Of a stretch of 35,978 nucleotides of DNA, positions 1 through 35,978 are shown piece after piece (within the stretch, counting starts at the first letter, position 1; the number at the start of each line of letters is the position of its first letter). The stretch is from IMG/VR virus record IMGVR_UViG_3300044641_001507, positions 1 to 35,978 of that record, one strand, 5' to 3'. The notes below the pieces were generated by a model. That model was not told the origin of the DNA and searched no databases. It saw nothing but the letters and a program-made list of their open reading frames with translations. The stretch is from a virus. Position numbers and translations under genes: made by a program.

Positions 1-331
1 GGCCCGTGAACTGCGCGAACTCAAGGCCGAGTTTGCCCGTGAGCGGTTCAGCCGCGAACTGGACCTCATGGAGCAGGAGGGCTACCGCATCCCCGCTTCG
101 CACCGTCCCCGCCTGCTCGCGGAACTTGCCGCCAGCAGCAACGCGGCGGAAACCCTTGAGGCGTGGCGCGACCTGTTTGCCCGCGACCCGATGGGGGTCC
201 GCATCGACATGAGCCGCGCTGCGCTCCCGCAGGGCGACATCAAGGCATCGGAAATCTCCGACCTCGTCCGCGAGTATGCGGGCAAGCCGGAGGAGTTCAA
301 GAAGGCAATCAACAGCCGCATCAAGCGGTAA
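1..331 (+). CDS. C-terminal end of capsid protease/scaffold protein (partial, continues from the window's right end)
   Basis: This is the last 109 codons of the gene that starts at 34972; the reading frame enters at base 2 and stops with TAA at 329-331. Joined across the 147-base overlap, the full protein is 396 residues. This part is rich in charged helix (repeated E, R, L), as expected of the scaffolding half of a protease-scaffold fusion: an internal coat-assembly core removed by proteolysis. No separate start is needed here, although ATG at 68 lies in frame. The decoration and major capsid genes follow at once, the usual protease-scaffold-capsid order. That it is scaffold is inferred from order and composition; that it belongs to the 34972 gene follows from the exact frame match. 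Confidence 0.85.
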   Translation, partial: ARELRELKAEFARERFSRELDLMEQEGYRIPASHRPRLLAELAASSNAAETLEAWRDLFARDPMGVRIDMSRAALPQGDIKASEISDLVREYAGKPEEFKKAINSRIKR

Positions 332-349
332 GAAGGAAAGGACACTCAC

Positions 350-739
350 ATGGCAGACTTTGGATTCATCCCCAACCTCACCGCTTCCGGCAACATCGCC
401 CCGTTCCGGTTCGTTGAGATCAACACGGGCACCGCGTTCACGGGCCAGCAGGCCAACGCCGCGTCGGACAACATCCTCGGCGTGACCGATGGCTCGGTTC
501 GTCGTTTTGATTCGACTTGGAACGCCATTGCGGGCGATCAGATCAGCCTTCAGCCGACGAACACCGTGCAGGTGGAACTCGGCACGGGCGGTTGCAGCAT
601 CGGTTCGCTGCTGACTTCGGACGCGGATGGCAAGGCCGTTGCCGGAACCTCGACGCAGGTGTGCTACTACATCGCGCTTGAGGCTGGTTCGGCTGGCGAG
701 ATCGTTCGCGCCTTCCGCATCGGCACTCGTATCGTCTGA
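350..739 (+). CDS. Probable head decoration/stabilisation protein
   Basis: This 129-residue protein lies between the protease/scaffold and the major capsid gene, the standard place for a capsid decoration protein that binds the outside of the expanded shell. It is small, beta-rich and glycine/threonine-rich, with no signal peptide or membrane segment. Phrases such as DNILGVTDGSVRR near residues 41-53 and the ending GEIVRAFRIG resemble the DUF2190-like decoration fold (a small beta-barrel). An AAGGAAAGGA ribosome site stands about ten bases before the ATG. The family match is by eye; the role rests on both the pattern and the gene order. A structural prediction against lambda gpD-like proteins would settle it. 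Confidence 0.6.
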   Translation: MADFGFIPNLTASGNIAPFRFVEINTGTAFTGQQANAASDNILGVTDGSVRRFDSTWNAIAGDQISLQPTNTVQVELGTGGCSIGSLLTSDADGKAVAGTSTQVCYYIALEAGSAGEIVRAFRIGTRIV

Positions 740-772
740 TAGAAGCCATCACCCACACAGGAGGAAACACAC

Positions 773-1810
773 ATGGCTTTCACGGTTGCAGGTGGTGGAC
801 TTTCGACTTACGTCCCGTCCACCAATGACATTGTCTCGGGTGCGCTGCAGGTGGAGTTCACCCGCAGCGTCAACTCGTTCGCCCTCACGCGCTACGCGCA
901 GTTGGTCCCCGTCACCAAGATGACGGGTTACTATCTGCGGCAGGACGTTCCCGACAACGTCCGTCTGACGAGCGACCGCGAGTTCGCTTGGCCGCTCGGC
1001 AACGACCGACCCACGGGCAAGCAGAACGCGTTTGACTTCGTTCAGTACGCAACGCAGCGTTACGCGTTCCCGTTCTACATCCCGCAGGAGACTGCGCAGC
1101 AGTCGGCGTGGGACATCGTGGCGCAGCACGCTCGCAGCAAGGCGCAGTTGGCGATGACCGCCCGCACCAACCGCGCTGCGGCGGTGCTGGCTGATTCGGG
1201 CAACTGGGGCAGCAACTACGCTGCTGACCCTGCCGCTGCCGCCATCGGCGCGGGAACGTGGCTGAACAGCAGCGAGGCGAATGGCTACATTCAGAAGACC
1301 ATTCAGGCGGTCATGCGCCTCGTCAGCCTGTCCAGCGGTGGCGCGGTTGCTCCCAACCAACTCATCATGGTCATCTCTCCGACCATCGCGCAGGTCGTGT
1401 CGCAGTCGCCGGAAGTCAAGGCTTACGTCAAGAACTACCCCGCCGCCCTGTCGTTCCTTCAGGGTTCGGACACGTTCTCGCGCTGGGGCATCCCGCCGAC
1501 CCTGTTCGGACTCGGTGATGTCGTGGTCGATGACTCGGTCAAGGTGACGAGCAAGAAGGGTGCTTCGACCCTCACTTCCTCGTACGTCTACGGCGACGGC
1601 GCGTACTTCCTGTCGCGTCCGGGTGGGCTGGTCGGCGTTGAGGGCGCATCGTCCTTCAGCACTTGCCAAATTTTCGCCTACGAGGACATGACCGTTGAGC
1701 AGTTCAACGATCCGCAGAATCGCCGCATCGAAGGCCGCGTCATCGACAACTCGGTGGCGGCTGTGGTCGCTCCGGTCGGCGGCTACGCGATTGGCGATGT
1801 GACTCCGTAA
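773..1810 (+). CDS. Major capsid protein
   Basis: This 345-residue protein follows the decoration gene and carries a strong AGGAGGAAA ribosome site, as expected for the most abundant virion protein. Long alternating helix and strand, a helical stretch near residues 100-140 (ETAQQSAWDIVAQHARSKAQ), and the late phrase VEQFNDPQNRRIEGRVIDNS followed by a hydrophobic end are typical of HK97-fold coat proteins of the Mu gpT/P22-like type. The N-terminal sequence TVAGGGLSTYVPSTND (residues 4-19) recurs almost unchanged inside the protease/scaffold protein. A stem-loop follows the stop codon. The call rests on position, size and general pattern rather than on a diagnostic motif. Confidence 0.8.
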   Translation: MAFTVAGGGLSTYVPSTNDIVSGALQVEFTRSVNSFALTRYAQLVPVTKMTGYYLRQDVPDNVRLTSDREFAWPLGNDRPTGKQNAFDFVQYATQRYAFPFYIPQETAQQSAWDIVAQHARSKAQLAMTARTNRAAAVLADSGNWGSNYAADPAAAAIGAGTWLNSSEANGYIQKTIQAVMRLVSLSSGGAVAPNQLIMVISPTIAQVVSQSPEVKAYVKNYPAALSFLQGSDTFSRWGIPPTLFGLGDVVVDDSVKVTSKKGASTLTSSYVYGDGAYFLSRPGGLVGVEGASSFSTCQIFAYEDMTVEQFNDPQNRRIEGRVIDNSVAAVVAPVGGYAIGDVTP

Positions 1811-1834
1811 TAGGGGTTGAGGAAACGCATGGGT

Positions 1835-1856
1835 GGGTGGGGCTTCGGCCCCACCC
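1835..1856 (+). terminator. GC hairpin with UUCG tetraloop after the capsid gene
   Basis: A perfect nine-base-pair stem (GGGTGGGGC with GCCCCACCC) is closed by a TTCG tetraloop, an exceptionally stable RNA hairpin. It lies between the capsid stop at 1810 and the ribosome site of the next gene. It is followed by C residues and not by a T-run, so it is probably not a full intrinsic terminator. It may instead slow polymerase or protect the 3' end of the capsid message, lowering downstream expression relative to capsid. Confidence 0.6.
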
Positions 1857-1879
1857 CCCCATCGCTTCAGGAGGACGCT

Positions 1880-2365
1880 ATGGCCTACGCAACCTACGCA
1901 GACCTTGAAGCGGCGTTGGATCAGACGATCATCGCGCAGTTGTGCGGGGATGCGGGCACCCCCATGCCGGGGCCGAACCCGATGACCACGCACGCGCTGG
2001 ACCGGGCCACGGCTGTCATCCGGTCCTACGTCCGGGTGGGCAACATCTACAGCGAAACGGAACTTGCCGCGCTTGACGCGGCGCACGACCCGCTGCTCGT
2101 CACGATGGCGGTTGACCTCGCCACGGAGTTCTTGTTTCAGCGGCGCGGGGCCAAGTTGACCCCGGCCATCGAACAGCGGATCAAGCAGACGTACTCCATG
2201 CTGGAGGGGCTGCGGGACGGCAAGATGCTGTTCGGCGGCGTGGCGGCGAACGCCGACGCGGGCACCCCGGTGGTCAAGGCGGTGGGTACGTCGGTGCTGG
2301 CTTGGTACAACCAAGCGTCGAACAGCCCGTTCTTCCCGCCCCGCCGTCCCACGGTGTACCCGTGA
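1880..2365 (+). CDS. DUF1320 / Mu gp36-like head-tail connector protein
   Basis: The protein starts at ATG 1880, which has an AGGAGG site six bases upstream; an in-frame start at 1817 would include the hairpin and is less likely. It is 161 residues long and begins MAYATYADLEAALDQ, the typical opening of the DUF1320 family (Mu gp36), followed by an ATAVIRSYVRVG helix and a DLATEFLFQRRG segment that match the family's helical bundle. Members sit just after the coat protein in Mu-like head clusters and are thought to join head to tail. The stop codon overlaps the next start (GTGA), showing translational coupling. The C-terminal 40 residues are divergent and proline-rich. Confidence 0.7.
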   Translation: MAYATYADLEAALDQTIIAQLCGDAGTPMPGPNPMTTHALDRATAVIRSYVRVGNIYSETELAALDAAHDPLLVTMAVDLATEFLFQRRGAKLTPAIEQRIKQTYSMLEGLRDGKMLFGGVAANADAGTPVVKAVGTSVLAWYNQASNSPFFPPRRPTVYP

Positions 2366-2985
2366 AGTGGTCCGACAGGGTACGGCGCGCGCTTCGTGAG
2401 CCGCAGATAGCGGCTGGCATCGCGCAGATCGTTGCCGGGGCCATGAAGGATCACATTGACGAGTCGCAGGGCCGTGGCGCAAGCGGTGCTTCGGTGCCTC
2501 ACCAGCCGCTCAAGAACCTGACGAGCGAGGTGTGGACGTTCAAGAAGCCCAAGGGAGCCAAGGTGGTGGCTACCCGCAAGGTCGGCACCCGGACGGAATA
2601 CCGCATCCGCGTGGATGGCTATCGCAACGGCGGGCATCCCCTGCGGGATACCGGACAGATGTACAGCGAGATGAACGCGGGCGGCGTGGCGACCAGCGCG
2701 GGGATGCGCATTACCCTGCGCGGGCCACGGCACGCTCTGTACCAAGACCGTGGTTTCAGCACCAAGCGCACCAACTTCATCCCCCTGACCCTTGCAGCCA
2801 AGCGGGGCCACGGGACGGGGAACGATCCCCGCGCAGAGGGGTTTGCGGAGGGGCGCGACTATCTGTTGGCGCGGCGGGGTGTCACCGTACCGTCCCGCCC
2901 GTTCTTGCTTCCGACCCGTAAGGAGATGACGGAGATTGGCAAGTCCATCTTCCTCGGGCTACGATCCATTCTCAAGAGGACATGA
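2362..2985 (+). CDS. Virion morphogenesis protein (Mu gpG / HK97 gp10-like tail completion)
   Basis: GTG at 2362 overlaps the preceding TGA and is preferred to an upstream TTG at 2302, giving 207 residues. The middle contains GHPLRDTGQMYSEM followed by a beta segment and LYQDRGFS, and the end has VPSRPFLLPT then a helix. This order (L-DTG, central strand, P-RPF) is the signature of the phage virion morphogenesis family, which includes Mu gpG and relatives of HK97 gp10. Such proteins complete the tail or head-tail joint. The basic N-terminal helix is usual. Position between the gp36-like and tail-tube-like genes fits. Confidence is good for family, moderate for exact role. Confidence 0.65.
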   Translation: MKWSDRVRRALREPQIAAGIAQIVAGAMKDHIDESQGRGASGASVPHQPLKNLTSEVWTFKKPKGAKVVATRKVGTRTEYRIRVDGYRNGGHPLRDTGQMYSEMNAGGVATSAGMRITLRGPRHALYQDRGFSTKRTNFIPLTLAAKRGHGTGNDPRAEGFAEGRDYLLARRGVTVPSRPFLLPTRKEMTEIGKSIFLGLRSILKRT

Positions 2986-2988
2986 CCC

Positions 2989-3486
2989 ATGCCTATCGCA
3001 CTCTTTGTTCCCGGCCCGACCATCATTGCGATTGACACCGCCAACAACGGCACTTACACGGAACTCGGTCGCAGCGACAACGACAACCTGCCGTCCCTTT
3101 CCTTCACCGACCACCGCCATGAGGTCAAGACCGTGAGCAGCGGCGCGGTTGCGGAGGAAATCGTGATGCAGAACACGGAGGCCGTCGTTACCTGCGCGCT
3201 GGTCAAGTGGGACGATGCGATTCTTGCCGCGCTGTTGAACGACAATCGCGGCGCGCAGGCAACCCCGGTGGTCGGTCGCCAGTTGGTCGCGTCCTCGGGC
3301 TACTTCGGGCTTCGCATCCGATCAATCGCGCAGGGAAATCCCGGCTACACGTTTACCCACGCGTTCATCCGTTCTGACGGCGTTTCCGACTCGCAATGGG
3401 GCAACCGGGAGCGCGTGCTTGCGCTCAACTTCCATTGCATCCCGAATCCGTCGAACAACACGCTCTACACCTACGCGACGATCTAA
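2989..3486 (+). CDS. Probable tail tube protein
   Basis: This 165-residue protein has an AGAGGA ribosome site and lies directly before the frameshifted chaperone pair, the normal place of the siphophage tail tube gene. The sequence is beta-rich and ends in ERVLALNFHCIPNPSNNTLY, where the ERVLALNF strand resembles the final strands of tube monomers that stack in hexameric rings. There is no signal peptide or transmembrane segment. The stop TAA overlaps the next ATG (TAATG). No family motif is certain; the call is mainly from order. A structure prediction compared with lambda gpV-type tube proteins would test it. Confidence 0.5.
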   Translation: MPIALFVPGPTIIAIDTANNGTYTELGRSDNDNLPSLSFTDHRHEVKTVSSGAVAEEIVMQNTEAVVTCALVKWDDAILAALLNDNRGAQATPVVGRQLVASSGYFGLRIRSIAQGNPGYTFTHAFIRSDGVSDSQWGNRERVLALNFHCIPNPSNNTLYTYATI

Positions 3487-3752
3487 TGCCTATCGAACTC
3501 AACGAAGCCGACGATCCGATGCTGTTCGCCGTGACCGTTCCGGCGGGGCGGCTGGTGTTCCAGTTCAACGAGGTGACGGCAACGCTTCAGGCGATGGGTG
3601 GAGGCAACTCGCAGCCCGGTGTTCCTGAACTTGCGCGGGCCATGCGGGAAGCCTGCCGAACCACGGAGGTGGCGAAGCAGGCGACCGACGCGCAGTTGTT
3701 CGCCGCGTATGCGCGGGCGGCGCAGAGGGTTGAGCAGGCGGGAAACGTCTAA
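3486..3752 (+). CDS. Tail assembly chaperone, zero-frame product (lambda gpG-like)
   Basis: This 88-residue protein is the product of normal decoding. Its N-terminal half is a small beta unit (LFAVTVPAGRLVFQFNEV) and its C-terminal half is helical. Siphophages place two such ORFs between tail tube and tape measure; the short product and its frameshifted fusion bind the tape measure and recruit tube subunits before assembly. ATG 3486 overlaps the previous TAA. The codons GGA AAC at 3741-3746, three codons before the TAA stop, form the slippery sequence described separately. Sequence alone does not prove chaperone function, but gene order, size and the recoding signal together make it likely. 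Confidence 0.75.
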   Translation: MPIELNEADDPMLFAVTVPAGRLVFQFNEVTATLQAMGGGNSQPGVPELARAMREACRTTEVAKQATDAQLFAAYARAAQRVEQAGNV

Positions 3753-3792
3753 AGGCGGTAGCCCGTTTCGTGTCGATATACGGGCGACCGCC
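3740..3792 (+). promoter_or_regulatory. Programmed -1 ribosomal frameshift site with stimulatory hairpin
   Basis: The heptamer G GGA AAC lies at 3740-3746 in the zero frame of the 3486 gene, a canonical X XXY YYZ slippery site close to lambda's GGGAAAG. Seven bases later begins a hairpin: GGCGGT (3754-3759) pairs with ACCGCC (3787-3792) and GCCCGT (3761-3766) with ACGGGC (3780-3785), giving 12 pairs around one A-G mismatch and a 13-base loop. The -1 frame is open from 3746 through 3991. Spacer length, stem strength and frame all match known -1 recoding signals. Confidence 0.9.
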
Positions 3793-3994
3793 GAACGAGT
3801 TTGATGCGGAGGTCGCAATGGGCTTGGCCGCGAACATCCCGGCAGTAGAGGCGGCGCAAGCCCTTGTGTTCGCACGCGCCATCGGCATTGCCTTCGGTGA
3901 CGGCAAGGCGATGGCATCGGCGGTGTTCGCCGCGACCGGGAATGCGCGCTTGGCGCAGCGCACCGAGATTGACAGCATGAGGAAGGCCAACTGA
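3746..3994 (+). CDS. Tail assembly chaperone, -1 frame extension (lambda gpT-like domain)
   Basis: After slippage on GGGAAAC, ribosomes read CGT CTA AAG GCG and continue without a stop to TGA 3992-3994, adding 82 residues to the 87 already decoded, for a fusion of about 169 residues. The extension is mostly helical (AEVAMGLAANIPAVEAAQALVFARAIG) and resembles the helical T domains of gpGT-type chaperones. The only in-frame start is GTG 3770, which has no ribosome site and sits in the hairpin loop, so independent translation is unlikely. The next gene's ATG overlaps the stop by one base. The fusion's existence is inferred from the frameshift signal and would be confirmed by mass spectrometry. 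Confidence 0.8.
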   Translation, partial: RLKAVARFVSIYGRPPNEFDAEVAMGLAANIPAVEAAQALVFARAIGIAFGDGKAMASAVFAATGNARLAQRTEIDSMRKAN

Positions 3995-4452
3995 TGCCGA
4001 ACACGGGCGACATCCTCATGGAACTTCGGGATCGGCTTGCGGAGTGGATGTTGGAGCGCGGATACAGCGGCAACGTCTACATCGCGGAAGCGCCGATTGA
4101 TGACATGGTCGGGCAGTACGCGATTCAGATCGTCCCCGGCCCCGACACGGCGGCGCACCCGAACAGCGGCGTGGGCCTGATTCGGACGAACATTGATCTT
4201 GTCATATGGTGGCGCGGAATCGCGGACCCCGTTATGCGCGGCACCTATCGAATTGCGGGAGGGGACGGCATCCAGCAGTTCGTTGATGTGCTGCGGGAGT
4301 GGATGGTGCAGCGGACCCTGACCGGAATGCTTGCCGTTCCGATCACCTTTCGCAACGGCGGGACCGTGCAGGCCGTTGCCGATCTTGAGGGGTGGCTGAC
4401 GCTGAAGGACACCTACGAGTTCGCCTACGAGATGGATTGGGAGGTGAAGTAG
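3994..4452 (+). CDS. Tail protein of unknown role (tail-terminator-like size)
   Basis: A 152-residue protein coupled to the chaperone extension by a one-base TGATG overlap. It has an N-terminal helix (ILMELRDRLAEWMLERG), then beta strands including RTNIDLVIWWRG, another helix (GGDGIQQFVDVLREWM) and a final strand pair ending in AYEMDWEV. This alpha-beta pattern and length resemble tail terminator/completion proteins, which cap the tube. In many siphophages that gene precedes the tube, so the position is unusual. No decisive motif was seen. It is certainly a gene (ribosome coupling, codon use, context); the product name is tentative. Confidence 0.45.
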   Translation: MPNTGDILMELRDRLAEWMLERGYSGNVYIAEAPIDDMVGQYAIQIVPGPDTAAHPNSGVGLIRTNIDLVIWWRGIADPVMRGTYRIAGGDGIQQFVDVLREWMVQRTLTGMLAVPITFRNGGTVQAVADLEGWLTLKDTYEFAYEMDWEVK

Positions 4453-4454
4453 TC

Positions 4455-5450
4455 GTGGAGGACTTGGGAGCAATCAACATCAACATCCGCGAACTCGGCG
4501 GCGGGGGCGGTGGTGCGGGGAATACGGGTGGCGGGCCGTCCGTGGCGGCACAGAACGCGATGGGAACGGCAAGCGTTCCTGCCTCGCTGTCTCGGCTTCA
4601 ACAGTCCATTTCGGGGGCGATGGGACGCATCGCCGGGGTCGTTACGCAGAGCCAGCGCGCTTCGCAGGAGGTCGTGACCGTCACGAACGCCGCGTTCCGG
4701 TCGTTGCAGCAGGGGCGCGGCGGAACGCTTGGCGTGGCGAGTCAGGTCAAAGGAGAACTGGTGTCGTTCTTCCGCGCCCCGTCCGTAGGCGGGTTTGCGC
4801 AACTGACGCAGCAGGGATCGGCCACAAGCACGGTGCTTCGCGGGCTTGGGCGCACGGGAGCCATCGTCGGGAAGGCGTTGATGGGGGTTGCCATCGTTGG
4901 TTCGGCGGCTGCGCTTGCCGTCGGTGGCCTGATGGCGGCAAGCAGGCACGTTGAATCCCGAATTGCCGACCTCGGGAAGTTTAGTGGGCCGATCCTCGCC
5001 GCGCAGATGGAGCAGCGCGTGCAGCAACTTCAGGATCAACTCACGGAAGCATCGCAGAACGGCGCGATTTATGCGCGTGCCATCAGGATGCAGACCGTCG
5101 AAACGCGGGCCAACGCCTTCTTCAACCGACAGTTGGGCTACGCGACGAGCGGGCTTTCCGCCGTGTTCTCCGTCCTGAAGGCCGCGTTGTACGGTTTCCT
5201 CGGCGTGGTGACGTTCATTATGACCATTCCATCGCGCCTGACGGGAATGCTTGTTGGGTGGGCCAGCCCGTTCCTTGAGAGTCTTTGGGACACCGCCGTG
5301 CCGGGTTCTGCGCTGTACGGGATGAAGCAAATCCTGTCGTACCTCGGGATCATCACGGACCACACGAAGCCCCGTTCGGAGGTCGATCCCAACGACATCA
5401 ATGCTTGGTTTCAGTCTGACATCGCCATGATGACCGGGAGGAGGTACTGA
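4455..5450 (+). CDS. Candidate short tape measure protein
   Basis: GTG 4455 is chosen because GGAGGTGA lies about nine bases upstream; the protein is 331 residues. It opens with a glycine-rich segment (residues 15-27), then helix-forming and glutamine-rich sequence, a hydrophobic stretch at about 140-162 (ALMGVAIVGSAAALAVGGLM), a coiled-coil-like part near 180-200 and a second hydrophobic stretch at about 233-258. Helices plus membrane-like segments directly after the chaperones are what a tape measure looks like: it sets tail length and is ejected with the DNA. It is short for the role; a length near 0.15 nm per residue would give a tail of roughly 50 nm. No peptidase or lysozyme domain is visible. 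Confidence 0.55.
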   Translation: MEDLGAININIRELGGGGGGAGNTGGGPSVAAQNAMGTASVPASLSRLQQSISGAMGRIAGVVTQSQRASQEVVTVTNAAFRSLQQGRGGTLGVASQVKGELVSFFRAPSVGGFAQLTQQGSATSTVLRGLGRTGAIVGKALMGVAIVGSAAALAVGGLMAASRHVESRIADLGKFSGPILAAQMEQRVQQLQDQLTEASQNGAIYARAIRMQTVETRANAFFNRQLGYATSGLSAVFSVLKAALYGFLGVVTFIMTIPSRLTGMLVGWASPFLESLWDTAVPGSALYGMKQILSYLGIITDHTKPRSEVDPNDINAWFQSDIAMMTGRRY

Positions 5451-7282
5451 TGCCAAGCACGCTGACCATCACGCTCAACGTCGGTAACTCGGTCACTTTC
5501 AACGCCGTCAACGTGGATGCGTACAACTGCGACCCCGTGTTCGCGGAGGGCACGCAGATCGTCACGGAGCAGAAGCGTACGGTTCGCGGGACCGCGATCA
5601 TCGACACGGGGCAGACGAACTATGCTTCTTTCATGGCTGCGCTGACGGGCGGAAGCGGGCGCGTCAGTTCCGCCATCGTCACGGTGAACGGACAGGTCTT
5701 GCTGAACGCGGGCGCGGATGTCCGTGGGTGGCCCATCGCCAAGATTGAAACGACCGAGATTTCGGGGACGCAGACCGCATTCATGCGGTTTGAAATCGAA
5801 AACCACGTTGCCTTCAACGGAAGCCAAACCGTGACGGCGCATCGTTGGACGCAGCGGATGTCGCTGGATGCAGCGGGCAAGACCACGCGAACGGTCAACG
5901 GCACGTTGCACATCAACAGGGCAACGAGCGGCAACAACCTGACTGTCGCGGCGAGTAATACAAATTGGACCGGAAGGGCACCGTGGGTAGACCTGTTCAG
6001 GAACGCGATCATCCCGCCCGTGCCGGGTCCGGGGTGGCGCAGGGAGTCGCAGGAGTTCGCAACCGACGAACTCGGCACGATGCTGACTTACTCCTTCGTG
6101 GACAAGTGGAACACGCACGACCTGCCGGACGGCGTGCGCGTCGGTGACATGGAATGCGCGTACGAGCGCAATCTTGATTCCGCTGCGATGGCGACCGTGC
6201 AGTTCTCCTGCGACCTTGAGGGGGATCAAGGCTTGAAGGCGATCACCGGAACGACGGGCAACCGCAAGTTGGTGCAAGCCGCCGTTCAGTTGGCAAAGAC
6301 GCGCATCGACCTGACGTACCAGCGGACGATCATCACGCGGATGCGGGTGGTCGAAAAGAACCTGTTGAGCGGCTACGCAATCCGGTTTGAGTTGGATGCG
6401 CAGGTCATCCCGAAGGCAAGCGATGCCTCCGCGAACCTGTTGAGCCTTGCGTACATGGTCGGCAACGAGTTCACGATCACCCGAACGGAAACACGCGAAG
6501 CATCGGCTTATGGGCCGATCATGCCCGTCAGCGGCGTGGACAAGCAGTACGGCATGGTTCCGTACTTCATCAACAACATCATCGACAGCATGAGCAACGT
6601 CGGCGGAACCATGCCGCGTGCTTCCTTGTTTGACATTGCGAACGCCAACACGTTCGGGACCATCAGCATCGCGGTCATCAGCAACGCCCAAGGCGTGAGC
6701 CTGATGAACACGGACATCGGTGGTGCCTTCAACTTGGCGCAGACGCAGCCTGCGGAGGTCAACGGGGCCACCACGATGGTTCCGCATACGCACGGACACA
6801 CCAAGACCACGGTGGACCCGGGCATCGTGCGGCTGTCCCCGATGTACGTCGATCAGCCGGACCTCATCATTCAGACGCGGAAGCCATGCGCCGTGATTAC
6901 GGAGTTCACGGAGGTTGCCCGAATGAACCAAGCCCCGGCGCGGTATCAGCGACCGCTTCCTACACAGGCCGTACTGCTGTCAGAGGATTGGCGGGTGTCT
7001 CACGGAAAATACGACGCGCAGGGCAACAGGATGTTCAGCGGAATCTACGAGCGTGCATATGCCGTCTACGACACAGGCTCAAGCACGACCGTTGGTTTCG
7101 CCACCTTCACATCCCCGAGCGGGGCGCAGATGCGCCGTTGGGGAACCCCGAACAACGGGCTTCTGCCTCCTGTGTCGCTAACGACCACCGCCAACTCGGA
7201 CAGCCCGAACTCCACGACCCTTGCGGCGGCGGCGGATGCGCGCCAGCAATACGTCGTGACTACCGCGACCTTCGTGACATGA
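5450..7282 (+). CDS. Large tail structural protein (distal tail/hub region)
   Basis: This 610-residue, beta-rich protein starts at an ATG overlapping the previous stop, with a strong GGGAGGAGG site. It has no signal peptide, membrane segment or recognisable enzyme motif. The opening MPSTLTITLNVGNSVTF and repeated short strands suggest a tail-tip structural protein. It lies after the tape-measure candidate, where distal tail and hub proteins are encoded, and is followed by a second protein of almost equal length. Both probably form the tail tip that carries the spikes. No family was recognised with certainty; structure prediction against Dit/Tal-type hubs is the natural test. Confidence 0.5.
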   Translation: MPSTLTITLNVGNSVTFNAVNVDAYNCDPVFAEGTQIVTEQKRTVRGTAIIDTGQTNYASFMAALTGGSGRVSSAIVTVNGQVLLNAGADVRGWPIAKIETTEISGTQTAFMRFEIENHVAFNGSQTVTAHRWTQRMSLDAAGKTTRTVNGTLHINRATSGNNLTVAASNTNWTGRAPWVDLFRNAIIPPVPGPGWRRESQEFATDELGTMLTYSFVDKWNTHDLPDGVRVGDMECAYERNLDSAAMATVQFSCDLEGDQGLKAITGTTGNRKLVQAAVQLAKTRIDLTYQRTIITRMRVVEKNLLSGYAIRFELDAQVIPKASDASANLLSLAYMVGNEFTITRTETREASAYGPIMPVSGVDKQYGMVPYFINNIIDSMSNVGGTMPRASLFDIANANTFGTISIAVISNAQGVSLMNTDIGGAFNLAQTQPAEVNGATTMVPHTHGHTKTTVDPGIVRLSPMYVDQPDLIIQTRKPCAVITEFTEVARMNQAPARYQRPLPTQAVLLSEDWRVSHGKYDAQGNRMFSGIYERAYAVYDTGSSTTVGFATFTSPSGAQMRRWGTPNNGLLPPVSLTTTANSDSPNSTTLAAAADARQQYVVTTATFVT

Positions 7283-9105
7283 TTACGGCGTACTTTCAGA
7301 CGAGTGGATCGGTGAAGATTCCGGCCCTTGTGCCGGACGGCGATCTGCTTGACCTTGCCGCGACGATGGGGCTGTCGGAATCGGACTTGTTCAGCGTTGA
7401 GGTGCCATCGGGAGCGACACGATGGACGCGCATCAGGGTGTTGATTGCGCAAGACAAACTTGCGACGTTGTACGGAAGCCAAGTCGTCGGGCAGGTGCCG
7501 TCCGCATCGTTTCATTGGGGAACCGACGCGGCATCGTTGATGCAGGGGACGTTCTACTTGCTGCCGCCGAAGCCCGTGTTCATGGTCGCAAACGGGGCGG
7601 GCGTGGCATTGGTTGAGGCGGTCTGCGAACGGTGGTTTTGGGCGCAGACGCAGTTGAATGCCTTGTCAGCGAACCCGCTGCGAGGCCCGTTGTTTAGCGC
7701 GGACGGTCGGTGGAACACGACGGTTGCTTCTGCAAACGCCGCAACGCCGCTTGCTCTGATGAATGCGCTTGTGGGTTCCCTGACGAACACGGTCAACGGT
7801 ATATCCGTGGGTTCGTACAACCCCGATTCGTCGTTGCTGGACCGCGTTGCGGACCACCTGTTCACGCCGGAATGCAGCGTCGGCATGGCGATGGATTTGC
7901 TTGCGGCGGGCACGGGGTTCGTGTGGCAGCGGGACATGGGTTCTACGCACCCGCTGATCCTGACGGACGTTGGCGGCGATGCCTCCGAACTCAATTCATG
8001 GATGACCACCAACAAGGTGGCCTACGTCGGCGGTGCCTCGGCACCGTCCAACGCTTTCACGGTGACGGAGCCGCTTGCAAACCTGTGGTATGGGCTGGAC
8101 GCTTATCAAGTCAATGCGCTGCCAGCCTCCGTAACGGTGTCGTATCCGTATCGGACTGTTGAGGGCAAGACTCGTTACAACAACACGGACACCGACACGA
8201 CCACGCTGATGTTCTCGTCGGAAAAGGAGTTTGGGTGGCAGAACGCCATCACGACCGGAAGAACTCGCGGCACCAACGGTACGCGGCTGACGAAGGAGCC
8301 TCGCCCGCTTGTCGCTAGCAGCACCCCGGGCCTGAATCCCGGTAGCCCCGCATCGTCCATCCTCGGCTCTACGGCACCGTCTTGGAATTACGCGGCGTAC
8401 AACGCGCAGGTGGCGGGTCTGATGGCGGTTCGTGCATCGGTCATGCCGGGGAAGATTGGGTGGGCCGGATGGGTTGCGGTGCCGCTTGGGTCGTTCCGGT
8501 GCACGATGGTTCGGTACTCGTTGGCCCGCAGGCGAGGTGAGATCGTTCCCGTGACGGTCACGGAGTGCGATTCGTCTGATTGGCTGCTCGGGCCGGATGG
8601 GATGCTGCCGTGCGACCCAAAGGACATCACGCTGTCCAAGGGCATGAGCCACGTTCGTCGCCTGTGGTCAGGCGCGACCATGACGGACACGGCCCCGCCG
8701 AACACGCGTGTGTTCCTTGCTCTCATTACTGGCAATAGCCCAATCTGTTCAGGATGGAAGTGGTCATACACGTTTTCAGAACGTGAGCCGAGTCCGAACA
8801 TCACTTGTCCCATGAGCGTTCCACTCACCCCGTTCAACAGGACCGGAACGGCACGCAACGTCATTGAGGATTCAAACAACCCACAGACGGGAGTGATTGC
8901 CCCGGGCATTGCGCAAACGGATTATCCGAATGCCACCATTACTCCCTTGCCAATTCCACCCAACACTTTGGTGATGATGGTGGAGCAATTTCCGGCTATT
9001 AGCAACGGGTCCACGCAAACGGTCCCGGTTCCGCAATATTGGTTTGTCATGGCAAACGCCGTTCGTGTTGAATGCACGGAAGAAGGCGGACAGGGCGGGG
9101 TCTAA
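7279..9105 (+). CDS. Large tail-tip protein, function unrecognised
   Basis: The ATG at 7279 overlaps the previous stop by four bases (ATGA), giving 608 residues; an upstream in-frame start at 6886 would overlap the preceding gene by 400 bases and is rejected. The protein is beta-rich with many aromatic and small residues (AYFQTSGSVKIPALVPDG at the start, WAGWVAVPLG in the middle) and contains several cysteines late in the sequence. There is no signal sequence, transmembrane segment or catalytic motif that can be named. Its place between the first large tail protein and the small fibre-attachment-like gene suggests a hub or baseplate component. The specific role is not known. Confidence 0.45.
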   Translation: MITAYFQTSGSVKIPALVPDGDLLDLAATMGLSESDLFSVEVPSGATRWTRIRVLIAQDKLATLYGSQVVGQVPSASFHWGTDAASLMQGTFYLLPPKPVFMVANGAGVALVEAVCERWFWAQTQLNALSANPLRGPLFSADGRWNTTVASANAATPLALMNALVGSLTNTVNGISVGSYNPDSSLLDRVADHLFTPECSVGMAMDLLAAGTGFVWQRDMGSTHPLILTDVGGDASELNSWMTTNKVAYVGGASAPSNAFTVTEPLANLWYGLDAYQVNALPASVTVSYPYRTVEGKTRYNNTDTDTTTLMFSSEKEFGWQNAITTGRTRGTNGTRLTKEPRPLVASSTPGLNPGSPASSILGSTAPSWNYAAYNAQVAGLMAVRASVMPGKIGWAGWVAVPLGSFRCTMVRYSLARRRGEIVPVTVTECDSSDWLLGPDGMLPCDPKDITLSKGMSHVRRLWSGATMTDTAPPNTRVFLALITGNSPICSGWKWSYTFSEREPSPNITCPMSVPLTPFNRTGTARNVIEDSNNPQTGVIAPGIAQTDYPNATITPLPIPPNTLVMMVEQFPAISNGSTQTVPVPQYWFVMANAVRVECTEEGGQGGV

Positions 9106-9117
9106 CACGGAGGCAAC

Positions 9118-9456
9118 ATGGACAAGTGGCAGATTCTCTTTCTGAAGGGCGCGACCTACGAGCAGCAGATTGCTTTGTCGGGAATAACCGATATTGCAAC
9201 AGCAACGAACTGGCGTGTGCGAGTTGCGCAACCAAACGCGGTTCCGTTTTTGGACGCGACCATTACCAATGGAATGATCGTGGATATTGTCCCGCCCACG
9301 ACAGGAATCAAGAAGTTGGTGGTTCCGGCGGCGACCACCGCGACCTTCCCGACGGGCAATTGCCGATTCGATTTTGAGGTTGAATGGGCAGGCGGGATTG
9401 TGCGACGGTACTACGAGAACGGGCAGGCACAGGTCAACCCAAAGGTTGGCGCATGA
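9118..9456 (+). CDS. Small tail/baseplate protein with BppU-N-like beta domain
   Basis: A 112-residue protein with a clear GGAGG ribosome site. The order KGATYEQQIALSGIT, then RVRVAQPNA, then TGNCRFDFEVEWAGG and RRYYENGQAQVNP fits the small Ig-like or BppU-N-type domain found in proteins that connect receptor-binding parts to the tail tip: a strand pair about a ligand-like opening, a central hairpin, and an ending strand with G-x-v-x-v-x-p. Its stop overlaps the start of the first tailspike (ATGA), so it is made with it, which fits an adaptor role. Assignment is by pattern only. Confidence 0.5.
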   Translation: MDKWQILFLKGATYEQQIALSGITDIATATNWRVRVAQPNAVPFLDATITNGMIVDIVPPTTGIKKLVVPAATTATFPTGNCRFDFEVEWAGGIVRRYYENGQAQVNPKVGA

Positions 9457-11888
9457 GTGCGGAAATCACCGTTTCGATCAACAGCATCGGAATCACGATT
9501 GCGACAGGAACCGTCAACAGCATCACCGCAGGCGCAGGACTGACGGGCGGAACAATCACACAAGCCGGAACGATTGCGGCGGATTTTGCGCCAAACGGCG
9601 GCGGAACAGCCACGCAACTTGTTGGTGCCACGGATTTGCGGTTGTCAAACGCAAGGACTCCTTCGGGAGCCGCTGCAGGCGATTTGTCGGGGTCGTACCC
9701 AAGCCCGTCCGTGACGCGGCTGGCGGGAACGGCCGTAGATACGTCGGGGCCATCTATCGCGGATGTATGGCAGTTCAACGGAACCCAATGGATTCACGTT
9801 CCGCAGAACACCTTGTCCACGAATGCCGTTTTGTTTGCCACGCAGCCGATTGATCAGAACCCCCCGAGCGTTGGCGATGTGTGGCAATGGACCGGGGTGA
9901 AGTGGGATCACGTTCCTGTTTCAAGCGTTGCGACGGACGCAACACTGGTCAACTACACCGCCTCCGGGTCGGGAGTTGTCACGCGGACTGTTGCGAATCG
10001 CCTGAACGATGTCATCAGCGTCAAAAACTTCGGGGCCGTCGGGGACGGAAATGCCGATGACACGGCTGCTATAGATGCTGCGTTGACGGCTGCAATGGGG
10101 AAAACCTTGTTCTTCCCGGCCGGAACATATGTGATGAAGGCGACCGGAACGCGGCAGATTCTCAAGACGCTGACCGGGCCGCTGGAGATCATCGGGCAGG
10201 AGGCAACAATTGTCTGTGACCCGACCTCGGGCCATGTCGCACAGATGATCTACCTGATTCCGAACAGCATGACGCTCAAGGTGTCGGGGCTGTCGTTTGA
10301 CGCAAATCAAAAGGCGTTGACCTGCCTTCAGGTGGAGGATTCGGTCACGCAAGGCGATCATTCCGTCTACATCGAGCGCTGCGCATTCCGAAATACGTTT
10401 GGGATCGTCGGAGGGGTCGCGGGGGTCACGACCAACTGTGGGGCGTGGTTCGGTGGCGGGTTCAAATATGTGTCAATCACGAACACGGTTTCAGAGAATC
10501 ACAGCAGGGCGTTGAACGCAAGCATCCCGTTCACCTCATCCACCCTCGGGATTTTCATTGCAAACAGCGCAACGAGATACCCGGAAAACGTGTATGTCGC
10601 AGGATGCCTGATTGCGAACATCACGAACTCCAACACCGACGTTTCTAACTTCAACATTGATGTCGATGGCTTGAGCATTTTCGGCGGGCTGTCCAACGGA
10701 TCGACGTATGTTCCGTCGCGCGCCATCGTGGTCAACAACACGTTTGTGAACTGCAAGGGTCGGTCGGTCAAGATTCAGAACGACGAAACCACGCTGTCCA
10801 ACAACACCGTTCGATTCGCCATCAAGCCATGCGGCACAACATCAAACGGCGCGTTGCAGACGTTTGGTGGAATCCTTGACGTTCAAGGTTCTGCAGGAGT
10901 CATTACGGGCAACGTGTTTCACTACGACCTTGCTCCCGGCGGGCAAAATCCGTTCAGCGTGCTAAACACGCCTCCTGCGCTGAACGAAGGCGGATACTGC
11001 TTTGGCAGTTACTATTCCGCCAACAACATCGGGATGCGACCGCGCAGCCTGATCTTTACGGACAACGTCATCTACAACAATGTGCCAGAGGCAGTTGGAC
11101 ACTTGCGGCAGATCGTGCAGACGGCAGAGCAAACGGCTGCGCTGATGACAGGGGCGAACGCGCAGCCAGCCTTTATCACAATTCGGAACAACAGAATGCT
11201 TGGCGGGGCGGTGCAGGATTTCGCGTTCGTCGGACTCCGCGACGGTGCCGTGTCGAACGGCAAGATGTATATGACGGTGTCTGAAAATTACGCCAGCAAG
11301 ATGCAGCGAAGCCTGATGGTCGCCGGGTCGGTCGGGACGTTTGACAGCAACCACTTTGTCTGCGTCGGAAACGTGAATGCCAGCGGCACCGCCGTGGCGC
11401 ACCTGATTGACAGCACGGCGGCTGCTCCGCTGTACCCGACCAACATCACGGCCATTGCGAACGTCAACATCGGGTTGGAGGCATCACAGGAAGGTGCCAC
11501 GGGCTTGTCGTTCATTCCGCGACTTGGAGGCTGCGCCCCGATGCAGGCAGGGTATGCGGGGATGTCGATTCAAACCGTGACGCTTGCCAGCGGAGCCTCC
11601 CACACTTTCCCGCGAAGGTATGTCAATACGGAAGGGGCCACGTTCTTGATCGTGTCCAACAACATCGGCGGCACGGCCAACGCCATGTTCACCTTGCAGG
11701 GTGCCACGGGCGGGACGCTCATCACGAATTGGGCTAACAGCGCAGCGGACATCGCCGCATCAGGTGGCCCGCCAAGCGTTGCCGGAACGCTTGGCATTGG
11801 GCGGGATGTGGCAACCGCAAACGAACCCATCCGAATCAAAAACAACTTTACCGGGAGTCGGTCCTTTACCCTGTTCACGTTTGGATGA
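9453..11888 (+). CDS. Tailspike 1 with pectate-lyase-like beta-helix
   Basis: ATG 9453 overlaps the previous stop, giving 811 residues. Residues 20-90 form a collar/anchor like that of many tail fibres (GAGLTGGTITQAGTIAADF, then ATDLRLSNARTPSGAAAGDL). Residues 105-155 hold two similar W-Q-F-N-G-x-Q-W-x-H-V-P units. At 190-210 is VKNFGAVGDGNADDTAAIDA, the entry motif of the pectate-lyase-3 beta-helix, and the remainder is strand-rich with N-N-T and N-I ladders typical of such helices. Spikes of this type bind and often cleave host surface polysaccharide. No catalytic residues can be assigned by eye. A second spike with the same N-terminus follows. Confidence 0.75.
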   Translation: MSAEITVSINSIGITIATGTVNSITAGAGLTGGTITQAGTIAADFAPNGGGTATQLVGATDLRLSNARTPSGAAAGDLSGSYPSPSVTRLAGTAVDTSGPSIADVWQFNGTQWIHVPQNTLSTNAVLFATQPIDQNPPSVGDVWQWTGVKWDHVPVSSVATDATLVNYTASGSGVVTRTVANRLNDVISVKNFGAVGDGNADDTAAIDAALTAAMGKTLFFPAGTYVMKATGTRQILKTLTGPLEIIGQEATIVCDPTSGHVAQMIYLIPNSMTLKVSGLSFDANQKALTCLQVEDSVTQGDHSVYIERCAFRNTFGIVGGVAGVTTNCGAWFGGGFKYVSITNTVSENHSRALNASIPFTSSTLGIFIANSATRYPENVYVAGCLIANITNSNTDVSNFNIDVDGLSIFGGLSNGSTYVPSRAIVVNNTFVNCKGRSVKIQNDETTLSNNTVRFAIKPCGTTSNGALQTFGGILDVQGSAGVITGNVFHYDLAPGGQNPFSVLNTPPALNEGGYCFGSYYSANNIGMRPRSLIFTDNVIYNNVPEAVGHLRQIVQTAEQTAALMTGANAQPAFITIRNNRMLGGAVQDFAFVGLRDGAVSNGKMYMTVSENYASKMQRSLMVAGSVGTFDSNHFVCVGNVNASGTAVAHLIDSTAAAPLYPTNITAIANVNIGLEASQEGATGLSFIPRLGGCAPMQAGYAGMSIQTVTLASGASHTFPRRYVNTEGATFLIVSNNIGGTANAMFTLQGATGGTLITNWANSAADIAASGGPPSVAGTLGIGRDVATANEPIRIKNNFTGSRSFTLFTFG

Positions 11889-11979
11889 TGTCGTTATTGT
11901 CGGCGGGTCGCGTGCATACATCAATCACCGTAGCAAACAAGACAAATCGCAGAGGCTCGTCAGCGACTAAAGGAACAGA

Positions 11980-13722
11980 ATGAGCGCAGAGGTCATCGTC
12001 ACGACGAACAACATCGGCGTAACCCTTGCGTCGGGCACCGTCACCAGCATTACGGCAGGCACAGGGCTGACGGGTGGCACCATCACGCAGGCTGGAACCA
12101 TCGCTGCGGATATTGCTCCGAGCGGAGGCGGATCGGCCACGCAACTTGTCGGCGCAACGGATGTGCGCTTGTCAAACGCGAGAAACCCATCAGGAGCGGC
12201 GGCGGGCGATCTGTCTGGAAACTATCCGAACCCAACCGTGTCAAGGTTGGCTTCGTCCAACATCGACACGGCTACGCCAAGCATCGGGGATGTTTGGCAA
12301 TTTACGGGGTTGCAATGGTCGCACGTTCCGGCCAACACCATCACGGCGAACGCGGGATTATTTGCAACTCAACCAATCAATTTTTCTACCCCTGCGGTCG
12401 GAGATGTGTGGCAGTTCAACGGTTCTCAATGGGATCACGTTCCTGTTGCAAGCCTTGTATCCGATGCCTCGTTGGTGAATTACACATCTACGGGAAGCGG
12501 GGCCGTGACGCGAACGGTCGCAAGCCGCCTTGATGATGTTGCCAGCGTCAAGAACTTCGGGGCTGTTGGAGATGGTGTTGCCAACGACGGCGCGGCCATT
12601 GCGCTTGCGTTGGCAAGCAACGCCAAGACCGTGTATCTGCCGGAAGGAACCTATCGGGTTACATCAACGATTGAGATTCCGAACGGAAAGACGCTTCGCG
12701 GAAGCGGCGCGGGAACGATCATCCAAGCGGATTCCGTGACAGGCGCGGTTGTCACAACGTTTGTTGGAGCGTTTACGGGCACGTTCCGGTCGTATCAGTT
12801 CCTCAAAGATGTGACGATTTCAGGCACGTTCAATCATGCCGTCGTATGGTCGTGCGCAATTTTTGGCGGCATGTCCAACGTGAACGTTCGCAACGCAACG
12901 TGCACTAACGGGTTCGTCGTGGATGGATCGTTCGGCTGCACGTTCCATCGGCTGTCCACCGAGGGGTCCACCATCAGCAACGCGTGTTTTTGGGCGGCGC
13001 GGGATTTCAATGCCAACCACTTGGACACGCTCTATACGTCAAACTTCTGCAACTTCAATTTCCTGTCGCAGAAAACGAATGCGGGCAGCGTCAGCCCGTA
13101 CAACCCGGTTGCTCCGATTTCGGGAACTGGCTCGACGTTGTCCAACGTGTGTTGTCAAGGCGGCGTAGTTGGTATGGCTCTCTACGGGGTTGATTACGGC
13201 GGATGGACGATCAACTCCCCGTATTTTGAGAACGTGGTGCTGCCCATTCAACTTGGCAATCGTGCATTGCCTGAATTGTGTCGGAGCATTACGTTCAACT
13301 CCCCGTTCTTGGTTGGGCCAGCCACGGCCATCTCGCATCCAAGCGGGCCATCGACTCACGCGCTTGACATTGACAACGCCGTGAACATCACGATCAACAG
13401 CATGGAGTTCGGTGGGTTCGGCGGCACTTCACCCACTACGACCCTGATTCACTATCACACTTCGCATAAGGTGCTTGTCAACAATTTCTATCTTACCACG
13501 GGCGGAATTGGTAGTCGGATCACCAATCAGATTCGTCGGAAGGCCGGGGCAGATGCCGATGGGGGGTTGTTCATCATTGGCGAAGAACTTGACTCAAGCA
13601 ATAGTTTTCGGGCACACTTCATGTTGATGAAGTCAGAGAACTTGGGACACGAACATTGGAAGTTGGCGATCAACAATAATGGGCATTGGCATTCAAACTC
13701 GGTAGTGCCTCCATTGGTCTGA
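11980..13722 (+). CDS. Tailspike 2, paralogue with different beta-helix
   Basis: This 580-residue protein has an AAAGGAA site and repeats the architecture of the upstream spike: a related N-terminal 200 residues (GTGLTGGTITQAGTIAADI, ATDVRLSNARNPSGAAAGDL, two WQF-x-G-x-QW-x-HVP units, then VKNFGAVGDGVANDGAAIAL) followed by an unrelated, shorter strand-rich end. Shared anchor and divergent end suggest that both attach to the same tail part but recognise different surface sugars, or act in sequence. The beta-helix motif is seen directly; depolymerase activity is inferred. Residues 215-240 (KTVYLPEGTYRVTSTIEIPN) are the usual first coil of the pectate-lyase-like helix. Confidence 0.75.
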   Translation: MSAEVIVTTNNIGVTLASGTVTSITAGTGLTGGTITQAGTIAADIAPSGGGSATQLVGATDVRLSNARNPSGAAAGDLSGNYPNPTVSRLASSNIDTATPSIGDVWQFTGLQWSHVPANTITANAGLFATQPINFSTPAVGDVWQFNGSQWDHVPVASLVSDASLVNYTSTGSGAVTRTVASRLDDVASVKNFGAVGDGVANDGAAIALALASNAKTVYLPEGTYRVTSTIEIPNGKTLRGSGAGTIIQADSVTGAVVTTFVGAFTGTFRSYQFLKDVTISGTFNHAVVWSCAIFGGMSNVNVRNATCTNGFVVDGSFGCTFHRLSTEGSTISNACFWAARDFNANHLDTLYTSNFCNFNFLSQKTNAGSVSPYNPVAPISGTGSTLSNVCCQGGVVGMALYGVDYGGWTINSPYFENVVLPIQLGNRALPELCRSITFNSPFLVGPATAISHPSGPSTHALDIDNAVNITINSMEFGGFGGTSPTTTLIHYHTSHKVLVNNFYLTTGGIGSRITNQIRRKAGADADGGLFIIGEELDSSNSFRAHFMLMKSENLGHEHWKLAINNNGHWHSNSVVPPLV

Positions 13723-13726
13723 CAAC

Positions 13727-13933
13727 ATGACTTTAGAGCGGAACAACATCGTAAAACTGTCCGTGCGCGATTGGGTTGCAATCATTGCCGTTGTCGTGAC
13801 CGTAAGCGGTGGTGTGATTGGAGCGTTCTTGCACCATGACCGCTTGCTGATGCGATTGGTGACCCAACAGGAGAGCATCAATGCGCGGCTTGACAAGATT
13901 GAACGCCAACTGGATGTGGACCGCCGCCGTTAG
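13727..13933 (+). CDS. Small membrane protein with coiled coil, lysis candidate
   Basis: A 68-residue protein with one transmembrane segment at about residues 14-34 (RDWVAIIAVVVTVSGGVIGAF) and a heptad-like helix after it (LMRLVTQQESINARLDKIERQL). This layout resembles small phage holins or the inner-membrane member of a spanin pair. Its final 53 bases overlap the next gene, whose product may be a lipoprotein, an arrangement often seen for spanins. It follows the spike genes by four bases, so it is expressed late. Holin versus spanin cannot be decided from sequence alone, and a simple membrane anchor is also possible. Confidence 0.45.
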   Translation: MTLERNNIVKLSVRDWVAIIAVVVTVSGGVIGAFLHHDRLLMRLVTQQESINARLDKIERQLDVDRRR

Positions 13934-14396
13934 TTGTTGCGCCGGATGCGGGGCTACGCAGAACATCGCGGGCAGCGCGAACGAGATACGCATGGAGGCC
14001 CGGATGCTCCTCCTGCACGGCAAAGAGACAGGCGACGATGTGGTGGTGCAGGCTGCGGAGCGAATTGACCTGCTGGCGGCGCAGATTCACGGCTACCTGC
14101 CGGGAACGCAGAACGTCACGCCGTGGTGGGGGCAGGCGATTGCGTGGGTGGCCGGGGCCGCGCTCGTCATCGCCATCGTGGTGTTTTTGTGGTTCAGCGG
14201 AATTGGTCAATTTATCCGGGTGGCCGTGGGGTGGTTGCCCCGTCGCAAAGTAGCACAGGCAGAACTGGCGGTTGATATGCTTGATCCCGACCGACCCGAA
14301 GGGGATCGGGAGATGGTGGCCGCTCTCCGTAGTGACCCGGAGTTCGACGCGGCGTTTCGCAAGGCCCAACAAAGGAAGAAGAATGCTCCTCGCTGA
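13881..14396 (+). CDS. Possible lipoprotein/membrane protein, lysis region
   Basis: This 171-residue ORF overlaps the previous gene in another frame; ATG 13881 or ATG 13914 could start it. Near the N-terminus is WTAAVSCCAGC, a short hydrophobic stretch ending in cysteines that could act as a lipobox (AVS-C19). A strong transmembrane segment lies at about residues 85-118 (AIAWVAGAALVIAIVVFLWF), followed by a basic, then acidic, cytoplasm-like tail. Embedded lipoproteins beside a small membrane protein suggest an outer-membrane spanin, but a central membrane helix is not typical of that family. Function is unknown; membrane location is well supported. Confidence 0.45.
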   Translation: MRGLTRLNANWMWTAAVSCCAGCGATQNIAGSANEIRMEARMLLLHGKETGDDVVVQAAERIDLLAAQIHGYLPGTQNVTPWWGQAIAWVAGAALVIAIVVFLWFSGIGQFIRVAVGWLPRRKVAQAELAVDMLDPDRPEGDREMVAALRSDPEFDAAFRKAQQRKKNAPR

Positions 14397-14496
14397 TGCT
14401 CTCGGAACGATGTGGTGGTCCGCGCTCTGTGTTGTTGCCGGGTTCGTCCTTGGCTGGTGGGTGAAGGGCAAGCACGGCAAGCGATTCATGCTGTGA
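14383..14496 (+). CDS. 37-residue membrane peptide
   Basis: A very short gene with an AAAGGAAGAAG ribosome site eight bases before ATG 14383, overlapping both neighbours (14 bases before, ATG-type GTGA overlap after). The peptide MLLADALGTMWWSALCVVAG continues into a single transmembrane helix and ends with KGKHGKR, a basic tail. Its site quality and overlaps argue that it is a real gene. Small hydrophobic peptides with a basic tail in late phage regions often act as holins or holin regulators, but nothing here proves that. Confidence 0.5.
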   Translation: MLLADALGTMWWSALCVVAGFVLGWWVKGKHGKRFML

Positions 14497-16352
14497 GCGC
14501 AACCACGGCATATTCCTGCTGCTGCGTCACCGGGGTGACGTACTACGCGGATCGTTGCAACGCGTTTTCCGGGTTGTTGTGTTGCGACGTTGCCTGCTGT
14601 GACGGACCTCCGCAGATTGAGTTCTGCGAGTCGTATCTTGAGTTCATCGGCATTCCGGTGCCGCTTGACCCGACGAAGTGCTACCTCATTTCGTATTTGG
14701 GCTGCGCGTACGAACTCAAGGGGCTTACCCCAACGCCGTTCCCGTGCCCGCCGGGTTCGGGCTTGAATCCCATCAACGTGGGGACGCTCCTTTCCGTCCG
14801 CGACCAAGGCGAACAGCCGTGTTGCTCCGCAGAACCGCAGACGCACGTTCCCGTCGGGGGCATCGGAAACCTTGAGGTTGAGGGCCAGCCCGTCGTAACG
14901 CCGCCGCAGGACATATGCGCAGACACGGTGGCCGACTGCTACGACAAGTGCGACCAGTTCGGCACGAACGAAAGTTGCCCGCTGACCATGCGCAGCAACA
15001 TGACTGCGTGCTACAAGAAATGGGGAGTCGCGTTCTCGCCAAATCCCGCCGGGCGCGACTGCGTCTGCTGCGACCGCGATTTCCCGAGGGAGTCGTACGC
15101 AACGACGGGAATCGACGCGGAACAGCGCGTCGGAATCTGCATCCCCGACCTCACGCAGATCATTCAGTCGATGATTCCCGACCAACAGGCCGGGATTTAC
15201 CTGCAAGTCGAATCTACGCCTGCCGTCTGCCCTGACTGTCCTGCCGCCCTTGATTACTGCTGCATCGAAGGCGATATCTGCGAACAAGACCCGGACCTGT
15301 GCATCAACATCGAAGACCCCACCGGGTCGCATTCGCTGTTCACCTTCTATTCCGTCGTGTCAGGAATGGAAACCGGATGCGCGGACCATGTTGCCGAGGT
15401 GATGAAGATTTGCTTCCCGTACTGCTTTGCGGAGAACGAAGGGCTTGATCCTTCTTCGCAAGACCCCGAGATGCAGGAGCAGGTCAGGAACTTCTACATG
15501 GGCTTGGTGTCGATCAAGCAGATCACCGACCAAGACCCGTGCATCATCAACACGGAATGGCCCCCGGGACCGCTGGCGGTTCCGTGCATGGAAATCTGCG
15601 ATTACACGCTGAACATCTTGAGCGGCAACGCATTCGGCATCGCGCAACGGATCAACGCCCGACTGAATCCCGTCATCACGGCGACGGCTCTCGGTGACGG
15701 GGGCGAGTGCTTTTGGTTCGGCTACAGGCAGTCGTGCGTGGACTGCGGATTCGATTTGAGTCCGCGCCCGCCGTTTTCGCCGGGGGACACGCTGAATGTC
15801 GATCACGCGGAGATTCTTCCGGCATCGCAGCAGGTGTGCGTTTACCTGACGGGGACGAGCATCCGCTACCGCGTTTGCGCGTGTCAGATTTTTGAACCCG
15901 TGTTGAGCGTCCGCAACGTGGTGAACACGGCCATCAGCGGGAATTGCCTGTCCCCGGCCGAATACGGCTGCGGCAAGCGGTATGAGATGATTCCGGTGTC
16001 GCAGGACGAAACCTCCTTTTCGGGGTGCATTGGCGACAACCTGCCGCCGCAGGCGTACGTCGAATGCGACGAAATCGCGTGGTCCGCTGGCAGCGTGTGG
16101 CCCTACAACGACATCGAAATCTTTGACCCGGTTTCGCAGACATGGGTGGTGCTGATCTACGGGTACAGTTCGATCTGCGGGCTGTGCCAGCCTTCCACCG
16201 ATTGCCGAACGTACCCGCTTCAGTTTGCGATCAACGACTGCGAGTATTGCCAAATCACTCCCGTGGGAGAGTGCGCCGAATTGTGCGATGAGGCGTACTA
16301 CGACCCCAAGATTTTCTGCAAGACAAACGCCAACACAATCACGCTCACATGA
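14493..16352 (+). CDS. Cysteine-rich virion-region protein of unknown function (53 Cys in 619 residues)
   Basis: GTG 14493 overlaps the previous stop (GTGA), giving 619 residues. About 53 are cysteine (8.6 percent), spread through the whole length as CC, CCC, CxxC, CxC and CxxxC groups: SCCCVTG at the start, CDVACCD near 31-37, DCVCCDRDF, CPDCPAALDYCC, VCACQ, and CGLC, CEYC and CAELC near the end. There is no signal peptide, so disulphides in the cytoplasm are doubtful; metal binding or oxidation after lysis are both possible. It is followed by another cysteine-rich gene. No family was recognised. Its size and late position suggest a tail or virion-attached protein. It is clearly coding, with an overlap at each end. 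Confidence 0.6.
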   Translation: MSATTAYSCCCVTGVTYYADRCNAFSGLLCCDVACCDGPPQIEFCESYLEFIGIPVPLDPTKCYLISYLGCAYELKGLTPTPFPCPPGSGLNPINVGTLLSVRDQGEQPCCSAEPQTHVPVGGIGNLEVEGQPVVTPPQDICADTVADCYDKCDQFGTNESCPLTMRSNMTACYKKWGVAFSPNPAGRDCVCCDRDFPRESYATTGIDAEQRVGICIPDLTQIIQSMIPDQQAGIYLQVESTPAVCPDCPAALDYCCIEGDICEQDPDLCINIEDPTGSHSLFTFYSVVSGMETGCADHVAEVMKICFPYCFAENEGLDPSSQDPEMQEQVRNFYMGLVSIKQITDQDPCIINTEWPPGPLAVPCMEICDYTLNILSGNAFGIAQRINARLNPVITATALGDGGECFWFGYRQSCVDCGFDLSPRPPFSPGDTLNVDHAEILPASQQVCVYLTGTSIRYRVCACQIFEPVLSVRNVVNTAISGNCLSPAEYGCGKRYEMIPVSQDETSFSGCIGDNLPPQAYVECDEIAWSAGSVWPYNDIEIFDPVSQTWVVLIYGYSSICGLCQPSTDCRTYPLQFAINDCEYCQITPVGECAELCDEAYYDPKIFCKTNANTITLT

Positions 16353-16783
16353 ACACGCTCCGACTGCGCATCGGCAACTACGAGAAGGAAGTCGTTGATT
16401 GCAAGTCCTGCCAAATGCAGGATTTTGTTCCGCGCTGCATTCGCGGGCTTGACATGGCGGGATGCGGAACGTGCGAACACCGGGAAGCCCGGAACGGCGA
16501 TTACTCCAATCCTCCGCTGATCCTCGTTTCGTTGCCGAACGCCAAGGTGCAGCCCGTTCGCTCCGAAGCGAACTCCACGCCCGAAGGCCAGCCGACCGCG
16601 CCGCAGGTCGCGCTCACGGATCAGCCGTCCGAAGGTTCGCGGATGCGAGGACTTGGCGATGCCGTAGCCAAGGTCACCAAGACGCTCGGCATCAAGGAAT
16701 GCGGCGGGTGCAAGAAAAGGCGCGAAGCCCTGAACAAACTGGTGCCGTTCAAGAACGGCGACGATCCGAAACCGGAGGGATGA
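16349..16783 (+). CDS. Small CxxC zinc-binding-like phage protein
   Basis: A 144-residue protein overlapping the previous stop (ATGA). It has cysteine pairs CKSC near residue 18, CGTC near 40 and CGGC near 120, the last inside GIKECGGCKKRREALNKLVP. This C-terminal motif is common in small phage proteins encoded beside tail or late genes, and its paired cysteines suggest a zinc-binding knuckle. The middle (residues 60-95) is low-complexity and proline-rich, probably disordered. The partner may be the 53-cysteine protein, since the two genes overlap. The biochemical function of the motif is not known to me; recognition of the motif itself is fairly firm. Confidence 0.55.
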   Translation: MNTLRLRIGNYEKEVVDCKSCQMQDFVPRCIRGLDMAGCGTCEHREARNGDYSNPPLILVSLPNAKVQPVRSEANSTPEGQPTAPQVALTDQPSEGSRMRGLGDAVAKVTKTLGIKECGGCKKRREALNKLVPFKNGDDPKPEG

Positions 16784-16786
16784 CCG

Positions 16787-17758
16787 ATGGCAAAGCGACG
16801 AGGGAACGCGAAGCCCGCACCGAAGCAAAGGGCAAAGCCCTCGTCTGCGGCTGTGCCTTTCAAGGCATCGCACCACGGCAAGAACATCCACATCATCGAC
16901 TGCGACCCGGTATCGTCAAATTGGGAGCAATGGGTGTTGGTCCGCTCGGACGCGCATACGGACAACCCGAAGAATTGCCGGGAAACGGAGATGCGACATC
17001 TTGATGAGGCCATCGAACGTCGCGCCATCATCATCGACCTAGGCGACACGCTGGACTTGATGCAGGGGGTTTCGGACAGGCGACAGAGCAAGTCGCAGTT
17101 GCGCTCCAGCCAACTTGCCGCCGCGTACTTCGACAAGGTGATTGACGATGCTGCGGAGCAGTACGCGCCCTACGCGCAGAACTGGTGCGTGCTTGGGCAG
17201 GGGAATCACGAATCGGCGTGGCTCAAGCATCACGAAACTTGCCCCACGACAAACCTTGTCCGAACGATCAAGGTTCACAACCCCGCGAGTCAGATGGGCG
17301 CGGGCGGTTACGGCGGGTGGGTCAAGATTCGTTGCCAAGTGAACAACTGCCGGATGACTTGGACGATGCGATATCACCACGGCAGCGGCGGATCGGCCCC
17401 GATGTCGATGGGCGTGCTTGACAGCCGCCGGATGTTCTCATGGGTGGAGGGCGTGGACTGCATCGCGGTCGGGCACAACCACCAGTCGAACATCGTCGGC
17501 ATCGCACGGGAGTACCTAGAGACACGGAACGGCTTGTACGAGGTGCGGACCCGACACGCAGACTTCATCCGTTGCGGCACCTACAAGAAAGATTGGGGCG
17601 ACGGGTCGGGCGGGTGGATCGTTGAAAAGGGAGTCGGCCCGACCCCGGTTCGGGCAAAATGGATTCGGCTTTACACCCGATGGGAGGCTGCGGTAAGTCG
17701 AACAGGGGTACGGCGCGGCACGCCACGGATTGCGTGGGACATTCACGACGCGAACTAA
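16787..17758 (+). CDS. Calcineurin-like metallophosphoesterase
   Basis: A 323-residue protein with a GGAGGG ribosome site. It carries all the metal-binding motifs of the family in order: D55-A-H57 (SDAHTDN), G86-D87 followed by D90 (LGDTLD), G139-N140-H141-E142 (GQGNHES), H197-H198 (RYHHGSG) and G229-H230-N231-H232 (VGHNHQS). These bind two metal ions and hydrolyse phosphodiesters or phosphomonoesters. The basic N-terminal 20 residues may bind nucleic acid. Related proteins occur in many phages; their substrates (nucleic acid end, cyclic nucleotide, cofactor) are usually unknown. Its place in the late region is unusual for a replication or repair nuclease. The enzyme class is certain from the motifs; the substrate is not. 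Confidence 0.85.
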   Translation: MAKRRGNAKPAPKQRAKPSSAAVPFKASHHGKNIHIIDCDPVSSNWEQWVLVRSDAHTDNPKNCRETEMRHLDEAIERRAIIIDLGDTLDLMQGVSDRRQSKSQLRSSQLAAAYFDKVIDDAAEQYAPYAQNWCVLGQGNHESAWLKHHETCPTTNLVRTIKVHNPASQMGAGGYGGWVKIRCQVNNCRMTWTMRYHHGSGGSAPMSMGVLDSRRMFSWVEGVDCIAVGHNHQSNIVGIAREYLETRNGLYEVRTRHADFIRCGTYKKDWGDGSGGWIVEKGVGPTPVRAKWIRLYTRWEAAVSRTGVRRGTPRIAWDIHDAN

Positions 17759-17782
17759 CTGGCCGTTTGAGAAGGACAGATC

Positions 17783-18046
17783 ATGCGCGTACGGCTTGGC
17801 GGCAAGTATTGGCGGCTGCGGTTCGCGGCCAACATGAAGGACTACGGGGACATGGTCGATCCCGGCAAGGCCGAGGGCCGGGTCATCCGAATTGGAACGT
17901 GGCAGGGTGAGGCCGACCAGTTGGACACCATCATCCACGAAGCCCTGCACGCCTCGTTGCCCTTACTAGACGAATCGGCTGTGCATGCGACGGCCAACGA
18001 CCTGTCCCGCCTGCTGTGGCGTTTGCGCTACAGGCGCACCCCGTAA
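17783..18046 (+). CDS. Small HExxH metallopeptidase-like protein
   Basis: An 87-residue protein with GAGAAGGAC before ATG 17783. It contains H52-E53-x-x-H56 (TIIHEALHASLP) followed by LLDESAVHATANDLSRLLWRL; E64 or H68 could be the third zinc ligand. The spacing recalls the short SprT/ImmA-type gluzincin-like domains that phages use as anti-repressor or protein-processing enzymes. The protein is shorter than the full families and has only the zinc helix and a flanking strand, so activity is inferred. A hairpin overlaps its stop codon and probably ends the late transcript. It could also process virion or lysis proteins. Confidence 0.6.
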   Translation: MRVRLGGKYWRLRFAANMKDYGDMVDPGKAEGRVIRIGTWQGEADQLDTIIHEALHASLPLLDESAVHATANDLSRLLWRLRYRRTP

Positions 18047-18069
18047 GAAACTCTTACGGATTCTCCTTT
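18041..18069 (+). terminator. Intrinsic terminator at the end of the late operon
   Basis: CCGTAAGA pairs perfectly with TCTTACGG across a three-base loop, and is followed by ATTCTCCTTT, a T/C-rich run. The stem contains the stop codon of the HExxH gene, so translation would influence its formation. It marks the change from late genes to the ~500-bp control region. Confidence 0.6.
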
Positions 18070-18170
18070 CCGCTTACGAAACGCTCGTTGCGTGAAGAAA
18101 CGTATACGGGCGGCAGGCAAGGGCAACACTTGTTCACAACTGTGGCGGATTTGAACCGCTTATGCGGACT

Positions 18171-18187
18171 TGTCGATTGAATCGACA
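18171..18187. promoter_or_regulatory. 17-bp perfect palindrome, operator candidate
   Basis: TGTCGATT and AATCGACA are exact inverted repeats around one central base. A palindrome this regular in an AT-richer, non-coding island before the early genes is a typical site for a dimeric repressor. The phage HTH protein of gene 25933 or 20209 is a possible ligand, but nothing in the sequence links them directly. Confidence 0.5.
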
Positions 18188-18203
18188 CGCAAACGGGTTC
18201 AAG

Positions 18204-18228
18204 AAAGTGGAAGATAAACTTCCACTTT
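18204..18228. promoter_or_regulatory. 25-bp palindrome abutting a -10-like box
   Basis: AAAGTGGAAG and CTTCCACTTT are perfect ten-base arms around ATAAA. Two bases later lies TATGCT (18231-18236), a fair -10 hexamer; the matching -35 would be TGGAAG inside the palindrome. A protein bound here would cover the promoter, so this is a candidate operator. It could alternatively form an RNA hairpin if transcribed from further upstream. Confidence 0.5.
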
Positions 18229-18403
18229 GCTATGCTTTGAGTGCGGAGATGTGGGTGCAGCGTCCGTTCGCGCACGCGAATCCCACTCGGGGCAGGGCAC
18301 AAGGCCGCGAGGTACGACCCCTGCCGATATCACCGATGGGGTAACGATGGAACCTCCCGCCGGGGCAGGGCGGAACGCGGAACGCGCCCGCTGCTGCCCG
18401 CCC

Positions 18404-18431
18404 TTGACACCCGCCGGGAAGGAGGTATGAT
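18404..18431 (+). promoter_or_regulatory. Early promoter P1 (replication gene)
   Basis: TTGACA (18404-18409), a 16-base spacer and TATGAT (18426-18431) make the strongest sigma-70-type promoter in the window. The predicted start near 18438 coincides with the first base of a hairpin. It drives the DUF1376 replication gene at 18550 through a 112-base leader. Confidence 0.75.
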
Positions 18432-18438
18432 GGGGGTG

Positions 18439-18529
18439 TCCCGCGCTCGCGGGATGAGCGGGTGCAACTGCTCACCATCTTGAAAGCCGTGGACGGGGCG
18501 GGGTCGCTTTGCACCCGCTCCCCCGCCCC
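18439..18529 (+). promoter_or_regulatory. Structured leader with two interlocking perfect stems
   Basis: The RNA opens with a hairpin (TCCCGC GCTC GCGGGA, 18439-18454). Then GAGCGGGTGCAA (18456-18467) is exactly complementary to TTGCACCCGCTC (18509-18520), and GGGGCGGGG (18495-18503) to CCCCGCCCC (18521-18529). The order of arms is A-C-B-D, so the two stems interlock: either a pseudoknot or two mutually exclusive folds. No AGGAGG site precedes the ATG at 18550; the C-rich D arm and the nearby sequence lie where a ribosome would bind. This suggests translational or transcriptional control of the replication gene. Confidence 0.65.
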
Positions 18530-18549
18530 TCCCGGCGATTGGACCCTGT

Positions 18550-19452
18550 ATGGCACAGCCTCAATGGTTCCCGATGTACCCAACGGACTTCCTGACCAGC
18601 ACAGCGATGTTCACGCCGCAGCAGGGATGGGCGTTCACCCAACTGCTGCTTTACGCATGGACGAACGGCAGCATCCCGGACAGCCGGGAAGTGTGCAGCC
18701 GGATCACCCGATGCGACCTGACGGACGAGGATTGGACCGTCCTGCGGGCGCGCTTCCACCTTGGCCCCAACGGGCTGGTGCATCCGCGCATGGAACGGGA
18801 GCGCGAAAAGTCGATAGCGCGAATTGAAACTGCCGCCGACGCGGGACGGCGCGGGGCGGCGCGGCGATGGGGTGGCCATAGCGACCCTAATGGCAACCCC
18901 AATGGCAACCCCAATGGGGTACCCAATGCGACCGCATTGGCTGCTACAACTACACCTACACCTACAACCCCCCACCCTACGGGTGGGGGTGCAGGGGGAG
19001 GGGAGGGGATTTCTGCAAAGCAAGGGTCCAAGCCCACAGCCGTTTCCCCGGCAAGGGGGCAGGGATCGACGCAGGCGCGTCCGAAGCGTTCGGACGGGTC
19101 CACGCCGCAACCGACCCCTTCCGACGCGCCTAAAGGCATTTCCGGCGATGTCGTGCTGCGCGACCCGACCCCGCAGGAGATGGGGCGCATAACACGGTGG
19201 CCGGGGAATCGCATCCTGCCGTCGGAAGCCGTCGCCGCGCAGCAGCGGGGGTACATCAAGGGGCTGCGCGAGAAGGGGGTCGGCCCGGACCTGATCGTGG
19301 CCGCGTGGAACCGCGCCTTGACCGAGTGGGGCGAACGCGGGATCAACCCCTACGAGTTCCTGCGCAAGACCCTGCTGGCGGATTGGGAGGGGGTCCGCAA
19401 CGCGGACGCGGTCATGCGGCATCGGCTTGGGTTGAAGGAGCAGGTGGCATGA
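18550..19452 (+). CDS. DUF1376 replication initiator-like protein
   Basis: A 300-residue protein. Residues 4-85 (QWFPMYPTDFLTSTAMFTPQ, then a helix with LLLYAWTNGSIPD, then LGPNGLVHPRMEREREK) are the DUF1376 domain found at the N-terminus of many phage replication proteins. Residues 112-180 are low-complexity (DPNG-NPNG-NPNG repeats, T/P-rich and G-rich). The C-terminal part (IVAAWNRALTEWGERGINPYEF) is helical and resembles the helicase-loader-binding end of O-type initiators. Like lambda O, the DNA coding the linker contains tandem repeats that could be an origin. It is the first gene after promoter P1 and overlaps the nuclease gene (ATGA). Confidence 0.7.
   Translation: MAQPQWFPMYPTDFLTSTAMFTPQQGWAFTQLLLYAWTNGSIPDSREVCSRITRCDLTDEDWTVLRARFHLGPNGLVHPRMEREREKSIARIETAADAGRRGAARRWGGHSDPNGNPNGNPNGVPNATALAATTTPTPTTPHPTGGGAGGGEGISAKQGSKPTAVSPARGQGSTQARPKRSDGSTPQPTPSDAPKGISGDVVLRDPTPQEMGRITRWPGNRILPSEAVAAQQRGYIKGLREKGVGPDLIVAAWNRALTEWGERGINPYEFLRKTLLADWEGVRNADAVMRHRLGLKEQVA
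18884..18931. repeat. Four tandem 12-bp repeats inside the replication gene (possible origin iterons)
   Basis: ACCCTAATGGCA, ACCCCAATGGCA, ACCCCAATGGGG and TACCCAATGCGA follow one another without gaps. They encode the DPNG/NPNG/NPNG/VPNA repeats. Because 12 bases equal four codons, the repeat could be selected at protein level only, but initiator genes of lambdoid phages carry their origin iterons in just this position. A GC hairpin and G-tract lie 40-80 bases downstream. Confidence 0.5.
18969..19008 (+). other. Perfect hairpin and G-rich tract beside the iterons
   Basis: CCCCCACCC (18969-18977) pairs with GGGTGGGGG (18981-18989) around a three-base TAC loop, and the 28 bases from 18981 to 19008 contain five runs of three or more G separated by one to four bases, a possible G-quadruplex on the + strand. 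Such features occur near replication origins and can stall polymerases. It encodes the T/P- and G-rich linker of the replication protein, so coding constraint may also explain it. Confidence 0.4.
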
Positions 19453-19880
19453 GGCCGATCTACGAACGGGACGAGGACCGCCGCCGCCAGCGCGAGGCCG
19501 TCGCCGTGCTTGAGCAGGCCACCGGGCTGCGAGCGGTCGAAACCGCACGCCTTGCCGAGTACGACTTTGAGGTGCTGCGTGCGGACGGGACGGTGGCAGG
19601 GCTGGTGGAGGTGAAGTGCCGCCGCCACGAACACGACCACTACCCCACCTACATCATCAGCCGAGCGAAGGTCATCGCGCTCGCGCAGGCGTGCCGGGAG
19701 CATGGCTGCATGGGCGGGCTGCTCGTCGCGTGGCGCGACCGGACGGGCTGGCTGCGCGTGGAGAACCGCCGCCGGAACCATTGGCCGACGATCACGGGCG
19801 GCAGGCGCGACCGCAACGACCCCGCCGACATCGAAGCGATGTACGAGATTCCCGTCACGGATTTCCGATTCATCCCTTGA
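19449..19880 (+). CDS. PD-(D/E)XK nuclease-like protein
   Basis: The start is ATG 19449, overlapping the previous stop, giving 143 residues. The strand D39-F-E-V followed by G-L-V-E54-V-K56-C-R-R fits the PD-(D/E)xK active site, with D39 (or D46) and E54-x-K56 as metal and catalytic residues, then a helix (AKVIALAQACREHG) and a strand GGLLVAWRD. The fold serves restriction, repair and Holliday-junction enzymes; a short phage version next to a replication gene suggests processing of recombination or replication intermediates. RusA, encoded further on, would be a second junction enzyme. The strand-helix order is clear; the substrate is unknown. Confidence 0.6.
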   Translation: MRPIYERDEDRRRQREAVAVLEQATGLRAVETARLAEYDFEVLRADGTVAGLVEVKCRRHEHDHYPTYIISRAKVIALAQACREHGCMGGLLVAWRDRTGWLRVENRRRNHWPTITGGRRDRNDPADIEAMYEIPVTDFRFIP

Positions 19881-19905
19881 CCCCGCCGTAGCGGGGTGGT
19901 ACTAT
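19877..19905 (+). promoter_or_regulatory. Early promoter P2 with internal inverted repeat
   Basis: TTGACC (19877-19882), 17-base spacer, TACTAT (19900-19905). CCCCGC (19881-19886) and GCGGGG (19891-19896) form an inverted repeat beginning within the -35 box. It overlaps the end of the nuclease gene and drives the small-gene operon starting at 19964. Confidence 0.7.
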
Positions 19906-19912
19906 TGACCAA

Positions 19913-19949
19913 GGCGCAGGTCGCGCCGACCGTACCCGCCGGGAGCGGG
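19913..19949 (+). promoter_or_regulatory. Two-hairpin leader, copy 1
   Basis: Hairpin 1: GGCGC-AGGTC-GCGCC (19913-19927), starting at the predicted +1. Hairpin 2: CCCGC-CGGGA-GCGGG (19935-19949). A GAGGAGA ribosome site follows, then GTG 19964. The loop of hairpin 1 is identical in all four copies. Confidence 0.75.
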
Positions 19950-19963
19950 GTGAGGAGACAGCG

Positions 19964-20212
19964 GTGCCTACACCGAAAAGCACGAAGCAGATCGGCTTCC
20001 AGTTCACAGATCACGCGGAGGCCGACGAGGTTCGCACGCTCATGCAGCGGGCGAAGGAAATTGTCCGCGAGGAGATGCAGCGCAACGTCGGCATGACCCC
20101 CAAGGTGAGCAACAACCGCGTGCTGCTGACGGCGATGCGGGTGTTCGTACGCAACCTTGAGGAGAACGCACGGGGCCGCTTCATCGCGGAATCCACGGAG
20201 GACTTCCGATGA
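19964..20212 (+). CDS. Small early protein, function unrecognised
   Basis: GTG 19964 with a GAGGAGA site, 82 residues. It is mostly helical and charged (EADEVRTLMQRAKEIVREEM, then VLLTAMRVFVRNLEENARGR), without membrane segment. It has the size and helical make-up of a small DNA-binding or dimeric regulator, but no helix-turn-helix or ribbon motif can be asserted. It is the first gene of the P2 operon and overlaps the HTH gene after it by one codon, so the two are co-translated. A role in early regulation is possible but unproven. Confidence 0.55.
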   Translation: MPTPKSTKQIGFQFTDHAEADEVRTLMQRAKEIVREEMQRNVGMTPKVSNNRVLLTAMRVFVRNLEENARGRFIAESTEDFR

Positions 20213-20463
20213 TGGAGACAACCGAAAACGACACGCACCGGACGCTCGCGCTGCTCGCGCAGATCAACGCCGGAAAGAGGTGGACGCGCAAGGCACTTGC
20301 GGTTCGCTACGGAATCACCACGCGGGCCGTGAGCATGATGCTGGTCCGCGCACGGACCCGTTACGGCGTGCGGCTCATTCACGCAAGGGACGGGTACGCC
20401 ATCGACAACCCCGGCGTGTTCGACCTGAACCGGGTCGCACAGTTCACGAAAGGCAAGCGATGA
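20209..20463 (+). CDS. Helix-turn-helix (winged) DNA-binding protein
   Basis: An 84-residue protein starting at ATG 20209, overlapping the previous stop (ATGATGG). Residues 12-50 read RTLALLAQINAGKRWTRKAL, then AVRYGITTRAVSMMLVRARTRYGV, a compact helix-turn-helix with A-x-x-Y-G-I-T-T-R-A-V at the turn, followed by a strand-like HARDGYAIDNPG wing. This is the layout of small winged HTH regulators. Candidate operators in this genome are the palindromes before the replication gene and the inverted repeats inside the early promoters. Whether it represses or activates is not visible. Confidence 0.6.
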   Translation: MMETTENDTHRTLALLAQINAGKRWTRKALAVRYGITTRAVSMMLVRARTRYGVRLIHARDGYAIDNPGVFDLNRVAQFTKGKR

Positions 20464-20747
20464 CAGACCCCGACATCGTGAACCGCCTCCGCACGAACCG
20501 CGAGTGCTATGCGCCGTGCCTGTTTGACGAGGCAGCGGACGAGATCGTGCGGCTGCTGGCAGAGCGCGACGAGGCGAGGCGGGAACTTGATCGCCTTGGG
20601 CCGCTCTTGCTGCACGCCGCTTCCGAAATCAATAAAGTTTGCGCCGAGCGCGACGAGGCGAGGCGGGAGGTGTGCAATCTGTCGATTCATCCGCCGCGTG
20701 ACTATGCGCTAGAACGCGGATGGTTTTGCTTCAAGGAAGAGCCATGA
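20460..20747 (+). CDS. Small coiled-coil early protein
   Basis: Starts at ATG 20460 overlapping the previous stop; 95 residues. The middle is a coiled coil with the phrase DEAADEIVRLLAERDEARRE, and the same ERDEARRE unit comes again about 30 residues later, so it carries an internal repeat. Such DEAADEIERL-type small proteins are common and uncharacterised in phages of GC-rich hosts. The next gene's product contains a similar QAADEIERLEALV segment, suggesting that the two are paralogues. Function unknown. Confidence 0.55.
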   Translation: MTDPDIVNRLRTNRECYAPCLFDEAADEIVRLLAERDEARRELDRLGPLLLHAASEINKVCAERDEARREVCNLSIHPPRDYALERGWFCFKEEP

Positions 20748-20950
20748 ACAACCACATCGTTTCGCAGTTGCGCCTGCTGTCCAGCGGCCTGACCCCCCGC
20801 GTCGAAGCGGAGTTGATGGTGCAGGCAGCGGACGAAATCGAACGGCTTGAGGCGTTGGTGAACGCCGGGGCCGCGATGCTGAAGGAGTCGCGGGACCGCA
20901 ACGTGCGGCTGCTCTCGCAGTTGCAGGAATACGAAGTGAGGGAACAATGA
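20744..20950 (+). CDS. Small coiled-coil early protein, probable paralogue of the previous gene
   Basis: ATG 20744 overlaps the previous stop; 68 residues. It repeats the opening IVSQLRLLSS and the core AADEIERLEALVNAGAAMLK seen in modified form (IVNRLRTNRE, AADEIVRLLAERDEA) in the upstream gene, then a charged helix and an end VREQ. Tandem related ORFs suggest duplication. Both are probably dimeric helices. No function can be given. Confidence 0.5.
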   Translation: MNNHIVSQLRLLSSGLTPRVEAELMVQAADEIERLEALVNAGAAMLKESRDRNVRLLSQLQEYEVREQ

Positions 20951-21330
20951 CCGACATCGCACAGAGCGAATGGGATTTCGTGGAGGTGACCGACGAGGAC
21001 CGCGAACTGCTGGCGGTCGAACATCCGCACCGTGTTGCCGGGGCGTTGGTCATGTCGATTGCCGCGCACGCCGCGTACAGCCGCACGCGAGTCATCGAAG
21101 GCGCGGTCACCGAGTCGGACACGGAGGTGTTCCTGCTGACCGCCCGCGTGGTGGTGCAGGACGGCGAACGGGATGCCGATGCCGTGGAGTTCACCGCCAC
21201 CGTCCCGTACAGGCCGACCATGAGCATCCCGCAGGCGAAGGCCCGTTGGGTGGACATTCTCGCGCACTACCTGACTGACGAATGGCTCCCCGCCTACGTC
21301 GAAGGAGCGTTCGATGACGAAGGCATCTGA
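20947..21330 (+). CDS. Small early protein, function unrecognised
   Basis: A 127-residue protein in the P2 operon, starting at ATG 20947 within an ATGA overlap. It opens with acidic MTDIAQSEWDFVEVTDEDRE, then a helical part and strands (TEVFLLTARVVVQDGERDAD, VEFTATVPYRPT) and a helix ending the protein. The strand pair plus helices suggest a small globular domain. No motif was recognised. It ends overlapping the following gene by 17 bases, again typical of tight coupling. Confidence 0.5.
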   Translation: MTDIAQSEWDFVEVTDEDRELLAVEHPHRVAGALVMSIAAHAAYSRTRVIEGAVTESDTEVFLLTARVVVQDGERDADAVEFTATVPYRPTMSIPQAKARWVDILAHYLTDEWLPAYVEGAFDDEGI

Positions 21331-21547
21331 CATTGGGCACCTCGTCGTGACGCTTGGCACGGGCATCGGGGGCGAGGCCGTGATGGTTCACGCCCACTCC
21401 GACGCAGGCCCGGTCCCCGTCTACTTTGAGGTCGCGCCGATGAAGGCGTGCAGGTGCGGATGCACGACGCACAAGGTGCGCGTCCGCGTGGTCGCGCCGA
21501 AGTGCGTGAGGCTTCAGCGCGTGCCGAACGCTTCGGTGCCGGAATGA
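21314..21547 (+). CDS. Small protein with CxCxC motif
   Basis: A 77-residue protein with GAAGGAG eleven bases before ATG 21314. The C-terminal half contains A-C-R-C-G-C-T-T-H-K followed by strands and a further C (VAPKC), a possible metal knuckle. The first half has strands VVTLGTGIGGEAVMVHAH. It lies in the row of small early genes whose products phages often use to alter host functions. Nothing further can be said from sequence. Confidence 0.45.
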   Translation: MTKASDIGHLVVTLGTGIGGEAVMVHAHSDAGPVPVYFEVAPMKACRCGCTTHKVRVRVVAPKCVRLQRVPNASVPE

Positions 21548-21780
21548 ACATGGCTACCCTCATGTCCGTGCAGCACCGAAGGCCCGAATGGACGCTTGAG
21601 AACGAGCGGAGGAAGCACAATCGTGCCATCCGCTCCGTCATGCGTTCCATGCAGACGGGTGAGTGCGAGCCGGATACTGGGCTTGAGGCCATCGGAACGC
21701 TCATGGATTGGTACGAGGTGACCAACATGAGCATCGACAGGGCAATACCCGCATGGTTGCGGGACAGAAAGGAGACATGA
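21544..21780 (+). CDS. Small basic early protein
   Basis: Begins at ATG 21544 (ATGA overlap); a second in-frame ATG at 21550 is also possible. The 78-residue product has a basic helix, RRPEWTLENERRKHNRAIRS, and a helical end (LEAIGTLMDWYEVTNMSIDR). It may bind nucleic acid or a host protein, but there is no defined motif. The next gene begins two bases after its stop. Co-translation in the P2 operon is clear; the role is not. Confidence 0.4.
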   Translation: MNMATLMSVQHRRPEWTLENERRKHNRAIRSVMRSMQTGECEPDTGLEAIGTLMDWYEVTNMSIDRAIPAWLRDRKET

Positions 21781-21781
21781 G

Positions 21782-22162
21782 ATGGGCGAATGCGGATGCG
21801 AGTACGGGCTGTGCGACGAGGATTCCATGTGCCGTTACTGCGCCAAGGGCGGGCGACGGCTTGATTCGTTCGACCGAAAGGACTTGTTTGCACGGGCGGT
21901 CGATGCCGAGGCGGATGCGATGAACAAGACGAACCGCTGCGTGTGGCTGATGATTCAGAACGACACGTTGGAGGACGAACTGCGGGCGTTGCGCTCCAGC
22001 GCGGTGCAGCACGAACTGGACTTCCTGCGCGGGCAGGTGGACCGCCTGACCCGACGAGCGGAGGAGGCCGAGGCATCCCGCGACCTGCTCCGGGCGACGA
22101 GGATCGACCGCGTCATCCAGCACGCCGAGGTGCGCCGCGCTCTCTATGAGGGCGAGGGATGA
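21782..22162 (+). CDS. Small protein with N-terminal CxC/CxxC and coiled coil
   Basis: A 126-residue protein preceded by AGGAGACATGAG and overlapping the RusA gene (ATGA). The N-terminus MGECGCEYGLCDEDSMCRYC holds five cysteines in CxC, CxxxxC and CxxC arrangement, a likely zinc knuckle. Residues 45-110 form a long coiled coil (VDRLTRRAEEAEASRDLLRA). The layout resembles small phage proteins that bridge nucleic acid and a partner. Co-translation with RusA suggests a link with recombination, but this is an inference from position. Confidence 0.5.
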   Translation: MGECGCEYGLCDEDSMCRYCAKGGRRLDSFDRKDLFARAVDAEADAMNKTNRCVWLMIQNDTLEDELRALRSSAVQHELDFLRGQVDRLTRRAEEAEASRDLLRATRIDRVIQHAEVRRALYEGEG

Positions 22163-22623
22163 GGCCCGAGGGCTACATGGTGTGGGTGGACGGCGACCCC
22201 GCCGCGCAAGGCTCCAAGAAACTGGTGCGCCTGAAGAACGGGCGCAGCGTGATGTTGGAGAACTCCAAGCGCGTGAAGCCGTGGCGTACCGCTGTCGCGG
22301 AGGCGGCGCGAGAGTGGAAGGTGCAGCCCTACGTCGGGGATGTGATGCTGCACGTTCGCGTGCGCTTCGTGCGCCCGCAGAAGCACTACCGCAAGGACGG
22401 CACGATCACCCCCGGCGCGCCTGCCCGCCCCGGCTACGCGGACTGCGACAAACTGGCTCGCGCCATCTGTGACGCGCTGGCGGGCATTGCCTACGCCAAC
22501 GACCGACAGGTGGCCGCGATTGCGATTGAACGCGAGTGGTCGCCGGAAGGCATGGGGTCCGGGGCCATCATCCGCATCGTGCCGTGCCCGCCCAAGGGCG
22601 GATGGGCGTACGAACACCCCTGA
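22159..22623 (+). CDS. rusA: RusA-like Holliday junction resolvase
   Basis: A 154-residue protein whose start overlaps the previous stop. The N-terminal GDPAAQGSKKLVR and the central R-P-G-Y-A-D95-C-D97-K-L-A-R-A-I-C-D-A-L then A-Y-A-N-D115-R-Q-V follow the RusA active site: the three aspartates that bind metal in E. coli RusA (D70, D72, D91) match D95, D97 and D115, with similar spacing. The enzyme cuts four-way junctions symmetrically in recombination-dependent replication and prepares DNA for packaging. It pairs with the ERF annealing protein encoded further on. The family call is strong. Confidence 0.85.
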   Translation: MRPEGYMVWVDGDPAAQGSKKLVRLKNGRSVMLENSKRVKPWRTAVAEAAREWKVQPYVGDVMLHVRVRFVRPQKHYRKDGTITPGAPARPGYADCDKLARAICDALAGIAYANDRQVAAIAIEREWSPEGMGSGAIIRIVPCPPKGGWAYEHP

Positions 22624-22627
22624 ACAA

Positions 22628-22696
22628 CCCCCGGCGCGGGGTCCACGCGGCCATCCGGTAGGTGCCGGGATGGTTGCCCGCGACCGGGGGATTTAT
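22628..22696 (+). terminator. Probable terminator ending the P2 operon
   Basis: CCCCCGG (22628-22634) pairs with CCGGGGG (22684-22690), followed by ATTTAT. Inside lies a second hairpin, CCATCCGG with CC-g-GGATGG (22651-22673). The T-tail is short. It stands directly before promoter P3, separating the transcription units. Confidence 0.5.
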
Positions 22697-22697
22697 C

Positions 22698-22746
22698 TAC
22701 CCCGAAAGAAATCTGACCAAATCCACCGATTTCTCGTTCCCACCCC
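22698..22746 (+). promoter_or_regulatory. Conserved upstream box before promoter P3
   Basis: The segment matches the one before P4 (from about 23940): ACCCC-GAAAGAAATCTGACC, then AAATCCACC and ATTTC, ending CCCCTTGACC. GAAATC (22708-22713) and GATTTC (22728-22733) form an inverted repeat here. It could be an UP element or an operator shared by two genes. Confidence 0.5.
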
Positions 22747-22774
22747 TTGACCCCCGCCGAAACGGGGGTACAGT
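22747..22774 (+). promoter_or_regulatory. Early promoter P3 with internal inverted repeat
   Basis: TTGACC (22747-22752), 16-base spacer, TACAGT (22769-22774). CCCCCG (22751-22756) and CGGGGG (22763-22768) form an inverted repeat between the two boxes. Drives the DUF932 gene. Confidence 0.75.
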
Positions 22775-22780
22775 ACGGGT

Positions 22781-22819
22781 GTTGAGCAGGTCGCTCAACC
22801 CGACCCCGCCGGACGCGGG
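22781..22819 (+). promoter_or_regulatory. Two-hairpin leader, copy 2
   Basis: Hairpin 1: GTTGAGC-AGGTC-GCTCAAC (22781-22799), beginning at the predicted +1. Hairpin 2: CCCGC-CGGAC-GCGGG (22805-22819). CAGGAGA then ATG 22837. Compared with copy 1, stem 1 carries two compensatory pair changes while the loop is unchanged. Confidence 0.8.
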
Positions 22820-22836
22820 ACACAGGAGACTGAAAC

Positions 22837-23850
22837 ATGGCGCACGAAATCGAATCGAACGACGGGCTGGTGCTGGCGGATCAGAAGGCGTGGCACGGGC
22901 TTGGCACCGTGGTGCAGGGCGCACCGAACCCCTACGCCGCGCTGCGGCTGGCCGGGATGGAATGGGAGGTCATGGAGTCGGACAGCCTCACCGGGGTTTT
23001 CAACGCGGGCCAGCAGGACGAGCGGCGCGTGGTGACGGGAGAAAGCAAGATGCTGGTCCGCAGCGACGATCACACTTTGCTTGGGGTGGTCGGCAAGGAC
23101 TACGTTCCGGTGCAGAACAGCACCCTCGCGGACCTCGCCTACGCCCTGCGCGATGCCGGGAGCGACCGGGGGGTGGAGGTCGAAAGCGCGGGAACGATCC
23201 GGGGCGGCAAGCGCGTGTGGATGCTGCTGCGCGCCCCGAGCGTGGACATGACCGGGCGCGGCGACGAGGCGGTGCCCTACCTGTTCCTCGCCAACGGCCA
23301 CGACGGAACGCTGGCCCTGCGCGTGCAGCCCACCGGGGTGCGGGTGGTGTGCAGCAACACCTTCCACGCGGCCATCCGCACGACGCGCTCATGGTCCCAT
23401 CGGCACACCATGAACATCGGCGGCAAGGTCGAAATGCTCGCCGCCGACATCAAGCGGTGGTTCGCGGCGATCAACGACGGGCAGGAACTTGCCCGCACGC
23501 TGGCCGCGAAGCAGGTCAACCGCGAGAGCGTCCGCGACCTGTGGGCCGACGTTCTCCTGCGGTTGGACGGCCCGGTGCCCACCGAGGTGAAGAACAAGTG
23601 GGACGAGAACCGCCGGGAGAAGGCCACCGCCTTCCTTGCTCACGCCGCGCAGGTGTTCGACACCGAAGCGCAGGTCTACGGCGCGAACCTGTGGGTGGCC
23701 GCGAACGCCGCGACGAACGCCATCCAGCACCTTCGCGCCGGGTGGAGCGTGCGGTCGAAGGACGCGCAGGCCCGCGCCTACGCCGCGTGGGACGGCACCA
23801 CCGCCTCCGCAACGCAGGAGGCGTTTGACGCGGCCCTCGCAGCCCTGTAG
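22837..23850 (+). CDS. DUF932 phage/plasmid-like protein (TIGR03299)
   Basis: A 337-residue protein with a CAGGAGA site. The start AHEIESNDGLVLADQKAWHG, the phrase WHGLGTVVQG, then an AAL-RLAGMEWEVMES stretch and GVVGKDYVPVQNSTLADLAY are the hallmarks of the DUF932 / TIGR03299 family. A later part (VQPTGVRVVCSNTFHAAI, RTTRSWSHRHTMNI) gives the family's second conserved block. Members occur in phages and conjugative elements and their biochemical role is not established. It is transcribed alone from P3 and followed by a terminator, so it forms an independent cassette. Confidence 0.8.
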   Translation: MAHEIESNDGLVLADQKAWHGLGTVVQGAPNPYAALRLAGMEWEVMESDSLTGVFNAGQQDERRVVTGESKMLVRSDDHTLLGVVGKDYVPVQNSTLADLAYALRDAGSDRGVEVESAGTIRGGKRVWMLLRAPSVDMTGRGDEAVPYLFLANGHDGTLALRVQPTGVRVVCSNTFHAAIRTTRSWSHRHTMNIGGKVEMLAADIKRWFAAINDGQELARTLAAKQVNRESVRDLWADVLLRLDGPVPTEVKNKWDENRREKATAFLAHAAQVFDTEAQVYGANLWVAANAATNAIQHLRAGWSVRSKDAQARAYAAWDGTTASATQEAFDAALAAL

Positions 23851-23902
23851 CCTCCTGTGCGGCGAGGCCACGGACGGCCCGCCCCTTCCAAGCCCCCGGA
23901 AG

Positions 23903-23940
23903 CACGCCCCTGTCGCCGCAAGGCCGGGGGCGTGTTATTT
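23903..23940 (+). terminator. Intrinsic terminator after DUF932
   Basis: CACGCCCC (23903-23910) pairs perfectly with GGGGCGTG (23927-23934), then TTATTT. An eight-pair GC stem with a T-run is a standard rho-independent terminator. The loop (16 bases) is longer than usual. Confidence 0.75.
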
Positions 23941-23989
23941 ACCCCATAAAGAAATCTGACTAAATCCACCAATTTCCCATCCCAACCCC
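23940..23989 (+). promoter_or_regulatory. Conserved upstream box before promoter P4
   Basis: Matches the box at 22698 over nearly its whole length: TACCCC-ATAAAGAAATCTGACT, AAATCCACC, AATTTC and CCCCTTGACC. The right arm of the inverted repeat has one change (AATTTC for GATTTC). Shared with P3 but absent from P2 and P5, whose upstream parts are coding. Confidence 0.5.
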
Positions 23990-24017
23990 TTGACCCCCGC
24001 TACAGAGGGGGTATAGT
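23990..24017 (+). promoter_or_regulatory. Early promoter P4 with internal inverted repeat
   Basis: TTGACC (23990-23995), 16-base spacer, TATAGT (24012-24017). CCCCC (23994-23998) and GGGGG (24007-24011) flank the spacer. Drives the 24079 gene. Confidence 0.75.
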
Positions 24018-24020
24018 ACG

Positions 24021-24064
24021 GGTGTGGCGCAGGTCGCGCCGCACCGCACGCGCCGGATAGCGCG
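24021..24064 (+). promoter_or_regulatory. Two-hairpin leader, copy 3
   Basis: Hairpin 1 has the core GGCGC-AGGTC-GCGCC and is extended downward by a U-G pair and GGTG/CACC to a ten-pair stem (24021-24045). Hairpin 2 is CGCGC-CGGATA-GCGCG (24049-24064), with a compensatory C-G to G-C change at its second pair. ACAGGAGAGA then ATG 24079. Confidence 0.8.
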
Positions 24065-24078
24065 AACAGGAGAGACCG

Positions 24079-24375
24079 ATGGACTACTTCACCGAGTTCT
24101 ACGACGCGAACGAAAACCATGTTGGTACGCGCAATCTGCGGGCGCTTCACCGGGACGATGCCGCGCGCGAGGCCAGCACGCTGCTGAAGGCTGCGACAAC
24201 GGCCACGCAAGCCATCGTGATGTTCAATCACAAGTCGGAAACGCTGCAAGCATTCGTGATTGACGCTGCGATGGGTTTGACGTACGGCACCGATTACGCC
24301 GTTGTGCAGAGCATTGAAGCAGGTCCGGACGAAACTCCCGCGTGGATGCAGGGCCACCCGGTCGAACTGGACTGA
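24079..24375 (+). CDS. Small early protein, function unrecognised
   Basis: A 98-residue protein, the only gene of the P4 cassette. It begins MDYFTEFYDANENHVGTRNL, has a helix with AAREASTLLKAATTATQAIV, then strands and an acidic end. No transmembrane segment or known motif. Its own promoter, leader and neighbouring terminators suggest a gene controlled separately and perhaps acquired as a unit. Function unknown. Confidence 0.55.
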   Translation: MDYFTEFYDANENHVGTRNLRALHRDDAAREASTLLKAATTATQAIVMFNHKSETLQAFVIDAAMGLTYGTDYAVVQSIEAGPDETPAWMQGHPVELD

Positions 24376-24383
24376 ACCGCACG

Positions 24384-24404
24384 GGGGCGATGCGACCGCC
24401 CCTT
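24384..24404 (+). terminator. GC hairpin between the P4 gene and promoter P5
   Basis: GGGGCG (24384-24389) pairs with CGCCCC (24397-24402) and is followed by only TT, the start of the P5 -35 box. It is probably a weak terminator or pause that also adjoins the next promoter. Confidence 0.4.
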
Positions 24405-24431
24405 GCATCCCCCGCGTAACGGGGGTACAAT
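24403..24431 (+). promoter_or_regulatory. Early promoter P5 with internal inverted repeat
   Basis: TTGCAT (24403-24408), 17-base spacer, TACAAT (24426-24431). CCCCCG (24409-24414) and CGGGGG (24420-24425) form an inverted repeat between them. The -35 is weaker than in the others. Drives the ERF gene. Confidence 0.65.
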
Positions 24432-24438
24432 GACGCAC

Positions 24439-24476
24439 GGGCGCAGGTCGCGCCCACCGCACCCGGCGGGTCCGGG
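24439..24476 (+). promoter_or_regulatory. Two-hairpin leader, copy 4
   Basis: Hairpin 1: GGGCGC-AGGTC-GCGCCC (24439-24455), at the predicted +1. Hairpin 2: CCCGG-CGGGT-CCGGG (24462-24476), where the loop-closing pair is reversed relative to copies 1 and 2. AAGGAGACA then ATG 24490. Confidence 0.8.
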
Positions 24477-24489
24477 CAAGGAGACAGAC

Positions 24490-25290
24490 ATGGAAACGAG
24501 CGAAACGACGGGAGCCATCGCAGCCGCGCTTGCCAAGGCGCACTTGGAGATCGACAACCCGGAACTGGACGGCATCAACCCGCACTTCGAGTCACGCTTC
24601 AGCACCCTTGCCGCCGTGCTGAACGCCGTCCGCAAGCCCCTCGCCAAGCAGGGCATCGCGCTCATGCAGTCGGTCAGCATCGCGGACAGCCGCGTGGCCG
24701 TCACCACCAGCATGATCCACGCTTCCGGCGAATGGATGCGGGAAACGATGGCGTTCCCCATCGCAGGCGGGGCCAACGTCCAGCAGGCCGGATCGACCGT
24801 CACCTACCTGCGCCGCTACAGCCTCATCAGCCTGTGCGCCATCGTGGGCGACCCCCACGAAGATGACGATGGCGATGCCGACCGCGCCGACCGAACGGAG
24901 CAGGCGAAGCAGCAGCCGCGCCAGCGCACGAACCGCGAGGCGTTCAAGCCCGACCGCGCCAAGGGCGCACCGCCCGCCCCGGAAGCCCCGGCGCAGCCCA
25001 ACGGCGTGATGGACCGCTTCCCCGACGAGTTTGAGGGGGAGGTGACCGTCTGCCGCGTCACCCGCAGGCAGGGCAGGCCGCACGCGGTGCAGGTCGAACA
25101 CCCCGACCACGGGCGGGCATGGGTGCAGACCAAAATTGAGGACTTCGCCGCGTGCCTTGAGGACGCGGTGGGACAGAAGCGCATCCTTGGGATGTTCCGC
25201 ATCGGGCCTGCGTTGGACATCACGCACATCAAGAACTGCGTGCAGGAAGCCGCGACGGTCGATGCCGACGCGAACGCCCTGCCGTTCTGA
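24490..25290 (+). CDS. erf: ERF-family single-strand annealing protein
   Basis: Starts at ATG 24490 behind AAGGAGA; 266 residues. Residues 15-145 (DNPELDGINPHFESRFSTLA with AVLNAVRKPLAKQGIALMQ and later GSTVTYLRRYSLISLCAIVG, then D-D-D) match the ERF superfamily, which anneals complementary single strands for recombination or circularisation. A charged linker (150-190) leads to a second domain with OB-like strands (DEFEGEVTVCRVTRRQGRPH). It ends DADANALPF, similar to the acidic hydrophobic tail of SSB. With RusA it forms a recombination system; the Gp157 gene follows in the same transcript. Confidence 0.85.
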   Translation: METSETTGAIAAALAKAHLEIDNPELDGINPHFESRFSTLAAVLNAVRKPLAKQGIALMQSVSIADSRVAVTTSMIHASGEWMRETMAFPIAGGANVQQAGSTVTYLRRYSLISLCAIVGDPHEDDDGDADRADRTEQAKQQPRQRTNREAFKPDRAKGAPPAPEAPAQPNGVMDRFPDEFEGEVTVCRVTRRQGRPHAVQVEHPDHGRAWVQTKIEDFAACLEDAVGQKRILGMFRIGPALDITHIKNCVQEAATVDADANALPF

Positions 25291-25304
25291 AACCGGAGGA
25301 AGCC

Positions 25305-25814
25305 ATGAGCCTGTACCACATCAGCAGCGAGATGCAGTCGGTCATCGACGCGATGCTTGAGGGGGGCGCGGACAGCCCCGAAGCCATGACCGCGTTGGAC
25401 GAACACCTGAAGGGGCTGGAAGCGGCCCTTGAGAGCAAGGCGGAAGGGTACGCGGGGGTCATCCGCGAACTGGAGATGCGCGCCACCGCCCGGACGGAGG
25501 AGGTCAAGCGCATCCGCGCCCTTGCGGACGCGGACGCGACCCTCGCTCAACGCCTCAAGGAACGCCTGCGGGATGCCATGATTGCCACCGGGACCACCCG
25601 CATGGAAACCGCCCGCTTCCGAATCACCGTGCAGGCGAACGGGGGCAAGCAGCCTCTCGTCATCGACCCCGGCGCGGTCGATGACCTGCCCGCTGCCATG
25701 ACCCGCATCGTGCGGGAGCCTGACAAGGAACTCATCCGCGCCGCGCTGGAGGCCGGGGACAGCATTCCCGGCTGCGAACTGTTGCCCCGAGGCAGCAGCC
25801 TGCGTATACGCTGA
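25305..25814 (+). CDS. Siphovirus Gp157-family protein
   Basis: A 169-residue protein with GGAGGAAGCC before ATG 25305. It begins with a helix (SSEMQSVIDAMLEGGADSPE), then ALDEHLKGLEAALESKAEGY and a coiled coil with RIRALADADATLAQRLKERL, ending in ATGTTRMETARFRITVQ strands. This is the Gp157 family pattern (helix, KAE-x-YA, long coiled coil, then short strands). Gp157 was linked to phage resistance in Streptococcus thermophilus and its genes often lie next to annealing proteins. The exact function is unsettled. A terminator follows the gene. Confidence 0.75.
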   Translation: MSLYHISSEMQSVIDAMLEGGADSPEAMTALDEHLKGLEAALESKAEGYAGVIRELEMRATARTEEVKRIRALADADATLAQRLKERLRDAMIATGTTRMETARFRITVQANGGKQPLVIDPGAVDDLPAAMTRIVREPDKELIRAALEAGDSIPGCELLPRGSSLRIR

Positions 25815-25871
25815 CACCAACTCATCGCGCGCAAGCGCGTGTCTCCCGCCCACGGCAGGCTTCCACGACGG

Positions 25872-25895
25872 AAACGCCCCCGTGGGCGGTTTATT
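25872..25895 (+). terminator. Intrinsic terminator after Gp157
   Basis: AAACGCCC and GGGCGgTTT form a stem with one bulged G around CCGT, followed by TTTATT. The stretch 25815-25898 holds nothing else that is clear. It ends the P5 operon just before promoter P6. Confidence 0.65.
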
Positions 25896-25898
25896 GAC

Positions 25899-25926
25899 TT
25901 GACCCCCCACACAGCGGGGATACACT
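25899..25926 (+). promoter_or_regulatory. Promoter P6, leaderless
   Basis: TTGACC (25899-25904), 16-base spacer with CCCC/GGGG inverted bases, TACACT (25921-25926). The ATG of the HTH gene begins seven bases after the -10, at the predicted +1, and no SD precedes it. It is otherwise like P2-P5 but lacks both leader hairpins. Confidence 0.7.
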
Positions 25927-25932
25927 CCCGGC

Positions 25933-26184
25933 ATGACGCACACCATCGACTCCCCGTACGCGGTGCGGACGGCAATCCTTGCCGCCCTGCACGAACAGGG
26001 GCGCACCCGCTACGCCTTCGCCAAAGAGTGTCACGCCGCCGACTTGTGCAAGGTGCAGACGGTGGACGCGATCCTGACCCACCCCGAGAGCCTGACCAGC
26101 ACCACCCCCACCCTGCCCACGGCCATCAGCCTGCTGAACGCCGTGGGCTATGACCTCGTCGCCGTCCCGCGTAAGGTATCCTGA
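25933..26184 (+). CDS. Probable HTH regulator on a leaderless message
   Basis: An 83-residue protein. Residues 23-50 (GRTRYAFAKECHAADLCKVQ and then TVDAILTHP) and the phrase LPTAISLLNAVGYDLVAVP resemble the XRE-type helix-turn-helix of phage repressors: R-Y-A-F-A-K as helix 2, T-V-D-A-I-L as the recognition helix, then a helix and the final strand. The message has no 5' leader, an unusual feature also shown by the lambda repressor transcript. Together with its location between the early and packaging genes, this makes it a candidate repressor or switch protein. Family match is by eye. Confidence 0.55.
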   Translation: MTHTIDSPYAVRTAILAALHEQGRTRYAFAKECHAADLCKVQTVDAILTHPESLTSTTPTLPTAISLLNAVGYDLVAVPRKVS

Positions 26185-26199
26185 CAGGAGGGCATACAC

Positions 26200-26622
26200 A
26201 TGGAGAACCCCACCGATACGCCGGGGGGCATGGGGGGCGACCGGGCAGCGCGTTGGGAACAACGCCAACACCTGCGCGTCATTGAAGAAGCCGTCTACGA
26301 CGGGTGGGAAGTTCCCGTGGAGGCTTCCAAGGCCATCCCCGGCACCCTTCGGTCGATCATGGATGATCCGAATGCCAGCACCCGTGACCGCATCCGTGCT
26401 GCCGAATGCCTTGCGCACCTGCGCCGGGAACGCATCGACGCGGTGCTGCAACTGGACCGAATCGCACGACTTGACGCTGGCACCGCCACGGAGCGCGTGG
26501 AAGTCATGGAGGGGCTGACCGACAGCCAACTCGCCGCCGTTGCACGGTCCATCGCCGCCCCCGCTGCCCCCACCGCGCCTAAATCCCCCAAGCCGTGCCG
26601 AAAGCGCAAGCGCAAGCCCTGA
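26200..26622 (+). CDS. terS: Probable small terminase subunit
   Basis: A 140-residue protein with AGGAGGG before ATG 26200 and a 28-base overlap with the large terminase. It is helical, basic at the end, and contains VEASKAIPGTLRSIMDDPNA followed by STRDRIRAAECLAHLRRERI, a pair of helices that could bind DNA. Small terminases recognise the packaging start site and sit directly before the large subunit; its sequence is diverse in phages, so the call rests mostly on position. The end is rich in A/P and finishes with basic KRKRKP. Confidence 0.65.
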   Translation: MENPTDTPGGMGGDRAARWEQRQHLRVIEEAVYDGWEVPVEASKAIPGTLRSIMDDPNASTRDRIRAAECLAHLRRERIDAVLQLDRIARLDAGTATERVEVMEGLTDSQLAAVARSIAAPAAPTAPKSPKPCRKRKRKP

Positions 26623-28055
26623 CCCCGGAAGCGGCGGTCGCCGCCGCCCGCGAGAACCCCGCCGCCTTCATCGCGCTTGCCATCGGCAAGTCCGTGTCCG
26701 GGCTGCAACGGGAGATGCTGCACCACGCCCTGACGCACCACGATTGGTACGCCGAAATCCCCCGTGGGCACGCCAAGACATCGACCTTCGCCTACCTGAC
26801 CGCATGGTGGCTTGGGGTCCGACCCGACACCCGATTCAAGATCGTTTCACAGAACGATGAAACGGCATCGGCTACCAGCCGCTTCATCCGCGACATCATC
26901 CGCAGCCCCATGTACCGGGCTACGTTCCCCGGCGTGACGCTCAAGCCGGGGGAGGACACCGTCACCGCGTGGTCCGTGGTCGCGTCCAACATGGCACCCC
27001 GCCGTGACCCGTCCGTGCAGGCCAGCGGCGTGTTCGGGCGCACGGGTGGCCGTGCGGACATCCTGTGGTTCGATGACCTGTGCGACCTCCGCAACTCCGT
27101 GCTGCAACCCGCCCTGCGTGAGCAGGTCAAGGAGGCCGTGAGCAACGTGTGGTTGCCGATGCTGGACCCATCCGGCGTGCATCCGTCCCGCGTGTGGCGG
27201 TCGGCTACCCCCTTCCATGTCGATGACCTGACCGCCGATTGGCGCAGGGAAGCCGAGGCGAAGGGGACGCTGCTGCGCCGCCCGTGCAAGGGACTGCAAA
27301 GCCCGTGGCCCGAGGTGTTTACGCCGTCGATCCTGACCCTGCGCCGATCCGCGATGGGGCCGATGGGCTACGCACGCGCCTACGAACTCGTCCCGCTCTC
27401 GTCGGACCTGCTGGTGTTCCGGCCCGAATGGGTGGGGTACTACCGCCCTGACGCGCTGCCCAAGGTGACCCGGACCATCGCCGCGTTGGATTGGGGGTAC
27501 GGCAAGAAGGCGCAGGAGCGCGATGACCCCGACTACAGCGTGTGCCTCGTCGGGGAGGTTGACCACGCCCGGAACCTGTACCTGACCGACATCCTGCGCG
27601 TGCGGGAATCGTTCCCCGTGTTCGCAAAGCAGGCCGCAAGCCTCCTGTCGCGCCGGGGTGCGTCGGTGGTGCTGGCCGAGGCGAACGGGCCGCAGAAGGG
27701 CATCTTCGACCAGTTCCGCGACATGTCCACGCAGCCCATGCTCGCCGTGGAGCGGACCACGGACAAGCACCTTCGGGCGGCAGGGGCGCAGCCCTTCGTG
27801 GAGCAGGGCAAACTCCTGTTCCCGATGGACGAGGGTGGCAAGGTACTGCCCGCGTTCCAGCCCGTACTGGACGAGATGCTTGCCTTCCCCGCCGGAGCGC
27901 ACGATGACACCGTGGACACGGTGGTTGACCTGTGCGCCGAGGCCGTGCGCGGCTCGCTGTCACCCGGCGAGAAGAACGTCGCCCGGATCGAAAAGCCCGA
28001 TGCCATTGGCCGGATGTTCGGTGCGCGTGCGCCCAAGCGTCCGTTCTTCGCCTAG
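26595..28055 (+). CDS. terL: Terminase large subunit
   Basis: GTG 26595 inside the end of the small-subunit gene; 486 residues. Walker A is E54-IPRGHAKTS (K61, T62), a variant usual in this class, Walker B is ILWFD160-D161. The C-terminal nuclease has D299 (AALDWGYG), E362 (VVLAEANG) and H436-D437-D438 (HDDTVD), the standard three-acid RNase-H-like centre. It cuts and packages concatemeric DNA into the prohead through the portal encoded further on. No ribosome site precedes the GTG, so it probably depends on translation of the small subunit. This is one of the safest calls in the window. Confidence 0.95.
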   Translation: MPKAQAQALTPEAAVAAARENPAAFIALAIGKSVSGLQREMLHHALTHHDWYAEIPRGHAKTSTFAYLTAWWLGVRPDTRFKIVSQNDETASATSRFIRDIIRSPMYRATFPGVTLKPGEDTVTAWSVVASNMAPRRDPSVQASGVFGRTGGRADILWFDDLCDLRNSVLQPALREQVKEAVSNVWLPMLDPSGVHPSRVWRSATPFHVDDLTADWRREAEAKGTLLRRPCKGLQSPWPEVFTPSILTLRRSAMGPMGYARAYELVPLSSDLLVFRPEWVGYYRPDALPKVTRTIAALDWGYGKKAQERDDPDYSVCLVGEVDHARNLYLTDILRVRESFPVFAKQAASLLSRRGASVVLAEANGPQKGIFDQFRDMSTQPMLAVERTTDKHLRAAGAQPFVEQGKLLFPMDEGGKVLPAFQPVLDEMLAFPAGAHDDTVDTVVDLCAEAVRGSLSPGEKNVARIEKPDAIGRMFGARAPKRPFFA

Positions 28056-28059
28056 CGCA

Positions 28060-28087
28060 TTGCGTTCATGGGTGCGGCGGGTAATAT
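28060..28087 (+). promoter_or_regulatory. Promoter before the RPG-linker gene, leaderless
   Basis: TTGCGT (28060-28065), 16-base spacer, TAATAT (28082-28087). The GTG of the next gene starts seven bases after the -10, at the predicted +1. No SD is present. This is probably the start of a head-gene transcript. Confidence 0.6.
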
Positions 28088-28093
28088 CGAACC

Positions 28094-29860
28094 GTGGCCG
28101 ACATTGACCTGACCCCCACGGAAGAAATGGCTGCGAACGCCAAGCGTGGCTTGGAACTGCGGCGCAAGCACGGACGCGGCGGAACGGCTGTCGGCGTGGC
28201 CCGTGCGCGTGACATCTCCAACCGCAAGACGCTGTCGCCGGAAACCGTGCGGCGGATGCACGCCTTCTTCAGCAGGCATGAGAAGAACAAGGCGGGCGGG
28301 GAGGACGATGCCGGGTACATCGCGTGGCTTCTGTGGGGCGGCGATTCGGGTCAATCATGGGCAAAGCGAAAGGTCGAACAAATGGACAAGAGCGAGAACC
28401 AGCGGAGCGAAACGTACAAGGCGATTGCGCAGCGGCTTGGCAGCGCGGCGAAGAACGACCGCCCCGGCGCGAAGGCGAGGTTTGCATTCAAGGTTGGCGA
28501 CCGCGTTCATGCAGGATTCGGTGTCGCTGGTGGCGCAGGCGTGGTCGGCACCATCACGAAGATCGAGGACGGCTACGCGCACATTCAGGCGGATGCCTCT
28601 GCGTCAGATCGGTACGGCCCCAAGACACACAAGGCTCCTCTGCGGCTGGTGACGGCGGCTCCGAAGAAGGCGTGGGAGTCCTCCCGCCCCGGCGCGAAGG
28701 CATCCTTCGCGCAGGACGCTCGCGCCGTGGCGCAGGAAATCCTGCGGCAACTCGGCGGCGGTCGCTTCATGGCGATGGTCGGCGGCAAGAACGCAATGCA
28801 CGGGACGTTCGGCGGCAAGCCCGGATTGCAGGTGAGCATCGGCAAGGGCGCGGAAGGTGGCATCAACCGCCTCATCGTCACGCTTGACCCGGCCACGGAC
28901 ACCTACAACATGGAGTTCTGGCGCATCGGCAATCGCGGCCTGTCCACGAAGAAGTTGTCGGAGGCGAGCATGGTGTACGCCGATGACCTCCAGCGCATCT
29001 TCACCGACCGCACGAAGTTCTACACTTCCATGTCTCGCCCCGGCGAGAAAACCGAGATGGCTGCGATTGACGCGGGCATGATGGACGGCGCGGGCAACGA
29101 AGTGGTCATCCGCATGGCCGATGGCTCACGCGCCACGGCGCGATACAACCGGGGAACCGGGAAGTGGTCGCTGGAAGGGCACGCCGATGTCCCGGCGTTC
29201 GCAAAGGTGCGCGACCTCGTGGCACACTTGACCAAGCAGGGCATGGCGCGACCGGGCGACAAATCAAAGATGGGCGCAAATGAAATGTCCACTCCGGAAG
29301 CCATCGCCAAGATGATGGAGGCGTGGAACAAGATTGAAGCGCAGGCGAAGAAGCAGTTTCCCAACGCAAGCAAGGAAGAAATCTATCGCATCACGAAGGA
29401 TGCGATGAATCACGCTTTGCGAACGAAGTTCTCCCGCCCCGGCGCGAAGGCGAGGATGGCGAAGCCACAGTTCCGGGTTCGCAAACTGCATAACGGATAT
29501 CTTGCGGTAGACCTGAATCAAGGGAGCGGGTGGGAACGCTACGACACAACGCATGAAGATTCGTGGGACGGATTGGAACCCTACGAACGCGGATATCAGA
29601 AGGCATACGACCGTGGATTGCGGTGGAGTGGCGGCGCGTGGCGTATCCCTAGCATCAAGTCCTCCCGCCCCGGCGCGAAGGTCACCAACGCCGTCCGCGA
29701 AGGCTGCAAGATCAGCGCGGAGGACGAAGCCTGCCTCAAGATGATGGCCGCTGCCGACGAGAAGGTGAGCGACAAGATTCGCACCCTCATCGCAGAGGGC
29801 AAGCCGCAGAAGCAGGCCGTCGCAATCGCACTTGACCTCAAGCGCAGGGGAGAACTGTGA
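28094..29860 (+). CDS. 588-residue modular head protein with six RPG-K linkers
   Basis: The protein begins at GTG 28094. Residues 1-100 (GLELRRKHGRGGTAVGVARA, LSPETVRRMHAFFSRHEKNK, IAWLLWGGDSGQSWAKRKVE) form a domain common in phage head-region proteins. Six near-copies of S-R-P-G-A-K-A-x-[FM]-A occur at about 122-131, 197-206, 314-324, 385-395, 447-456 and 524-533, dividing the chain into seven modules of about 50-120 residues. The last module (IRTLIAEGKPQKQAVAIALD) is a motif also seen in other phage proteins. The linkers look like sites for the prohead protease, so it may be an internal polyprotein. Its start has no ribosome site (leaderless) and its end overlaps the portal. Confidence 0.65.
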   Translation: MADIDLTPTEEMAANAKRGLELRRKHGRGGTAVGVARARDISNRKTLSPETVRRMHAFFSRHEKNKAGGEDDAGYIAWLLWGGDSGQSWAKRKVEQMDKSENQRSETYKAIAQRLGSAAKNDRPGAKARFAFKVGDRVHAGFGVAGGAGVVGTITKIEDGYAHIQADASASDRYGPKTHKAPLRLVTAAPKKAWESSRPGAKASFAQDARAVAQEILRQLGGGRFMAMVGGKNAMHGTFGGKPGLQVSIGKGAEGGINRLIVTLDPATDTYNMEFWRIGNRGLSTKKLSEASMVYADDLQRIFTDRTKFYTSMSRPGEKTEMAAIDAGMMDGAGNEVVIRMADGSRATARYNRGTGKWSLEGHADVPAFAKVRDLVAHLTKQGMARPGDKSKMGANEMSTPEAIAKMMEAWNKIEAQAKKQFPNASKEEIYRITKDAMNHALRTKFSRPGAKARMAKPQFRVRKLHNGYLAVDLNQGSGWERYDTTHEDSWDGLEPYERGYQKAYDRGLRWSGGAWRIPSIKSSRPGAKVTNAVREGCKISAEDEACLKMMAAADEKVSDKIRTLIAEGKPQKQAVAIALDLKRRGEL

Positions 29861-31320
29861 GCAAGAAGCGCGGCACCGATCCGAACCCGTTGCAGAACGG
29901 ACTCACGCCGGAACAGCGTCCGCGCAAGCCGTTGCCCGCTCCCGTGGAGCGCGGCATCACCCTGCCCCTCGCCACCCCGGTGGAGGTGCAGCGTTCGTTC
30001 TTCACGACCGCCGACAAGTTGCTGCGGAACGCCAGCCTCGCCTACAGGCTGAACCCGCAGTACCAGATGATGATGCGGGCCGACGCGGACATCGAAGGTG
30101 TCCTGCGGTCGCTCCAAGTCACCCTTGCGTCCCTTGAATGGGCCGTGGTGTCCGATGACGAGGAGAACCCCCGGCTGGTCGAACTGGCCGACCGCATCTC
30201 CCGCATCTTCGACGCGATGCCCCGGCGGTCGGACTTCGTCCGGTCCATGCACGAAGCCGTGTGGTACGGCAACTCCGCGTGCAACATCGTCTACCGCAAG
30301 GACGAGCGCACGGGCGTGGCGGTCAAAGAGTGGTATCCGTTCCACCCCGACACCCTCGCCTACGACCAGCGCGGCAACCTCGCCATGCGCGTGGGCGCGG
30401 ACTACTCCGCGCACGGGCCGTCCGAGCAGAACATCGGCTTCGACAGCCGCGTGCATATCTTCACCGAGGACGAGCGGAAGGCCATCGTGCTGCACCGCGT
30501 GTTCGTCGCGGCCCCCGACTTCAACGACCCCAACAGCAGCGAGAGCATCTACCGGGGCGTGGGCGCACGCGATGTCTGTTGGTTCATGTGGCTTGCGAAG
30601 CAGGAGATTCTTCAGGACGCGATCACCTACGCGGAGCGGTACGCGATGGGCATTCGCGTGGGGTACTACCCGCTTGGGCAGGACGCGGGCCGCTCCATGA
30701 TGGAGAACGTGCTTGCGAACCTGACGAACGACAACAGCGTGCTGCTGCCGCAGTCGGGCACCGAGAAGGTCTACGACATCGACATCAAGGAGCCGAACGC
30801 GGGCCGCGCCACGGTGTTCCTTGACCTTGTCAACTGGTTCTCCTCCAAGATCAAGGAAGCGATCCTTGGGCAGTCGCTCTCTAGCGAGGCGGGCAGCACC
30901 GGATTGGGGTCGGGCGTGGCAAGCCTGCACGCGGACACGCTCTCCCGAATCATCCGCTACCACGCCGACGCGCTCGCGGACAGCCTCACGACCGACTTCG
31001 TGCGCGTCATCGCGCAGATGCTTGGCGCGTCCGAGGACGAGGTCTGCGCTCTGCGCTTCCAGTTTGCCCCCGAGCGGCCCGACCCGAAGGAGCGGCTTGA
31101 GGCGATTGAGAAGTTCGTGGCGATGGGCGGCAAGGTCAGCGAGGCCGAGGTCCGCGACCTGCTTGGGCTGTCGCAGCCGAAGGAGGACGAGGCGGTGCTT
31201 GGCAGCAGCGGAGTCACCAATCCCATCGACGCGATTCTGGGGCAGAATGGCATTCTGCCCGAGGGCGCGGAACCCGCTTCCGGCGTTCCCACGACCTTCC
31301 GGCGCACGCGCTGGCTCTGA
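29857..31320 (+). CDS. Portal protein, DUF935 (Mu gp29-like)
   Basis: GTG 29857 overlaps the previous stop; 487 residues. The sequence GQSLSSEAGSTGLGSGVASL with the following HADTLSRIIRYHADALADSL is the classic DUF935 signature, and the earlier FVRSMHEAVWYGNSACNIVY and later LGLSQPKEDE segments fit the family. Twelve copies form the ring through which DNA enters the capsid and which joins the tail. Its neighbours (terminase, MuF-like protein, gp36-like protein) form the Mu-type head set. The call is firm. Confidence 0.9.
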   Translation: MSKKRGTDPNPLQNGLTPEQRPRKPLPAPVERGITLPLATPVEVQRSFFTTADKLLRNASLAYRLNPQYQMMMRADADIEGVLRSLQVTLASLEWAVVSDDEENPRLVELADRISRIFDAMPRRSDFVRSMHEAVWYGNSACNIVYRKDERTGVAVKEWYPFHPDTLAYDQRGNLAMRVGADYSAHGPSEQNIGFDSRVHIFTEDERKAIVLHRVFVAAPDFNDPNSSESIYRGVGARDVCWFMWLAKQEILQDAITYAERYAMGIRVGYYPLGQDAGRSMMENVLANLTNDNSVLLPQSGTEKVYDIDIKEPNAGRATVFLDLVNWFSSKIKEAILGQSLSSEAGSTGLGSGVASLHADTLSRIIRYHADALADSLTTDFVRVIAQMLGASEDEVCALRFQFAPERPDPKERLEAIEKFVAMGGKVSEAEVRDLLGLSQPKEDEAVLGSSGVTNPIDAILGQNGILPEGAEPASGVPTTFRRTRWL

Positions 31321-31323
31321 CCC

Positions 31324-32451
31324 GTGGCAAAGGCTTCGGCAACCACCCAAGCCCTGATCCGGGCCGTGTACGCGGACGGGGCGCAGGCGTACCGCCGTGC
31401 CATCGCCGCGCAGGTGGAGGGCAAGACCCCCGACAGCGAGTGGGACGCTTGGGAGGCCGATACCGCCGCCCTGCTGCTCGTCGGGTGGGCGATGGGCGCG
31501 CATCAATCCCTGCACAGCGCGGGGGTGGACATCCCGAAGCCTGCTACCCCTGCCCGATTCGACCGGGGCGACCCGGAACTGCTGCTGAAGTTCAAGCCGG
31601 GTCCAGCCCGCGAGGTCATCCGGCGGTTCGTTGACCTCATCCCGATCACGCGGGCGAAGTGGAACAGCCTCATCGACAACGCCTTCGCCGCCGCGAACGA
31701 ACTGCGGCAGGACGAGGCGGCGACCGCCCTTCAGAAGTTGGCCGACCGCAGCCCCAAACTCCGGGCGTTGATCCTGCCCGCAAGCAGCGGCGCACAGCCG
31801 AAGGAAGCCCCCGGCATCCCCCCGGCTGCGGGGCTACCGGAGGAGGTGCGGAAGCGGCGCACCCCCGGCGTGCAGGCCGTGGCGCGAGGCGCGTTCTTCG
31901 TGACCGGGATGACGCAGGAGCAGGTAGAGGCCACGCGCAGCCTGCTCGCCAAGGCCATCCGGGGCGACATCACGCAAAGCGTTGCGGGCAAGCGACTTGA
32001 GCGGCTAGGGGTGGGCGACTTCGTGGAGCAGGCCACCCTTGCCACCGGGACCGACCTGACGGCGGCGCGGCTGGAAACCGTCTACCGGACGAACCTCAAC
32101 CGGGCTGCTTCGCAGGGCCAGTTGGACATCGTGCGGGACGAGAAGGTGCAGGCGTTCGTCCCGGTCATGCAGTTCACGGCGACGAAGGACAACCGGACCC
32201 GTGACACGCACCGGGCGATGGACGGCTTCGTGGCGACCGTGGAGCAGATCGACGCGCAGGGCATCAACACCCCGTGCGGCTTCAACTGCCGCTGCGGTTG
32301 GAAGCCCATCCGCATCACCAAGGCGATGGCGCAGGGGTGGGTGGACGATGACGGCGCACCCGACTACGAGGCGATCCAACGGCACAACGGACGGCGGCAG
32401 GCGTTGATTGACACGGGCAAGTTTCCTGACCCCGGCTTCGTGTCGGGCTGA
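31324..32451 (+). CDS. MuF-like minor head protein
   Basis: GTG 31324, three bases after the portal stop; 375 residues. The C-terminal half contains YRTNLNRAASQGQ followed by FTATKDNRTRDTHRAMDG and PCGFNCRCGWKPI (near residues 317-330), the conserved block of the phage Mu gpF / SPP1 gp7 family (Phage_Mu_F). These proteins bind the portal inside the capsid, and in some phages carry toxin or enzyme domains at the end; here nothing extra is fused. The N-terminal part is helical and would contact the portal. Position after the portal is standard. Confidence 0.85.
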   Translation: MAKASATTQALIRAVYADGAQAYRRAIAAQVEGKTPDSEWDAWEADTAALLLVGWAMGAHQSLHSAGVDIPKPATPARFDRGDPELLLKFKPGPAREVIRRFVDLIPITRAKWNSLIDNAFAAANELRQDEAATALQKLADRSPKLRALILPASSGAQPKEAPGIPPAAGLPEEVRKRRTPGVQAVARGAFFVTGMTQEQVEATRSLLAKAIRGDITQSVAGKRLERLGVGDFVEQATLATGTDLTAARLETVYRTNLNRAASQGQLDIVRDEKVQAFVPVMQFTATKDNRTRDTHRAMDGFVATVEQIDAQGINTPCGFNCRCGWKPIRITKAMAQGWVDDDGAPDYEAIQRHNGRRQALIDTGKFPDPGFVSG

Positions 32452-32460
32452 TACAACCCA

Positions 32461-32488
32461 TTGCGGTTGCGCTACGCACCGCTACCAT
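32461..32488 (+). promoter_or_regulatory. Promoter-like site with internal inverted repeat before the 32507 gene
   Basis: TTGCGG (32461-32466), 16-base spacer, TACCAT (32483-32488). GCGGTtGCG and CGCACCGC pair with one bulge between the boxes. It lies in the only gap of the head genes before 34934. The ribosome site (AGGACGAGGG) and ATG 32507 follow. The -10 is weak, so this is a moderate call. Confidence 0.45.
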
Positions 32489-32506
32489 AAGGACGAGGGC
32501 AAACCA

Positions 32507-33046
32507 ATGGCAGACGCAACGATCATCACCTACCAGCGGAACTTCAGCAACGTGAGCGTTGCAAGCGTGGGCGCGTCCTACGGAAGCATCGCCACCCTGT
32601 CGGCCACCAAGCCAAGCAGCGGCGTGGTTCACGATCAGCAGTTGAGCAGCATTTCCCCGTCCCTCCTGCGGATCATGCCGTACGCAAGCAGCACCAGCAT
32701 TGGTGCGGCGACGGGCGTGCGCGTGGTGGGATGGACGGGCGAAGTCAACACCGCCGACGGCCTGACCTACTACATCCCGACGGTCCTTGCGGATTTCAAC
32801 CTGACGTTCAGCAGCGGTACGGTTCCGACCTACAGCCTTGACGGTGGTACGCAGCGTCCGTTCGCCATCATCACGCAGGTGGCCGGAACCCCGGCGGCAA
32901 ACCTTTATAGCCCCGGAACGGCTGCTGCCGCGAACGTCGAACCAGCAGCCGCGCTGGTGGACATCGTCGGCTGTCAGATCGTCACCGTGCAGTTCAGGGC
33001 CGCAAGCGGTACGCCGACGATGGGCGTGTTCTCTACCACGATCTAA
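32507..33046 (+). CDS. Head-region structural protein, function unrecognised
   Basis: Starts at ATG 32507, giving 179 residues. The chain is beta-rich and rich in S, T, A and G (GASYGSIATLSATKPSSGVV, VNTADGLTYYIPTVLADFNL, FAIITQVAGTPAANLYS) without membrane or enzyme motifs. This resembles small capsid-attached or fibre-base proteins. Its TAATG overlap with the following fibre gene suggests the two are assembled together. A role as base of the fibre, or as a second decoration protein, is possible. Confidence 0.5.
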   Translation: MADATIITYQRNFSNVSVASVGASYGSIATLSATKPSSGVVHDQQLSSISPSLLRIMPYASSTSIGAATGVRVVGWTGEVNTADGLTYYIPTVLADFNLTFSSGTVPTYSLDGGTQRPFAIITQVAGTPAANLYSPGTAAAANVEPAAALVDIVGCQIVTVQFRAASGTPTMGVFSTTI

Positions 33047-34629
33047 TGCGCCGCAGTACCCGGATGTCCCGACCGACGCTGTCCGGTTCATCCCGGTCGG
33101 CGGTCCTGCTTGGCAACGATGGCGACGGCTCCACGCTCACCCTTGACTTCACCACGGGCGTCCTTGACCCTCGCCTGACGTTCACGCGGGCAAGCGGCGG
33201 GACGTACACCGGAAACGATGGCTTGGTGTACGGCATGGACTTTGCCACCAGCGGTTCGCTTTCCATCGGCACGGGTTCAAGGTCGGTGACCCTGACGGCT
33301 ACGGCTGGCGTTGACCGCCGCTACCTCGTCGGGCAGACGGTCTACATCAGCAACGGCGCGAACAACATGAGCGGCCCGGTGACGGCCTACAACGCATCGA
33401 CGCAAGTGCTGACGATCAATGCGACGGCAACGAGCGGGAGCGGTTCGTTCACTTCGTGGTCAGTCGGTAACGCATCTGCCCGCTTCGACTACGACCCGAC
33501 CACGCTGGCACCCAAGGGACTGCTGATTGAGGGGACGGCGACGAGTCTTTCGCGTAGTTCACAGAACTTGACGGACGCGACGTACTGGACACTTCAGACG
33601 GCGTACGCCTCAACCTCCGCAACTGGAGGTACTGCGCCTGATGGCACCAACACGGGCAGCCTGTTCACCGAGCCATCTTCAAATCTTCAGAGGTCGATCT
33701 ATCAGTCGTACAGCAGCGCAGCAGGAACCTACACGTTCTCCGTGTGGCTCAAAGCCGGAAGCGGAAGCACGCGGTACATGCGGCTCGTCGTGTCATCGGG
33801 CGCAAGCGACTTTGGCTATGTCACGATCAATATGAGCACGGGGGCGATTCAGCAGGCGGCAACCGTTGTCGGTACTGCAACAAACGCATCAGCAACCGTG
33901 TCCGGGAATTACACGGCGACTGGATGGCGCAGGTACTCATTGACAGTCACTTTGGCTGCGTCGGTCAATTTCGCGTTCTTGGTTCCTATTGACCTTGCAT
34001 CAATCGACACTCCAACGACAAACTACGGTCGGGTGTCGTACTTGGGTGATGGCTCATCATTCTTGATCTGGGGCGCACAACTCGAAGCAGGCTCCGGTGC
34101 CTCCTCTTACATCCCGACCGGGGCCAGCACGGCGTTCCGCAATCAAGATCAGATGCAGATGACCAATCTCGCATCCCTCGGTTTCAACACCTCTGCCGGA
34201 ACGATGACCATCAACGGGACATACAACAAGGATGCCAACGCATTCCCGCGTTCCATTAGGTTTATGGGTTCGTCTGTGCAGTCGATGGCGATGATTACTG
34301 CCGGGAAAACGTTGTATGGAAATGCGCCGAATACATCGGGCGGAACGTATTTAGATGTGTTCAGGACGCTTTCTTCCTTTGGTGCATTCAAGTACGGGTT
34401 CACTCTAACGACTGCCACAAGTCCAGCAACCGCATTGGCCGTTGTCAGCCTCAACGGATCATCAGCAACGATTACTCCGCTTGGTCAAGGAGACATCGTC
34501 AATCCAATATCGTTGGATTTTCTGTATCCGTCTGCTTCTGCTCTCAACTTTCCGAGCATGAACATCTCATCGGTCAAGTATTGGCCGTATGCCATGACTA
34601 GCGCCCAACTGAACGCAATGACCACCTGA
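33046..34629 (+). CDS. Head-fibre-like protein with carbohydrate-binding-type domain
   Basis: A 527-residue protein. Residues 44-56 (LTFTRASGGTYTG), 146-163 (RFDYDPTTLAPKGLLIEG), then a lectin-like block (TYTFSVWLKAGSGSTRYMRL, GWRRYSLTVTL) and near 345-363 FLIWGAQLEAGSGASSYIPT form a widely seen phage pattern of carbohydrate-binding, jelly-roll-type beta domains attached to fibres. The terminal part is beta-rich and variable. Because it lies among head genes and not with the tail, it may decorate the capsid and bind host surface or mucus. ATG 33046 overlaps the previous stop; ATG 33064 is an alternative. Binding is inferred from the pattern. Confidence 0.6.
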   Translation: MRRSTRMSRPTLSGSSRSAVLLGNDGDGSTLTLDFTTGVLDPRLTFTRASGGTYTGNDGLVYGMDFATSGSLSIGTGSRSVTLTATAGVDRRYLVGQTVYISNGANNMSGPVTAYNASTQVLTINATATSGSGSFTSWSVGNASARFDYDPTTLAPKGLLIEGTATSLSRSSQNLTDATYWTLQTAYASTSATGGTAPDGTNTGSLFTEPSSNLQRSIYQSYSSAAGTYTFSVWLKAGSGSTRYMRLVVSSGASDFGYVTINMSTGAIQQAATVVGTATNASATVSGNYTATGWRRYSLTVTLAASVNFAFLVPIDLASIDTPTTNYGRVSYLGDGSSFLIWGAQLEAGSGASSYIPTGASTAFRNQDQMQMTNLASLGFNTSAGTMTINGTYNKDANAFPRSIRFMGSSVQSMAMITAGKTLYGNAPNTSGGTYLDVFRTLSSFGAFKYGFTLTTATSPATALAVVSLNGSSATITPLGQGDIVNPISLDFLYPSASALNFPSMNISSVKYWPYAMTSAQLNAMTT

Positions 34630-34630
34630 C

Positions 34631-34933
34631 ATGGATTACCTCCTCCGAACCACCGTCAAGGCACAACTGGATGCCGCGCTTGAAGCAGCGGGGCTTCTTG
34701 TTGAAGTGGACGTTGGGGACGGAAGCATGATGATGCAGACCGCGCCCGGTGTTTATCTTGACCGAATCGGCCCGATTCCCGCCGTTTACGACATTGACGG
34801 GAACATGGTGTCCCGGGGCCACCCGGAGTATCACGCGAACCTGCGCGTGACCTTCGACCTGACGGACGAGCAGATCGGTGTCCTTCCGACCTTTGATCCG
34901 CTTCCGGCAATTCCGTATCGGGTGTTTGCATAA
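34631..34933 (+). CDS. Small head-region protein, function unrecognised
   Basis: A 100-residue protein starting at ATG 34631, one base after the fibre stop. It is mixed alpha-beta (MDYLLRTTVKAQLDAALEAA, then GPIPAVYDIDGNMVSRGHPE, and a strand NLRVTFDLT). No motif was recognised. It lies before the protease/scaffold gene, among structural genes, and could be a minor head or fibre-associated protein. Function unknown. Confidence 0.45.
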   Translation: MDYLLRTTVKAQLDAALEAAGLLVEVDVGDGSMMMQTAPGVYLDRIGPIPAVYDIDGNMVSRGHPEYHANLRVTFDLTDEQIGVLPTFDPLPAIPYRVFA

Positions 34934-34936
34934 CCC

Positions 34937-34965
34937 TTGACATAAGTACGTCAATCCAAGACACT
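34937..34965 (+). promoter_or_regulatory. Promoter before protease/scaffold gene, leaderless
   Basis: TTGACA (34937-34942), 17-base spacer and GACACT (34960-34965). The ATG at 34972 starts seven bases after this -10. No SD precedes it. TTGAC and GTCAA also form an imperfect palindrome (34937-34954). A second possible -10, TATTAT at 34968-34973, is too far from the -35 (25 bases). The -10 is imperfect, so the call is moderate. Confidence 0.5.
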
Positions 34966-34971
34966 TCTATT

Positions 34972-35978
34972 ATGAGCCATCCTTCGCACCGCATCACCGA
35001 CAACGGCAAGAGCGTGGTCATCCACGGTCTTGAGGTGTTCTGCGCGTATGACCCGGCCATTGACGGGGAGAGCGACCCCGAACTCAAGAAGTTCGACAAC
35101 GAGCGCGTCCGCGACATCGTGGACAGCACGCGGCGATACATGGAACGCGGGTCCATGCCTCGCTTGGTGGTCATGCACGAAAAGGACGGCAACGAGCCGA
35201 AGTCGGCGGTGGGCCGATTCACGGACATTGCATACGAGGAGCGCGACGGGGTCGGATACATCGTGGGTGACTGCGAAGTGGAGCGATCCGTGTTCGACCG
35301 CCTTCTTGCCACCAACGCCTTCCCGCGCCGCAGCGCGGAGATTTGGGCGGAACAGAATCACCTGTCGGAAGTCGCGCTGCTCGGGCGTGAAACCCCGCGC
35401 CGCCCGCTCCCCGACACTCACTTCACCCGCACGGGTGAACTGGTCCGGTTTTCACGTTCGCTTCGCTTCGACATGGGGACGGTCGGAGGCGGGCTATCCA
35501 CGTTCGTTCCCGGTACGAAGGACAACAACATGGCGATGAATTACGAGAAGGAAATCGCTGCGCTGAAGGCTTCGATGGACGAGATGAAGTCCATGATGAA
35601 GAAGCACTACGGCACGGGCGATGAGGAGGAGAAGAAGGAGGAGATGGCCGCTGAAGACATGATCGTTGACCAGTTCGCGGAGGAATCCGGCGAGGGCGAC
35701 GGCGTGCACATCGACATCGACTCCCACGGTGGCGAGGAGGAGGAGGAGGACGAGATGGACGAGGCGATGTTCCCCGCCGCTCGTCCCGGCAAGGCCGACA
35801 CGTTCGCGCTGCGCCGCGAGAACGCTCGGCAGGCCCGTGAACTGCGCGAACTCAAGGCCGAGTTTGCCCGTGAGCGGTTCAGCCGCGAACTGGACCTCAT
35901 GGAGCAGGAGGGCTACCGCATCCCCGCTTCGCACCGTCCCCGCCTGCTCGCGGAACTCGCCGCTAGCAGCAACGCGGC
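34972..35978 (+). CDS. Capsid maturation protease/scaffold fusion, 5' part (continues at base 1)
   Basis: The open frame runs from ATG 34972 off the window and continues in frame at base 2; the joined protein is 396 residues. Residues 63-145 (PRLVVMHEKDGNEPKSAVGR, NAFPRRSAEIWAE, LSEVALLGRETPRRPLP) resemble Mu gpI-like/U35-type head maturation proteases, with H69 and S121 as possible catalytic residues. Residues 187-262 are charged helix (MKSMMKKHYG, poly-E near 255-260), scaffold-like. Internal in-frame starts with SD sites (ATG 35530 and ATG 35755) could make a separate scaffold. Motifs GGGLSTFVPGTKD (172-184) and AARPGKADTFA (269-279) match other virion proteins. Confidence 0.8.
   Translation, partial: MSHPSHRITDNGKSVVIHGLEVFCAYDPAIDGESDPELKKFDNERVRDIVDSTRRYMERGSMPRLVVMHEKDGNEPKSAVGRFTDIAYEERDGVGYIVGDCEVERSVFDRLLATNAFPRRSAEIWAEQNHLSEVALLGRETPRRPLPDTHFTRTGELVRFSRSLRFDMGTVGGGLSTFVPGTKDNNMAMNYEKEIAALKASMDEMKSMMKKHYGTGDEEEKKEEMAAEDMIVDQFAEESGEGDGVHIDIDSHGGEEEEEDEMDEAMFPAARPGKADTFALRRENARQARELRELKAEFARERFSRELDLMEQEGYRIPASHRPRLLAELAASSNA
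35832..35978. repeat. Terminal redundancy: copy of bases 1-147
   Basis: The last 147 bases equal the first 147 except at 35958 (C for T at 127) and 35964 (T for C at 133). Both changes are third-position and silent (Leu and Ala codons). The overlap lies within one gene, so it is best read as an assembly overlap of a circular or circularly permuted genome of about 35,831 bp in a mixed population. Confidence 0.85.

Follow-up and report, generated by a model that had tools for sequence, protein, structure and literature searches.

A phage cassette-array gene with modules exchanged at a conserved in-frame DNA linker and a putatively head-packaged product

We describe a viral gene that encodes a chain of small, unlike modules joined by a recurring linker, and in which modules are swapped between related phages at these linkers. 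The window, by which we mean the whole stretch of DNA that was analysed, is a virus record of 35,978 bases, and the cassette-array gene occupies positions 28094..29860 on its plus strand. We consider it fairly likely that this gene specifies a recombination-built cassette protein that would be packaged in the phage head and cut by the prohead protease.

Results

Seven modules and six linkers in one reading frame

The product of the array gene has 588 aa, begins at a GTG start and is divided into seven modules by six linkers. The gene is flanked by that of the terminase large subunit (26595-28055) on one side and by a Mu-type portal gene (29857-31320, PF06074) on the other. A first-pass annotation, made from the letters alone, had proposed seven modules separated by six (S/A)RPGxK linkers at R123, R198, R315, R386, R448 and R525, and both the division and the positions were borne out. 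It had also placed the gene next to portal and protease genes, which is correct for the portal only; the protease gene, which occupies 34972 to the window end, is 5.1 kb further downstream.

All modules and linkers lie on the plus strand. The constant N-terminal module (28094..28456, residues 1-121) leads through linker 1 (28457..28486, DRPGAKARFA, R123) to module 2 (28487..28681, residues 132-196), a small β-barrel resembling Tudor/KOW/PWWP barrels, which also occurs in L001, L006, L005, L007 and L011 (L numbers denote the loci compared). Linker 2 (28682..28711, SRPGAKASFA, R198) precedes module 3 (28712..29032, residues 207-313; phrog_9437), and linker 3 (29033..29062, SRPGEKTEMA, R315), a swap junction relative to L001, opens onto module 4 (29063..29245, residues 324-384), an orphan with relatives in L025 and L091. 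Beyond linker 4 (29246..29275, ARPGDKSKMG, R386) lies the helical orphan module 5 (29276..29431, residues 395-446), followed by linker 5 (29432..29461, SRPGAKARMA, R448) and the orphan module 6 (29462..29662, residues 457-523), which is sixth in the window, fifth in L003 and third in L004. Linker 6 (29663..29692, SRPGAKVTNA, R525), again a swap junction relative to L001, joins it to the constant C-terminal module (29693..29857, residues 534-588). The end modules match the widespread families phrog_2859 (first) and phrog_2423 (last), in agreement with their earlier description as common phage domains.

Four linker cores had been noted as near-identical: these read RPGAK and share the exact 15-mer CGCCCCGGCGCGAAG at the DNA level, and the remaining two read RPGEK and RPGDK. 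The tail xx[FM]A that had been included in the motif applies to four linkers and fails for two, the actual tails being FA, FA, MA, MG, MA and NA. A chance repeat is ruled out by a weight matrix trained on the linkers, which finds 407 sites in the ORFs of 158 sequences versus 1 in shuffled ORFs, and by the codon draws given below. The product was modelled with AlphaFold from a shallow alignment (mean pLDDT 58); each of the six linkers sits in a stretch with pLDDT below 50 (residues 115-129 for linker 1), flanked by better-predicted modules, and these stretches are probably disordered. Conservation of the motif as part of a folded domain, named beforehand as an observation that would speak against cleavage sites, was looked for in this predicted model and not seen, the linkers occupying low-confidence segments.

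Related arrays exchange their internal modules

Relatives were gathered from IMG/VR with the portal, the N-module and the protease as queries, and by an exact 17-mer scan. In IMG/VR we found 148 distinct array ORFs with at least two linkers, comprising 560 linker contexts. Arrays hold up to ten linkers with the consensus [F/M/A][S/A]RPGAKA[K/R][F/M][A/G] and are encoded between terminase and portal genes, between MuF and protease genes, or at both places; some phages (L025, L029, L032) have an array ahead of the portal gene and a second ahead of the protease gene. Cutting the 148 arrays at their linkers yields 467 internal modules with a median length of 71 aa, which form 189 families including 90 singletons, counts that vary with clustering and in which divergent linkers leave some modules merged. 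The Chao1 estimate is ~270-274 families. First and last modules are unchanged in most lineages and the internal modules are shuffled in order, with 96/99 multi-member families occurring in two or more neighbour pairs.

Module swapping at the linkers is directly observed among close relatives. The clearest example lies within a single species: L001, L003, L004 and L006 are 96-100% identical in nucleotides to the window over the terminase, portal, MuF and protease genes, as far as each fragment holds them. In the near-clonal L001, modules 4-6 are replaced; L003 and L004 retain just modules N, 6 and C of the window set, and L006 retains modules N, 2 and C. Module 5 of L008 is 92% identical in nucleotides to that of the window and its N-terminal module only 75%, and L015 matches the window at 96% in the C-module and 85% in the portal gene.

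Among isolate (cultured) phages we found no array, single modules (the N-terminal module and module 3) being the only counterparts. GTDB genomes held no real array apart from one short contig of a Nitrospiraceae assembly, L277, and a 20-mer scan of bacterial genomes gave ten matches, all by chance bar this small phage-like contig. The array of L277 (2808-4464) uses a second linker type, SRPGxPExF, which is nearer to the protease-type site described below. No silent cassette store elsewhere was seen in a 17-mer scan of the fetched loci. Linkers are the same within a lineage and differ between lineages (SRAG, SRTG and SRSG in L067, L068, L069 and L071), and in L067 and L071 the protease site is changed as well. 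Any lineage-wise covariation between linker and protease site is no more than suggestive.

The linker is a shared DNA element

We compared 223 array pairs with only the module right of a linker in common and 147 with only the left one, pairs that are not independent of one another. Nucleotide identity is ~0.95 in the common module and falls to ~0.28 within 1-5 codons of the linker edge, and the same drop is visible base by base between the window and L001 at linkers 3 and 6. Because DNA identity reaches background within so short a distance, we conclude that the recombination breaks lie in the linker.

The linker is also fixed at synonymous sites (TCCCGCCCCGGCGCGAAGGCGAAG). Over 348 linkers, the dominant codon accounts for a fraction of 0.92 versus 0.50 expected, and the maximum in 500 draws of the codon null was 0.52; these statistics include loci fetched by protein similarity only, those fetched by the exact 17-mer being left out. 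Individual codons reach 88% (TCC), 92% (CGC), 98% (CCC), 96% (GGC), 95% (GCG), 96% (AAG), 82% (GCG) and 99% (AAG), whereas the same non-lysine codons stand at 25-50% elsewhere in the same arrays. The F and A codons that follow the core show little bias. In viral contigs, the exact 17-mer CGCCCCGGCGCGAAGGC lies nearly always in frame within arrays; among the fetched loci this applies to 200/222 sites, and some of the remaining 22 are chance bacterial matches.

The motif as it occurs in the protease gene is written in mixed codons (Gly as GGT 16 times and GGC 11 times). Codon bias as the source of the DNA identity is ruled out by the other codons of the same arrays together with these protease sites. 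With linker codons fixed and protease-gene codons mixed, the array linker is therefore a shared DNA element and not a peptide alone. The near-identity of the linkers stems from their being the DNA junctions at which interchangeable cassettes recombine, with the silent positions conserved.

The motif recurs in a putative protease-scaffold protein

An ORF that runs off the window end (34972..35978, plus strand) encodes a putative head protease-scaffold protein with conserved H69 and S121 and a coiled-coil C-terminal part. Gene order and the invariant His/Ser pair underlie this label, together with the internal start of the scaffold-like tail and a weak PHROG match: phrog_2976, 'head maturation protease', matches 2/44 homologues (2.2e-4). 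Searching with the PF10123 profile brought up nothing at E<=10, Mu gpI reached an hhalign probability of 2% when profiles were compared, and a fold search gave no match, its AlphaFold query (mean pLDDT 58) being too poor to be informative. The tie of this ORF to known head proteases is weak. The gene is located between those of MuF and the MCP, and its scaffold forms the C-terminal part, as in Mu gpI. GAAGGA stands eight bases before an in-frame ATG at 35530 (window 35520-35531), whose methionine, M187, is nearly invariant in homologues. This points to a nested start for the scaffold, an arrangement known from Mu I/Z.

Two sites in this protein have the R-x-G-x4-F-[AS] spacing of the array linker. 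The first, F[TAVGNS]RxGx4F[AS]R, is found at the end of the protease domain in 68/68 full-length homologues (FTRTGELVRFSR, 35422..35457, plus strand). The second, [AY][ASTG]RxGx4FA[LMI][RK], stands just before the scaffold coiled coil in 60/68 and is changed in the other 8 (AARPGKADTFALR, 35776..35814, plus strand); AARPGKADTFA, to which the first-pass annotation had drawn attention, is indeed present at residues 269-279. A scan of other proteins, the check it had recommended, found a stricter form of the motif nearly absent from other non-array ORFs (28 matches, mostly in the protease-scaffold protein). In L023, the one locus whose MCP was searched, that protein showed no RPG motif. Between the two sites, the segment GGGLST[FY]VPGTKD (35477-35521) resembles the N-terminus of a putative MCP, VVGGGLSTYIPSTND (L023:8159-9196). 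A phrog_5939 'tail' protein (33046-34629) is encoded in an unusual place, between MuF and protease. Elsewhere, positions 9384-13722 hold two ORFs with pectate-lyase-like domains, which are probably tail spikes.

The linkers had originally been read as likely prohead-protease sites on account of their identity. The motif in the protease protein supports that reading; the identity itself reflects their role as DNA recombination junctions. We regard cleavage at the linkers as somewhat probable, as judged from this sequence pattern.

An alternative, which we consider unlikely, is that the array is delivered whole as an uncleaved protein of the polyvalent type, its linker being a flexible spacer kept uniform by recombination. 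The conserved silent sites mean that DNA exchange alone can account for linker uniformity, and known polyvalent proteins are multidomain and in several cases transferred uncut (PMC5512222). Homogenisation of the arrays cannot, however, explain why an equally spaced peptide, encoded by non-identical DNA, stands at two boundaries within the protease-scaffold protein.

An N-terminal module shared with the protease

Other lineages have 18 ORFs (including L074, L079, L119, L126, L132 and L345) in which the first module of the array is fused to the N-terminus of the protease, and in several of these cases (e.g. L119, L126, L132) the array is without it. A role in procapsid-core targeting fits because this domain is used by either the array or the protease, and the N-terminal module is probably such a targeting domain. 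We infer that the array protein is likely packaged in the head. A similar domain occurs in Vibrio phage 1.247.A, on a 657-aa protein encoded shortly before the capsid gene.

The linker could conversely be a docking peptide that targets capsid or scaffold, like a repeated T4 CTS, and not a cut site. T4 is known to use short head-targeting peptides (PMC9026906) and the motif also flanks the scaffold portion of the protease ORF, but a docking signal would be needless between every pair of modules, and the N-terminal domain, found joined to either protease or array, is the better targeting candidate. We hold the docking reading to be improbable.

A candidate agent of recombination

The window encodes an ERF-family single-strand annealing recombinase (24403..25290, plus strand; PF04404, 5.6e-17, 62.6 bits versus a cut-off of 25), beside which lies the gene of a Gp157-family protein. 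ERF is present in 15/21 long relatives and was not found in the other 6. Erf-type recombinases shuffle phage DNA across short or diverged homology (PMC3945230). On balance, ERF is a plausible agent of the cassette swapping, with the 24-bp homology as its candidate substrate. Shuffling by an integrase or resolvase, of the integron or shufflon type, was rejected, as no tyrosine integrase (PF00589) or resolvase (PF00239) exceeded the cut-off in 22 genomes.

This result also makes it very improbable that the linker, despite its near-invariant 24-bp core, is the site of a dedicated site-specific recombinase or a mobile repeat with the protein motif as a by-product. In addition, 17-mers outside arrays are few and chance-like, no consistent RNA hairpin forms at the linker (1/4 sequences folds better than its shuffles), and the motif of the protease gene uses other codons.

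Module content

The 146 family representatives gave almost no Pfam, PHROG, PADLOC or NCBIfam matches; no peptidase was found among them and almost no recognisable effector or enzyme domain. Module 3 is a separate gene of ~100 aa in many phages. Free-standing homologues in mobile elements would fit a module that is a small, host-directed protein. An anti-defence or take-over role of the modules is, to us, an evenly balanced proposition. On plasmids, too, module 3 occurs as a stand-alone hypothetical gene; it is present in 864 plasmid records, which are for the most part conjugative plasmids of Escherichia and Salmonella (hits H117-H125).

A surface or neck structural protein with domains varying for adhesion or decoration, unrelated to injection, would suit the structural gene neighbourhood and small β modules such as module 2, but is scarcely credible given that the protease-scaffold protein, whose site of action is the procapsid interior, has the first module too, that the modules are structurally mixed, and that module 3 is free-standing outside structural clusters in other phages and plasmids.

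Discussion

In our preferred account of a head-packaged, protease-cut cassette protein, a constant head-associated N-module and a constant C-module enclose variable, small, independent domains in one reading frame, joined by a ~24-bp in-frame repeat encoding (S/A)RPGAKA(K/R). Co-infecting phages would recombine at this repeat, probably through single-strand annealing by ERF, with modules being replaced, added, dropped or reordered. Since every junction carries this identical DNA in identical phase, swaps leave the frame intact. As protein, the repeat would be a disordered linker and probably also a prohead-protease cleavage site. The precursor would enter the procapsid core via its N-terminal domain and be cut into mini-proteins that remain in the head, and these may enter the host with the DNA, where they could counter defences or aid take-over. 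The idea of a 'protein integron' is put forward tentatively, as possible rather than probable: the 24-bp repeat would be at once recombination junction and protease cut site, and a common pool of hundreds of orphan mini-proteins, probably with anti-defence or take-over roles, would be reassorted by phage populations, made as a polyprotein, packaged, cut and injected.

The arrays provide a catalogue of ~190 observed small orphan phage domains, already cut by selection into independent, interchangeable units, and are the kind of place in which new anti-defence proteins might be found. Moreover, the old idea that phage modules recombine at conserved linkers becomes directly testable inside a single gene. 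If cut by the phage's own head protease, the array would constitute a fast-evolving, customisable protein load in the virus head, and one sequence serving as recombination homology and protease site would be a simple route to a modular injected arsenal. The motif string RPGAKA was not found in the literature searched.

Several known systems share parts of this design. MARTX toxins have constant ends, a modular central effector region and proteolytic release; they are bacterial secreted proteins with a built-in protease, and the likeness is one of analogy with no homology claimed. Phage mosaicism driven by Rad52-like/Erf proteins likewise involves exchange across short homologies by phage annealing recombinases (PMC3945230), whereas in the array the exchange points are internal to a single gene and coincide with a recurring in-frame linker whose silent sites are conserved.

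The gene order of array phages is reminiscent of phage Mu (portal gp29, gp30, protease I, nested scaffold Z), with the same portal and MuF families and, downstream of the protease, an internally initiated scaffold. However, the array-phage protease has no PF10123 match, the portal is only ~20-26% identical, and Mu has no array gene between the gene in the terminase position (gp28) and the portal.

The T4 internal proteins IPI-III carry a capsid targeting sequence and are cut by gp21, a protease whose substrates include the scaffold and gp21 itself; one of the three, IPI, acts against restriction (PMC9026906). As head proteins that are small and vary fast, and that have a short peptide in common (in T4 the protease site), IPI-III resemble the modules. 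The array motif is similarly common to the protease/scaffold precursor (at the 68/68 and 60/68 sites), a parallel of motif sharing only. Whereas each T4 internal protein has a gene of its own and a single N-terminal site (L/I-X-E), the array has many modules per ORF and RxGx4[FM][AG] sites.

Polyvalent proteins (Iyer et al. 2017, PMC5512222) resemble the array in uniting unrelated domains in one polypeptide, in their head-gene neighbourhood and in their mosaic content, and delivery with the DNA followed by proteolytic release is proposed for both. Multiple disparate domains in one phage polypeptide, a feature of that class, are present here as seven unlike modules, with 189 families across arrays. 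Yet polyvalent proteins consist mostly of large, recognisable enzyme domains and often contain their own metallopeptidase (zincin) domains (PMC5512222), whereas the array is built of tiny orphan modules, has one uniform linker conserved as DNA, exchanges its cassettes at strain level and would depend on a separately encoded protease.
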